Below, piece after piece: positions 1 through 64,000 of a stretch of DNA of 64,000 nt (positions within the stretch are counted from its first letter, which is position 1; every line of letters begins with the position of its first letter). The translations under genes and the position numbers were made by a program. Origin of the DNA: Pistricoccus aurantiacus (GTDB lineage Bacteria; Pseudomonadota; Gammaproteobacteria; Pseudomonadales; Halomonadaceae); assembly GCF_007954585.1 (NCBI RefSeq), contig NZ_CP042382.1:372001-436000 (forward strand). The letters run 5' to 3'. The notes beneath the pieces are model-generated. The model did not search any database. It was given only the letters and a program-made list of their open reading frames with translations, and was not told the origin of the DNA.

Positions 1-1
1 G

Positions 2-1651
2 GCCTGGCCGGCATTGACGCATCTGGCCAGGCCGCTTATCGACCAGTGGCCGCTGCCGGTCGGCGGCGTACATCGGCTGTGGCTCGATGAGCGAGTGATC
101 CTGGATCTGCATTTCGGCGACAGCGTCGAGCGGCTGGCTCGGCTTGACGGCAAGGTGGATGCCTGGTTCCTGGACGGCTTCGCTCCGGCGAAAAATCCCG
201 AGATGTGGCAGCCGGCGCTGCTCAAAGCCATGGCAGCGGCCAGTCGCCCGGGAGCTACCTTCTCTACTTTCACCTGCGCCGGGGTGGTCAAGCGTGGCCT
301 GAGCGCGGCGGGATTTGCCTGGCGCAAGGCGCCGGGGTTCGGGCGCAAACGGGAAATGCTGCGGGGCGAGATCGAGCGCCCGCCGCAGGACGACTTTCGC
401 CACGACACGCCCTGGTTCGTGCCACCGCCAGCTCGACGCGCTCGTCACGTGGCGGTGATCGGCGCGGGCGTTGCCGGGGCCAGCGTGGCCCACGCCCTGG
501 CGCGGCGCGGTATCTCGGTGACGCTTCTCGACAGGACCGCTCCCGGCGCCGGCGCTTCCGGCAACGATCAGGGGGCGCTCTACGTCAAACTCGCCGCGCA
601 GACCAACCTGCAAAGCCGTTTCTATCTCGCCGGCCTGCAGCACAGCCGACGCTGGCTGGCGCAGCTTGATCCGGAACGCACGCTCTGGCGAGACTGCGGG
701 GTGCTGCAGCTGGCTACCAATTACCGAGAAGCCAGGCGCCAGGCGCGCTTTCTCGCCAACCATCCGCTGCCCGCGAGCCTTGTCGAAGGGGTGGACGCGG
801 CCACCGCCAGCGCTCGGTCAGGCATCCGACTTGAGCACGGCGGGCTCGATTATCCAAATGCCGGCTGGGTGCGGCCCCGAGCGATCTGCCAGCGGCTCGC
901 CGCCGCCCCGGGAATCATGTTTCGTCGGGGGACGGTCGAGTGCCTTGTTTCCAACGATAGGGGTTGGCAACTGGTGCTGGCGAATGGCGAACGCCTCGAA
1001 GCAGATCACGTAGTCATCGCCAATGCCGCCCAGGCAAGCCGGTTCGCCCAGAGCGAGGCGTTTCCCTTGCAGGTGGTGCGCGGCCAGATCACGCAAATCG
1101 AACTGGATGGAAAAGCGACTCCCGAACTCAAGCGAGTCGTCTGCGCTGGGGGTTACGTGCCGCCGCCCCTCGACGGGAGGCTGATCGTCGGCGCCAGCTT
1201 TCGGCCCAACGATAGCGGACAGGAACTTCGTGACGAAGAACACGCCGCCAACCTGGCGGAACTGGCGAAAACACTCCCCGCCTATTTTGAAGCGCTCCAG
1301 CAGGCCGATGTCGAACTCGATCCCACTCGCCTTCAAGGCCGCGTGGCCCTGCGCGCCGCCAGCCCGGACAAGACCCCCTATGCGGGGCCGGTGCCGATCG
1401 CCAAGCGCTGGCATGAGGATTACGCAATGCTCGCCAAGGACGCCAGACGTACTCCGGCAACGCCCGGCGCGCATCATCCGGGGCTCTGGATCAGCACTGC
1501 TCACGGCTCTCGAGGCTTCGCCAGCGCCCCGCTGTGCGCGGAAATCATTGCCTCGCGGCTCTGCGACGAACCTCTGCCCCTGGAACGGGAACTGGTGGAT
1601 CACCTGCACCCGGGGCGACGACTGATTCGCGAGCTGATTACGAGCCAATGA
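2..1651 (+). CDS. mnmC: MnmC, bifunctional tRNA wobble-uridine modification enzyme (5' truncated by window edge)
   Basis: MnmC completes 5-methylaminomethyl-2-thiouridine at the wobble position of some tRNAs. Its N-terminal methyltransferase and C-terminal FAD-dependent oxidase act on the same tRNA intermediate. The reading frame is open from base 2, so the true start lies outside the window. The visible part begins late in the methyltransferase domain, where the family motif DAWFLDGFAPAKNPEMW is intact (about bases 158-210). The FAD-binding GAGVAGAS dinucleotide fold follows at about 460-485, and the oxidase domain runs to the C-terminus. A TTG at 14 can serve as an artificial start but is inside the conserved domain. 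The gene is followed by a separate transcription unit. Identification is secure; only the beginning is missing. Confidence 0.93.
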   Translation, partial: AWPALTHLARPLIDQWPLPVGGVHRLWLDERVILDLHFGDSVERLARLDGKVDAWFLDGFAPAKNPEMWQPALLKAMAAASRPGATFSTFTCAGVVKRGLSAAGFAWRKAPGFGRKREMLRGEIERPPQDDFRHDTPWFVPPPARRARHVAVIGAGVAGASVAHALARRGISVTLLDRTAPGAGASGNDQGALYVKLAAQTNLQSRFYLAGLQHSRRWLAQLDPERTLWRDCGVLQLATNYREARRQARFLANHPLPASLVEGVDAATASARSGIRLEHGGLDYPNAGWVRPRAICQRLAAAPGIMFRRGTVECLVSNDRGWQLVLANGERLEADHVVIANAAQASRFAQSEAFPLQVVRGQITQIELDGKATPELKRVVCAGGYVPPPLDGRLIVGASFRPNDSGQELRDEEHAANLAELAKTLPAYFEALQQADVELDPTRLQGRVALRAASPDKTPYAGPVPIAKRWHEDYAMLAKDARRTPATPGAHHPGLWISTAHGSRGFASAPLCAEIIASRLCDEPLPLERELVDHLHPGRRLIRELITSQ

Positions 1652-1740
1652 GATAGCCAGGCAAAGGACATTCAGGTTTAGTGGTGTGCGGGAGGATTGT
1701 GATCTAGTGTGAAGCAATCGCCCATATCAAGGACAAGACG

Positions 1741-2612
1741 ATGCGCCTTATTCCATTGATTGGCGCCTTGGCGGCGCTGACATTCACCGCTACCGCCACT
1801 GCACAACAGATCGATAGCGTCGAGGTACGCGATCCCATCCATATGTTGACCGGTAAAGGCGGCAACATCGGCGTGCTGATCGGCGAAGACGGCACCTTCA
1901 TGATCGACGACAAGTTCGCCCCGCTGACCGAGGCAATCCTGGCGGAGGTGGAACAGCTTGGTGGCAGCGCTCCGACCTTTTTGATCAACACTCATTTCCA
2001 CGGCGATCACACCGGCGGCAACGAAAACCTGGGAGACGCCGGTAGCACTATCGTCGCTCATGAAAAGTACGTGAACGACTCGCGGAAGGCAGCGAAATCG
2101 AGGCGTTCGATATGGTCATGCCGCCCCAAAGCGGTGCCGCTTTACCGGTCATCACCTTCAGCCAGGACATTCGTTTTCATCTCAACGGCGAGACCATCGA
2201 TGTCTTCCATGTTCCCGCCGCCCATACGGATAGCGACAGTATCGTGCATTTTCGCGATGCCAACGTCATTCATACTGGCGATACGGTGTTCAACGGCTTC
2301 TTTCCGTTCATCGACACGGCTCACGGCGGCACGCTGGAAGGGATGATTGCCGCGACGGAGCGCGTGCTAACATTGACGGACGACGACACTCGCATCATTC
2401 CAGGCCATGGCCCCCTGGCGGACAGGCAGCAGATCCAGGGCTATCGAGACATGTTGACCACCGCTCGGGAACGACTCGGCAAGCTCAAGGCAGAAGGTCT
2501 GAGTGCTGAAGAAGCCGCTGCCGAACAGCCCCTTGCAGACCTGGAAGAAGAATGGGGCGACGGCAATTTCAGCGCGGATCAATGGATCGAGATCATCTAC
2601 GATGCGGTGTGA
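1741..2612 (+). pseudogene. Exported metallo-beta-lactamase-fold hydrolase, frameshifted
   Basis: A start at 1741 follows an AAGGAC ribosome site and opens with a signal peptide (MRLIPLIGALAALTFTATATA). The protein contains the zinc motif THFHGDHTGG. The frame then loses homology after AHEK, and the rest continues in the third frame from about 2067 as VRERLAEGSEIEAFDMV. That second part carries the remaining metal ligands: AAHTDSDS, HTGDT and PGHGPL. Adding one A to the AAAA run at 2063-2066 would restore one 290-residue protein with every zinc ligand in place. This is therefore either a recent one-base loss or a base-calling error. The family is periplasmic MBL-fold hydrolases of unassigned substrate; no function is claimed beyond that. 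The gene stands alone between mnmC and the convergent yheU-like gene. Confidence 0.85.
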
Positions 2613-2635
2613 CGCCAAGTCAATAGGCGAGCCGC

Positions 2636-5043
<2,408 letters not shown>

Positions 5044-5065
5044 CTAGTGAAAGGCATTCAGCGAA

Positions 5066-6640
5066 TCAGTTCGCCTGATAGCGATGCAGCCGATGGCGTC
5101 GCTCGAATTCCTTCACCCGCTGGCGAGCGAATTCGACGGTTTGCGCCGTCATGACGCTGCGCTGCTCGTCTTTAAGCTCGCCGCCCAGATGCCGCACGAT
5201 GACCATTGCCGTCTCGAACATGGCCTCGAAAGCACCTGCGCTATCCGCCGCGCCGGGCAGGGGCAGCAGCAGGGTGACGCCGGGAGTGACGAACTCATCC
5301 ATGGTATCCAGGGGGAAGGTGCCGGGTTTGACCACATTGACCACGCTGAACTGCAGTTCGCTGTCCGGATCCTCGGTTTCGAAACGGTTGAAGATGCCCA
5401 TATCGCGGCTGTAGCGCAGCCCGCAGGCCAGCATCAGTTCAAGCAGCGCGGTACCGGAGAAACCCTGAGGATCTCTTGCCAGCACGCTGATGACGACGAC
5501 CTCTTCCGCGTTGCTCAGCGTATCCTGGACATGGCCCGCATCCACATGATTGCGCAAGGCTTTTTCCACCGAAGGATGAGCTGCAACATCGGCGTGACGC
5601 GAGGTTTCCGGGGCGGGTTGACGCGGGGCTTCATCCCGACGAGCGTGTCCTGATGCCTGGCGCTCGGACACCGATCGCTCGGATGCCGAACGCTCGGACG
5701 CTTGCCTTTCCTGTTGGCGACGGCTGGCTTCCTGCGCCTTGCGCTCCGCCTTTTCCTTTTCTCGCTGTTCTTTCTCCTGACGACGCTGCTGCTTGCGCTG
5801 GGACAGGTTTTTCTGCAAGGAGCTGCCGAAGCGCTGGACGGACTGCCCCATACGAGACGAATGAGACCGAAACGAATCGCTCATGCCATCGAAATCCATC
5901 ACTCGATAGCGCTCGTCGTCCTCGTGGTCGCGGTTTTCGCGATCCTCCGGGTCCGCGGCCAGTCCGCCCAGCCTCGCAAGCGAGGCGGCTTCGTCGTCGC
6001 TGGCGGTGACGCCGCTCCTGTCGGCGCCTTCACCGACCTGCGGCGCAAGCTCGCCTGGAAGAGAATTTTCGCGGGGCGGCATCGGCTGGGTAGGCGGCTG
6101 ACTCGTCGCGTCTACCGCTTCTTCGGGAGGCTGGTCCGGTGTGGGGAAGGGCTTCAGCGTCGGTTCCTGACGTTTTTCCGGCGCCGCTTCGCTGGCGCGG
6201 GCTTCTTCTCGTGCGCGCTCCTCTTCCAGCGCGCGCCGGCGCTCCGCAGCGGTATCGCGAATGGTGGAACTCGAGGAAGTGGAGGCGGGCCGATTGCTTT
6301 CGCTGCGTTGCCAGTCGCTGTAAACGCTGGAGGGCTCCTGGCGTTCCTGATTGACTTTGGGCGGACTGGTGGATTGGGCCGCGGGCTTCACGACTCGAGC
6401 GCCACCGTTGGGCAGCTCCCAGTCGATCTGGGCATTCCTGGCCGCTTCTTCCGGATCATGCTCGCCGTCGATCTCGTCCACCGGTACCGAGGTGCGCTTG
6501 CGCGGAGACTTCGCTCCTTCGCTGGCGTCTTGATCCAGGCGCGGTACGCTGCGCTGACGCTTGAGGCGGCGTATGCCGTCGATGACGATAAGCGTCACCA
6601 GCGCCAACCCCAGGATGATTAACCACTCTCTAAGTTCCAT
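5066..6640 (-). CDS. zipA: Cell division protein ZipA
   Basis: ZipA tethers FtsZ filaments to the inner membrane at mid-cell. An N-terminal transmembrane helix (WLIILGLALVTLIVI, residues 5-20) is followed by a very long charged, proline- and glutamine-rich linker. The linker includes a coiled-coil-like K/R/E/Q stretch (near 280-320) with small SERSASERSVSER repeats. The C-terminal 130 residues form the FtsZ-binding domain (VVVISVLARDPQGFSGTALL ... LRYSRDMGIFNRF). At 524 residues it is much longer than the about 330 of the E. coli protein, and the extra length is all linker. Placement between smc and ligA is the standard gammaproteobacterial order smc-zipA-ligA. Confidence 0.94.
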   Translation of the reverse strand: MELREWLIILGLALVTLIVIDGIRRLKRQRSVPRLDQDASEGAKSPRKRTSVPVDEIDGEHDPEEAARNAQIDWELPNGGARVVKPAAQSTSPPKVNQERQEPSSVYSDWQRSESNRPASTSSSSTIRDTAAERRRALEEERAREEARASEAAPEKRQEPTLKPFPTPDQPPEEAVDATSQPPTQPMPPRENSLPGELAPQVGEGADRSGVTASDDEAASLARLGGLAADPEDRENRDHEDDERYRVMDFDGMSDSFRSHSSRMGQSVQRFGSSLQKNLSQRKQQRRQEKEQREKEKAERKAQEASRRQQERQASERSASERSVSERQASGHARRDEAPRQPAPETSRHADVAAHPSVEKALRNHVDAGHVQDTLSNAEEVVVISVLARDPQGFSGTALLELMLACGLRYSRDMGIFNRFETEDPDSELQFSVVNVVKPGTFPLDTMDEFVTPGVTLLLPLPGAADSAGAFEAMFETAMVIVRHLGGELKDEQRSVMTAQTVEFARQRVKEFERRHRLHRYQAN

Positions 6641-6866
6641 GGGTCTTGCCTGTTCGCTAAGGCGTCATGCCGATATCGGCGCGACGCAATTACCAAAAAA
6701 GGGGCCAGCTTGAGGCGATGCAAGCCTGGTCGATGCGACGGCGGCAATCCGTCCATTCCCAGTCGGTACCCGTAGTCGTCTATAAACGTCTACTTTCGGC
6801 ACATTTGGTCCGTAACGTTGGAATATCCGCCTTTGTTAACCTTTTTTATCCACATACGCAAGTTGC
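6641..6866. other. Intergenic region between zipA and smc
   Basis: This 226-base stretch holds no convincing gene on either strand. Both neighbours are on the minus strand. It should contain the zipA promoter region's downstream side and the smc 3' untranslated region. I see an AT-rich patch near 6835-6860 but no clean terminator hairpin. Confidence 0.5.
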
Positions 6867-9800
6867 TTACGCCTCCGCCAGACTCGAGGCCTCTTCGATA
6901 CCCACCGAGACCAGACGCGATACGCCGGGTTCCTGCATGGTCACGCCCATCAAACGCTCCGCGGCTTCCATGGCGATCTTGTTATGGGTGATATAAATGA
7001 ATTGTACCCTTTCCGACATTTCTTTCACCAGTTTGGCGTAGCGGCCCACGTTGGCATCGTCCAAGGGCGCGTCTACCTCGTCGAGCATGCAGAAGGGTGC
7101 GGGATTGAGCTCGAAGATGGCGAACACCAGGGAAAGCGCGGTCAGCGCCTTCTCTCCTCCGGACAGCAGATGAATGGTACTGTTCTTTTTCCCCGGCGGC
7201 CGCGCCATGATCGCCACACCGGTTTCCAGCAGATCCTCCCCGGTCAGGGTCAGCCAGGCGGTGCCGCCGCCGAACACCTTGGGAAACAGCCGCTGCAATC
7301 CCGTATCGACCCGATCGAAGGTCTGCTTGAATCGAATCCGAGTTTCCTGATCGATCTTGCGAATGGCGCGGTCCAGGGTATCCAGGGCTTCGCTGAGTTC
7401 CGCATGCTGGGCTTCAAGATAGTTGCGGCGCTCGGACTGCTGATCAAATTCCTCGATGGCGGTCAGGTTGATCGCGCCGAGCCGCCGCAGCCTGTTTTCC
7501 ACTTCGTCGAGATTGGATCGCCAGGCGGATTCCGTGGCGTTGGCATCCAGGTGGGCAGCCAGCGCCTGAGGATCGTGACCCAGTTCCTTGAGCTGCTCGT
7601 CCTGGGTCTCCGCCTTGAGGGCCAGCGCCTGCACCTGAAGTCGGGTTTCCTGAAGCCGCTCCCGGTGGAACTCCAGCTGACGCTCGTGGGTCTGGCGCTG
7701 CTGTTCATCCTTGTGCAGCTGCTCGGCGAAGGCCGCCGCCTGATCCCGGGACTGGGCCAACGTCTGTTCCGCCTGGCTGCGCTGTTCGAGCAGCTCATTC
7801 AGACGTTCGCGGCTTTCCTCATCCGGTTCTCGTAGTACCTCGCGCTGCTCTTCCAATACAGCGCACTTTTCCTCCAGCCGCGACCGAGACTCCTCCGCCC
7901 GCTGGCGCTGCTCTCGCAGGCCGTCGCGCTCGGTGGTCAGACGCTGGCGATCCAGGGCCAACTGCTGGGCGCGCTGACTCAGCGGGCGCTCGCGATCCCG
8001 TAGGGAGCGCAGAGTATCCTGAGCCTGGCGCCGCTGATTTTCCAGGTTTTCCCGGGTCTGCTGCTGGACCTCGAGTTCGCTCATGGCCTGCTGCCACCGC
8101 TCGCGGCTTTCCTCGAGGGCCAGGAACTGCGTCTGCCGCTGCTCTTCGAACCGCGCGAGCTCATCCTCTAGTTCCGTACTGCGACTTTTCAGATGCACCA
8201 ATCGCGACGACACCCTGGCTTCCGCCAGTCGCTCCTGCTGTTGACGCGCTTGAAGATCGCTCTGCTCGCGACGATGATCCTCCTGGGCGGCGTCGACGCA
8301 CTGACGTTCGTTCTTGGCGGCGTCGAGCTGCTGTTCGCGATCCGCCAGGTGCTCCTCCACCTGCGCCAAGGCAGCAGTGATTTCTTCATGGCGACGGCGG
8401 CTGGCGAGCAGGCCGGCGGCGGCATCCTCGTCACCTTGCTGACGGGCCCAGCCTTGCCCGAGCCACAGCCCTTCTCGCGTGATGACGCTCTCGCCGGCGG
8501 ACAGTGTGTCCCGTGCCGTCCAGGCGTCCGCAGCGCTCTCGGCGCAGCGAATACCCGCCAGCAGCGCCGTCACCGCGCCCCCGTCTTTTACCTTGTCCGC
8601 AAGACGATCCTGCAAAGGGGCCGCTTGAAAGGCTTGCGGCGGCGCGGCGTCTTCCAGCAGCGCGAGCGCCCCTGGCGCGCCGGCGGCGAAGGCCTCCGAC
8701 AATCGCTCTGGCGCAACGAGACGCGCCTTGAGCCAGGGTGACAGCACCCAGGTGATCACCGCCTCCCAGTCCGGCGCTACCTCCAGCTGCTCACCCAGAC
8801 GAGGCGCGTCCACCAGCCCTTGCTCGCGCAGATAGTCTTCCAGCGCCGTATCGTTCTCCGCCAGGGCGGCTTGCAGCAGCGCTTCCAGGGATGCCAGTTC
8901 CCCCTTGAGTTCGCTGCGTCGTTCCCGCAGCACCTCTCGTGCCTGTTCGGCTTCTTGAATCCGCCGGCTCGATGCTTGTCGTTTCTCCACAAGCTGCGCC
9001 TGTCGCTCTTCGAGGGGCTCGAGCTGGCTATCCAGGGCAAGAAGCCTCTCGTTGATTTCCTCCCGCTCCGTCTCGAGGCCAGCGATCTCCGGCAGCTCCC
9101 GGCGCTGCTGCCGGCGACGCTCGAGTTCTCGAACCTGAGTCTCCAGAGTCTGCTCCAGATGGCGTACGCGATCCTGGGCGCGCTCGGCTTCCCGGCGGGC
9201 CTGCTGATGGGTTTCATTGAAGTCTTCCCAGCGCTGATTCTGCTCCTGGTGCGCTGCTTCCGCCTCGAGCAGTGCGTCTTCCAGCTGCGCCAGGGATTCC
9301 GCCACCATCTCCTGTTCCGGCGCCAAATCACTCAGCCGTTCCTCCAGCTCCGCAAGACGCTGATCGTCGGTTTCCTCCAGACGGGCCAGCTCGCCCAGTT
9401 CCCGGCGGGTCGCATCCAGATCCCGGGCCAGTTGCTGCTCCCGGCTGCGGGTGTGCTCAAGCTGCTGTTCCAGCCGGGCAACCTGGGTGGTGATGTCGTA
9501 GAAGTGCGCCTGCTGCTTGTCGAGGCGCTCCGCAAGCCGATCATGCCCTTGGCGGCCTTCTTCCAGGCGCGTCTCGCACTGGCGAGCGCCCAACAGCTCT
9601 CGTTCCACGGCGATTTCCAGATCGCGCACCCGGGTGTCCAGCTCGCTCTGCTCCGCCCGCAGCGTCCGTCCCCGCAGCAGCGCCAGCTCGCCCTTGAGGC
9701 GATGTTCCTGCTGCTTGAGCTGCTGATAGCGCCGGGCCGCTTCCGCCTGGCGCTTGAGTCGTTCGAGCTGCTTGTCCAGCTCCTCGCGAATGTCGTCCAG

Positions 9801-10379
9801 GCGCTCGAGGTTTTCCTGGGTACGCCGCATGCGGTTCTCGGTTTCCCGGCGCCGCTCCTTGTACTTGGAGATGCCCGCGGCCTCCTCCAGCGTCGCGCGC
9901 AGCTCCTCCGGACGCGCCTCGATCAGCCGGGAAATCATGCCCTGGCCGATCAGCGCATAGGAGCGCGGCCCCAGACCGGTGCCGAGAAACAGGTCGGCGA
10001 TGTCTCGCCGGCGGCATTTCTGATTGTTGAAGAAGTAGCTGGACTGGCTATCCCGGGTGACCAGGCGCTTGACGGCGATTTCCGCGTACTGGGCGTAGGC
10101 GCCGCCCATGGCGCCGTCCCGATTGTCGAACAGGAGTTCGATGGAGGCCTGGCCCACCGGCTTGCGCTCGGTGGAGCCGTTGAAGATCACGTCGGTCATC
10201 GACTCGCCGCGCAGGGTCTTGGCGGAGGACTCTCCCATCACCCAGCGCACCGCGTCGATGACGTTGGACTTGCCGCAGCCGTTGGGCCCGACGATGGCGG
10301 TCATGTTGCCGTCGAAGGGCACCGTGACCGGATCGACGAAGGACTTGAAACCCGCCAGGCGAATCGACTTTAGACGCAT
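6867..10379 (-). CDS. smc: Chromosome partition protein SMC
   Basis: SMC is the ATPase of a condensin-type complex that organises and segregates the chromosome. The 1170-residue protein has the canonical order. An N-terminal ATPase half with Walker A GPNGCGKSN (residues 32-40) comes first, then a long coiled coil. A hinge follows around 500-650 (DWEAVITWVLSPWLKARLVAP ...), then a second coiled coil, and a C-terminal half with ABC signature LLSGGEKALTALS and Walker B FCMLDEVDAPLDDANV. It starts at MRLKSIRLAGFKSFVD, the family's characteristic opening. It starts four bases downstream of the ccmI stop, suggesting read-through from the ccm operon. Confidence 0.97.
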   Translation of the reverse strand: MRLKSIRLAGFKSFVDPVTVPFDGNMTAIVGPNGCGKSNVIDAVRWVMGESSAKTLRGESMTDVIFNGSTERKPVGQASIELLFDNRDGAMGGAYAQYAEIAVKRLVTRDSQSSYFFNNQKCRRRDIADLFLGTGLGPRSYALIGQGMISRLIEARPEELRATLEEAAGISKYKERRRETENRMRRTQENLERLDDIREELDKQLERLKRQAEAARRYQQLKQQEHRLKGELALLRGRTLRAEQSELDTRVRDLEIAVERELLGARQCETRLEEGRQGHDRLAERLDKQQAHFYDITTQVARLEQQLEHTRSREQQLARDLDATRRELGELARLEETDDQRLAELEERLSDLAPEQEMVAESLAQLEDALLEAEAAHQEQNQRWEDFNETHQQARREAERAQDRVRHLEQTLETQVRELERRRQQRRELPEIAGLETEREEINERLLALDSQLEPLEERQAQLVEKRQASSRRIQEAEQAREVLRERRSELKGELASLEALLQAALAENDTALEDYLREQGLVDAPRLGEQLEVAPDWEAVITWVLSPWLKARLVAPERLSEAFAAGAPGALALLEDAAPPQAFQAAPLQDRLADKVKDGGAVTALLAGIRCAESAADAWTARDTLSAGESVITREGLWLGQGWARQQGDEDAAAGLLASRRRHEEITAALAQVEEHLADREQQLDAAKNERQCVDAAQEDHRREQSDLQARQQQERLAEARVSSRLVHLKSRSTELEDELARFEEQRQTQFLALEESRERWQQAMSELEVQQQTRENLENQRRQAQDTLRSLRDRERPLSQRAQQLALDRQRLTTERDGLREQRQRAEESRSRLEEKCAVLEEQREVLREPDEESRERLNELLEQRSQAEQTLAQSRDQAAAFAEQLHKDEQQRQTHERQLEFHRERLQETRLQVQALALKAETQDEQLKELGHDPQALAAHLDANATESAWRSNLDEVENRLRRLGAINLTAIEEFDQQSERRNYLEAQHAELSEALDTLDRAIRKIDQETRIRFKQTFDRVDTGLQRLFPKVFGGGTAWLTLTGEDLLETGVAIMARPPGKKNSTIHLLSGGEKALTALSLVFAIFELNPAPFCMLDEVDAPLDDANVGRYAKLVKEMSERVQFIYITHNKIAMEAAERLMGVTMQEPGVSRLVSVGIEEASSLAEA

Positions 10380-10382
10380 GAA

Positions 10383-11621
10383 TCAGTCGACGACCCGGTC
10401 GATGACCACCTCGACGGGATCGCTGGTGGCGACACTCACGGATTCGAGCTGGCCGGCCAGATCGCCGGGCTGCGGCTGAGCCTGACCGCTCTGGGAGACT
10501 CGCACCACCAGGCGGACCTCCTTCTCCGAGGACAGTTTGCCCATGCCGCTCATCGAGCGGCTGTCGTCGAGCACCAGGGTGGTGGGCAGCTCGGAGACCT
10601 GGGTCATGGCGATGGCCAGGGGCGGCTTTTCTTCCTTGAGATCCCGAGCGACCAAAAACACCCGGGTATCCGGCGGCACCCGGTCTCGCAGCGAATCATC
10701 CAGGCTGAGACGCACGCTGAGCTCGGGCCCGGCTTCTTGAGCGGCGGCCATGCCCTCGCCGCCTTGATCAAGGCGCTGCCGGGCGACTTGTATGCCTTCT
10801 TCCAACGCCTTCTGCGCCTGGGGATCACTCATGCCCGCCATCGCCCGGCGCCAGTGCTTGATCGCCTCCTGATAGCGGCCATGATCGAAGGCTTCGATAC
10901 CCAGCATGCCGAGTACCGTGGGCTGGCGGGGATCCTCCGCCAGCACCTCATCCACCAGGGTTTGCGTCTCGCTGGTCAGGGTACGATTGGCGGCGAAGAA
11001 CTGCATCTGCGCCAGCTGGGCGAGCAGCTCCGGATAGCGGCCTTCGAGTTCGATCACACGTTTCAAGGCATGAATCGCTTTGTCGAACTGACCCTGATTG
11101 CGATACATCGGAAACAGGGACGACCAGACCTTGGGATTGTCCGGCTGTTTGACGGCTTCCTGCTCGAGCCGCTCGATCAGAGTCGCCAGGGAAGAGTCAG
11201 GATCCGCCATCACCTCCTGCTGGGCTAGGTACAGGGACAGATCGCCCTCGGCGCCCTGCTGCTGATACCAGAGGAGACTCCCCGCCGCCAGTGCCAGCAT
11301 GATCACCGGCACCAGCCAGCGCCCGGAGACGGCGCGCTTGAGGGGCGCGCGCTTTTGCGCCTGAGTGTCTTCCAGCAGGCTGCGCTCGAGTTCCAGTCGA
11401 CTCTCCTCGAAGCGCTGCTGGTCGATATCGCCCCGGCCCAGGGCGGCCTCCAGGGACGCCAGGCGACGCTGAAAGATCGCCACGTTCTGCTGGGCGGTCT
11501 GATCCTCCGCCTCGTAGGCCTGCAGGTCGTCGTGAAGTTTTCCCGCACGCCGCAGCGGTAGTATCAATAGCCACATGGCGATCAACAGCAGTATCGCCAG
11601 GCCAAGCCAGAGTAACGTCAT
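10383..11621 (-). CDS. ccmI: Cytochrome c maturation protein CcmI
   Basis: CcmI presents apocytochrome c to the haem ligation machinery on the periplasmic side. The 412-residue protein from MTLLWLGLAILLLIAMW has an N-terminal membrane helix, a cytoplasmic leucine-zipper-like loop, and a second membrane helix (WLVPVIMLALAAGSLLWY). A periplasmic TPR region follows (PDNPKVWSSLFPMYRNQGQFDKAIHALKRV ...), with a CcmI-type C-terminal beta domain (VRLSLDDSLRDRVPPDTRVFLVARD). A longer reading to 11765 overlaps ccmH entirely and is rejected. The start overlaps the ccmH stop by ATGA, so it is translationally coupled as the last ccm gene. Confidence 0.93.
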   Translation of the reverse strand: MTLLWLGLAILLLIAMWLLILPLRRAGKLHDDLQAYEAEDQTAQQNVAIFQRRLASLEAALGRGDIDQQRFEESRLELERSLLEDTQAQKRAPLKRAVSGRWLVPVIMLALAAGSLLWYQQQGAEGDLSLYLAQQEVMADPDSSLATLIERLEQEAVKQPDNPKVWSSLFPMYRNQGQFDKAIHALKRVIELEGRYPELLAQLAQMQFFAANRTLTSETQTLVDEVLAEDPRQPTVLGMLGIEAFDHGRYQEAIKHWRRAMAGMSDPQAQKALEEGIQVARQRLDQGGEGMAAAQEAGPELSVRLSLDDSLRDRVPPDTRVFLVARDLKEEKPPLAIAMTQVSELPTTLVLDDSRSMSGMGKLSSEKEVRLVVRVSQSGQAQPQPGDLAGQLESVSVATSDPVEVVIDRVVD

Positions 11622-12145
11622 TTGGGTTTCTTGCCCTCGATCAAAGCGTTCAGTCGCGCGCGCTCCTCCGCGGAGAGCGACTTGGCGGAAGATTGCCGGC
11701 GCAGGTGCAGGATCAGAAAGACCAGCATTGCCCCAAGCAGCACCAGCCCCGCGGGCAGCCCCCACAGCAGATAGGTGCGTCCTTCCAGACGCGGATTGTA
11801 GAGCACGTAGTCGCCGAAGCGATCCACCATGAAGTTCTGTATTTCGATATCGGAACGGTCATCGCGCAGCAGCGAAGCCACCCGCTCGCGCATGTCCTTG
11901 GCCACCGGCGAATTGGAATCATCGATGGCCTGGTTCTCGCACTTGGGGCAGCGCATGGAGGAGGTCAGCGATTCGTAGCGCTGCTGCAATACCGGGTCGT
12001 CGAAACTGTGCAGTTCAATAGCACCAAATACGCTGCCAGCACTCAATCCCAGAGCCGCCAGGAGCGAAACCCGCAAGAGGAAGATTCGCAAGAAGAAAGT
12101 GCGTGAGAAGAGGGCTCGTGAGAAAAGAGTGCCTGTCAGCGCCAT
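11618..12145 (-). CDS. ccmH: Cytochrome c maturation thiol-disulfide protein CcmH (short form)
   Basis: CcmH reduces and passes on the haem-binding cysteines of apocytochrome c in the periplasm. The 175-residue protein has the CcmH/CycL/NrfF redox motif RCPKCENQAIDDSNSPVA, the helical LRDDRSDIEIQNFMVDRFGDYVLYNP segment, and a C-terminal membrane helix (LLWGLPAGLVLLGAMLVFLIL). The CcmI portion is a separate gene here. Its N-terminal signal region is odd: five tandem 15-base units encode GTLFS, RALFS, RTFFL, RIFLL and RVSLL before the normal hydrophobic core. The start overlaps the ccmG end by 10 bases. An internal start after the repeat is possible. Confidence 0.92.
   Translation of the reverse strand: MALTGTLFSRALFSRTFFLRIFLLRVSLLAALGLSAGSVFGAIELHSFDDPVLQQRYESLTSSMRCPKCENQAIDDSNSPVAKDMRERVASLLRDDRSDIEIQNFMVDRFGDYVLYNPRLEGRTYLLWGLPAGLVLLGAMLVFLILHLRRQSSAKSLSAEERARLNALIEGKKPK
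12059..12133 (-). repeat. Five tandem 15-bp units in the ccmH signal-peptide coding region
   Basis: Reading on the minus strand, five consecutive 15-base units (for example GGCACTCTTTTCTCA, CGAGCCCTCTTCTCA, CGCACTTTCTTCTTG, CGAATCTTCCTCTTG) each encode a five-residue block of the form G/R-x-L/F-F/S-S/L. They keep the frame and extend a basic and hydrophobic signal peptide. The units are degenerate, so the expansion is not recent. Confidence 0.75.
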
Positions 12146-12663
12146 TTTTCCACCTTCGGCATGATGACTTTCTCCACGTCTTCCGGCGCGATGTAGCCGG
12201 TATGGTGATAACGAATGATGCCCTCCTTATCGACAAGGAAGGTTTCCGGCGCGCCGTATACCCCCAGTTCGAAGCCCAGATCACCCTCCGGATCGAACAC
12301 ATTGACTTCGAAGGGATCGCCGTACTGCTCGAGGAAGCTGCGTCCCAGCTCTCGAGTATCCTTGTAGTCGACGCCTACCAGGCGAACGCCTCGATCCTCT
12401 AGCTCCAGCAGCTGGGGCATTTCCTGCTTGCAGGTGGGGCACCACTCTCCCCAGACGTTGACCAGGGTCACCTCGCCCTGCAGCAGGGATTCGTCTACTC
12501 TGACCTCGGGATCTTTCAGAGTCGATAGCTCGAAAGCGGGAAACTCCTGAGCCAGCAAAGCGCTGTCCCGATCGCTGGGATTCATGGAGAGCCCCTTGTA
12601 AAGAAGCCCCGCCAGGATCAGGAAGACCACCAGAGGCAACAGCAGCAGCAGGCGACGCTTCAT
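12136..12663 (-). CDS. ccmG: Periplasmic thiol-disulfide oxidoreductase CcmG/DsbE
   Basis: CcmG is a membrane-anchored thioredoxin-fold reductant in cytochrome c maturation. The 175-residue protein has an N-terminal anchor (LLLLLPLVVFLILAGLLY) and the CcmG-specific active site WGEWCPTCKQEMP near residue 72. The acidic GVDYKDTRE segment and the cis-proline motif GVYGAPETFLVD follow, the usual CcmG landmarks. It overlaps ccmF upstream by ATGA and ccmH downstream by 10 bases. The periplasmic catalytic domain and length fit the family exactly. Confidence 0.95.
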   Translation of the reverse strand: MKRRLLLLLPLVVFLILAGLLYKGLSMNPSDRDSALLAQEFPAFELSTLKDPEVRVDESLLQGEVTLVNVWGEWCPTCKQEMPQLLELEDRGVRLVGVDYKDTRELGRSFLEQYGDPFEVNVFDPEGDLGFELGVYGAPETFLVDKEGIIRYHHTGYIAPEDVEKVIMPKVEKWR

Positions 12664-14678
12664 GCCTTGGCCTCCCTCAGGCTAGCCGCCGCGCCGGGTG
12701 CCGCTTCACTGGATGACACCGCATTCTCGCTGACGCGCCGGCTGCGATAGCGTTTATCCGCTACCGCCAATACTCCACCCGCGGCCATCAACAGCGCCCC
12801 CAGCCACAGCCAGCGCACGAAGGGCTTGGACTGGATGCGCACCGCCCAGGAGCCGTCGCCCAGATCCTCACCCATGGCCACGTAGAGATCCCGGAACAGC
12901 CCCGGGCGCAGGGCCACCTGGGTCATGGGCATGCGCCGGGCCAGGTAAAGCCGCTTTTCCGGGTTCATCACGAAACGCAGTCGGTCGTTACGACTGACTT
13001 CAATGGTAGCGACCTCGCTTAGATAGTTGGGACCGCGCACCTCGCGCAGGTCGGTCATGGTGTAGGTATCCCCGGCGACGCTCACACTTTCCCCGGGGGA
13101 GAGGCGCACGTTGCGCTCGACGTTGTAGTTGGACACCATCACCACTCCGACGATGGTCACCGCCAGGCCGACATGCCCCAGCACCATGCCCCAGTAAGAC
13201 AGCGACAGCCGCTTGAGCCCCGCGCCGACAGCGCTCGCATGGCGGGTCTTGTCGAACAGGTCGCGTACCAGCGGCAGCACGATCCACAGCGCCGTCACCA
13301 GCCCCAGGGATACCCATAGATTCCACTCGCCGCCGTAGAGAAGCGGCATCAGCAGCCCGATCACCAAGGCTGCCGCGGCGGCGATTCCCAGACGTTTGGC
13401 GAGCTCGCGTCCGGGCATCTGCTTCCAGCGAGCGACAGGCCCAAGTCCCATGAAAATGCACAGCAGCACCGTCAGCGGCACGAACAGGGCATTGAAGTAG
13501 GGAGGACCCACGCTGATCTTGCCCAGGTCCAGGGCGTCCAGCACCAGCGGATACAGCGTTCCCAGCAGCACGGTGACGGTCATGACCACCAGCAGGATAT
13601 TGTTGACCAGCAGCAGAGAGTCCCGGGACAGCCAGCCGAAACCGACCGCGTGACTGACTCGCGGCGCTCGTAGTGCGAACACCAGCAGCGACAGCCCCAC
13701 GGTGATACCCAGCAGCACCAGGATGAAAAGTCCGCGGGACGGGTCGTTGGCAAAGGCGTGCACGGAAGTCAGTACGCCGGAACGCACCAGGAAAGTGCCC
13801 AGCAGCGACAGGGAGAAAGTGATGATCGCCAGCAGCACGGTCCAGCTCTTGAAGGAGCCGCGCTTTTCCGTGACCGCCAGGGAATGAATCAGCGCCGTGC
13901 CGGAAAGCCAGGGCAGGAGCGAGGCGTTTTCCACCGGATCCCAGAACCACCAGCCACCCCAGCCCAGCTCGTAGTAGGCCCACCAGCTACCTAGGGCGAT
14001 ACCCACGGTGAGAAAGGCCCAGGCCACGTTGGTCCAAGGCCGCGCCCAGCGGGTCCAGGCGGCGTCGAGACGCCCGCCGAGCAGCGCGGCAATGGCGAAG
14101 GCGAAGACCACGGAAAAGCCCACGTAGCCCATGTAGAGCATCGGGGGATGAATGACCAGACCGAAGTCCTGCAGCAGCGGATTGAGATCCGCGCCGTCCT
14201 GGGGCACGCCGGGCAGAGTTCGCGCAAAGGGATTGGAGGTCAGCAGCACGAAGGCCAGGAATCCGGTGCTGACCAGCCCCATGATGCCAAGCACCCGGGC
14301 CATCATGTCCCTGGGCAGATTGCCGGAGAATCGACTTACCGCGAAGCCCCAGGTGCCGAGCATCAGGCTCCATAGCAGTACCGAGCCTTCATGATTGCCC
14401 CATACGGCGCTGAACTTGTAGTACCAGGGCAGCATGGAGTTGGAGTTGTCCGCCACCACCACGACGCTGAAGTCGTCGAGCATGAAGCTCGCAGTGAGGC
14501 TTAAGTAGGCCAGCACCAGAAACAGGAACTGAGCGCTGGCCATGGGTTTGGCGTAGGCCATCCATAAAGGACGACGGGTGGCGGCGCCGGCCAGGGGAAT
14601 CACCGCTTGCACTGCGGCGATCAGCAGCGCAAGCACCAGGGCGAAATGGCCGAATTCGGGTAGTATCTTGGTCAGCAT
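12660..14678 (-). CDS. ccmF: Haem lyase subunit CcmF
   Basis: CcmF is the large integral membrane subunit that attaches haem from CcmE to apocytochrome c. The 672-residue protein has about 15 predicted membrane segments and the WWD haem-handling motif WGGWWFWDPVENASLLPWL. The conserved HPPMLYMGYVGF and KRGSFKSWTVLLAIITFSLSLLGTFLVRSG blocks are also present. The C-terminal periplasmic part (YNVERNVRLSPGESVSVAGDTYTM) is present, so the protein is complete. It sits between ccmE (24 bases upstream) and ccmG (ATGA overlap), in a single ccm transcription unit. Confidence 0.97.
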   Translation of the reverse strand: MLTKILPEFGHFALVLALLIAAVQAVIPLAGAATRRPLWMAYAKPMASAQFLFLVLAYLSLTASFMLDDFSVVVVADNSNSMLPWYYKFSAVWGNHEGSVLLWSLMLGTWGFAVSRFSGNLPRDMMARVLGIMGLVSTGFLAFVLLTSNPFARTLPGVPQDGADLNPLLQDFGLVIHPPMLYMGYVGFSVVFAFAIAALLGGRLDAAWTRWARPWTNVAWAFLTVGIALGSWWAYYELGWGGWWFWDPVENASLLPWLSGTALIHSLAVTEKRGSFKSWTVLLAIITFSLSLLGTFLVRSGVLTSVHAFANDPSRGLFILVLLGITVGLSLLVFALRAPRVSHAVGFGWLSRDSLLLVNNILLVVMTVTVLLGTLYPLVLDALDLGKISVGPPYFNALFVPLTVLLCIFMGLGPVARWKQMPGRELAKRLGIAAAAALVIGLLMPLLYGGEWNLWVSLGLVTALWIVLPLVRDLFDKTRHASAVGAGLKRLSLSYWGMVLGHVGLAVTIVGVVMVSNYNVERNVRLSPGESVSVAGDTYTMTDLREVRGPNYLSEVATIEVSRNDRLRFVMNPEKRLYLARRMPMTQVALRPGLFRDLYVAMGEDLGDGSWAVRIQSKPFVRWLWLGALLMAAGGVLAVADKRYRSRRVSENAVSSSEAAPGAAASLREAKA

Positions 14679-14702
14679 CTATGCCCCCGCTTATGACTTG
14701 TG

Positions 14703-15173
14703 CTAGTTACTGGCCTTGCTGCCTTGAACCTTGAAGTCTTCCGGCGCATAACCGGCATCCTTCAAGGCATCAGAGACTTCGCTGGGCATATAGTTCTCAT
14801 CGTGCTTGGCCAGCACGTCCGTGGCTTCCAGGTTGCCCGCTTCCGTCAGCCGGCCCACCACCACCACGCCCTGCCCCTCCCGGAACAGGTCCGGCAGGAT
14901 GCCGCTATAATGCACCGGCAGTTCTTCCACGTAGTCGGTAATCACGAATTCCACGTCCAGACTTTCCGGGTTACGGGCGACGCTGCCTTCCTTGACCATG
15001 CCGCCGGCACGAATGCTGCGATCCAGAGGTGCCTCTCCCGCCGCCACCTGAATCGGGCTGAAGAACAGGTTGATATTGCTGCGCAGGGCATAGAGGGTCA
15101 GACCCACCGCGATGGCGGCCAGGCTGACCAGCCCCAGGATCACAAAAAGTCGTTGCTTGCGTTTTGGATTCAT
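14703..15173 (-). CDS. ccmE: Haem chaperone CcmE
   Basis: CcmE covalently binds haem in the periplasm and carries it to CcmF. The 156-residue protein has an N-terminal signal anchor ([23 protein letters not shown]), an OB-fold beta domain ([27 protein letters not shown] ...), and the haem-binding motif [10 protein letters not shown]. The histidine of that motif is the covalent attachment residue and the tyrosine an axial ligand in the family. The start overlaps the ccmD end by four bases. The C-terminal tail is variable, as usual. Confidence 0.96.
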
Positions 15174-15370
15174 TGCTCGTCGTTCCTCCCGACGTGTCGC
15201 GCGTCTCGACGCTCTCGGCGCTCGAGTTCACGCAGCAGGTGGCGCCGTTCCTGACGGGCCAGAAGCACGCTGCCCAGCAGCAGCGCGGCGGTTATTCCCC
15301 AGGCGGACCACACGTAGGGCGCATGTCCTCCCATGTGCAAGAAAGCGGCGAAGGAGTCGAAGGCCATCAT
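15170..15370 (-). CDS. ccmD: Cytochrome c maturation small membrane protein CcmD
   Basis: CcmD is a small membrane protein that helps release holo-CcmE from the CcmABC complex. The 66-residue product, [20 protein letters not shown], has the typical opening (F-x-x-F-x-x-M-G-G-x-x-x-Y-V-W). One membrane helix ([18 protein letters not shown]) and a strongly basic cytoplasmic tail ([18 protein letters not shown]) follow. The start overlaps the ccmC stop by ATGA, and a second ATG three bases on is equally possible. A longer reading to 15571 lies inside ccmC and is not used. Confidence 0.9.
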
Positions 15371-16107
15371 CGCGCTCCTCTCGTCAGTTCCCGCACCCAG
15401 TGCTTGGTGGACTCCCGTCGCAGGATTTCGCTGCGGGTACGCATCAAGGTCAGAGCGACGAAGAAGCAGTAGAAGCCCAGCACCATGATGACCAGCGGCC
15501 ACCACATGTCCGCCGGCATCGCCGGGCGCGAAGTGATGGTAAAGGAAGCGGGCTGATGCAGGGTATACCACCAGTCCACGGAATACTTGATGATCGGAAT
15601 ATTGATGACGCCGACCATGGCCAGCACCGACGCTGCCCGGGAACCGCTATCCCGGCTGGCAAAGGCGCCGCGCAGGGCGATCACCCCGGCGTACAGGAAC
15701 AGCAGGATCAGCATCGACGTCAGCCGGGCATCCCAGATCCACCAGGTCCCCCAGGTGGGCATGCCCCAGACGGCGCCGGAAAACAGCGCCACGAAGGTCA
15801 TGGCGGCACCGATCGGTGCCATCACCTTCGCCGCCATGTCGGCGATCTTGATCTTCCAAACCATGAAGATGACCGCGGCAATCGCCATGGAAATGAAGAT
15901 CGACTGGGCGAGAAAGGCCGCGGGCACGTGCACATAGATGATGCGAAAACTGTTGCCCTGCTGGTAGTCCGCCGGCGCGTAGGCCAACCCCCAGACGCTA
16001 CCCGATACGATCAACAGCACCGCCAGCGCCCAGAACCAGGGCTGCAGTCTGGCGCTGATGGCATAGAACCATTTGGGAGATCCGAGTTTGTGAAAAAAGG
16101 TCCACAT
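15367..16107 (-). CDS. ccmC: Haem exporter/handling protein CcmC
   Basis: CcmC is a six-helix membrane protein that places haem on CcmE. The 246-residue protein shows the WWD-family motif WGTWWIWDARLTSMLILLFLY. It has the periplasmic histidines typical of haem ligands (IIYVHVPAAFL near residue 60 and VDWWYTLHQPAS near 185). It starts the ccmCDEFGHI run. Unlike the tightly packed genes that follow, it is separated from ccmB by 153 bases. That gap contains short poly-A/T palindromic stretches near 16141-16168 but no clear terminator. Confidence 0.96.
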   Translation of the reverse strand: MWTFFHKLGSPKWFYAISARLQPWFWALAVLLIVSGSVWGLAYAPADYQQGNSFRIIYVHVPAAFLAQSIFISMAIAAVIFMVWKIKIADMAAKVMAPIGAAMTFVALFSGAVWGMPTWGTWWIWDARLTSMLILLFLYAGVIALRGAFASRDSGSRAASVLAMVGVINIPIIKYSVDWWYTLHQPASFTITSRPAMPADMWWPLVIMVLGFYCFFVALTLMRTRSEILRRESTKHWVRELTRGAR

Positions 16108-16260
16108 AGACGCTTTCGCCCATAACGTGTTTCAAAACCGTATTTAAAAAAGCCTGCTTTTAAAAAGCGGTGCCTGGACGCTCAAACGTCGAGTCGCCCG
16201 CCGCTGCCATTCGTGCTTTAGCTATTCTCGTCTACTGGCGATCAAGGTCGTTGACGTGGA

Positions 16261-16986
16261 TCAACCATTGATGCTGATTCGCAGCGATGCGGCGATGGCC
16301 CAGGGCGCCAGCATCAGCGCCAAGGACAGCAGGGCGCCGAGTATGGCCAGATGAGCCCCTGCTCCGTCGCCCAATAACGTTGCTTGCACGGCTCCGGCGC
16401 CGAAGATCAGCACCGGGATATAAAGCGGCAGTACCAGCAGCGATAATAACACGCCGCCGCGGCTCAGCCCCACGGTCAGGGCCGCGCCGATCGCCCCGAT
16501 CAGGCTCAGGCTGGCGGTACCCAGCACAAGCGATAGCGACAGAACGGCGAACCCCTGAACCGGAAGCCCCAGCATCAGTCCCAGCAGCGGCGCCATCAAC
16601 GCCAGCGGCAGCCCGGTCATCAGCCAGTGCACCGCCACCTTGGCCAGCACCAGCGCCGCCAATGGCTGGGGCGCCAGCAGCAGTTGCTCAAGACAGCCAT
16701 CTTCCAGATCGATCCGAAAAAGCGAATCCAGTGAAAGCAGCGTCGCCAGCAGCGCCGCGACCCATAAAAGTCCCGGGGCGATAGTCGCCAACTGCCGGCT
16801 TTCCGGCGAAATCCCCAAGGGGAACAGGGTGATGACCAGGGCGAAAAATACCAGCGGATTCATCAGGTCGCTGCGCCGACGCAGCAGCAAGGTCGCGTCC
16901 CGCCGGAAGGTCGCAAGCCATGCGACCCCGAGACCGCCACGAGGTTCATCGAAGGTCTTGAGCATCCGGCTATTCGTGATGGACAT
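16261..16986 (-). CDS. ccmB: Haem exporter permease CcmB
   Basis: CcmB is the membrane permease of the CcmAB ABC module that drives release of holo-CcmE. The protein is 241 residues from MSITNSRMLKTFDE, with about six membrane helices. It has the CcmB hallmark RRRSDLMNPLVFFALVITLFPLGISPE at its N-terminus and FRIDLEDGCLEQLLLAPQPL in the first cytoplasmic region. The start at 16986 follows a GGGGAA ribosome site and overlaps the ccmA end by 17 bases. A second ATG at 16965, just beyond the ccmA stop, is possible. Identification is secure. Confidence 0.94.
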   Translation of the reverse strand: MSITNSRMLKTFDEPRGGLGVAWLATFRRDATLLLRRRSDLMNPLVFFALVITLFPLGISPESRQLATIAPGLLWVAALLATLLSLDSLFRIDLEDGCLEQLLLAPQPLAALVLAKVAVHWLMTGLPLALMAPLLGLMLGLPVQGFAVLSLSLVLGTASLSLIGAIGAALTVGLSRGGVLLSLLVLPLYIPVLIFGAGAVQATLLGDGAGAHLAILGALLSLALMLAPWAIAASLRISING

Positions 16987-17626
16987 GACGTTCCCCGGAG
17001 GCGCCGGGCCCCAGCGCAATAGACTTGATTCTTCCCAAGGGTGCCAGATCGTGATGGGTGGTCAACAGCACGCTGCCGCCGCGCTTGACCTGGGCCAGCA
17101 GCCGCTGCTCCAGAGCAGCGACCCCGTGACGGTCGATGGCGGTGAAGGGCTCGTCCAGCACCCACAGCGGACGCTCGATCAGCGCCAGCCGCGCCAGGGC
17201 GATACGCCGCTGCTGGCCTGCGGAGAGCTGCGCCGCGGGGACGTCCTCGAAGCCCGCCAGGCCGACCTCTTCCAACACCTTGAAACGCCGGGCCTCACTG
17301 CTTTTTTCCCCTACCAGCGCTTGGTACCAGGCGAGGTTCTCCAGAGCGGTCAAACCGGCCTTGACCCCGGGGGTGTGGCCCATGTAAAGAAGGTTGGCGA
17401 GAAACAGCCCCCGAGCTCGACGCATCGGCTGTTCGTTCCAGAAAATCTCGCCCTCGTAATCTCCCAGTTGACCGCAAAGAATCTTCAGAAGCGTGGTCTT
17501 GCCGCTGCCGTTCGGTCCTTCGACACGCACCAGATCGCCGCTTCCGACATTCAGATCGAGACCTTCGAACAGGTACCGTCCGTCGCGCTCGCAACTCAAG
17601 TTTCGTGCTGTCAGGCGGAAGCTCAC
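16970..17626 (-). CDS. ccmA: Haem exporter ATP-binding protein CcmA
   Basis: CcmA is the ABC ATPase of the CcmAB complex. The 218-residue protein has Walker A GPNGSGKTTLLKILCG (residues 38-53), signature QLSAGQQRRIALARL, Walker B LWVLDEPFTAID, and the H-loop LLTTHHDLA. The N-terminal ARNLSCERDGRYLFEGLDL strand pattern is typical of the family. It is the first gene of the ccm cluster. The 250 bases upstream separate it from the divergent lexA-like gene and hold both promoters. Confidence 0.96.
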   Translation of the reverse strand: MSFRLTARNLSCERDGRYLFEGLDLNVGSGDLVRVEGPNGSGKTTLLKILCGQLGDYEGEIFWNEQPMRRARGLFLANLLYMGHTPGVKAGLTALENLAWYQALVGEKSSEARRFKVLEEVGLAGFEDVPAAQLSAGQQRRIALARLALIERPLWVLDEPFTAIDRHGVAALEQRLLAQVKRGGSVLLTTHHDLAPLGRIKSIALGPGASGERHVHHE

Positions 17627-17767
17627 GATAGGGCCTAGTCTCCTGGGGGATCTTGATCCGCCGGCACTCTACACGGAAAGCCCTGTCACCGCCAGTTCCG
17701 CGGCGCGGCGCCGGGTCGCAGCGAAACAGTACCGCCATCGCCGGGCGAACGCTGTTGATAAATCTGC

Positions 17768-17795
17768 TTGTCAGGCGATGCCGCTTTGCTATGAT
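17768..17795 (+). promoter_or_regulatory. Sigma-70-type promoter of the orphan LexA-like gene
   Basis: A -35 element TTGTCA (17768-17773) and a -10 element TATGAT (17790-17795) are separated by 16 bases. The predicted start of transcription would be near 17802, just before the SOS box. This places the box immediately downstream of the start, where LexA binding would block initiation or clearance. Confidence 0.6.
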
Positions 17796-17805
17796 GATTC
17801 AAGAG

Positions 17806-17825
17806 TACTGTAGAAAAATACAGCA
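17806..17825 (+). promoter_or_regulatory. LexA-binding SOS box
   Basis: The sequence TACTGTAGAAAAATACAGCA carries the gammaproteobacterial LexA core CTGT-N8-ACAG exactly, with AT-rich middle bases. It sits 52 bases before the start of the LexA/UmuD-like gene and next to its predicted promoter. DNA-damage control of this gene and of the coupled yigZ is the natural inference. Confidence 0.8.
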
Positions 17826-17854
17826 TTCATCAAATAATGCGATAATGAATGCTG
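17821..17854. repeat. 10-bp perfect inverted repeat in the leader
   Basis: CAGCATTCAT (17821-17830) and ATGAATGCTG (17845-17854) are perfect inverted copies separated by 14 bases. The left arm overlaps the right half of the SOS box. It may be a second operator, or a hairpin in the mRNA leader that only forms when transcription starts at the upstream promoter. Confidence 0.6.
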
Positions 17855-17876
17855 AAACAAGTCAGGGGAAACACTC

Positions 17877-18347
17877 ATGCTGAATGCCGCACCGCACTAT
17901 CTCCAGCGTCTTCCCAACCTGCCCATGGCCCAGGCCTGGCGGACCATCGCTCCAGAAGCACTGATCGAAGTGCCGTTATTGGGCCAGGTCTCCGCCGGCC
18001 TGCCCATCGAGGCATGCCCGGGGACGGATTACATTCGAGCCCCGGCGCGCATGGTGCGGCGCAATACCTATGCGCTCCAGGTCTGCGGAGATTCGATGAT
18101 AGACTGCCAGATTCACGATGGAGACGTGATCATCATCGAGCGTCAGGAAAGCGCCGAGAACGGTGAAACCGCCGTGGTAATGATCAACGATCGGGAGGTC
18201 ACCTTGAAGAAGCTGTATATCGACAGAGACGGCGTGCGCCTGCAGCCGGCCAACGACGCCATGGCGCCCATCTATCTGAAAAATGCCGACGTGCGGGTGC
18301 TGGGACTGGTCATGGGCGTGGTTCGCCAGCCGGATCGCCTCAACTGA
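17877..18347 (+). CDS. LexA/UmuD-type S24 self-cleaving protein without DNA-binding domain
   Basis: The 156-residue protein is a peptidase S24 (LexA C-terminal) domain. It has a likely autocleavage dipeptide Ala-Gly in GQVSAGLPIEA (about residue 40), the catalytic serine in CGDSMIDCQIHDGD (about residue 72), and the catalytic lysine in REVTLKKLY (about 110). The first 35 residues are too short for the LexA winged helix-turn-helix, so it resembles UmuD in architecture but LexA in sequence. It is preceded by a promoter and an SOS box. No umuC follows; instead it overlaps yigZ by one base (TGATG). It could be a pol V accessory subunit acting with a distant umuC, a modulator of a repressor, or a decayed repressor. 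Confidence 0.85.
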   Translation: MLNAAPHYLQRLPNLPMAQAWRTIAPEALIEVPLLGQVSAGLPIEACPGTDYIRAPARMVRRNTYALQVCGDSMIDCQIHDGDVIIIERQESAENGETAVVMINDREVTLKKLYIDRDGVRLQPANDAMAPIYLKNADVRVLGLVMGVVRQPDRLN

Positions 18348-18988
18348 TGTCCTATCCGATTCCGGATCTGGCTAGCGGAACGGTGCATCACGCCGAGTTC
18401 GAGGTGGAAAAAAGCCGTTTTATCGCCTGGGTAGGACACACGCCCAGTCCCGAGCATTTCAGCACCCTGCTGGAGGCCGCCCGCCAGGCGCACCCCGGCG
18501 CCAGCCATCACTGCACCGCCTTTATCGCCGGCGCCCCGGGAGAACAGAACGCCATCGGCTTCTCCGACGACGGCGAACCCGGCGGCACCGCGGGGCGTCC
18601 TATGTTTCAGGTACTCGAAGGCGCCGGCCTGGGTCAACTGGGCTGCGTGGTGATCCGCTATTTCGGCGGCATCAAGCTGGGCACCGGCGGCCTGGCCCGC
18701 GCCTACTCGAAAGCCGTCAGCCTGGCCCTGGAAACCCTGCCGACCCGCACCTTTACTCCCCGCAAACCGCTAACGCTGAAACTCGACTTCGCTGGGGAAG
18801 CGGAGGCCAGAAGCTGGCTGGCCGGCCAGGATATTCCCATCGAGCAGGCGGACTACGGCGCGGATGGCGTCACTCTCACCGTGGGCTGGCCGGAAGACGA
18901 ACCCGTCGAACTCGGTGAACTGGAAAGCCGGCTCAAGGGCCGGCTCCAAATCCTTGCCTCAGCTCAAGGTTCTAGCCCAGGTATTTGA
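18347..18988 (+). CDS. yigZ: YigZ (IMPACT) family protein
   Basis: The 213-residue protein belongs to the YigZ/IMPACT family. It has the N-terminal domain motif [16 protein letters not shown], and then [33 protein letters not shown], and [25 protein letters not shown]-terminal DUF1949-type domain follows. Its role in bacteria is unsettled; ribosome-associated or proteolysis-related functions have been proposed for relatives. The start codon overlaps the stop of the SOS-controlled upstream gene, so this copy may be induced with it. The 3' end overlaps the end of convergent oadB by 17 bases. Confidence 0.93.
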
Positions 18989-20294
18989 TCATCACCCCTG
19001 CCGCCACGGCGGAGCCGATCACCCCTGCCACGTTGGGCCCCATGGCGTGCATCAGCAGGAAGTTGTGCGGGTTGTACTCCAGGCCGATCTTGTTGGAGAC
19101 CCGGGCCGCCATGGGCACCGCGGAAACCCCGGCGGAGCCGATCAGCGGGTTGACCGGGGTCTTGCTCAACACATTCATCAGCTTGGCCATCAATACGCCG
19201 CAGGCGGTACCGATGCCGAAGGCGACGATCCCCAGTCCCAGGATGCCCAGGGTTTCCAGCGCCAGGAAGCGATCCGCCACCAGCTTGGACCCCACGGAAA
19301 GCCCCAGGAAGATCGTGACGATATTGATCAAGGCGTTCTGGGAAGTATCCGAGAGCCGCTCCACCACGCCGCATTCCCGCATCAAGTTGCCGAAGCAGAA
19401 CATGCCCAGCAGCGGCGCCGCGTCCGGCAGGAACAGCACTACCAGAATCAGCAGCACCAGCGGGAAGCAGATCTTCTCCAGCCGCGGCACCGGCCGTAGC
19501 TGGGTCATCACGATCTGGCGCTCCTTGGCGGTGGTCAGGGCGCGCATGATCGGCGGCTGAATTAGCGGCACCAGGGCCATGTAGGAATAGGAAGCCACGG
19601 CGATGGCCCCCAGCAGTTCCGGCGCCAGCAGGCTCGAGACGTAGATCGAGGTCGGCCCGTCCGCCCCGCCGATGATACCGATGGCGGCGGCCTGCTTGAG
19701 AGAGAAGTCCATCCAGCCCAAGGAAGAGAAGCCCACCGCGCCGAGCAGGGTGGCAAAAATACCGAACTGGGCCGCCGCCCCCAGGAAGAGGGTACGCGGG
19801 TTGGCCAGCAGCGGGCCGAAGTCGGTCATCGCACCGACGCCCATGAAGATCACCAGCGGCGCGATCCCCGTCGCGATGGACACCCGATAGAACTGATAGA
19901 GCACGCCGTGATTGAAGCCGGCCTCCATGGCCGCATTGTTGGCGGCGGTAATCAGCCCTGGAGACGCATCACCGTGCAGCGCCTGGGTGATCACCTGACG
20001 CCAGGCTTCCAGATCAGCCCCGGTGGGCAATCGCAAATCCAGCGCGGCCGCCAGTTGCTGCAGGACCTCGGGGCGGGCCAGATGGGCGGCCTGTTCCGCC
20101 GCGGAAAGCGCCAGCCCCGCCTCGGGAATGTTGGCGAGAATGCCGCCGAAACCAATCGGCACCAGCAGCAGCGGCTCGAACTTCTTGTGGATGGCCAGAT
20201 ACAGCAGCAGCAGGCCGACGAGGATCATCACCGCCTGCCCAAGCCCCATGTTGTAGAGCCCGGAGCCGTACCAGAGGGTCAGCAGTTTATCCAT
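18972..20294 (-). CDS. oadB: Na+-translocating oxaloacetate decarboxylase beta subunit
   Basis: OadB is the membrane subunit that decarboxylates carboxybiotin and pumps Na+ outward. The 440-residue protein has about nine membrane segments and the key intramembrane motif [23 protein letters not shown], which carries the conserved Asp and Gly residues of the Na+ path. The sequence [22 protein letters not shown] is present near the C-terminus (as [12 protein letters not shown]). It is last in the oadG-oadA-oadB unit, 10 bases after oadA. The complex uses the Na+ gradient, which fits a salt-adapted organism. Confidence 0.95.
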
Positions 20295-20304
20295 GGAAGG
20301 TTCC

Positions 20305-22170
20305 TTAAAGCCGAATCAGCGGATCGCCGACGGCAACGCTGTCGCCTTCCTTGACCACGACCTCGGAGACGGTACCGGCGCTGGCGGAACGCACCTCGGT
20401 TTCCATCTTCATGGCCTCGAGAATGATCACCACATCGCCTTCCGCCACCTGATCGCCAGACCTGACGTTGACCTTGAAGATATTGCCCGCCAAGGGCGCA
20501 TCGATCGATTCACCGCTGGACGCCTGGGGGGAAGCGGCGGCGGGCGCCGCTTCCTGGGAGCCCTTATCCTGGGCCTTCACTTCGCCCAGCTCGCCGCCTT
20601 CCGCCACCTCGACCACATACTGCTTGCCGTTGACGGTGAGGGTATAGGTTTCCGGGCCCGAAGGCGCCTTCCTTGCCTGCGACTCCGCCTCGGCGGGCAA
20701 TTGTGCTTCCTGCCGGGTTTCGACCTGGGGCGCCGGCTCGAAGGCATCAGGGTTGTCGCGATTCTTCAGGAACTTGAGACCGATCTGCGGGAACAACGCA
20801 TAGGTCAGCACATCGTCGATTTCTCGCTCACCCTCTTCCAGGCGAATCCCCTCTTCCTTGGCCTTGACCTTGAGTTCCTCTTTCAAGCGATCCATCTCCG
20901 GCTCGAGAAGATTCGCGGGCCTTTCGGTAATCGGTTCGCCGCCCTCCAGCACTCGCTGCTGCAACTCTCGGTTGAACGGCGCCGGCGCGGCGCCGTATTC
21001 CCCCTTGAGCAGCGCCTGAACTTCCTTGGAAATCGACTTGTAGCGCTCTCCCATCATCACGTTCATTACCGCTTGAGTGCCGACGATCTGAGAGGTCGGG
21101 GTGACCAGCGGAATGAAGCCAAGATCCTCCCGCACCTTGGGAATCTCGGTCAGCACATCGTCGAGCTTGTCTCCGGCGCCCTGCTCCTTGAGCTGGCCTT
21201 CCATGTTGGTGAGCATGCCGCCGGGTACCTGGGCGACCAGGATGCGCGAATCGATGCCCTTCAGCGAGCCTTCGAAGGCCGCGTACTTCTTGCGTACCTC
21301 CCGGAAGTAGGCGGCGATGTCCTCGAGCAGTTCCAGATCCAGCCCGGTATCCCGATCCGTCCCCCGCAGGATCGCCACCACGGATTCCGTGGGGCTGTGG
21401 CCGTAGGTCATGGACATGGAAGAAATCGACGTATCCACATTGTCGATGCCCGCCTCCACCGCCTTGAGAATCGTAGCGGTGGACATGCCGGTGGTGGCAT
21501 GACACTGCATGTGAATGGGAATATTCAGGCTGGCCTTGAGCTTGGTGACCAGCTCAAAGGCGGTATAAGGTGTCAGCAGTCCCGCCATGTCCTTGATGGC
21601 CAGGGAATCCGCGCCCATGTCGGCGATGGACTTGGCCAGGGACACCCAACTGTCGACGGTATGCACCGGGCTCACGGTATAGGAGATCGTGCCCTGGGCG
21701 TGACCCTGGTTGGCGCGCACCGCCTGGATCGGCCGCTCCAGGTTGCGCGGATCGTTCATGGCGTCGAAGACCCTGAAAACGTCCACCCCGTTGGTCCTGG
21801 CGCGCTCGACGAATCGGTCCACCACGTCATCCGCGTAGTGGCGATAGCCCAGCAGATTCTGCGCTCGCAGCAGCATCTGCTGCGGCGTATTGGGCATGGC
21901 CTCCTTCAGAGCGCGGATGCGCGCCCAGGGATCCTCGCCGAGATAGCGAATGCAGGCGTCGAAGGTCGCCCCGCCCCAGGACTCCAGGGACCAGAATCCT
22001 ACTCGATCGAGCTTGTCGGCGATGGGCAGCATGTCTTCCAGGCGCAGGCGCGTCGCGAACAGCGACTGGTGCGCATCTCGCAGCACCACGTCGGTAATGC
22101 CCAAAGGGCGTTTGGTCTCGCTCTTCTCGGATACAAGGACCTGATCTTTCTTTTTGCGAAACAGGGACAT
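20305..22170 (-). CDS. oadA: Oxaloacetate decarboxylase alpha subunit (carboxyltransferase and biotin carrier)
   Basis: OadA transfers the carboxyl group of oxaloacetate to biotin. The 621-residue protein from [10 protein letters not shown] has the carboxyltransferase barrel beginning [20 protein letters not shown], with the metal ligand motif HMQCHATTG. An alanine/proline linker comes next, and then a biotinyl domain with the acceptor lysine in [13 protein letters not shown]. The start at 22170 follows AAGGAC. A longer reading to 22296 overlaps oadG and is not family-like. The position directly between oadG and oadB confirms the complex. Pyruvate carboxylase subunit B shares the fold but lacks these partners. 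Confidence 0.95.
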
Positions 22171-22216
22171 GACGATTTGTCCTTTTGTTCTAAACGGGGA
22201 AAAAGTAACGAGACCG

Positions 22217-22477
22217 TCAGGACGACGAGACGTCTGAACCACGCCGACGATACCGATGAATGGCCACGCCGATGGCGGCCAGTACCGCATCGTCATCCTC
22301 GGCCTTACCCTTCTGGCCGGTACTCGGCCCAGGCTTGGCGGGCACCGGCACCAGACGCTTCACGACCCGGGACATGAGACTTGTAGCGACCACCAGAATC
22401 GTCAGAAAGATGAAGACGAAGCCCATGCCGAAGGCCATCAGCATCAGACCTTCCTGTAACAGTGATGAATTCTGCAT
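22217..22477 (-). CDS. oadG: Oxaloacetate decarboxylase gamma subunit
   Basis: OadG is the small membrane subunit that assembles OadA with OadB. The 86-residue protein [20 protein letters not shown] has one N-terminal membrane helix ([23 protein letters not shown]) and a short cytoplasmic tail with the histidine and arginine pattern seen at OadG C-termini ([13 protein letters not shown]). The start at 22477 has a strong GGAGGAAAGGGG ribosome site, so the longer reading to 22510 is rejected. It is the first gene of the oad unit and is divergent from dusC. Confidence 0.9.
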
Positions 22478-22578
22478 AACCCCTTTCCTCCTCCCTCGGC
22501 GACGGTACAATTCGCACTCGTTTTTCTTGACAGATCCCAGGCACGGGTCGTCACCGCAACGGAGTCAGCCGAATCGGT

Positions 22579-23601
22579 ATGGCCGAAAAAACCGTCAACA
22601 CGCTACTACACCCCGGTCGCATCGGCCTAGCCCCCATGGAGGGGGTCATCGATGCCCATACCCGCACCCTGCTGACGGATACGCCGGGCTTCGACTGGAC
22701 GGTCACCGAGTTCGTGAGAGTCACCGATACCCGCCTGCCCGCCCGGGTCTTTCGCAGGCATTGCCCGGAACTCGGTGCCGCGAGCGTCACCCCCAGCGGT
22801 ATTCCCGTCCACCTACAGCTACTCGGTTCCGATCCGAAAACCCTGGCGGCCAACGCACGTCAGGCCTGCGAGCTGGGCGCCATCGGCCTCGATCTGAATT
22901 TTGGCTGCCCCGCCAAGACCGTCAATCGTCATGACGGGGGCGCTTCACTGCTGCGTGACCCCAGGCGAGTCGAGGCGGCGGTCGCCGCCGTCGCCGGCGC
23001 CGTCTCCCATGCCATCCCGGTGACCGCCAAGATACGCCTGGGCTTTGCTCACCGTCGTCAGGCGCTGGACTGCGCCAAGGCCGCTCAGAACGGCGGCGCC
23101 CAGGCTCTGGTCGTGCACGCCCGAACCCGAAACGAAGGGTATCGCCCGCCGGCCCACTGGGAGTGGATCGGCCGCATCCGCCGACACCTGACCATTCCGG
23201 TCATCGCCAACGGCGATATCTGGACCCTGGAAAATTACTGGAAGGCGCGCAGCCTTTCCGGTTGCAAGGACGTCATGCTGGGGCGCGGTGCCCTGGCGGA
23301 CCCTTGGCTTGCCCGACGCATTCGCGGCTGGCAGCAGGCCGAGACTCTCCTTGGCCCTACCCCCTGGACTGTTCGGGCGGACATCCTGCAACGCTATGCT
23401 GCGGCGCAACGTAACATACTTCCGCCCCGGGTCGTAGTTTCCTTGCTGAAACAATGGTTGAACCTGATGCGCGCCCGGGACACCGAGGCCGCCAAACGCT
23501 TTCAGGCGCTGCGTCGCTGTGTCGATCTCGACGATTTTCTCGAAGGCCTGACGATGCCCTGCCGGTCGGCGGTCGAAGCACCGGCTCACGAGAACGCCTG
23601 A
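22579..23601 (+). CDS. dusC: tRNA-dihydrouridine(16) synthase DusC
   Basis: DusC uses FMN and NADPH to reduce U16 of tRNAs. The 340-residue protein has the flavin-barrel opening IGLAPMEGVIDAHTRTLLTD, the catalytic cysteine motif LDLNFGCPAKTVNRHDGGASLL (about residue 110), and VVHARTRNEGYRPPAHWEWI. The phosphate-binding IPVIANGDIWTLENY and VMLGRGALADPWLARRI segments follow. The MEGVIDAHTR block and RTRNEGYRPPAHWE are DusC-like rather than DusA or DusB. It is a single gene whose 3' end overlaps pxpC (convergent) by 16 bases. Confidence 0.93.
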   Translation: MAEKTVNTLLHPGRIGLAPMEGVIDAHTRTLLTDTPGFDWTVTEFVRVTDTRLPARVFRRHCPELGAASVTPSGIPVHLQLLGSDPKTLAANARQACELGAIGLDLNFGCPAKTVNRHDGGASLLRDPRRVEAAVAAVAGAVSHAIPVTAKIRLGFAHRRQALDCAKAAQNGGAQALVVHARTRNEGYRPPAHWEWIGRIRRHLTIPVIANGDIWTLENYWKARSLSGCKDVMLGRGALADPWLARRIRGWQQAETLLGPTPWTVRADILQRYAAAQRNILPPRVVVSLLKQWLNLMRARDTEAAKRFQALRRCVDLDDFLEGLTMPCRSAVEAPAHENA

Positions 23602-24530
23602 CGAAAAAGGCGATAGGCTTCCTGCGCCTGCGTCAATGCCGTGGCAGCGAAATAGACTTTTTCACCGGGCTGGCACTGGGCGAGTCGCGCGCAGGCGAGC
23701 GGCGTCAGAGTGCCCAGACGCGGATAGCCGCCGATGGTCTGGCGGTCGTTGAGCAGCACGATGGGCTGGCCGTCCGGCGGTACCTGGACCGCTCCCAAAG
23801 CAATTCCCTCGGAAATCATCCGCTGATGTCGACACCGCAACGCCGGCCCGGTCAGTCTGACGCCCATGCGATCCGCTCGCGTGTCCACCTGCCAGGCATG
23901 ATTGAATGCTCTAAACAGGCTGCCACCGGTGAAATCCGCGATCTGCGCGCCGGGGATCAGCGGAAGGATCGCCGGCTGGCGATAATCGAGACGCTGATCC
24001 ACGGGCACGGCTCGTGTTTTCTCGGCTCTGGACTGCTCCGTCAGGGAAAACGTCAACCGTTCGTTCTCTGCCAGGGCCCGCCCCTGGCCATCATGGCCTC
24101 CTAGACCCTCTCGGACGACGCAGGAAAGACTCCCCAGCACCGGCTCGCCCTGAAAGCCGCCGGGCACCGCGAGGTAGGCCCGCACGCCGCTTGTCGGAGA
24201 ACCGAAGACTAGCTGCTCACCCTTGGACAAGGTAAACGCCTGCCAGGGTGTCAGCGGCCTGTCGTCGACTCGAGCCTGCAGATCTGCGCCGCCCAGGGCC
24301 AGTCGGGTATCCTGCTCCGCGACTAACGTAAGTCCGCCTAGAACAACCTCCAGCGCCGCCGCATCCCAACGATTGCCGATTAAATGATTAGTCCAGGCAA
24401 AGGCGTGCAGATCCGCCGCGCCGCCCTGGGTCATCCCCAGGCGTCGGCTCCCGAAGCGCCCTACGTCTTGTAGCGTGGCTAGCGGGCCGGCTTTTTCCAC
24501 CCGCAGGGCACCCAGCGTCGCCGAGCTCAT
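23586..24530 (-). CDS. pxpC: 5-oxoprolinase subunit PxpC
   Basis: PxpC, with PxpB and PxpA, hydrolyses 5-oxoproline to glutamate using ATP. The 314-residue protein has the biotin-dependent carboxyltransferase-like (KipA/AHS2) fold. It has the opening VEKAGPLATLQDVGRFGSRRLGMTQGGAADLHAFAWTNHLIGN and the later RADRMGVRLTGPALRC and PIVLLNDRQTIGGYPRLGTL segments. The start overlaps the pxpB end by ATGA. PxpC-like domains also occur in urea amidolyase, but here the A-B-C set is complete. Confidence 0.93.
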   Translation of the reverse strand: MSSATLGALRVEKAGPLATLQDVGRFGSRRLGMTQGGAADLHAFAWTNHLIGNRWDAAALEVVLGGLTLVAEQDTRLALGGADLQARVDDRPLTPWQAFTLSKGEQLVFGSPTSGVRAYLAVPGGFQGEPVLGSLSCVVREGLGGHDGQGRALAENERLTFSLTEQSRAEKTRAVPVDQRLDYRQPAILPLIPGAQIADFTGGSLFRAFNHAWQVDTRADRMGVRLTGPALRCRHQRMISEGIALGAVQVPPDGQPIVLLNDRQTIGGYPRLGTLTPLACARLAQCQPGEKVYFAATALTQAQEAYRLFRQAFS

Positions 24531-25249
24531 GACTGACTTTCCTCGCCTGACGAGACGGGTGTGGTATCGCCGCCCAGGCGCTCGAACTCTTGCCGATCGA
24601 TGGCCTTGAAACGCACGCGATCGCCTACCCGCAGCAGGCTGAAACCCTCGCGATTTCTGTCGAACAGTACCGCCGGCGTACGGCCGATCAGGTTCCAGCC
24701 CCCCGGGGAAACTCGGGGGTAGGCGGAGGTCTGGCGCCCTGCCACCGCCACGCTGCCGGCGGGCACTCGCTGCCGCGGCGTCTTCAGCCGCGGCAGTTCC
24801 AGGCGCTTATCCAGGGAGCCCATGAAAACAAAACCCGGCGCGAAGCCCAGGGCGAAAACGCAATACTCGTGTTCACCGTGAGTTTGAATCACTGCGGCAC
24901 GATCCAGCCCACTGGCGCGCTCGAGTCGCGAGAGTTCCGGCCCCACGCTGTCGTCGTACCACACCGGCAGCTCCTTGACCTCACTATCGATCGCGTCATT
25001 ATCCGGCTGAAGATTCGCCAGAATATCCGTCAATAAAAATCGTGCGTTTCCTGCATCCAATCGCAAGGGATCGTAATGCACCAGTAGCGTGGTATAGGAC
25101 GGCACCAGATCGATCAGGGCCTCGCCGAAGGCCTGCTCGCAGCGCCGGCTCAGCGCGGTCAGCCAAGGCATATTGGCCTCGTCGATGGCATCGAAGAGCC
25201 GTACCAGCCAGGCGTCGACCCCGGCATTTTCCAATCGGGGCAAGCTCAC
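24527..25249 (-). CDS. pxpB: 5-oxoprolinase subunit PxpB
   Basis: PxpB is the AHS1/KipI-type partner of PxpC. The 240-residue protein contains the cyclophilin-like motifs [16 protein letters not shown], the metal-proximal [48 protein letters not shown], and [19 protein letters not shown], all hallmarks of the family. Both ends overlap neighbours by four bases (pxpA upstream, pxpC downstream), so the three subunits are translated from one message. It could be called kipI in an older scheme. Confidence 0.94.
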
Positions 25250-26001
25250 GAGCCCGCCTCGAGAGCGTCAAGCGCTTGGCGGATGGCTTCGATTGCCGCG
25301 ATGGACTCGGGATTGTCGCCGTGCACGCACAGGGTATCCGCCTTGAGCACCAGCTCGCTTCCATCGCTGGCGACAAGCGGCTGGCCAAGCGCGATGCGCC
25401 GCGCCTGATCGACGATCATCTCTGCCCCCTGATGCACGGCGCCGGCTTCACGGCGGTTGACCAGCCGTCCATCGGCGTCGTAGGCACGATCGGCGAAGGC
25501 CTCGAACCAGAGGGTCACCCTCTGAGCGGCGGCCAGTTCTTGCGCCGGCCCCGGGTCTCGTGTCGCCATGACCATCAGCGGCAGATCGGCATCAAAAGCG
25601 ACTACCGCACGCATCACCGCCTCGAGTCGGTCATGATCAATCATCATGTCGTTGTATAGCGCTCCATGCGGCTTGACGTAACCCAATCGCGCGCCTTCCG
25701 CCCGGCACATCGCCGCCAAGGCGCCGATCTGATAAAGCACCAGATTCTCGATTTCCTCGCCGGAACAGGCCATGGAACGCCGCCCGAACCCGACCAGGTC
25801 CGGATAGCTAGGATGGGCACCAACGACGACGCCATGGATGGCCGCCAAGCGAACGGTAGCGCGCATGGTATCTTGATCCGACGCATGAAAGCCGCAGGCA
25901 ACGTTGGCGAGATCCACATAAGGCATGACCTTATCGTCGAGCCCCATTTTCCAAGGCCCGAAGCTCTCGCCCATGTCCGCGTTGAGTCTCAATCGAGCCA
26001 T
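25246..26001 (-). CDS. pxpA: 5-oxoprolinase subunit PxpA (LamB/YcsF family)
   Basis: PxpA is the LamB/YcsF component of the PxpABC 5-oxoprolinase. The 251-residue protein starts [17 protein letters not shown]. It has [50 protein letters not shown], and the C-terminal [13 protein letters not shown] motif. The start at 26001 follows an AGGAGG site. It is the first gene of the pxpA-pxpB-pxpC unit and is divergent from a TRAP transporter. The 210-base shared intergenic region must hold both promoters. Confidence 0.95.
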
Positions 26002-26211
26002 GGCGCCGCCTCCTGTGTTCAAGGGAAACCTTTTTGCCAACTTATCGATAAATCGTCTTGGATATTATCAAGCAGATATGACTACCGTTGACGATCGATT
26101 ATGCCGCTGTCTAAGTTTGCTCCCATTGTTGTCACCTAATCTATACTCGATTAAACCATGTACGCGAAGCCGGCAATGATCGCGAAACACCTTAACAACA
26201 GGGGAACGTCC

Positions 26212-27204
26212 ATGTCAGCCAATAGACTCATTGCTCTAGCTCTGACTGCCGCAGGGCTGGCGACCGCTTTGAACGCTACAGCCAAGGCCGCTACCGAGTG
26301 GGACATGCCGACGCCATACGGTGATCGCACCTTTCATACCGTTAACATTCGCGAGTTCGCCGACGACGTGCGCGAGAAAACCGATGGTGAACTTGACATT
26401 ACCGTGCATGCCAACGGCTCGTTGATCGCCCATCCGGAAATCAAGAACTCCGTGCGTCGCGGCATCGTGCCCATCGGTGAGATGATCATGTCGCGCCTGG
26501 CCAACGAGAACGCCATCTTCGAGGTGGATTCCGTACCTTATCTCGCCTCGAGCTACGAGGAGGCTCGAACGCTGTGGAATGCTTCCAGGGACGTCATCGC
26601 CGAGGAGCTCGCCAAGCAGCGGCTGCGCCTGCTGTTCACCGTTCCCTGGCCGCCTCAGGGTATCTATACCCAAGAAAAAGTCGAAGCCCTCGACGACTTG
26701 GAAAACCTCAAGATGCGCGCCTACAACAAGTCCAGCGAGCGGCTGGCGCAGCTTGCCGGCGCTGTGCCCACCCAGATCGAAGTACCGGACATCCCTACGG
26801 CTTTCAGCACCGGGCGCGTGGATGCCATGGTCACCTCTCCGGCCACCGGCGCCGACACCAAGGCCTGGGACTATCTGGATAATTTCAATCATGCCCAGCT
26901 GTGGCTGCCCAAGAATATGGTCATCGTCAGCGAACGCGCCTTTGGCCGCCTGGACGACGAAACACAGCAGGCCGTACTGGATGCAGCAAAAGAAGCGCAA
27001 GAACGAGGCTGGAAAATGAGCCGCCAGGAAACCGAGGAGGCGCTACAGGAACTGCGCGACAACGGCATTACCGTCAGCGAGCCCAGCGAGCAATTGGCCG
27101 CCTCCCTCGATGAGATCGGCAGCACCATGACCGACGAATGGCTGGAGCGCGCTGGCGACCAAGGCGAACGCATTCTCGAGCGGTATCGCGAGTTGCAACA
27201 GTGA
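26212..27204 (+). CDS. TRAP transporter substrate-binding protein (DctP type)
   Basis: This is the periplasmic binding protein of a tripartite ATP-independent transporter. The 330-residue protein from MSANRLIALALTAAGLATAL has a signal peptide cleaved near AKA-ATEWDM. A DctP fold follows: FHTVNIREFADDVREKTDGELDITVHANGSLIAHPEIKNSVRRGIVPIGE, YNKSSERLAQLAGAVPTQIEVPDIPTAFSTGRVDAMVTSPATG. The arginine that usually grips the substrate carboxylate is not certain by eye. It leads the P-Q-M gene set. The divergent pxpABC genes suggest 5-oxoproline or a related compound as substrate, which is inference only. Confidence 0.92.
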   Translation: MSANRLIALALTAAGLATALNATAKAATEWDMPTPYGDRTFHTVNIREFADDVREKTDGELDITVHANGSLIAHPEIKNSVRRGIVPIGEMIMSRLANENAIFEVDSVPYLASSYEEARTLWNASRDVIAEELAKQRLRLLFTVPWPPQGIYTQEKVEALDDLENLKMRAYNKSSERLAQLAGAVPTQIEVPDIPTAFSTGRVDAMVTSPATGADTKAWDYLDNFNHAQLWLPKNMVIVSERAFGRLDDETQQAVLDAAKEAQERGWKMSRQETEEALQELRDNGITVSEPSEQLAASLDEIGSTMTDEWLERAGDQGERILERYRELQQ

Positions 27205-27214
27205 GCCATGATCG

Positions 27215-27817
27215 ATGACCGGCACCGGAGACGCCCGGCAGGCAGGTATCCACTTTCGCCTCAGATCGCTCTATAACCTGGGCGGCTACGCGGCGGCGAT
27301 CTGCCTGGGCGTGATCTGCGCCATGATCGCCGTCCAGGTAGTCGGTCGTCTGCTCGACAGGCTTGCCGCGATGCTGAACATCCAAGCTCTCAATCTGACG
27401 ATCCCCGGACTCGCCGAAATTTCGGGTTTTCTTTTGGTCGGCGCGAGCTTTTTGGGACTGGCTTACACCTTCGTTCACGGCGGGCATATCCGCGTGACCC
27501 TGGTGATCGGACAACTGCCACCCCGGGTGCGCGTCTTCGTCGAGCTGTGGTGTCTGAGTATCGCTTTAGGTCTATGCGGGTATCTTGCTTGGTATACGGG
27601 CATATTGATGCTCGACAGCATCGAATTCGGCGAGGTGTCCTACGGCATGGTACCGGTACCGCTGTGGATTCCTCAGAGCGCCATGCTGATCGGGGTTCTG
27701 CTGCTGGCTTTAGCACTGCTCGAGGCCTGGATCTCCACCGCCCTGATCGCCGTCACCCGACCCGACGAGTTCCATATCGACGACGCCGGTGCCGAAGCGC
27801 AGCAACTCGAAGAGTAA
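27215..27817 (+). CDS. TRAP transporter small membrane subunit (DctQ type)
   Basis: This is the four-helix small permease subunit that pairs with DctM. The 200-residue protein has hydrophobic helices at about 22-45, 65-90, 105-125 and 150-180. It has the DctQ-like motif FLLVGASFLGLAYTFVHGGHIRVTLV between helices 2 and 3. It begins 10 bases after the binding-protein stop and ends 26 bases before the large subunit. The gene set order P-Q-M is the standard arrangement. The acidic C-terminal tail is cytoplasmic. Confidence 0.9.
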   Translation: MTGTGDARQAGIHFRLRSLYNLGGYAAAICLGVICAMIAVQVVGRLLDRLAAMLNIQALNLTIPGLAEISGFLLVGASFLGLAYTFVHGGHIRVTLVIGQLPPRVRVFVELWCLSIALGLCGYLAWYTGILMLDSIEFGEVSYGMVPVPLWIPQSAMLIGVLLLALALLEAWISTALIAVTRPDEFHIDDAGAEAQQLEE

Positions 27818-27843
27818 CGAGGAATGACGAAGGCAATCGTTTC

Positions 27844-29142
27844 ATGTTGACGCTTGTTCTGGTGTTGCTTGTCGCCTTGCTCATCCTGCTGGGCAGCGGT
27901 GTCTGGGTGGCGTTCTCGTTGATGGGGCTGGGCTGGATCGGCATCAGTCAGTTCACCTCGATTCCCGCCGGCGACATCATGGCCTCGGACATCTGGAGCG
28001 CCAGCTACAGCTGGGAACTGACCGCCCTGCCGATGTTCATCTGGATGGGGGAGCTCCTGTTTCGCTCGCGTCTCGCCGAGGACATGTTCTCCGGACTCGC
28101 GCCGTGGATGACGCGCATTCCCGGACGTTTGTTGCACACCAACGTGATCGGCTGCGGACTGTTCGCCGCGGTTTCCGGCTCTTCGGCGGCGACCTGCGCC
28201 ACCATGGGCAAGATGGCGATCCCCGAGCTGGCCCGCCGAGGCTACGACGAACGTCTGGTGCTCGGCACCCTGGCCGGATCCGCCACCCTGGGTCTACTGA
28301 TACCGCCGTCGATCATTCTGATCGTCTACGCCGTGGCCACGGATCAATCCATCGCGCGGCTGTTCATCGCCGGCATCCTGCCCGGCGTACTGCTGATCTC
28401 GCTGTTCGCCGGTTATCTGATGCTGTGGTCCTGGCGCTTTCCGGATCGTATTCCCGCCGCGGATGAACACACCTCACTGGGCGAAAAGTTTCGCCGCTCA
28501 CGTCGCCTGATTCCGCTGCTGGGATTGATCGTCGGTGTGATCGGCTCGATCTACGCCGGGCTTGCCTCACCCACCGAGGCCGCCGCCGTGGGTGTGGTGC
28601 TGTCGCTGCTGCTGGCGCGCTGGCAAGGCGTCATGCAATGGAGCACCTTCGTCGAGGCGACCATGGGGGCGGTGCGCACTTCTACCATGATCGCTTTCAT
28701 TCTCGCCGGGGCATCGTTTCTGACTGCTGCCATGGGCTTCACAGGGCTGCCCAGCGACCTGGCCACCTGGATCGCCTCCTTGAACCTCTCGCCCTATATG
28801 CTGCTGATGGCACTGACCGTGTTCTTCATTCTGCTGGGCTGTTTCCTGGACGGCATCTCCGTGGTGGTACTGACCACTTCGATCCTGCTGCCCATGGTCG
28901 AGGCCGCCGGCATCGATCTGATCTGGTTCGGCATCTATCTGGTGATCGTGGTGGAAATGTCTCAGATCACTCCGCCGGTGGGCTTCAACCTCTTCGTACT
29001 ACAGGGCCTGACCGGAAAGAACATCCTGCGCATCGCCCAGGCCGCCCTGCCGTTTTTCTTCCTCATGGGACTGGGGGTCGTTCTCATCACGCTGTTTCCG
29101 CAGATCGCGACCTATCTGCCAGAAGCCATGGGAAATCGCTGA
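27844..29142 (+). CDS. TRAP transporter large permease subunit (DctM type)
   Basis: DctM is the 12-helix, sodium-coupled large subunit. The 432-residue protein from MLTLVLVLLVALLILLGSGVW has the expected repeats and motifs: FAAVSGSSAATCATMGKMAIPEL, GTLAGSATLGLLIPPSIILIVYAV, and SQITPPVGFNLFVLQGLTG. The second P-x-x-x-P motif with conserved Gly-Ser-Ser is intact. The start at 27844 replaces a longer reading from 27547 that overlaps the small subunit. Together with the neighbouring subunits it completes one transporter. Confidence 0.94.
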   Translation: MLTLVLVLLVALLILLGSGVWVAFSLMGLGWIGISQFTSIPAGDIMASDIWSASYSWELTALPMFIWMGELLFRSRLAEDMFSGLAPWMTRIPGRLLHTNVIGCGLFAAVSGSSAATCATMGKMAIPELARRGYDERLVLGTLAGSATLGLLIPPSIILIVYAVATDQSIARLFIAGILPGVLLISLFAGYLMLWSWRFPDRIPAADEHTSLGEKFRRSRRLIPLLGLIVGVIGSIYAGLASPTEAAAVGVVLSLLLARWQGVMQWSTFVEATMGAVRTSTMIAFILAGASFLTAAMGFTGLPSDLATWIASLNLSPYMLLMALTVFFILLGCFLDGISVVVLTTSILLPMVEAAGIDLIWFGIYLVIVVEMSQITPPVGFNLFVLQGLTGKNILRIAQAALPFFFLMGLGVVLITLFPQIATYLPEAMGNR

Positions 29143-29211
29143 TGGAGATCATCTGTATTAGCCTGCTCAGGTCGCGGCTTCGCTAAAAATGTCTCGTCAT
29201 GGCCAATGCTT

Positions 29212-30081
29212 CTAGCAACAGCGCTGGCGCTTGATCGCGGACCAATCCGACTCGGGGCCCCTGCGGCCATGTCGTCCTCGATACGGAGCAGGTTGGGGAG
29301 AGGTCCAGCCGCTAAGAAGATCGTCATCCACCGCATAAACCTCGACTCCCAAGGGATGACAGGTTTCCAGTGGGTCGCGTGCGTTCGGTCCCCAGAGATC
29401 CACGGAGAGATCTCCGCCCGGACAGCAGGACAGGGCGCACAGCAGATCGATCTCGGCAAAGAACTCCAGATAGTCGCCCTTGCGTGCCGGGCAGGCCTTC
29501 ATGAAGTACTGATCGTCCTCATTGAGCCCGGTGCATTGAAAGATATTCAAGACGTCATGGACATCGAATTCGGTCAGCCCCCAAGGCTCGATGGCTCTCA
29601 CCAGATTCGAGTGGCAGTGAAAATCGAAGTCTTCTCCGGTGAGCAGCGTATTGACGTAGGGATCACAGCGCGTGCCCAGCAGATCGTGAACCCGCCCTCC
29701 GTCATCATCGACGCCATAGTCCGCCAGGGAGTCGTCGATGATCGTCACCATGGGACGTAGATAAGGCAGGCTCGACCACAGCCGATCATAGGTACTGACA
29801 TGAGCGCTTTGCAGCTGGCGAGTGCGGGAGGCCCACAGGCGTTCACGAGGGTTGTGCAGACTCCATAGATTGAAGTCTCCCACCTGAGCGCCCTCGATGA
29901 TCTTTATTCGGAAGACATGCCCCGCCGGCACCTCCCAGGCCAGGCCGTCTCGCATCGGAACGGTATGAGTTGTCACCAGCCGTCGCTCTGTCTGGGCGAC
30001 GGTCAGACTATCGTAAAATGCCCGATCCACGTCGAGAATCGAGCCTCGGGTAGCTTGATAGGCAGCGGGCATTTTCGACAT
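29212..30081 (-). CDS. Urea-carboxylase-associated (DUF1989) family protein
   Basis: The 289-residue protein starts MSKMPAAYQATRGSILDVDRAFYDSL and has DUF1989 landmarks. These are WEVPAGHVFRIKIIEGAQVGDFNLWSLHNPRERLWASRTRQLQSAHVSTYDRLWSSLPYLRPM, GTRCDPYVNTLLTG, and a cysteine/histidine-rich region (FQCTGLNEDDQYFMKACPARKGDYLEFFAEIDLLCALSCCPGGD) that looks metal-binding. Relatives sit beside urea carboxylase genes or nucleobase catabolism; the activity is not established. The start at 30081 has a GAGGAA site. A longer reading to 30282 runs through a terminator and is rejected. It is convergent with the TRAP genes. Confidence 0.88.
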   Translation of the reverse strand: MSKMPAAYQATRGSILDVDRAFYDSLTVAQTERRLVTTHTVPMRDGLAWEVPAGHVFRIKIIEGAQVGDFNLWSLHNPRERLWASRTRQLQSAHVSTYDRLWSSLPYLRPMVTIIDDSLADYGVDDDGGRVHDLLGTRCDPYVNTLLTGEDFDFHCHSNLVRAIEPWGLTEFDVHDVLNIFQCTGLNEDDQYFMKACPARKGDYLEFFAEIDLLCALSCCPGGDLSVDLWGPNARDPLETCHPLGVEVYAVDDDLLSGWTSPQPAPYRGRHGRRGPESDWSAIKRQRCC

Positions 30082-30147
30082 GATGACTTCCTCGAACAAG
30101 GTGACGAACATCAACGAATCTTGAACCGAGTCTTGCGCTGATGCAGT

Positions 30148-30190
30148 AAAAAAACATAAAAAAAGCGCCGATCCACGAAGGGATGGCGCT
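30148..30190 (-). terminator. Rho-independent terminator of the tRNA-Ser/Arg/Arg unit
   Basis: On the minus strand an AGCGCC-ATCC stem pairs with GGAT-C-GGCGCT around a six-base CUUCGU loop, with one bulged base. It is followed by a run of T and then a second T run (plus-strand A at 30158-30163 and 30148-30154). This is a strong canonical terminator, 129 bases after the last tRNA and 67 bases before the DUF1989 start. That gene then needs its own promoter in the remaining gap, or relies on read-through. Confidence 0.8.
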
Positions 30191-30318
30191 ATAAACGACC
30201 AACAACCGATTGGCAGGCGATTCCAGCCTGTATTCTCGGCATGGCTAGCACTATCAGACAAGGAGAGAATCCGATATTGCAAACACGAAACCCGCCTTTC
30301 TCGAAGACGGATAAAAAC

Positions 30319-30395
30319 TGGCGCGCCCGAGAGGATTCGAACCTCTGACCCCCTGATTCGTAGTCAGGTACTCTATCCAGCTGAGCTACGGGCGC
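30319..30395 (-). tRNA. tRNA-Arg (ACG), copy 2
   Basis: The 77-base gene folds as a cloverleaf with acceptor GCGCCCG/CGGGCGC, D-arm GCUCAGCUGGAUAGAGU, anticodon stem CCUGA/UCAGG with loop CUACGAA (anticodon ACG), and T-arm GGUUCGAAUCC. The CCA end is encoded. It is identical in sequence to the copy at 30473-30549. ACG is normally deaminated to ICG by TadA so it reads CGU, CGC and CGA. Confidence 0.97.
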
Positions 30396-30472
30396 TGAGT
30401 CAAACTAGAATACGGTCGAACTCGAAGACACGGTCAAACCGAAAACTGTTTCAGACGGGATCAAGAACAAGG

Positions 30473-30549
30473 TGGCGCGCCCGAGAGGATTCGAACCTCT
30501 GACCCCCTGATTCGTAGTCAGGTACTCTATCCAGCTGAGCTACGGGCGC
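30473..30549 (-). tRNA. tRNA-Arg (ACG), copy 1
   Basis: A second 77-base tRNA-Arg with anticodon ACG and an encoded CCA, identical to the downstream copy. It lies 64 bases after the tRNA-Ser and 77 bases before copy 2, in the same direction. The three genes look like one precursor transcript processed by RNases E and P. Confidence 0.97.
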
Positions 30550-30613
30550 GTGTTGACTTGTGCTTACTCGAAATGACGTCATGATGTGCCGATGTGATCG
30601 GTGCTAAAAAATA

Positions 30614-30706
30614 TGGCGGAGAGGGAGGGATTCGAACCCTCGATGGGGCTATAAACCCCATACTCCCTTAGCAGGGGAGCGCCTTCAGCCACTCGGCCAC
30701 CTCTCC
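30614..30706 (-). tRNA. tRNA-Ser (GCU)
   Basis: The 93-base gene has acceptor GGAGAGG/CCUCUCC, a D-arm, an anticodon stem CUCCC/GGGAG with loop CUGCUAA (anticodon GCU, reading AGU and AGC), the long variable arm typical of tRNA-Ser, a T-arm, and an encoded CCA. It is first in the tRNA cluster and directly downstream of its promoter. Confidence 0.97.
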
Positions 30707-30725
30707 CTTCATCAACACGGCGCGT

Positions 30726-30755
30726 ATGGTAGCGTTTTGGAAGAAACTTGTCCAA
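30726..30755 (-). promoter_or_regulatory. Promoter of the tRNA cluster
   Basis: On the minus strand TTGGAC (30755-30750) and TACCAT (30731-30726) are spaced by 18 bases. A GC-rich discriminator (ACGCGCCG) follows immediately, which is typical of stable RNA promoters under stringent control. The predicted start is about 12 bases before the tRNA-Ser 5' end. The csrA gene ends about 100 bases upstream. Confidence 0.55.
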
Positions 30756-30854
30756 TGCCCGAGGCAATTTTTTGCACTCCCGTCAGATGGCATCCGCCGC
30801 CGCGGGCGCATCGACTCGGGCATGGGTCGGTGCAAGCGATCGAAGCGCCCAGGA

Positions 30855-31049
30855 TCAATCGATGGGCTCCTCGCCACTATCGGTTTTTTCGCGCTGAATT
30901 CGCTGGTAAATCTCTTCACGATGGACCGCGACATCCTTGGGAGCGTTGACACCGATTCTTACCTGGTTTCCCTTCACACCCAATACTGTGACGGTAACTT
31001 CATCGCCGACCATCAAGGTTTCTCCGACACGGCGGGTCAAGATGAGCAT
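30855..31049 (-). CDS. csrA: Carbon storage regulator CsrA
   Basis: CsrA is a global RNA-binding post-transcriptional regulator. The 64-residue protein [20 protein letters not shown] has the conserved first strand and RNA-contact residues (L4, R6, R7), with [31 protein letters not shown] completing the fold. The start at 31049 has an AGGAGA site; a longer reading to 31082 is not needed. The gene order alaS-lysC-csrA-tRNA-Ser-tRNA-Arg is classic for Pseudomonas-like gammaproteobacteria. The C-terminal tail [10 protein letters not shown] is variable. Confidence 0.97.
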
Positions 31050-31186
31050 TGCTGATCTCCTTCTCAGACTTATGGCATCCAAAGCATACGGACCCGAAAC
31101 GATACGCTGTTCAATTATTATATTGCGCTGTTATCGGACACATAGATTAACATCCAACGTATCCGAACGTATCGTCAATGAAAGCT

Positions 31187-31228
31187 TGAACCAAGGTTCA
31201 TTTCTTCCTTCTAGACTAGCCTAGAAGG
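31187..31228. repeat. Two adjacent inverted repeats between lysC and csrA
   Basis: TGAACC-AA-GGTTCA (31187-31200) and CCTTCTAG-actagc-CTAGAAGG (31207-31228) lie side by side in the 200-base gap between the lysC stop and the csrA start. Neither is followed by a T run on the minus strand, so a plain terminator is unlikely. They may be operator sites for csrA or RNA hairpins at the lysC 3' end. Confidence 0.45.
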
Positions 31229-31249
31229 CAAGCGCGCATTGGCAAGCAT

Positions 31250-32500
31250 TCATTCACGCTCGATATCGTCCTTGTCGAGGCCAAAAGCAGTATGCAGGGC
31301 GCGAACCGCAAGTTCCATATGCTTTTCGTCGATGACCACGGATATCTTGATTTCCGACGTGGACACCATACGGATATTGATATTTTCCTTGGCCAACACC
31401 TGAAACATCTTGGAGGCGACCCCGGCGTGGGAGCGCATGCCGACCCCTACCAGCGATACCTTGGCGATGTTGTCGTCGCCGCGCACCTCACCCTCGCCGA
31501 GATCCGGCAGCACCTGCTCCTTGAGAATGTTGAGCGTCTGTTTGTAATCTCCCTTAGCCACGGTAAAGGTGAAATCGGTGTAATTGCCCGCCGGCGCCAC
31601 GTTCTGCACGATCATATCGACTTCGATATTGGCTTCCGCGATGGGCGTCAGAATACGTGAGGCCACGCCGGGCACGTCCGGCGTATTGAGCAGAGTCAGC
31701 TTGGCTTCATTGGCGGTAAAGGCGATGCCTGCAATCAGCGGTTCTTCCATGGAGTCCTCGTCATTGTTGGTGTCAGCGATAATCAGCGTACCCGGGCCTT
31801 CTTCGAAGCTGGACAGCACGCGCAGGGGGACATTGTATTTACCGGCGAACTCCACGGCACGAATCTGCAGTACCTTGGAACCGAGACTGGCGAGTTCGAG
31901 CATCTCCTCGACGGTGATCGTCTCCAGGCGTCGCGCCTTGGAGCAGACCCGTGGATCCGTGGTGTAGACACCGTCCACATCGGTATAGATCTGACACTCG
32001 TCGGCGCCCAGCGCGGCTGCCAGGGCCACCCCGGTGGTGTCGGAACCGCCCCGCCCCAGGGTGGTGATATTGCCTTCCTCGTCGACCCCCTGGAAACCGG
32101 CGACTACCACGACCTGGCCTTCATTGAGGTCCGCGCGTATGTCCTCGGTCTCGATACCCTGAATACGCGCCTTGGTGTGGGCACTGTCGGTACGGATACC
32201 CACCTGGGCACCTGTATAGGAGGTCGCCGGCACCTTGAGCTTGTGCAGCGCCATGGCCAGCAGGGAAATCGTCACCTGCTCGCCGGTGGACACCAGCATG
32301 TCCATTTCCCGTGGGGTAGGTTCGTCGTTGATCTGGCTCGCCAGGTCGATAAGCCGATTGGTCTCGCCGCTCATCGCCGAGACCACCACCACTACCTGAT
32401 GACCGTTGTCGCGATCGCGTTTGACTTTCTCCGCGACGGCCTTGATGCGCTCCACCGAGCCCACCGAAGTGCCACCGAACTTCTGTACGAATAGCGCCAT
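31250..32500 (-). CDS. lysC: Aspartate kinase (monofunctional, lysine/threonine-regulated type)
   Basis: Aspartokinase phosphorylates aspartate in the first step to lysine, threonine, methionine, and, in halophiles, ectoine. The 416-residue protein [20 protein letters not shown] has the kinase motifs ([55 protein letters not shown]) and two C-terminal ACT domains. An internal [20 protein letters not shown] at 31750 follows a GAGGAC sequence. It matches the position of the beta-subunit start in alpha2beta2 aspartokinases. The gene is between alaS and csrA. A longer reading to 32644 intrudes into alaS. Confidence 0.95.
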
Positions 32501-32549
32501 ATAAGATTGCCCTGATTCGAGTGAATGAATTCGAGTAAATGTTATTGCA

Positions 32550-35159
32550 TCAGCCAAGCGTCGCTTTGACCCAGGCGGGCACGCTGGCCAGCGCTCGAGG
32601 AAGGGCCTGAGGATCGCTGCCGCCGGCCTGGGCCATATCCGCACGACCGCCGCCCTTGCCGCCCACCTGAGACGCCACGTGGCGTACCAGGTCGCCGGCC
32701 TTGAGGCGATCGACGAGATCGTTTGTAACCCCGGCGATCAGGTTGACCTTGCTCGCTTCCCGATCGACGACTCCCAGCACGATCACCCCGGAGCCCAGCT
32801 TGGACTTGAGCTGGTCCAGCACGCCGCGCAGCTCCTTGCCGGACACGCCCTCCAACTGCTTGGTCAGAAGTCTGACACCCGCGATCTCCCGGGTCTCCGC
32901 CAGCAGGTCGCTGCCCGCGGCGCTGGCAAGCTTGGCCTTCAGCCGCTCGAGTTCCTTTTCCAGCCGGCGGTTGCGCTCCGCCAGGGATTCGACCCGCTCT
33001 TCCACCTGTTCCGGCTTGGCCCTGAGCCGCTCGCCGATACGGGCCAGGCGTGATTCCTGCTCGCGGAAATAGGCCAGCGCCCCCTCGCCGGTGAGCGCCT
33101 CGATACGCCGCACGCCAGCGGCGATACCGGTCTCGCCGACGATATGGAAGCAGCCGATGTCGCCGCTGCGGGCCACGTGAGTACCGCCGCACAGCTCGAT
33201 GGAGAAGTCGTTCGCGCCGATGGTCAATACCCGCACGCTGTCGGCATACTTGGCCTCGAACAGCGCCGCCGCCCCCTTGCCCTTGGCTTCCTCGAGGCTC
33301 ATCTGCTCGATGCGGGTCGGCGCATTGGCCAGCACCTGACGATTGACGATGGCTTCGATTTCCTCGAGCTGCGCCGGGGTCACCGGCTCGAAATGGCTGA
33401 AGTCGAAGCGCAGCCGCTCCGCGCTGACCAGGGAACCCTTCTGCTGCACGTGATCCCCCAGCACCATACGCAGCGCCTGATGCAGCAGGTGGGTGGCGGA
33501 ATGGTTGCGCACCGTGGCGGCCCGCAGGCTGGCATCCACCTGGGGCGTGACCTGGGCGCCTACGGTCAGGCTGCCTTCGACCAACACGCCTTTATGCAGA
33601 TGATGGCCGTCCTGTTTCTGGGTATCCGTGACCTGGAAGCGTCCGCTCTCGCCGATCAGGTAGCCGGTGTCGCCGACCTGACCGCCGGACTCGCCGTAGA
33701 ACGGCGTGCGATCCAGCACCACCAACGCCTGACGACCTTCCTCGAGGGCTCTCAAGGCATTGCCCTGGCTATCCAGAAGCGCGGTCACGACGGCCTGATC
33801 CTCCAGCCGGTCGTAGCCGGTAAAGGTGGTTTCGCCTTCGAGTTCCAGGGCCGTGCCGTACTCCGCGCCGAACTGGCTGGCGGCTCGAGCGCGCTGACGC
33901 TGGGCTTCCAGCTCCCGCTCGAAGCCCGCCTCGTCGAGAGTGACGCCGCGCTCCCGGCAGACGTCCGCGGTCAGGTCGAAGGGAAAGCCGTAGGTATCGT
34001 AGAGCTTGAAGACGGTCTCACCGGGCAGCACCTCGCCTTCGAGATTTTCGAGGGCGGATTCCAGCAATCCCATGCCGTGATCCAGGGTACGGGCGAACTG
34101 CTCTTCTTCCTTGAGGAGCACCTTCTCTATCTGCGCGCGGGCGCTGCGCAGTTCCGGATAGGCGTCGCCCATCTCTTCGTCCAGCGCCACGACCAGTTGG
34201 TAGAAGAACGGCTCGCTGGCGCCCAGCTTGTGACCGTGGCGAATAGCGCGGCGGATGATACGCCGCAGCACGTAGCCCCGCCCTTCGTTGGCGGGCAGCA
34301 CCCCATCGGCGATCAGGAAAGCGCAGGAGCGAATATGATCCGCGATCACCCGCAGGGACGGCGTGGTGATATCCTCGTGCCCGGTCGCTTCCGCAGCGGC
34401 CTTCAGCAAGTTCTGGAACAGGTCGATCTCGTAATTGGAGTGCACGCCTTGGAGCACCGCGGCGATACGCTCAAGCCCCATACCGGTATCGATGGAAGGC
34501 TTGGGCAGCGGATTCATATTGCCCGCCGCGTCCCGTTCGTACTGCATGAACACCAGATTCCAGATCTCGATATACCGATCGCCGTCTTCCTCCGGGCTGC
34601 CCGGCGGCCCCCCGGCCACTTCCGGGCCGTGATCATAGAAGATTTCCGAGCAGGGACCGCAGGGGCCGGTATCGCCCATCTGCCAGAAGTTGTCCTCGTC
34701 GAGCCGTGAAAAACGCGTTGGATCGATGCCGATCTCATCCTTCCAGATACGCTCGGCTTCATCGTCGCTGATATGCACGGTCACCCAGAGTCTCTCCGGG
34801 GGCAGCCCAAAACGCTCCGTCAAAAGCGTCCAGGCGAAGCGAATGGCGTCGCGCTTGAAGTAGTCGCCGAAGCTGAAATTGCCGAGCATTTCGAAGAAGG
34901 TATGGTGGCGGGCGGTATAGCCGACGTTGTCCAGATCGTTATGCTTGCCGCCGGCGCGCACGCAGCGCTGGGCGGAGGTCGCCCGTACGTAGGGCCGCGA
35001 CTCGCGGCCAAGGAACATGTCCTTGAAGGGCACCATGCCCGCATTGGTGAACAGCAGGGTGGGATCGTTGTCGGGCACCAGAGAACTCGTCGGTACGATG
35101 CTGTGTCCTTGCTCTTCGAAGAAGGTCAGGAAGGCCTGTCTGATCTCTGCGCTTTTCAT
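32550..35159 (-). CDS. alaS: Alanyl-tRNA synthetase
   Basis: AlaRS charges tRNA-Ala and edits mischarged Ser and Gly. The 869-residue protein begins [46 protein letters not shown], the standard class II opening. It has the editing-site zinc motifs [16 protein letters not shown] and [19 protein letters not shown]-terminal coiled coil and C-Ala domain follow, ending [31 protein letters not shown]. Length and order fit the E. coli protein (about 876). It lies between recX and lysC on the same strand, with a 160-base gap after recX. Confidence 0.97.
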
Positions 35160-35319
35160 AGTAAATCCGTGGCGATAAGCGTGATGACGCCTGGCTGACG
35201 CCGAATTGGCGCGCCCCGGGGCCGTCGCAAGTGCGCCAGTATAACGCAGTCAAAAGGCATTGTTCAGCGGTGGAGTGTGCTGGTGAAAATGAAGAGAAGG
35301 TAGTTTGGGCAGGCAGGGG

Positions 35320-35781
35320 TTACTCGCGCTCCTCCCAGGCGTGGGACAAGGCGTGGCGCACCTGTTCGAAATCGAAGCCGCGCCCGGCCAGGAAACGCTC
35401 TCGGCGCGCCCGTTCCCGGGGCGTATCGCCGGGGGAATCGAAGCGCCGCGCCAGGGTATCGCAGGCAAGCGCGAACCAGTCGACCTCGGTATTCGCAAGC
35501 GTATCGCCGATCAGCTCGCGATCTACTCCGCGCTGCTGTAGTTCACCGCGAATCTTGAGCGCGCCCTGGCCACGACTCAGACGCGAGCGCAGGAAACTTT
35601 CCGCGAAACGAGCGTCGGACTGCAGGCCTCGCGCGGCGAGATCGTCGAGGCACTCATGGACCTCGCGGCTGTCGTGCCCTTTGGCCGCGAGCCGGCCTGC
35701 CAGTTCGGCACGGGAATATTCCCGCCGAGCCAGCAGGCGAATGGCGTCGTCCTCGATGGTTTTCGTCGCGGAAGACGCCAT
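35320..35781 (-). CDS. recX: RecA regulator RecX
   Basis: RecX binds and limits RecA filaments. The 153-residue protein has the three-helix repeats of the family: DAIRLLARREYSRAELAGRLAAKGHDSREVHECLDDLAARGLQSDARFAESFLRSRLSRGQGALKIRGELQQRGV. An ATG at 35781 is used; a GTG three bases upstream abuts the recA stop codon and is an alternative. Expression is probably by read-through from the SOS-controlled recA promoter, since there is no gap between the two genes. Confidence 0.93.
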   Translation of the reverse strand: MASSATKTIEDDAIRLLARREYSRAELAGRLAAKGHDSREVHECLDDLAARGLQSDARFAESFLRSRLSRGQGALKIRGELQQRGVDRELIGDTLANTEVDWFALACDTLARRFDSPGDTPRERARRERFLAGRGFDFEQVRHALSHAWEERE

Positions 35782-35784
35782 CAC

Positions 35785-36843
35785 TTAAAGCTTTTCATCC
35801 TGGGGCTGCTCTTCCAGAGCCGGCTCTTCCTGCTTCGCCTTGGGCTCCGGCTGGGCCAGCAGTTGCCCACGAATACCGCTTTCGATCTCGTCCATGATCG
35901 CCGGATTGTCCTCGAGGAACTGCGCCGCGTTGGCCTTGCCCTGGCCGATCTTGTTGCCTTTGTAGCTGTACCAGGCTCCTGCTTTATCGACCAGGCCACA
36001 CTGCACCCCCAGATCGACCACTTCGCCGGCGTGATAGATACCCTTGCCGTAGAGAATCTGGAACTCCGCCTGGCGGAAAGGCGGCGCCACCTTGTTCTTG
36101 ACCACCTTGACCCGGGTCTCGTTGCCGGTTACCTCGTCGCCCTGCTTCACGGAGCCGGTGCGGCGGATGTCCAGGCGCACGCTGGAGTAGAACTTGAGGG
36201 CGTTGCCGCCGGTGGTGGTTTCCGGGCTGCCGAACATTACGCCGATCTTCATGCGGATCTGGTTGATGAACACCACCATGCAGTTGGCGTTCTTGATGTT
36301 ACCGGTGATCTTGCGCAGTGCCTGGGACATCAAACGCGCCTGCAGGCCGACGTGGGAATCGCCCATTTCCCCCTCGATCTCCGCCCGGGGGGTCAGCGCC
36401 GCCACGGAATCGATGATGATCACGTCCACACCGCCGGAGCGCACTAGCATGTCGCAGATTTCCAGCGCCTGCTCGCCGGTATCCGGCTGGGAGACCAGCA
36501 GGTCGTCGAGATTGACCCCGAGCTTTTCCGCGTAGCTGGGATCGAGAGCATGTTCCGCGTCGATGAAGGCGCAGGTCTTGCCCTGCTTCTGGGCCTGGGC
36601 GATCACGGAAAGGGTCAGGGTAGTCTTGCCGGAAGATTCCGGGCCGTAGATCTCTACCACCCGACCGAAAGGTAGGCCGCCGATTCCCAAGGCGATATCC
36701 AGCCCCAGGGAGCCGGTGGATACCGAGGGCATGACGACCCGAGGAGTATCTCCCAAGCGCATCACGGCGCCCTTGCCGAATTGTCGCTCGATTTGCGAGA
36801 GCGCCGCGTTGAGCGCCTTGGAGCGGTTGTCATCCTGTGCCAT
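35785..36843 (-). CDS. recA: Recombinase RecA
   Basis: RecA drives homologous strand exchange and triggers LexA cleavage. The 352-residue protein from [32 protein letters not shown] has Walker [11 protein letters not shown], Walker [14 protein letters not shown]-binding loop 1 ([16 protein letters not shown]) and loop 2 ([26 protein letters not shown]), and an acidic C-terminal tail. The start at 36843 follows an AGGAGG site. A LexA box lies about 97 bases upstream. A longer reading to 36894 is rejected on the strength of the ribosome site. Confidence 0.98.
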
Positions 36844-36939
36844 GCATGGCCTCCTGGAAAATGAAATAAAGCCGCCGACGGAAAGGGTCAGCATACGCGA
36901 TTCGTCAAGGAAGCGACGGCTCGGGAAGCTGGCCTAAAA

Positions 36940-36959
36940 AGCTGTATAGTTGAACAGTA
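36940..36959 (-). promoter_or_regulatory. SOS box of recA
   Basis: The minus-strand sequence TACTGTTCAACTATACAGCT contains CTGT-N8-ACAG, the LexA consensus. It is about 97 bases before the recA start and just beyond the pncC stop. It matches the motif found upstream of the orphan S24 gene at 17806, which supports both calls and suggests this genome uses the classic LexA code. Confidence 0.85.
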
Positions 36960-36984
36960 TTATGCCGTAAAAGTTCCGCTTCGC

Positions 36985-37518
36985 CTACTCTTGTTTTCCG
37001 CGTCGTTTTACCTGCATATCCTCGATTCGCTCGAGTAGCCCAGCCAGGGCCATTCGCACGGATTGCTCCCTTACCGAGGCGCGATCGCCGGAGAAGTGAA
37101 AGCACTGCGCCTGTTGGCAACGCGCGTCACCCCAGGCCAGCCAGACCGTGCCCACCGGCTTTTCATCGCTGCCGCCGTCCGGGCCGGCCACGCCGCTGAC
37201 CGCCACTCCCAGATCCGCCCCGCTGTCGATGCAGGCGCCGGCCACCATGGCCTCGACCACTTCGCCGCTGACCGCTCCCATCTGCTCCAGCAGAGGTTGC
37301 GGCACCCCCAGCAAACGGGCCTTGGCGGCGTTGGAATAGGTCACGTAGCCGGTTTCGAAATAGCTGGAGCTGCCGGCGATTGCCGTGATGGCGCTGGCCA
37401 CGCCACCGCCGGTGCAGGATTCCGCGGTGGTCACGCTGATCCCATGTTCGCGGCACCGCTCGCCAAGCTCGCGAGCCAGTGAAAGCGCATCGGAACGCTC
37501 GAAGGTGTTATCTGACAT
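36985..37518 (-). CDS. pncC: Nicotinamide-nucleotide amidohydrolase PncC (CinA C-terminal family)
   Basis: PncC deamidates NMN to nicotinic acid mononucleotide in NAD salvage. The 177-residue protein has the CinA-C motifs TTAESCTGGGVASAITAIAGSSSYFETGYVTYSNAAKARLLGVP and GAVSGEVVEAMVAGACIDSGADLGVAVSGVAGPDGGSDEKPVGTVW. It is the single-domain form without the CinA N-terminal domain. Its position just upstream of recA, and divergent from mutS, is a common gammaproteobacterial arrangement. The recA SOS box lies downstream of it, so it should have its own promoter. Confidence 0.93.
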   Translation of the reverse strand: MSDNTFERSDALSLARELGERCREHGISVTTAESCTGGGVASAITAIAGSSSYFETGYVTYSNAAKARLLGVPQPLLEQMGAVSGEVVEAMVAGACIDSGADLGVAVSGVAGPDGGSDEKPVGTVWLAWGDARCQQAQCFHFSGDRASVREQSVRMALAGLLERIEDMQVKRRGKQE

Positions 37519-37609
37519 GCCATGTCTCCACGAGTAGAATAGTGCCTTTTAACACCAAGCCAGTGTCCGGATTGCGATCCGACAAGCGTCTTAAGGTAAT
37601 CAATACATC

Positions 37610-40192
37610 ATGACCCAGGCCAGCGCCTCACACACGCCCATGATGGCGCAGTATCTGAAGATCAAGCGCGAACACCCGGACGTGCTGCTGTTCTATCGCA
37701 TGGGAGACTTCTACGAGCTGTTCTTCGACGATGCCAAGCGCGCCGCCAAGCTGCTGGATATCACCTTGACCCGTCGCGGCCAATCCGCGGGACAGCCGAT
37801 TCCCATGGCCGGGGTGCCCTATCATAGCGCGGAAGGCTATCTGTCGCGGCTGGTCAAGGCGGGAGAATCCGTGGCCATTTGCGAGCAGATCGGCGATCCC
37901 GCTCTGGCCAAGGGGCCGGTGGAGCGCAAGGTCGTGCGTATCGTCACCCCGGGCACCCTGCACGACGAGGCGCTGCTCGACGCCCATCGCGACAACCTGC
38001 TGCTGGCGCTGCATTCCCAGAGCAACTGCTGGGGACTGGCCTGGCTCGAGCTTTCCAGCGGCCGTTTCAGCGTGCTTGAAGTCGAGAGCGAGGCGGAGAT
38101 GCTGTCGGAAGTGCAGCGGCTCAATCCGGCGGAACTGCTGATCAGCGAAGATTCGGAGCCGCTGCAGGCGCTTGGGGGTCGCAGCGGCCTGCGCCGCCAG
38201 AGCGCCTGGCTCTTCGATCACGATTCCGCCACCCGCCTGCTGTGCGATCAGTTCCAGGTGCAGGATCTGCGCGGCTTCGGCTGCGCGCATCTACAGGTGG
38301 CGATCACCGCCGCCGGGGTGCTGATGGAGTACGCCCGGGACACCCAGCGCTCCGCCCTGCCCCACGTCACCGCCATCAGCGTCGAGAATCGCGACGAGGC
38401 GGTGATCATCGACGCCGCCAGCCGGCGCAACCTGGAAATCGATCTCAACCTCTCCGGGAGCACCGACAACACCCTGGCAAGTGTCTTGGACACCACCGCC
38501 ACCGCCATGGGCTCGCGATTGCTCAAGCGCTGGATCAATCGACCCCTGCGCGACCGAACGTTGCTCGGCGCCCGCCAGGGGGCGGTGCAGCTGCTGCTGG
38601 AAAGCGATTCCTTGACTCTTCTGCATGAAACCCTCAAGGCCATCGGTGATATGGAGCGCATTCTCGCCCGGGTCGCCCTGCGCAGCGCCCGGCCCCGGGA
38701 TCTGGCCCGGCTGCGAGATGCCCTGGCGGCGCTGCCCGACCTGCAGGACGAGCTTGCGCACTTCGCCGACGGCACCGCCCTGGACGAACTGCGCCAGCGT
38801 ATCCGGCCTTTTCCCGAGCTGGCGGACATGCTCAGGCGCGCCCTGATGGAGAATCCGCCGGTGGTGATCCGCGACGGCGGCGTGATCGCCGAGGGCTTCG
38901 ATGCGGAACTCGACGACTATCGCGGCCTGGCGGAACACGCCGGGGACTATCTGGTGGAACTCGAGGCCCGAGAGCGTCGGCGCAGCGGCCTGGCGGGGCT
39001 CAAGGTCGGCTATAACCGGGTACATGGCTACTATATCGAGATTCCCCGCGCTCAGGCCAAGGACGTCCCAAGCGACTATATTCGCCGCCAGACCTTGAAG
39101 AACGCGGAGCGATTCATCATTCCGGAGCTCAAGGAATTCGAGGACAAGGCGCTCTCCGCCAGGTCCCGGGCCCTGGCCCGGGAGAAGCTGCTTTATGAAA
39201 GCCTGATCGACAACCTGAACGCGGAGCTTGGTGCCCTGCAGGCAACCAGCCAGGCCCTGGCGACCCTGGACGTGCTGGGCGCCTTCGCCGAACGGGCCCT
39301 GGCGCTGGATTTCGTCAGGCCGAACCTTGTCGAAAGCCCGGGTATTCATATCGAGACGGGACGCCACCCGGTGGTGGAACGGGTAAGCGAGATCCCCTTC
39401 GTACCCAACGACCTGTGCTTCGACGAGCGGCGGCGCATGCTGGTGATCACTGGCCCCAACATGGGCGGCAAGTCCACCTACATGCGCCAGGCGGCGCTGA
39501 TCACCCTGCTTGCCCATACCGGCAGCTTCGTGCCCGCCAGCCGAGCGACCATCGGTCCGGTGGATCGCATCTTCACCCGTATCGGCTCCAGCGACGACCT
39601 GGCCGGTGGGCGCTCCACCTTCATGGTGGAGATGACGGAAACCGCCAATATCCTGCATAACGCCACGGAATATAGCCTGGTGCTGATGGACGAGATCGGC
39701 CGCGGCACCAGCACCTTCGACGGCCTTTCCCTGGCCTGGGCCAGCGCGGAATACCTGACCCAGCGCCGCGCCTTCACCCTGTTCGCGACTCACTACTTCG
39801 AGATGACCGGCCTGACGGATCAGGCGGAAGGCGTGGCCAATGTGCATCTCAGCGCCGCAGAGCACAAGGATGGTATCGTCTTCATGCACCGGGTGGAGGA
39901 AGGGCCGGCGAGTCAAAGCTACGGTCTCCAGGTTGCCCAACTGGCCGGGGTGCCGAAAGCGGTGATCAGCCGAGCGCGGGAAAAGCTCGCGACGCTGGAA
40001 CAGCAGGAAGTCGACCAGGGTCAACACAAGGCAAGGGCACCGCGCCGAGGAAATCCCGCAGCGCCAATGCAAAGTGATCTTTTCGCCAGCGTGCCGCATC
40101 CGCTGGTCGAGGAGCTTGAAACCCTGGAACTGGATGAACTGTCTCCCCGCCAGGCGCTGGATTTGCTCTACCGCTGGCGCAAGACACTTTGA
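37610..40192 (+). CDS. mutS: DNA mismatch repair protein MutS
   Basis: MutS recognises mismatches and starts methyl-directed repair. The 860-residue protein has the mismatch-binding domain motif [19 protein letters not shown] (the Phe-x-Glu wedge is F-Y-E), core and clamp domains, and the ATPase domain with Walker [15 protein letters not shown]. It continues with [18 protein letters not shown], Walker [17 protein letters not shown], and a C-terminal dimerisation tail ending with [17 protein letters not shown]. An inverted repeat (TTTGACGC ... GCGTCAAA, 40188-40233) overlaps the stop and may form a 3' hairpin. Confidence 0.98.
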
Positions 40193-40404
40193 CGCGGCGA
40201 ATCGCTGGAAACTAGCGCCTGACCGGCGTCAAATGGAGTAACACGCTTATAGCGTCAAGCCGCTTGTGACACAGCCCAGCGCATTTTACAATACGCATCA
40301 TTTTTTATGGTTATAAAAAATACTTTTATATACCTTAAAAGAATATAAGTATTAGAGAACATCAGCCCGTTTTAGCATCATCATTTTTACGACCGAGGGA
40401 AGTC
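40193..40404. other. Intergenic region between mutS and fdxA
   Basis: This 212-base stretch contains no gene. Its first part continues the inverted repeat at the mutS stop. The second half (about 40290-40370) is strikingly AT-rich for this chromosome. It includes near-inverted copies of AATACTT and AAGTATT arms around a ten-to-twenty-base centre. The fdxA promoter is probably here, but I cannot pick its elements with confidence. Confidence 0.5.
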
Positions 40405-40728
40405 ATGACGTTCGTTGTCACCGAAAACTGCATCAAGTGCAAATACACCGACTGCGTGGAAGTCTGCCCGGTGGACTGCTTCTATGAAGGTCCCAACTTT
40501 CTGGTCATTCATCCCGACGAATGCATCGACTGCGCCCTCTGCGAACCGGAGTGTCCGGCGGAAGCGATCTTCGCCGAGGATGAATTGCCGGAGAGCCAGC
40601 AGGAATTCATCGAGATCAACGCGGAACTCGCGGAAGAATGGCCGAATATCTCCGAGAAGCAGGATCCCCTGCCGGACGCGGAGGAATGGGATGGCAAGCC
40701 CGGCAAGCGAGAGTTGCTTGAGAGGTAA
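40405..40728 (+). CDS. fdxA: Seven-iron ferredoxin FdxA
   Basis: FdxA carries one [3Fe-4S] and one [4Fe-4S] cluster and acts as an electron carrier. The 107-residue protein [56 protein letters not shown] has the cysteine spacing of this class and the usual C-terminal extension ([32 protein letters not shown]). It is a single gene. A 10-bp stem with a nine-base loop (40735-40763) just after the stop may end the transcript. Confidence 0.97.
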
Positions 40729-40734
40729 TGCAAG

Positions 40735-40763
40735 GCTTCGCGGCAGCCTTGGAGCCGCGAAGC
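40735..40763 (+). terminator. Hairpin after fdxA
   Basis: GCTTCGCGGC (40735-40744) pairs with GCCGCGAAGC (40754-40763) around a nine-base loop, seven bases after the fdxA stop codon. No T run follows, so it is a possible rho-independent terminator of poor quality or an mRNA end-protecting hairpin. It separates fdxA from the convergent toxin gene. Confidence 0.45.
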
Positions 40764-40802
40764 AGTGTTAAAACTGGCCGACGACAGCGCCTGATCAAAT
40801 GA

Positions 40803-41084
40803 CTACCGCTCATCTTCCAGACCATGCCATATCCGGAGAATGATGATGGCGCTGGCATGCACTGAATAGCGAACAACGTACTTGTCAAACACCATGTCTC
40901 GGACTGACTCCGGCACCGGCGCCAATTCAACCGGTGCTCCCAATTTGGGAAAATCCGGTAGCAACTCGATTTTAGTCACCAGCTTCGCGGCGACTCTGGC
41001 AGCCGCGGAAGGATGGTGGACTGCGATGAACTCCCTGAGGCGCTTCAAATCTTCAATGGCTTCATCCGTGTAAACCAGTTTCAC
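40803..41084 (-). CDS. RelE/ParE-family toxin
   Basis: The 93-residue protein MKLVYTDEAIEDLKRLREFIA has the ParE/RelE fold pattern: an N-terminal strand and two helices (AIEDLKRLREFIAVHHPSAAARVAAKLVTKIELLPDFPKLGAPV), then strands (MVFDKYVVRYSVHASAIIILRIWHGLEDE). The closing R-x-W-H-G-x-x-D is the family signature. Family members poison gyrase (ParE) or cut mRNA (RelE); the sequence resembles ParE more. Its start overlaps the antitoxin stop by ATGA, as expected in a toxin-antitoxin operon. Confidence 0.9.
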   Translation of the reverse strand: MKLVYTDEAIEDLKRLREFIAVHHPSAAARVAAKLVTKIELLPDFPKLGAPVELAPVPESVRDMVFDKYVVRYSVHASAIIILRIWHGLEDER

Positions 41085-41353
41085 CTACCTGACTCCGGCG
41101 CGTCCCGCTCGTTATCGGCTCCCCAGCTATTGAGCCAATCCTGCACCTCGCCGGCGTCGACGACTTTTCCCTGAGCGGCAGACTCCATCGCCTCTAACGT
41201 TTGTTGCCAACGCTCCTGCTCGCGCTGCTGCTTTTCAATGTATTCCGACAATGCCTGATTGATCACCCAGCCCTTGCTCCGGTGGAGCCTGCTAGCGATT
41301 GCCTCGAGATGTTGCTCAACCTCTGCCTGAAGACGAACTGTGGTGACACTCAT
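41081..41353 (-). CDS. Ribbon-helix-helix (CopG/ParD-like) antitoxin
   Basis: The 90-residue protein MSVTTVRLQAEVEQHLEAIASRLHRSKGWVINQALSEYIEKQQREQ has the ribbon (TTVRL) and two helices of a CopG/ParD-type DNA-binding domain. A charged C-terminal part that would bind the toxin follows. It is upstream of and overlaps the ParE-like gene by four bases. The ATG at 41353 is used; a GTG at 41356 is also possible. A 23-base dyad upstream is the likely operator. Confidence 0.88.
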   Translation of the reverse strand: MSVTTVRLQAEVEQHLEAIASRLHRSKGWVINQALSEYIEKQQREQERWQQTLEAMESAAQGKVVDAGEVQDWLNSWGADNERDAPESGR

Positions 41354-41375
41354 CACAATACCCTCGAATTCGATG

Positions 41376-41398
41376 ACTACACTGTATTACAGCATAGT
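41376..41398. promoter_or_regulatory. Operator-like dyad of the ParD/ParE-like module
   Basis: ACTACACTGTATTACAGCATAGT is centred on 41387, with CTGTA/TACAG and ACTA/TAGT inverted arms and two mismatches per half. It lies 23 bases upstream of the antitoxin start, where ribbon-helix-helix antitoxins bind to repress their own operon. CTGT and ACAG are only three bases apart, so this is not an SOS box. Confidence 0.5.
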
Positions 41399-41495
41399 CG
41401 ACAAGGGTGTGCCAAAGACTCGAGGCTAAGCGAGCAAAAGTTAACGGAGCGTAGCTGGGCCTGCTCTATTGTCTTGTTATGCCCGCTTGCGTATC

Positions 41496-41518
41496 ATTGT
41501 ACAATCACTTTGTACAAA
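41496..41518 (+). promoter_or_regulatory. TGTACA-type operator of the Phd/VapC module
   Basis: Two palindromic TTGTACAA-like sites (TGTACA at 41498-41503 and 41511-41516) lie 13 bases apart, centre to centre, 19 bases before the antitoxin start. YefM/Phd-type antitoxins are known to bind paired TGTACA cores with about one helical turn between them, so this is a likely autoregulatory site. Confidence 0.6.
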
Positions 41519-41534
41519 AAAGAGATTACTGAAC

Positions 41535-41765
41535 ATGCTAACTGTCAATATTAGCGATCTCAGAGCCAACCTATTGAAATATCTTGAAAAGGCTAGCCAC
41601 GGCGAGCAAATTACCGTTACCACCAACGGTAGAGTTTTAGCCACTATCGCTCCTCCAACAGACAAGAAAGCGCTGGCGAAGAAACGGCTGAGCGAACTCT
41701 CTGCTACTGCCAAAATCAATGATGTAACTAGCCCACTGGACAACCAATGGGATGCAATGCTGTGA
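41535..41765 (+). CDS. Phd/YefM-family antitoxin
   Basis: The 76-residue protein MLTVNISDLRANLLKYLEKAS has the Phd/YefM DNA-binding fold (ISDLRANLLKYLEKASHGEQITVTTNGRVLATIAPP). A disordered tail (KALAKKRLSELSATAKINDVTSPLDNQWDAML) follows that would wrap the toxin. It is coupled to the PIN-domain toxin, with overlapping ends. The start at 41535 is preferred to one at 41469 because it fits the family and lies after the operator. Confidence 0.88.
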   Translation: MLTVNISDLRANLLKYLEKASHGEQITVTTNGRVLATIAPPTDKKALAKKRLSELSATAKINDVTSPLDNQWDAML

Positions 41766-42157
41766 TTTTACTCGACACCTGTGCAATCGTTTGGGACGCT
41801 CTTGACAAAGCCAGGTTGACTGATAAGGCCAAAGCTGCAATCGCAAAAGCAGATGAGCACAACGCCCTGATAATTTCCGATATTTCGATATGGGAAATAT
41901 CAATGCTTATCAAGCGTTCTCGCATTGAAGTTGCAACTAGCGCAGCAAATTTCGTGAACCTATTTCTAGAATCTCGCAATATATCCGTTGTTTCCATTTC
42001 TCCAGAAATTGCGGAACTTTCAACCAACCTTGACTCCCAAATCAACAACGATCCCGCAGATCGGATTATTGCAGCGACTTCAATTATTTATAACGCGCAA
42101 CTCATTACAGCCGATTCGAACCTGCGCCAATCCACCCTCATTGACACGATCTGGTGA
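41747..42157 (+). CDS. PIN-domain VapC-family toxin
   Basis: VapC toxins are Mg2+-dependent ribonucleases, often cutting tRNA or rRNA loops. The protein (136 residues from ATG 41747, or 131 from a GTG at 41762 that overlaps the antitoxin stop as GTGA) has the four acidic PIN residues in place: VILLDTCAIVWDAL, ISIWEISMLI, NNDPADRIIAATS, and LITADSNLRQ. It is downstream of the Phd-type antitoxin. The base composition is AT-rich compared with fdxA or mutS, which suggests acquisition. Confidence 0.9.
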   Translation: MGCNAVILLDTCAIVWDALDKARLTDKAKAAIAKADEHNALIISDISIWEISMLIKRSRIEVATSAANFVNLFLESRNISVVSISPEIAELSTNLDSQINNDPADRIIAATSIIYNAQLITADSNLRQSTLIDTIW

Positions 42158-42249
42158 AGTATAACGCCTTACATCATTCTCTCTTTTTCTTCACATACCG
42201 GCAATTAAGCGGTCTTAATTTTCTGTATCGTCAGTAATTATATTGGCCT

Positions 42250-42315
42250 TTAACCATTCCCACGGTTTTTCCATTCCTTCAACGCGAGAGGTAGAAACTT
42301 GAGCTTATAGGTCAT
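42250..42315 (-). pseudogene. Truncated RelE/StbE-type toxin remnant
   Basis: Directly after the orphan antitoxin, an ATG at 42315 overlaps its final codons. It reads MTYKLKFLPLALKEWKNRGNG and then stops at 42250. The first 16 residues match the standard opening of StbE/RelE toxins. The rest of the about 85-residue toxin is missing, but a short downstream frame at 42187-42170 reads KRENDV, like the toxin C-terminal GKREN-x-D-V motif. This is a toxin gene with an internal deletion, too short to appear as a normal ORF. What is left cannot form the nuclease fold. Confidence 0.7.
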
Positions 42316-42556
42316 CCAAGGACACCGATACCGCCTGCTCCTTGTCTCCTAGACGCTCCTCAACCAGCTTGGCGAGTTCGTAATCCTCAATTATATCCAT
42401 CAATGCCTCGTAGGTATCTGCTGGAATCAGGTAAGCAGCCAGCTTGTTGTGGTTCAAAACTGAAATTGGCGAACCACTGGCCTGAGAGAGCAGCGCGGAC
42501 GGATTCTTCTTTAATTCTGAAATGGTTACGGAAAAGTCAGCAAGAACTTGGCGCAT
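42305..42556 (-). CDS. Orphan StbD/Phd-type antitoxin
   Basis: The 83-residue protein MRQVLADFSVTISELKKNPSALLSQASGSPISVLNHNKLAAYLIPADTYEALMDIIEDYEL is a Phd/YefM (StbD-like) antitoxin, complete and without frameshift. Its partner toxin immediately downstream is broken, so it is a solitary antitoxin. The start at 42556 follows from family alignment. An inverted-repeat-rich region just upstream is a probable self-operator. Confidence 0.85.
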   Translation of the reverse strand: MRQVLADFSVTISELKKNPSALLSQASGSPISVLNHNKLAAYLIPADTYEALMDIIEDYELAKLVEERLGDKEQAVSVSLDDL

Positions 42557-42557
42557 A

Positions 42558-42589
42558 AAGCCCCCTATTAGGGCCAATATTTAGGGCTT
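42558..42589. promoter_or_regulatory. Inverted repeats upstream of the orphan antitoxin
   Basis: AAGCCC (42558-42563) and GGGCTT (42584-42589) are inverted arms enclosing the perfect dyad CCCTA-T-TAGGG (42563-42573). They sit one base upstream of the antitoxin start, where Phd/YefM antitoxins bind. An autoregulatory operator is the simplest reading. Confidence 0.45.
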
Positions 42590-42685
42590 ATTATAGGTCA
42601 TATTTTACCGCTCCTTTGTTCCCTCGTGGGGCGGCATAGCGCCGCGCTCTGCGGAAATCTGTCCGACAGTAGCGCCTTTTTAGCA

Positions 42686-43473
42686 TTACCTTTTTCTTTG
42701 CCCGACAAAAAACAGATTCTTGGTTCTCTTTGGAAACTCGTCTTCTTTGTAAAGTTTCATGATGTCCTTCGCTATAACCTTATCGAGAGCAGAAAAATGA
42801 CGATATAAAGTCGTACTATAGGTTAGAACTTCAACTTTCTTTGAATATTTAAACCCCTCAACTGTCCGTATGTTTGGGTTCGTGGGCAACTTGCATCTTA
42901 CAATGGATTCGCTCCCATGAGGAATGACATCTGCGTATACACGACTGTCTGCTGGTGTGTAATGAATAAAGCAATCTCTATAATCCTTGAATCGATTTAC
43001 CCATCGTTCTTTTGCTTTCCGAAGGGCATTAACTGGTCCTTCAAGTTGTTTTTTTGCACATAGCTTGTTGAATGACACGGGAGCTTGATCAGCGAATGAC
43101 ACTCCAACCATTCTAGCCATTAAATCGAGAGCAGCACTAAGAGCCATGAGGTATGCCTCAAAATCCCAATAAATTTGATGCGTTATTGAGTTTGAAATGC
43201 CCATCCTTAAGCTAGAATATCCATTTTCACTAGCGTTTTTTTAATAATATTTCGAATAATTGAGTACTTTTCATGAATACTCTTCAACCTAAACTCTGCA
43301 TGGTTAAGATGATACCTATAGAAACGAGGGTACTCTCTTGCAAACCAGTAGAACTCGAATAACTCATCATCGTCGTCATCCTCATAAATCTCGCACCTTA
43401 TTTTATCTAGTGTCTTAACCAGTGCAGGAGAGAATTTTGAGAACTCAGGTAAGTTTGGTATTACGATTTCTAT
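42686..43473 (-). pseudogene. Accessory protein with R-x4-H (HEPN-like) motif, split by a frameshift and lacking a normal start codon
   Basis: Two adjacent minus-strand frames read as one protein of about 262 residues. The first (43473 to 43207) reads EIVIPNLPEFSKFSPALVK and on through EYPRFYRYHLNHAEFRLKSI, ending just past a run of seven A at 43242-43236. The second is open from that same run (reading KNASENGYSSLRMGISNS) to the stop at 42686. One extra A would join them without loss. The second part has helices (DFEAYLMALSAALDLMARMVGVSF) and KDYRDCFIHYTP, which fits the R-x4-H ribonuclease motif of HEPN domains. In frame, the position six bases after AAGGAG is ATA, not ATG. I do not recognise a named family, and the HEPN call is from the motif and helical pattern only. 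Confidence 0.6.
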
Positions 43474-43497
43474 GACATACTCCTTGTGATGCTAATG

Positions 43498-43556
43498 CCG
43501 CCGTAACCGGCGGGAAAACCGCGTAGCGGTTTGTAGGTTCAGCCCACGAAGTGGGC
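43498..43556. repeat. Three tandem hairpins between the ATPase gene and the split gene
   Basis: CCGCCG-taac-CGGCGG (43498-43513), AAACCGC-gta-GCGGTTT (43516-43532) and GCCCAC-gaa-GTGGGC (43542-43556) are three perfect stems of 6, 7 and 6 bp with three- or four-base loops, in a row and on either strand. They fill the 94-base gap after the ATPase stop. They could end or process the ATPase message, be a REP-like element, or form a small structured RNA. Confidence 0.6.
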
Positions 43557-43572
43557 GACGGTTGACAGCTTT

Positions 43573-45006
43573 GTTGTACGTCATTGGCGCTGCAAGAATC
43601 CCGCTAATTGTGCATGCCGCCTGAGAGTAATTTTGACCTGATCCTTGATTGAGGATGGCATTGTATTTTCGGATGCGAAAACTTTAAGCTCGATAATTCG
43701 ACGCTTTTCGCCCGCCTGTGTTGGCTCCACGAACACATCTGCACGCACGGAACCATATTCAGTGCGTATCGGTACTTCGTGTTCCGCATCAAGATTCAGA
43801 GCACGCAATATTTTCGCCAAACGTTTCCCGATTAGTGTTGGGCTCGTTGTGACCGTCTCGTACCAAGCTTTTGCATCATCAGCCCGCTGTGATTCACGTT
43901 CACGCATTGGAGCATAATCGTATGAGTTCCAATTACCGGATACCAAGTGGAAGAAGTGAGTGTTTCTAAACCGTTCAAGGTTTGCTGCAGCAAGTTGACG
44001 ATCGTCATTGCCAAGATCAAGGCAGAGCTTATGTAGGTCGGCTGCTCGAATTGGTATCAACCGAAAATCAAAATATAGACGTGCACGGTTGAACTCACGG
44101 AGTGGCAGCGTCCTTCGATCGTCGTCATTTAACTCAGTGTGCCAGGCGTCCCAGTTCAGTCGATAACCGGCGCGTGCCCGAGTGAATTGCGCCACTCGTT
44201 GACTTCGAGTCGAATCAGCCACAGGCCATAGCAGAATAACCTGATACTCAGATAGATTTTGTAGAGGTTCAATATGCTCAGCTAGAGAATCACCTACTGA
44301 TAGAATTGTGCGCCCTAGAGTATCCGCACCACGCGCAATTTGGCGAATATCATCTTCAATCACGCCAAAGTCTGCTAATGGGGTTTCGCTGTTATGAAAA
44401 GAAAACGTCTCTTCAACGATCTGTGGCCACTCTTCTTTGGCGGGGCCGAGAACCTCAAAATTCTCATTAGCCAAAAGCCGCCTATTTCGAGTTGTTGCCC
44501 TGACCAATTGTTGTTGGAACTCGCTGCTCGTAGTAAGCCAAATGAAGACAATGAGTTCGCCGGCCAACTCCGCGCGGTCAAGTAGGCTCAAGTGTTCGAC
44601 GAACTGCGTGGGAATTCTTTCTTTCCCTTCAACGTTTTCCTCATACTGGTCGACAATAGCAACCAACAAGCGTTTATCTGTATGTTGTCTCTCTTTACGA
44701 ACCCTCTGCAACAGAGCTGGAGACCCCTCAATTTCATCGCGAGATAGAACAAACGCACATACATCGGGCATATGCGTACCAAGCTCACGAGTTGCGCAGC
44801 TCTTTCCTACTCCACTCTCCCCATAGATAGGCAAAAAGCGAATGCCACCACTTATGGTCATCGACCTATAGGCACGATCGATCTGAGAAATCAAATCTCG
44901 ATTCGGAATCAGCCGACCACGGAAAGCTTCATCGAGATCTTCGTATCGGGCTGGAAGGGAAACTGGCATATCAGGAATTTACCTCTGGTAGTTTATGACG
45001 TACAAC
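43573..45006. repeat. 11-bp inverted repeat bracketing the ATPase gene
   Basis: GTTGTACGTCA (43573-43583, including the stop codon of the ATPase gene) and TGACGTACAAC (44996-45006, 27 bases upstream of its start) are perfect inverted copies. An AGCT beyond each arm extends the match with a two-base offset. The pair encloses only this gene. It may mark the ends of an inserted unit, but no target duplication was seen. Confidence 0.5.
43581..44969 (-). CDS. P-loop ATPase with C-terminal PD-(D/E)XK nuclease-like domain
   Basis: The 462-residue protein is not one I can name. It has Walker A GESGVGKSCATRE (residues 50-62, K56) and a Walker B-like strand LLVAIVDQYEEN (D107). A helical middle follows, rich in aromatic and charged residues. 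Its last 60 residues read VRADVFV (D411) then RRIIELKVF (E427-x-K429), followed by a Lys/Gln helix (KDQVKITLRRHAQ). This is the order of a PD-(D/E)XK nuclease active site. An ATPase coupled to such a nuclease is a recurring design in anti-phage systems. The gene is AT-richer than the core genes around it and sits in a toxin-antitoxin/IS block. A defence role is inference. Confidence 0.7.
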   Translation of the reverse strand: MPVSLPARYEDLDEAFRGRLIPNRDLISQIDRAYRSMTISGGIRFLPIYGESGVGKSCATRELGTHMPDVCAFVLSRDEIEGSPALLQRVRKERQHTDKRLLVAIVDQYEENVEGKERIPTQFVEHLSLLDRAELAGELIVFIWLTTSSEFQQQLVRATTRNRRLLANENFEVLGPAKEEWPQIVEETFSFHNSETPLADFGVIEDDIRQIARGADTLGRTILSVGDSLAEHIEPLQNLSEYQVILLWPVADSTRSQRVAQFTRARAGYRLNWDAWHTELNDDDRRTLPLREFNRARLYFDFRLIPIRAADLHKLCLDLGNDDRQLAAANLERFRNTHFFHLVSGNWNSYDYAPMRERESQRADDAKAWYETVTTSPTLIGKRLAKILRALNLDAEHEVPIRTEYGSVRADVFVEPTQAGEKRRIIELKVFASENTMPSSIKDQVKITLRRHAQLAGFLQRQ

Positions 45007-45085
45007 AGCTTAATAGCAGACTAGCTCGATTTTCTCACAGGCGTCATCGAAACCTAAATTTCCAAGAGCAAAAAACAGGCGATTA

Positions 45086-46183
45086 GGCGGCCTCAATGAC
45101 CAAGTGCAACACCTGATCCATCAGGTATCGTGTTGCCATGACTTGCTACTATCACCATCTTTCTGCTGAAGACCGCGCCGCTATCATGATGATGCGAGCC
45201 TCTCACTCGATCCGGGCTATCGCCAGTCACTTGGGTCGCTCACCCAGTACGGTGTCACGGGAATTCAGGCGTCATACCGTCACTCCTGTAAAGGGATATG
45301 ACGCTAGCCTGGCGGGCTATCGCGCTCGGCTGGCACGTCATCGCCAGCGTCGCTTACCCAAGTTGCATCCCGACGGCGAACTGTTTGAACTGGTGGTCTA
45401 TCTGCTGCGTAAATACTGGTCACCCGAGCAGATAAGCCGCACACTGAAGCGTATGTTTCCTGATCATCCCGACCGCCAGGTCTCCCATGAGTCCATCTAC
45501 AACGCGCTTCACGTGATGCCGCGAGGCACGCTGAAGAAGGAGCTCATTGCCTGTTTGAGACAGGGCAATGGCAAGCGTCGGCCGAGACGCCAGGGCAAGG
45601 ATCGACGCCAGCAGATTCCCGATCTGGTCAGTATCCACATGCGCCCGCCCGAGGTTGAAGACCGGCTGATGCCAGGGCATTGGGAGGGCGACCTCATCAT
45701 GGGCGCCAACAACCGCTCTGCTGTCGGCACGCTGGTCGAGCGCACCACCCGCCTGGTGATCCTGGCGAAGCTGGACGGTACCACGGCTACCGCGGCGGCT
45801 ATCGGATTCAGTGACAAGCTCAACGAGGTGCCGCGCTCGCTGCGCCTGTCCATGACCTACGATCAGGGCAGAGAAATGACGAAGCATGCCGAGATTACTC
45901 AGAAGACTGGCACAGCGATCTACTTTGCGGATCCCCACAGCCCCTGGCAGCGAGGCTCGAATGAAAACACCAATGGTCTGTTGCGGCAGTATTTGCCGAA
46001 GGGCACGGACTTGTCGGTCTACAGCCAGGAAGAGCTTGACGTGATCGCCGACTCACTGAATACGCGGCCGAGAAAAACACTGGACTGGAGAACGCCATTG
46101 GAGGTTTATGCCGATGTGCTCAAGAAGTCCGTGGCTGGGCCGAACACCCTTCAATAGTGTTGCGCTTGGAACTTGAGGCCGCC
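45086..46183 (+). mobile_element. IS30-family insertion sequence, complete
   Basis: The element is 1098 bp. Its 27-bp terminal inverted repeats (45086-45112 and 46157-46183) match at 23 positions and begin GGCGGCCTCAA. The flanking TTA at 45083-45085 and 46184-46186 is a three-base target duplication, as expected for the family. One intact transposase gene fills the inside. The element therefore looks capable of moving, and it separates the candidate defence genes from eno. Confidence 0.93.
45138..46157 (+). CDS. IS30-family transposase
   Basis: The 339-residue protein opens with an IS30 helix-turn-helix (HLSAEDRAAIMMMRASHSIRAIASHLGRSPSTVSREFRRH). It has the catalytic DDE triad at WEGDLIMG, MTYDQGREM and the RGSNENTNGLLRQYLPKGTDL block, the last being the family hallmark. 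Length is near the usual 320-380 residues and there is no interruption. Its stop lies at the inner edge of the right terminal repeat. It is the only transposase gene in the window. Confidence 0.96.
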   Translation: MTCYYHHLSAEDRAAIMMMRASHSIRAIASHLGRSPSTVSREFRRHTVTPVKGYDASLAGYRARLARHRQRRLPKLHPDGELFELVVYLLRKYWSPEQISRTLKRMFPDHPDRQVSHESIYNALHVMPRGTLKKELIACLRQGNGKRRPRRQGKDRRQQIPDLVSIHMRPPEVEDRLMPGHWEGDLIMGANNRSAVGTLVERTTRLVILAKLDGTTATAAAIGFSDKLNEVPRSLRLSMTYDQGREMTKHAEITQKTGTAIYFADPHSPWQRGSNENTNGLLRQYLPKGTDLSVYSQEELDVIADSLNTRPRKTLDWRTPLEVYADVLKKSVAGPNTLQ

Positions 46184-46351
46184 TTATTTATCGTCTTTTA
46201 ATGGTTTGCATCTCGGAAAAAGTGTGCAGTGGTGACGTATTTTCCGTGCACGCTACCGCCCGGGCACGCAACCGACTTCTTTTATTGTCATTTCTGACTT
46301 TTCCTCTAATTTATTAACAATTATCTCAACATCTTTAATTATTTATACAAT
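46184..46351. other. Intergenic region between the IS30 element and the eno terminator
   Basis: These 168 bases hold no recognisable gene. The first 80 bases are the right flank of the IS insertion and include a phrase CGTATTTTCCGTGCACG with no clear function. The later part is AT-rich and runs into the eno terminator. Confidence 0.5.
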
Positions 46352-46374
46352 AAAAAAGGACCCGGAGGTCCTTT
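46352..46374 (-). terminator. Rho-independent terminator of eno
   Basis: On the minus strand AAAGGACC pairs with GGTCCTTT around a TCCG loop (46355-46374). The following T residues (six in all, counting the two Ts at the base of the stem) make a canonical terminator 41 bases after the eno stop codon. Confidence 0.82.
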
Positions 46375-46414
46375 CTATTTTCTGCCTAAAATAGCGGCCT
46401 GTATTTTTACCGAA

Positions 46415-47728
<1,314 letters not shown>

Positions 47729-47865
47729 CTATTTATTTATATTACGAGCCGGTGGGAGGTAAAAAGTATCGGTGACATCAGTATCGCGCAAAAGCGTGAC
47801 GGAACCTTGAATAGTCCGGATAACGCTTTTGGTACATGAGTCGCGGCAGGGAAAAAGCATCGGCC

Positions 47866-48729
<864 letters not shown>

Positions 48730-48749
48730 TTATTGGCGAATAAGAAAGA

Positions 48750-50429
<1,680 letters not shown>

Positions 50430-50547
50430 TTAGGCGCTGCAGAAAGCCGCGCCAGGATGGGACGACAGGATAGCAGACTCGCCTCTGGCGCTCAATTTCG
50501 CTCGTTCGAGGCGTTATCTGCGAATTCTTCCAAACGGCACAAAATAT

Positions 50548-56441
<5,894 letters not shown>

Positions 56442-56601
56442 AAACGTATCTCGCAAGAAGTGGACTGCCAAGGGTTCAACCGACAGAGATGCGACCCGGA
56501 CAGGAGTGGGGTCGATCGCTTCAATTCGGATGTTATGCAATATACGCATGCCCCATGCTTAACATGGAAATCAAGATAAACGAAACCTTGCGGCAATGCA
56601 A

Positions 56602-56627
56602 AAGGCCCGCTTTCGCAAGCGGGCCTT
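56602..56627 (-). terminator. Terminator between aroB and gltB
   Basis: A perfect 11-bp stem (AAGGCCCGCTT with AAGCGGGCCTT) closes a four-base loop, starting 38 bases after the aroB stop and before gltB. The T run that follows on the minus strand is only four bases, but stem strength makes termination likely. It separates the pil-aro transcript from gltBD. Confidence 0.7.
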
Positions 56628-56664
56628 GGCTGGCAGCGTGTGCAATCTCGATCAGTGGCGTCGG

Positions 56665-57768
56665 TCAGTCGCGGGGGAAATCGTCTAGCAGGCGCTCGAG
56701 CAGTTCCGGTGGCGCCTGGTCCGTCAGGCAGGCGTCGCCCAGGTGGCGCAGCAGGATCAGGCGTAGCTTCGAATCAATGTTCTTCTTGTCCAGGCGCATG
56801 CGCGCGAGGAAATCGCTGGTGCTCATGTTGGCGGGGGCCGCCAGGGGCAGGCCGGCAGCGTCCAGCAGCCGGGCAACCCGCTCGACCTGAGTCTTGCTCA
56901 ACCATTCCAGGCGTCGGGAAAGCTCCGCCGCCATCAGCATGCCGGTGCCCACCGCTTCGCCGTGCAGCCAGGCGCCATAGCCCTGATGCGCCTCGATGGC
57001 ATGGCCGAAGGTATGCCCCAGATTGAGCAGCGCCCGCACGCCCTGCTCCGTCTCGTCCTCGGCGACGATGGCCGCCTTCAAGGCACAGCTTTCGAGAATG
57101 GCGTGGCGAAGGGCGTCGCTATCGAGAGCCCGCAACGCCGCAACGTTCGCTTCCAGCCAGGCGAGAAAGGCCGCATCGCGAATCAGGCCGTACTTGATCA
57201 CCTCCGCGAGCCCCGCGGACAGTTCCCGAGGCGGCAGGGTGACAAGGGTGTTTGTGTCGATCAGCACCGCCTTGGGCTGCCAGAAGGCGCCGATCATGTT
57301 CTTGCCAAGGGGATGATTGATCCCGGTCTTGCCGCCCACGGAGGAATCCACCTGGGAAAGCAGCGTGGTGGGCACCTGAATGAAGGCTACTCCGCGCTGA
57401 TAGCAGGCGGCGGCGTAGCCGGTCATGTCGCCGATCACGCCGCCTCCCAAAGCGATCAGGGTGCAGCGTCGATTGAAGCCCGCCTGGAGCAGCGCGTCCC
57501 AGATCAGCGAGACGGATGTCAGGGACTTGGTGTGCTCGCCGTCCGGCAGGACTACCTCGCGCACCTCGCAGTCTTTTGGTAGACCTTGCTTGAAGCGCTC
57601 CAGATACAAAGGCGCGACGACTTCGTTGGTAACGACCATCACCTGACGACCGGCGAGATAGGGCGACAGCCATTGGCTATCCCCCAGCAGGCCGACACCG
57701 ATGTGAATGGGATAGCTGCGCTCGCCAAGATCGACGCTCAGGGTGGTGGTGGAAGCATCTGCGGACAT
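56665..57768 (-). CDS. aroB: 3-dehydroquinate synthase AroB
   Basis: AroB makes 3-dehydroquinate in the shikimate pathway. The 367-residue protein has the NAD-binding and active-site motifs LPDGEHTKSLTSVSLIWDALLQAGFNRRCTLIALGGGVIGDMTGYAAACYQRGVAFIQVPTTLLSQVDSSVGGKTGINHPLGKNMIGAFWQPKAVLIDTNTL. It also has the metal ligands in NLGHTFGHAIE and HGEAVGTGM. It follows aroK with a 26-base gap, the usual order after the pilQ cluster. Confidence 0.97.
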   Translation of the reverse strand: MSADASTTTLSVDLGERSYPIHIGVGLLGDSQWLSPYLAGRQVMVVTNEVVAPLYLERFKQGLPKDCEVREVVLPDGEHTKSLTSVSLIWDALLQAGFNRRCTLIALGGGVIGDMTGYAAACYQRGVAFIQVPTTLLSQVDSSVGGKTGINHPLGKNMIGAFWQPKAVLIDTNTLVTLPPRELSAGLAEVIKYGLIRDAAFLAWLEANVAALRALDSDALRHAILESCALKAAIVAEDETEQGVRALLNLGHTFGHAIEAHQGYGAWLHGEAVGTGMLMAAELSRRLEWLSKTQVERVARLLDAAGLPLAAPANMSTSDFLARMRLDKKNIDSKLRLILLRHLGDACLTDQAPPELLERLLDDFPRD

Positions 57769-57794
57769 GAGGGGCTCGATTGGAAAGAAAGGCG

Positions 57795-58340
57795 TCAGAC
57801 TTTGCAGGAAGTCAGGGGGTCGATCAACTGCCTGACTCGACGCAGGATATCGTTGACCACCGCTCGAGGGCCGCGCCGGTCCGTGCGCACGACCAGATCC
57901 GAGGTGGCGCGATACAACGGGTCGCGGCGGGCGAAAAGAGTGCGCAGGACGGCTTCTCGATCGTCGGTCTGCAGCAGCGGACGATTACGATCCTTGGCGG
58001 TGCGATGAAGCTGCTGTTCCACGGTGGTATACAGATAGATCACCGTGCCGCGCTCCCGCAGGACACGGCGATTGTCTTCTCGCTGTATGGCGCCGCCGCC
58101 GGTGGCCAGGACGATGCCATCGAGACCGGACAGCTCCTCGATCATCGCCGCTTCCCGCTCGCGAAAACCCGCCTCGCCTTCCACGTCGAAGATCCACGGA
58201 ATGTCCGCGCCGCATCGCGACTCGATCTCGTGATCGCTGTCGTAGAAGTCACGCGCGAGTTCGGCCGCCAGATGGCGGCCGATGGTGCTTTTGCCGGCCC
58301 CCATGGGGCCGACCAGAAACAGATTGGGAATATCCTGCAT
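57795..58340 (-). CDS. aroK: Shikimate kinase AroK
   Basis: AroK phosphorylates shikimate. The 181-residue protein has Walker [16 protein letters not shown] (residues 12-26), the shikimate-binding [18 protein letters not shown] and [17 protein letters not shown], and the GGGAI motif in [19 protein letters not shown], followed by the lid and an adenine loop. Its start codon shares one base with the pilQ stop, so it is likely translationally coupled to the pilus secretin gene. Confidence 0.96.
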
Positions 58341-60394
58341 TACCGAATGGCCAGCCCGTCCTCGAGAATTCTGGGAGTGATGAATACCAGCAACTCTACC
58401 TTCTCGTTCTCTTCTTGGGTATAGCGGAAGAGGTTTCCGAGCACGGGAATATCACCCAGGAAGGGAGTCTTGGACAGATTACGCAGCTGCTCGGTGGTCA
58501 GGATACCCCCCAGCACCACGGTTTCACCGTTGTTCACCAGCACCTGAGTCTGGATCTCGTTGGTGTCGATAGCCGGCGCGCCGCCGAAGCTTTGATCGGA
58601 CACGGTGTCGTTGTTGATCGCCAGATCCATGATGATGCGATTGTCCGGGGTGATCTGCGGCGTCACCTCAAGCGACAGCACCGCTTCCTTGAACTCGACG
58701 TTGGTGGCGCCGCTGGAGGTGGATTCCTGATAGGGAATCTCGGTGCCCTGCTTGATGACCGCTTTACGCTGATTGGCGGTAATCACCCGAGGCTGGGAAA
58801 TGGTATGGCTCTTGTTCTCGGTTTCCAGGGCGTTGAGCTCCAGATCCAGCAGGATATCCCCGGAGAGATAGCCGAAGGAGAAGCTCGATGACGCGCCGGC
58901 GGCGCTGCCCAGATCCACGCTCAGGCCGCCGTTGGGCGCCGTGCCGTTGCTGGCGCCGCTAAGGTCCAGCTTGCCGTTTCCTCCACCGGAAAGCCCCCAG
59001 TCCACGCCCAGCTGGCGGGTCACGCCGTCTCGGGCCACGACGATTCGCGCCTCGATCTGCACCTGTCGCACGGCGATATCCAACCGCTCGATGGTGGCAA
59101 GTATCTGCACGATCTGCTCCGCGGTGTCTTGAATCAGCAGGGTATTGGTGCGCCGGTCCACGCTGACTCGACCCCGCTCCGTCAGCAGGCCGAAGCCGTC
59201 GGCGCCGCGCAGCAGTGCCGCCAGGTCTTCTGCCTTGGCATATTTCACCTGCAGATATTCCGTGGTCAGCGGCGCCAGTTCCTCCATCTGCTCTCGAGAT
59301 TCGATCTTCTGTCGATCGATACTGGCAAGCTCTTCCACCGGTGCCACCACGATGACGTTACCTTGACGTCGACTTGCCAGGCCGTGGCTCTTGAGCACCA
59401 GATCCAGCGCCTGGTCCCAGGGCACGTTCTGCAGATTGAGGGTGACCTGACCGGTCACGCTATCGCTTGCCACCACGTTCAGGCCGCTGACTTCGCTGAT
59501 CAGCGACAGCACCGCCCGCACGTCGATATTCTGAAAATTGAGGGTCATCCGCTTGCCGGTGAAAGGAAACTCTTCCTGCTCCTTGACCTTGCTGACCCTG
59601 GGCTTGACCGGCTCCGCCTCGATGATCAGACGTCGATCGAGTTGGGTGGAGTTCAGGGTGTAATCGCCGCTGGTCTGAATCGCCAGCTCGATCCCGTTGT
59701 TGCCTCGGGTTGGCGTGATCCGGGTGATCGGCGTGGCGAAGTCGCTGACGTCGAGCACCTGATCCTGATCCGGCGGCAGGGTCACGTCCTGCAGGGTAGC
59801 GAGAATCTGCCGGCCGGAGCGGCGCACGCGAACGTCCACGTCATCCTGATCGAAATACACGATCAGGCGTCCCGCGCCGCCTTCTCCACGACGAAAATCG
59901 AAACTTTCGATAGTCGGCTGCGACGCGTAGGCGCTAGCTGGAAACACCGGCTGCGGCAAGGGCTCGTTGGCCTGAGTCAGCGTCTCGACGGAAGAGGCAT
60001 CGGCACTCCCCAGGGTGATATAGAGCTGCTCGCCTTGCGCCCGGGTGGTATAGGGCAAGGGGCCGGTGAGGTCGAGCACCAGTCGTGTGCGCTCTCCCGC
60101 CTCCAGCACGTTGAGGGTTTCCACGCGATCGAGCCCCAGCTCCCAACGGCGCTGTTCAATCCCGACGGCGGTCTTCATCAGGTCGAAGGTCAGCCGCGGC
60201 GGGTCTTCAAGCCGATAGCCGTTCACCTGCGGCACGCCGCCGCTGAAACTCAATACCAGTTCGGTCCCACCGTCGCCGCCGGGGCGGGCCTCGAGATCGG
60301 TCAAGGTCGACTCCGCCAGCGCCAGCGAGGGCACCAGCAGGAGTAGCGATATCGCCAATCGACTGATCAGTTTGCCAGTCTTGAACTGCATCAT
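58340..60394 (-). CDS. pilQ: Type IV pilus outer-membrane secretin PilQ
   Basis: PilQ forms the outer-membrane channel for the type IV pilus. The 684-residue protein has a signal peptide ([27 protein letters not shown]), two AMIN-type domains binding peptidoglycan, and a secretin N0/N1 region ([63 protein letters not shown]). The secretin core (IDMAIN-like strand [47 protein letters not shown] ... [16 protein letters not shown]) ends the protein. It is last in the pilM-N-O-P-Q operon. Confidence 0.96.
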
Positions 60395-60434
60395 CTTTTC
60401 CCCTGGGCTGCAAAGTTGCCGGACAACATGAACG

Positions 60435-60971
60435 TCAGCCGGCCCGCTTCGTTGATTGTTCTTCGAAGGTCAGTCGGCGCGTGCGCTCCACCCAACCGTT
60501 TCCGCCGTTGGTCACCACTTCCATCAGCTGTACCGCGGTATCGGTGATATCGATCACTCGCCCGAAGTCGGTGCCCAGATGATCCCCCTGGCGCAGCCGA
60601 TGCACTTCGCCATCCGGCGCGCGTACCAGCGCGAAGGTTTGTCCGCCGACCATCAGCGTGCCCACCAGATCCAGGGACTCCAGTTTGAAAGCCTCCAAGG
60701 GCTCCTTGGGACGCGAGAGATCCGGCTTGAGATCGCTGGTGTCCTGAGCGACGGGTTCGCTTTCTGGCATGGGAGCCTTGAAGGGGCTGCGCCGATCGCC
60801 CTGCTCGTAGGAAGTCGCCACATAGGTAGGTAACTCCGGCAACGGCTCCAGCTCGAAGGAGCCGGGCACCGCGCGCAGTTCCACCAGCTTGCGTTCAAGC
60901 GGGGAAAAGTCCGTTTCCGTACAGCCGGCCAGCGTCAGCGCCGCCAGCAGTACACTCAGTCGGCGAATCAT
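60435..60971 (-). CDS. pilP: Type IV pilus lipoprotein PilP
   Basis: PilP links the inner-membrane pilus complex to the secretin. The 178-residue protein has a lipoprotein signal (MIRRLSVLLAALTLAGC, with lipidated Cys17) and a C-terminal beta domain (LESLDLVGTLMVGGQTFALVRAPDGEVHRLRQGDHLGTDFGRVIDITDTAVQLMEVV) typical of PilP. It overlaps pilO by four bases and lies 40 bases before pilQ. The middle part is proline-rich and flexible. Confidence 0.94.
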   Translation of the reverse strand: MIRRLSVLLAALTLAGCTETDFSPLERKLVELRAVPGSFELEPLPELPTYVATSYEQGDRRSPFKAPMPESEPVAQDTSDLKPDLSRPKEPLEAFKLESLDLVGTLMVGGQTFALVRAPDGEVHRLRQGDHLGTDFGRVIDITDTAVQLMEVVTNGGNGWVERTRRLTFEEQSTKRAG

Positions 60972-61612
60972 GGCCTGGCCTCCTGGTCCGCATCGTCAAT
61001 CTGGTCGTCGCTAGTGGGTGAATAGCTGTAGGTTCGCGCCAGCATGGAAAGCGTGAGGCGGCCTTCATCGGAAGGTGACAGGGTGAAATCATGCTGGGTC
61101 ACGATGCGCGGCAAACCCGCCACTCCCGCCAGGAAAGACGCGATGCGGTGGTAGTCGCCGCTCACGCGGATATCGAAAGGCTGTTCGGTATAGAAGTCCT
61201 GCTTGATGCGCGGACGCAGGCGAATGGACTCGATGGTCAGCTGATTGTCGATTGCCGTTTCGCTGATGTTATCGATCAACGAAGGGATCTCGGCGCCGCT
61301 GGGCAGCATGTCGAGCAAACGATCGAGTCGCGCTTCCAGTTCGTTCATCTGCTCGCTCATGGCCGGCAGACGTGCCGCCTTGACCGCCTTGACGCGGTAC
61401 TCATCCAGCAGCTCGCTTTCCTTTAGACGCGCCTTTTCCAAGGCGTCTTGACGCGGAGTCACCAGATATGCCTGGGCGGCCCAGAAGGTTGCCAGCAACA
61501 GGAGACCAGCGCAGCCAAGCTTCAGCAGCAGCGGCCAGTCGCCGGCCTCCTTGATGTCCAGTTCCCGCCAATCCACTTCTTTAAGACGTTTCCATTCCAT
61601 CGACCATTTCAT
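60968..61612 (-). CDS. pilO: Type IV pilus inner-membrane protein PilO
   Basis: PilO forms a heterodimer with PilN in the alignment complex. The 214-residue protein has a membrane helix (LLLKLGCAGLLLLATFWAAQAYLV, about residues 28-50). A coiled-coil segment (ARLPAMSEQMNELEARLDRLLDMLP) follows, and a ferredoxin-like periplasmic domain (ISETAIDNQLTIESIRLRPRIKQDFYTEQPFDIRVSGDYHRIASFLAGVAGLPRIVT). It overlaps pilN and pilP by four bases on each side. Confidence 0.94.
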   Translation of the reverse strand: MKWSMEWKRLKEVDWRELDIKEAGDWPLLLKLGCAGLLLLATFWAAQAYLVTPRQDALEKARLKESELLDEYRVKAVKAARLPAMSEQMNELEARLDRLLDMLPSGAEIPSLIDNISETAIDNQLTIESIRLRPRIKQDFYTEQPFDIRVSGDYHRIASFLAGVAGLPRIVTQHDFTLSPSDEGRLTLSMLARTYSYSPTSDDQIDDADQEARP

Positions 61613-62160
61613 GGCGTTTCCCCCATGGCCTCGTGCTGCGCCACGCTCAACGCAAAACGACGGTAACCCTCGGCGGTGCTCTCCACTTCGGACAGAACAG
61701 GAATCTCCAGCGCGGATGTGGCCTCCAGCGATCGCAGCTGATCCGACACCTGACGATTGATCTCCGCCAGGCCTTCCAGCCTGAGCGTGTCCTGCTGGCG
61801 TTCGAGACGGGTGTAATGAACGCCTTCCTGCAGGCTCGTGGTCAGCTGGTTGAGCACCTGAACGGTCTGGGGACGAGCGAACTGAAGAGCCGTGAACACC
61901 TCGATCTGTTCGAGCATCTGCTCGCGCTTCTTCTCGTATTCCCGAACCTGTCCGATCTCCTGATCCAGCAGCCGAGACTGACGCTGCAGATAGTCATTGC
62001 GCTGCTGCTGGCCATCGAGACCCTCGGCGTAGTAGAGGCTCATCAGAAAGCCGCCCCCCAATCCGAGCAGCGCCATGAGTCCCAGGGCGTAACAGAAGTG
62101 TTTGCCGCGCCGCGCCCGGGCAGCTTCCCGCCAGGGAAGCAGATTGATCTCGATACTCAT
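61609..62160 (-). CDS. pilN: Type IV pilus inner-membrane protein PilN
   Basis: PilN anchors PilM to the inner membrane. The 183-residue protein starts with the PilM-binding motif MSIEINLLPWREAARARR. It has a membrane helix (LGLMALLGLGGGFLMSLYYAE), a coiled-coil (QQQRNDYLQRQSRLLDQEIGQVREYEKKREQMLEQ), and a periplasmic fold (VLNQLTTSLQEGVHYTRLERQQDTLRLEGLAE). It overlaps pilM by four bases and pilO by four bases. Confidence 0.95.
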   Translation of the reverse strand: MSIEINLLPWREAARARRGKHFCYALGLMALLGLGGGFLMSLYYAEGLDGQQQRNDYLQRQSRLLDQEIGQVREYEKKREQMLEQIEVFTALQFARPQTVQVLNQLTTSLQEGVHYTRLERQQDTLRLEGLAEINRQVSDQLRSLEATSALEIPVLSEVESTAEGYRRFALSVAQHEAMGETP

Positions 62161-63227
62161 CGGCTGGTCCTCAAGGCGAGTCCGGTAGCGCCCAACAGGG
62201 CGGTCGCGTCTGCCGCCAGGGCTTCGGCGTCGATGCGTGAATCGATCTCCATATGGGCAAAGGGAGTGGCGAGACTGACATCGATGCCGGTTTCCTGCGC
62301 CAGGCGATCCCGCAGCCCGGGAAGGACGCCGGTGCCGCCGGACAGCAGAAGACGATCCACCTCGCGCTTGTGGCCTCCGGCGTAATACAGCTGCAGCGAG
62401 CGAGCTACCTGCTGTACCAGGGTATCGACGAAGGGCGAGAGGATAGTCGAGTCATAGTCTTCCGGCAGGCCACCCCGCTTCTTGGCAAACCCCGCCTCGG
62501 ACATGCTCAGCCCGTAGTGCATGCGGATTTCATCCGTCAGTTGACGCCCGCCGTAAGAGGTATCGCGACGATAGACGATGCTGCCCGCGTGCAGGATGTA
62601 AAAAGTGTTGAACATGGCGCCGATATCCACCAGCGCCACCGCCTCGCCCAGCACCTGGCTGCCCAGCTGGTGGTGCACCATCTCCGCGAAGACCCGCTCC
62701 ACGGCGAAGCTCTCCACGTCTACGGCCACCGGCACCAGGCCGACGTTTTCGAGCACTTCCGTCAACTGGGTAACGTTCTGCTGACGGCTCGCGACCAGCA
62801 GGACTTCCTGCTGGTCCGCCTGTTTTGCGCTGAGCCCCAGGCGCTGAAAGTCGAAAGCGACCTCGTTGAACGGAAACGGAATGTGCTTGTCGGATTCGAG
62901 CTCGATATGGCGTTCGATTTCCTCGTTCTCGAAAGCGGCGGGTACCGTGATGATCTTGGTGATGGCCGCGCTGGCGGGCACCGCGACACAGGTATTGCGG
63001 GAGATCGGTTTTGCGGCCTCGAGCACGCGCTCCAATACCCTGGTCACTTCCGCGACATCGCGAATGCGATGCTCTACTACCGCGTCTTCCCGTAACGGGA
63101 CCACGGCGTAACTGATGACCTGGAAACCGTTACAGGTCGACTTGAGCTCGATCAGCTTGATGGCTGACGAGGTGATGTCGACCCCGATCTGGCATCCCCT
63201 GGATTTTCCGAAGCTTAACAAAACCAT
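62157..63227 (-). CDS. pilM: Type IV pilus actin-like protein PilM
   Basis: PilM is a cytoplasmic actin-like ATPase that recruits pilus assembly motors. The 356-residue protein has the phosphate-loop GVDITSSAIKLIEL, IEDDEIERHIELESDKHIPFPFNEVAFDF-like segment, the VALVDIGAMFNTFYIL phosphate 2 loop and LLLSGGTGVLPGLRDRL adenosine loop of the fold. It is the first gene of the pilMNOPQ operon and is divergent from ponA. The promoter lies in the 244-base shared gap. Confidence 0.95.
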   Translation of the reverse strand: MVLLSFGKSRGCQIGVDITSSAIKLIELKSTCNGFQVISYAVVPLREDAVVEHRIRDVAEVTRVLERVLEAAKPISRNTCVAVPASAAITKIITVPAAFENEEIERHIELESDKHIPFPFNEVAFDFQRLGLSAKQADQQEVLLVASRQQNVTQLTEVLENVGLVPVAVDVESFAVERVFAEMVHHQLGSQVLGEAVALVDIGAMFNTFYILHAGSIVYRRDTSYGGRQLTDEIRMHYGLSMSEAGFAKKRGGLPEDYDSTILSPFVDTLVQQVARSLQLYYAGGHKREVDRLLLSGGTGVLPGLRDRLAQETGIDVSLATPFAHMEIDSRIDAEALAADATALLGATGLALRTSR

Positions 63228-63471
63228 ACCCCTGCGCGTCGTGTCGCTAATGTTTATTCTGTCTTTCAGGCTTATCGCCCATTAGCACTAACACTTGAGA
63301 TTGTAGCAAAAAGTTACTTTATTGTTACATTTAATTTCTAATACACACAATAAAGTCCTTCCAAAGCACTCAAGGCTGGTGACTCGGCAACGGGCTACTT
63401 ATAATGCGTAGCGGCGGCTACTTTTGCGTAATCCCCGCCCTACGCCACACCATCACGGATATCGCCATTTC
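63228..63471. other. Divergent promoter region between pilM and ponA
   Basis: These 244 bases have no gene. The right half holds the likely ponA -10 element (63400-63405). The left half, with the AT-rich stretch AAAAAGTTACTTTATTGTTAC near 63308-63328, should hold the pilM promoter reading the other way, though I cannot fix its elements. Confidence 0.5.
63400..63405 (+). promoter_or_regulatory. Likely -10 element of the ponA promoter
   Basis: TATAAT is a perfect -10 hexamer, 66 bases before the ponA start codon. No good -35 hexamer is seen 16-18 bases upstream (CTGGTGA or nearby), so the promoter would depend on an activator or an extended -10. The call is tentative. Confidence 0.4.
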
Positions 63472-64000
63472 ATGAAGTTATTCAAAACGTTAGTCGTATC
63501 AGCGATATGGCTCGTGCTGTCCCTTACCGCGGCCGGGCTACTCGGGGTGGCAGGCGCCGCGCTTTACTTCGCGCCGGGTCTGCCGGACGTGCGCCAGCTT
63601 CAGGACATCGAACTGCAGGCGCCGCTGCGCATCTTCACGCGAGACGGCAAGCTGATCGGCGAGTACGGCGAGGAGCGTCGCCAGTCGATAACCTTCGAGG
63701 AAATTCCTCAGGAAATGATCGATGCTCTGTTGGCGGCGGAAGACGCGGGCTTCTTCGACCACAGCGGTGTCGAACTCAAGAGCCTGGCCCGGGCGGCGCT
63801 GGAACTCGCCACCAGCGGCGACATCCAATCCGGCGGCAGCACCATCACCATGCAGGTGGCGCGTAACTACCTGCTGACCCTGGACCGCACCTTTACCCGC
63901 AAGATTCGCGAGATCCTGCTGTCGCTACAGATGGAACAAGTGCTGAGCAAGCAGGAAATCCTTTCTCTCTACGTCAACAAGATATTCCTGGGCCATCGCG
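63472..64000 (+). CDS. mrcA: Penicillin-binding protein 1A (3' truncated by window edge)
   Basis: PBP1A polymerises and cross-links peptidoglycan. The visible 176 residues begin MKLFKTLVVSAIWLVLSLTAAGLLGVAGAALYF, a single membrane anchor. They enter the family-51 transglycosylase domain with motif AAEDAGFFDHSGVE (the catalytic Glu follows LLAA) and QSGGSTITMQVARNYLLT, then MEQVLSKQEILSLYVNKIFLGHR. The start at 63472 agrees with the anchor. It is divergent from pilMNOPQ, the usual place for ponA/mrcA in this group. The transpeptidase domain lies outside the window. Confidence 0.95.
   Translation, partial: MKLFKTLVVSAIWLVLSLTAAGLLGVAGAALYFAPGLPDVRQLQDIELQAPLRIFTRDGKLIGEYGEERRQSITFEEIPQEMIDALLAAEDAGFFDHSGVELKSLARAALELATSGDIQSGGSTITMQVARNYLLTLDRTFTRKIREILLSLQMEQVLSKQEILSLYVNKIFLGHR

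Follow-up and report, generated by a model that had tools for sequence, protein, structure and literature searches.

Here we describe a protein of 462 amino acids, encoded without an internal stop codon on the minus strand at positions 43581..44969 of a 64,000-nucleotide stretch of the Pistricoccus aurantiacus genome (the window), which is predicted to join an AAA+/STAND-type ATPase to a C-terminal PD-(D/E)XK nuclease and whose gene is, on strong grounds, read as an integron cassette. The gene is present once in the 3.78-Mb single-contig genome. Whether it represents an as-yet-unnamed single-gene immune family, with an AAA+/STAND part first and an Mrr-like nuclease last, that is mobile across phyla and packaged as an integron cassette, is in our judgment evenly balanced. 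The original prediction, made from the window alone, held that the protein joins an ATPase to a C terminus like a PD-(D/E)XK nuclease, and this reading is borne out by residue conservation, by weak, convergent family matches, and by the predicted fold. What that prediction did not contain is the integron setting, with the 13-bp inverted repeat on both sides of the gene and the attC-like site.

The P-loop of the protein reads G50-E-S-G-V-G-K56-S57 (residues 50 to 57; positions 44799-44822, minus strand), D107 is the first residue of a DQYEE sequence, and in the C-terminal part, D411 is separated by 15 residues from E427, with K429 following. These are the residues named in the original prediction (GESGVGKS with K56, D107, and D-(15)-E-x-K). 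G50, S52, G53, G55, K56, D107, E110, and E111 are invariant in the 11 rows of one alignment (A2), and E398, D411, E427, and K429 are invariant in the 10 C-terminal domains of another (A4). The latter four residues are also found in the protein encoded on a Pseudarthrobacter plasmid (P0003), which brings the count to 11 of 11 domains compared. Such conservation goes beyond chance; the homologues, which represent four phyla, share 52 to 76% identity with the window protein.

The full-length model (mean pLDDT, 79; pTM, 0.64) shows a predicted domain order of an AAA+/STAND-type ATPase at residues ~24-234, a middle region at residues ~240-355, and an Mrr-like, PD-(D/E)XK-like end at residues 361-462. 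The ATPase domain (44268..44900, minus strand) adopts an AAA+ fold in the model, with an archaeal ORC2 as the best Foldseek match (E, 1.2e-5) and VIA-align Z scores reaching 11.0 (204 residues, 3.6 Å); AAA+ proteins also dominate the Foldseek lists obtained for the full model among PDB and viral structures. The Pfam family nSTAND1 was weakly matched by 11 of 11 members (best E, 3.5e-6), with scores under the 27.1-bit cut-off where they were printed (22.9 for the window protein and 26.9 for P0003). The middle region (43905..44252, minus strand) is without a family assignment and contains the conserved sequences W248-P-V, N294-R, and R297-L-Y-F-D; up to residue 282, it can be aligned with the distant homologue at locus L003.

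For the C-terminal domain (43584..43889, minus strand), the full model predicts helices at residues 361-375 and 377-390, strands at 394-402, 407-415 (with D411), and 423-428 (with E427), and a further helix at 441-456. The order of these elements is that of the PD-(D/E)XK core, and in this model, D411 and E427 lie on adjacent strands of the restriction-endonuclease-like end. The PD-(D/E)XK signature, in which D...(E/Q)-x-K is backed by a further acidic residue (here E398), is present, and the putative catalytic codons are located at 43737-43739 (D411), 43689-43691 (E427), and 43683-43685 (K429), all on the minus strand. When the 10 C-terminal domains were compared with Pfam, all matches were below the cut-off: PDDEXK_9 was matched by 8, Mrr_cat by 6, and HSDR_N_2 by 4 of the domains, and nine further families were matched by 1 or 2 each. 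A profile search of the PDB ranked the restriction enzyme BpuSI first (E, 0.23), with its AD and EVK residues aligned over D411, E427, and K429, and the second and third matches (E, 0.63 and 0.65) were unrelated. Modelled alone, the domain reached moderate confidence (pLDDT, 72; pTM, 0.54) and lost the third strand, and its Foldseek matches had E-values of >1. VIA-align comparison of this isolated model with 126 chains listed 11 entries at a Z score of ≥2 (maximum, 3.4), which we take to be restriction-endonuclease-fold proteins, a Holliday-junction resolvase, DrdV, AbaSI, and Can2 among them; one of the 11, AF1548, bears the title "unknown function." Combined with the invariant residues, these individually weak matches and the fold evidence make it very likely that the C-terminal end is a PD-(D/E)XK nuclease.

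Scans of the window protein gave no match above the cut-off in Pfam and no match in NCBIfam or PHROGs, and whole-protein sequence searches of the PDB yielded nothing useful. A PADLOC scan returned weak matches to six scattered families (best E, 0.0043), none of them convincing, and the earlier statement that the protein fits no named defence family therefore stands. A limited literature search, with the main integron-defence papers outside its scope, found no description of the family. Among known systems, the DUF1703 proteins (AAA-ATPase_like-PDDEXK_9; PF08011) come close in that the C terminus weakly matches PDDEXK_9 more often than any other family; however, the window member scores 15 bits against a cut-off of 25.5 bits, and AAA-ATPase_like is not among the Pfam matches of the family members. 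In addition, PMC1913061 describes an arginine-bearing Walker A motif (RPRRFGKS) for the DUF1703/PDDEXK_9 proteins, whereas that of the window protein is canonical. Mrr-type restriction nucleases (Mrr_cat, PF04471) share the weak C-terminal matches noted above, but the family described here is fused to an ATPase and, where the score was printed, reached 19.4 bits against a cut-off of 21 bits. AVAST (Avs) proteins have an N-terminal effector, a central STAND domain, and a C-terminal repeat sensor. They resemble the window protein in combining a STAND-like P-loop NTPase with a nuclease effector in a single chain; in the window protein, however, the ATPase comes first, the nuclease is at the C terminus rather than the N terminus, and the whole chain is only 462 amino acids long. 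The integron defence gene cassettes of three 2025 papers, judged from their entries in the reference list of PMC12444791, are similar as single-gene cassettes with a candidate defence protein and differ in that the window array is a remnant without an integrase.

A search with the single window sequence found no homologue in genome or viral contigs, and a search with a two-row alignment found 11 genome loci and again none in viral contigs. Phage records contained no family match, a plasmid search gave one match, and a DNA-level search of Escherichia coli gave none. In total, 13 loci hold the family: the window, the Pseudarthrobacter plasmid, and 11 loci in the genomes of Aromatoleum, Aeromonas, Xanthomonas, Paenibacillus (three), Brevibacillus, Streptomyces (two), Cryobacterium, and Flavobacterium, with three of these 11 (L005, L011, and L012) matching over part of the protein length only. 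The Aromatoleum homologue (L004) is 73% identical to the window protein. With the P. aurantiacus genome itself counted, matches at an E-value of ≤0.001 were obtained in 2 of 58 relatives, 3 of 369 genomes of the class, and 1 of 398 genomes of the phylum. Two matches were discarded by eye, namely, L015, where the match falls in an unrelated P-loop protein, and L016, where it overlaps a probable cytidylate kinase. The family is rare: the 58 relatives and the 369 class and 398 phylum genomes hold no other convincing member save the distant homologue at L003 (1408-2937), a 509-amino-acid protein with 26% identity over residues 24-282. By eye, the C terminus of the L003 protein shows a D...E-x-H pattern and an integrase-like open reading frame (ORF) adjoins its gene, and the family may thus be wider.

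In a 12-row tree, the window, Aromatoleum, and Aeromonas proteins group together (support, 100/99), and the Xanthomonas copy groups with those of Actinomycetota (94/100, not starred). These groupings make it likely that the family has moved between phyla. Apart from the family itself, 13 pairs of similar neighbouring ORFs were found across the loci; nine of these are among Paenibacillaceae loci, and the other four each include an L010 or L014 gene of the regulator or kinase type. There was no partner gene common to the homologue loci compared.

The gene is flanked by a 13-bp inverted repeat, TGTTGTACGTCAT, with one arm overlapping the stop codon (43572..43584; R''-type core GTACAAC) and the other located 25 nt before the ATG, where it marks the cassette start (44995..45007; R'-type core GTTGTAC). 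In the entire genome, this repeat occurs only twice, both times beside the ATPase-nuclease gene. Among 135 mechanically picked ORFs from the window, four other stretches of the genome, and L004, exact flanking inverted repeats of ≥10 bp were found for four: the window gene, its Aromatoleum homologue, an IS transposase flanked by the ends of the IS itself, and vapC, for which the 10-bp repeat is unexplained. The Aromatoleum repeat is 11 bp long and lies in the same place; its arms (GTTATACGTCA and TGACGTATAAC) differ from those in the window (GTTGTACGTCA and TGACGTACAAC) by a single base that is changed on both arms such that pairing is kept, that is, in a compensatory manner. A similar flanking repeat is absent from the other 9 of the 11 loci compared, of which L005 is cut off. 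In integron cassettes, the bases at the start are complementary to the R'' core of the cassette's attC site, and the R' core at the start of the window gene is likewise complementary to the R'' core at its end. We had also considered that the gene forms an element able to move by itself, with the repeat arms as its termini; this reading was dropped as the repeat matches the ends of integron cassettes.

Six attC-type sites from Aromatoleum and two from the P. aurantiacus genome outside the window were used to build a covariance model. Its best match in the window lies directly behind the gene (43491-43579, minus strand; E, 0.002; 20.5 bits), the E-values of this short-calibrated model being rough. 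This attC-like site would close the cassette. The second match (41425..41482, minus strand; E, 0.18), near a Phd-VapC pair, is a possible and weak attC remnant. For the remaining 11 homologue loci (L002 and L005 to L014), no E-value was better than 1.4, and sites near the genome's own integrases or integrase fragments on which the model had not been trained were matched with E-values of 7e-6 (L030), 1.4e-5 (L029), and 0.0021 (L028). Both L boxes and the spacings of the window site are as in an Aromatoleum attC; the corresponding pattern, written after both sites had been seen, occurs once in the window and in 0 of 100 shuffled sequences. The R' core of the site is ATTAGC as opposed to GTTRRRY, and the strand folds as three main hairpins and not as one long stem, so the site is probably degenerate. 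An Rfam scan of 40500-46500 gave no match. As this gene shows, a cassette can be recognized from its end repeats even when the integrase is absent and the attC site looks degenerate.

In Aromatoleum, the gene sits between two of four attC-type sites (L004 321-413, 1837-1902, 2252-2344, and 3014-3078); the sites were found not with a curated model but with a simple script, some matches of which were doubtful and inside genes, and the site at 1837-1902 was located by eye. The Aromatoleum genome has one full integron integrase on a different contig, the end region of which has at least 80 bp in common with the end of L004, suggesting, without proving, that the integrase and the L004 cassettes belong to one array. 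In the P. aurantiacus genome, full integron integrases are encoded at two places, C1:1213205-1214131 and C1:3701354-3702283. None of the genome's 10 integrase-family matches, of which two are over the cut-off and both elsewhere, falls within the window (C1:372001-436000), and a complete integron with intI beside the array is accordingly not present there. The first cassette beside the integrase at C1:1213205-1214131 begins with GTTATGCCTCAT and ends with ATGAGGCATAAC, the same end anatomy as that of the window gene.

A comparison with relatives points in the same direction. The gap between fdxA and eno is 5,686 bp in the window genome and 143 to 1,172 bp in seven of eight relatives, fdxA of the eighth not being found in the stretch fetched, and the genes of the block had no match in the fdxA-eno stretches of any of the eight. 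Taken together, the repeat, the attC-like site, the fdxA-eno insertion, and the Aromatoleum array make a strong case, on sequence grounds, for an integron cassette as the best reading of the gene. Cassette arrays without an integrase are termed CALINs in PMC7923331, and the region from 40.8 to 45.0 kb appears to be such an inserted array remnant, bounded by an IS element.

The original prediction placed the gene in an accessory block with toxin-antitoxin genes and an IS element, and these are all present. A ParE toxin and RHH antitoxin (40803..41356, minus strand), a Phd-VapC pair (41469..42157, plus strand), and a lone Phd/YefM antitoxin (42305..42577, minus strand) were recognized by domain matches, and an integron cassette array remnant is the best explanation for the block as a whole. 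The IS element (45082..46187, plus strand), presumably of the IS30 type, has HTH and rve transposase domains and terminal inverted repeats of 31 nt (84% complementary) and bounds the array upstream. A possible second cassette (42683..43497, minus strand), which starts with TTAGCAT and ends with ATGCTAA, is a weak candidate with a 7-bp inverted repeat only, and the covariance model found no attC match at its end. It contains a gene for a 172-amino-acid protein (42686..43204, minus strand) with an R-x4-H motif (RDCFIH) and a weak Apea-like HEPN match (E, 0.076), as well as an 89-codon open frame with no start codon in view (43207-43476, minus strand). The HEPN-like ORF and the toxin-antitoxin genes are weak candidates for cassettes. 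HEPN-like R-x4-H proteins were seen near the gene throughout the closest clade (42686-43204 in the window, 2-319 in L004, and 689-1303 in L005), and the pattern occurs in 8 of the 194 ORFs examined, with the window, Aromatoleum, and Aeromonas ORFs being three of these; they possibly reflect a functional link or are merely a common kind of cassette. The stretch with the ParE/RHH genes (40780-41399) matches a large replicon of Halomonas sp. PA16-9 at the DNA level (79.7% over ~600 bases), where the matching stretch is without annotation in the copy examined, and a Marinobacter plasmid (79.4% over 155 bases). A consensus scan of 43400-45140 found no promoter-like site, and with no integrase promoter adjoining either, the ATPase-nuclease gene may be silent in this strain.

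At a minimum of 3 of the 12 other loci, neighbours of the defence type were identified, a bare count with no claim of enrichment. On the Pseudarthrobacter plasmid, these include TIR, caspase, and ApeA domains and a DUF3644 protein. In Paenibacillus rigui (L006 128-1204), a divergent ORF of 358 amino acids that starts 0.26 kb upstream of the homologue encodes an AbiK-type reverse transcriptase (E, 6.3e-51 to AbiK in the PDB), which is shorter than the 601-amino-acid AbiK. In Brevibacillus (L007), a dGTPase-like ORF, which matches a dNTP triphosphohydrolase at an E-value of 2e-68, ends 1.0 kb upstream, and this gene could also be a housekeeping gene; dGTPase-like and nucleotidyltransferase-like ORFs together occupy positions 7546-9718 of this locus, upstream of the homologue. 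The neighbour scans covered 108 of 123 mechanically picked ORFs (53 plus 55), a few of which may not be genes, and the families given are the best 25 of 50 for PADLOC and the best 25 of 38 and of 45 for Pfam. Within these, the PADLOC matches listed for the neighbours pooled over the loci included PDC-S19, PDC-S66, SAVED_HNH, SspH, PDC-S07, PDC-M36A, and RT-Protease_XI, and the other Pfam matches listed were mainly metabolic and regulatory. The recurring link with defence genes that the original prediction looked for is thus seen in part: it holds at the three or more loci just counted, and at 9 of the 12, no defence-type neighbour could be assigned. A housekeeping pathway shared by the homologue loci, which would have spoken against the prediction, was not seen.

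According to PMC12444791, anti-phage genes occur in integron cassettes, and ~20% of the cassettes without a predicted function in the large chromosomal integron of Vibrio cholerae encode anti-phage systems that were missed by bioinformatic tools. The architecture, the mobility, the solitary occurrence of the gene, the three defence-type settings, and this published cassette function together make a defence role of the family plausible. Many integron cassettes still lack an assigned function. Being compact, with its putative catalytic residues conserved and all its Pfam scores under the cut-off, the present family is an easily testable candidate.

We infer a nuclease activity, its coupling to ATP, a trigger, a substrate, and a defence function from these data and propose the following scheme. 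The ATPase and middle parts would detect a ligand, or a state of DNA, that is linked to an invader, and ATP binding or hydrolysis would assemble or release the nuclease. The nuclease would cut nucleic acid via E398, D411, E427, K429, and a metal, and this cleavage would protect the cell against phage or other mobile DNA. The protein would thus be a solitary sensor, switch, and nuclease in one chain. Its gene would travel in cassette form in two or more Pseudomonadota genomes and would spread in a different way in the other hosts. We lean toward this scheme as a whole, a cassette-borne ATPase switch and nuclease that defends against phage or mobile DNA, with modest conviction; if it is true, a single 1.4-kb unit carries sensor, switch, and effector.

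A role in DNA transposition or recombination rather than in defence, with the protein acting as an accessory AAA+ regulator that has a TnsA-like nuclease end, would fit the resemblance of the AAA+ part to TnsC, one of many AAA+ proteins matched (PmcTnsC; E, 9.1e-4), and the weak match of the Pseudarthrobacter homologue to the phage transposition family phrog_296 (E, 0.0021). However, no transposase or recombinase is common to the homologue loci, and a cassette would be moved by the integron integrase and not by itself; we consider such a role unlikely. A shade less probable is that the gene stabilizes the array in a toxin-like manner, as a nuclease under ATP control that turns harmful to the cell once its regulation fails and is kept along with its toxin-antitoxin neighbours. 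While such genes do surround it in the window, there is no antitoxin-like partner common to the homologue loci.

Some PD-(D/E)XK folds act on RNA, and the nuclease-like end could accordingly target tRNA or phage mRNA and lead to translational arrest, all else being as in the scheme proposed above. The HEPN-like R-x4-H proteins noted above for the closest clade would suit an RNA target, but the profile matches are led by DNA restriction families, and we rate this variant on a par with the toxin-like stabilizer. It is most doubtful that the protein is a catalytically idle STAND-type regulator that has kept the nuclease fold for DNA binding only: nSTAND1 is weakly matched by all 11 members, but so are the four putative catalytic residues kept in all 11, across four phyla. 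An ATP-switched nuclease directed against phage or mobile DNA hence remains the reading that we favour.

Two further observations concern the surroundings of the window and the rest of the genome. Partial integron-integrase matches lie at C1 340038-340277 and 346685-346888, approximately 25 to 32 kb before the window, and the attC model has a match near them (L030 6825-6921; E, 7e-6); these partial integrases may be what is left of an integron that supplied the window region. In addition, a probable other cassette was noted at L028 15880-16956, consisting of a 358-amino-acid ORF with a 9-bp end repeat and followed by an attC-type site that is among the eight used for the model.
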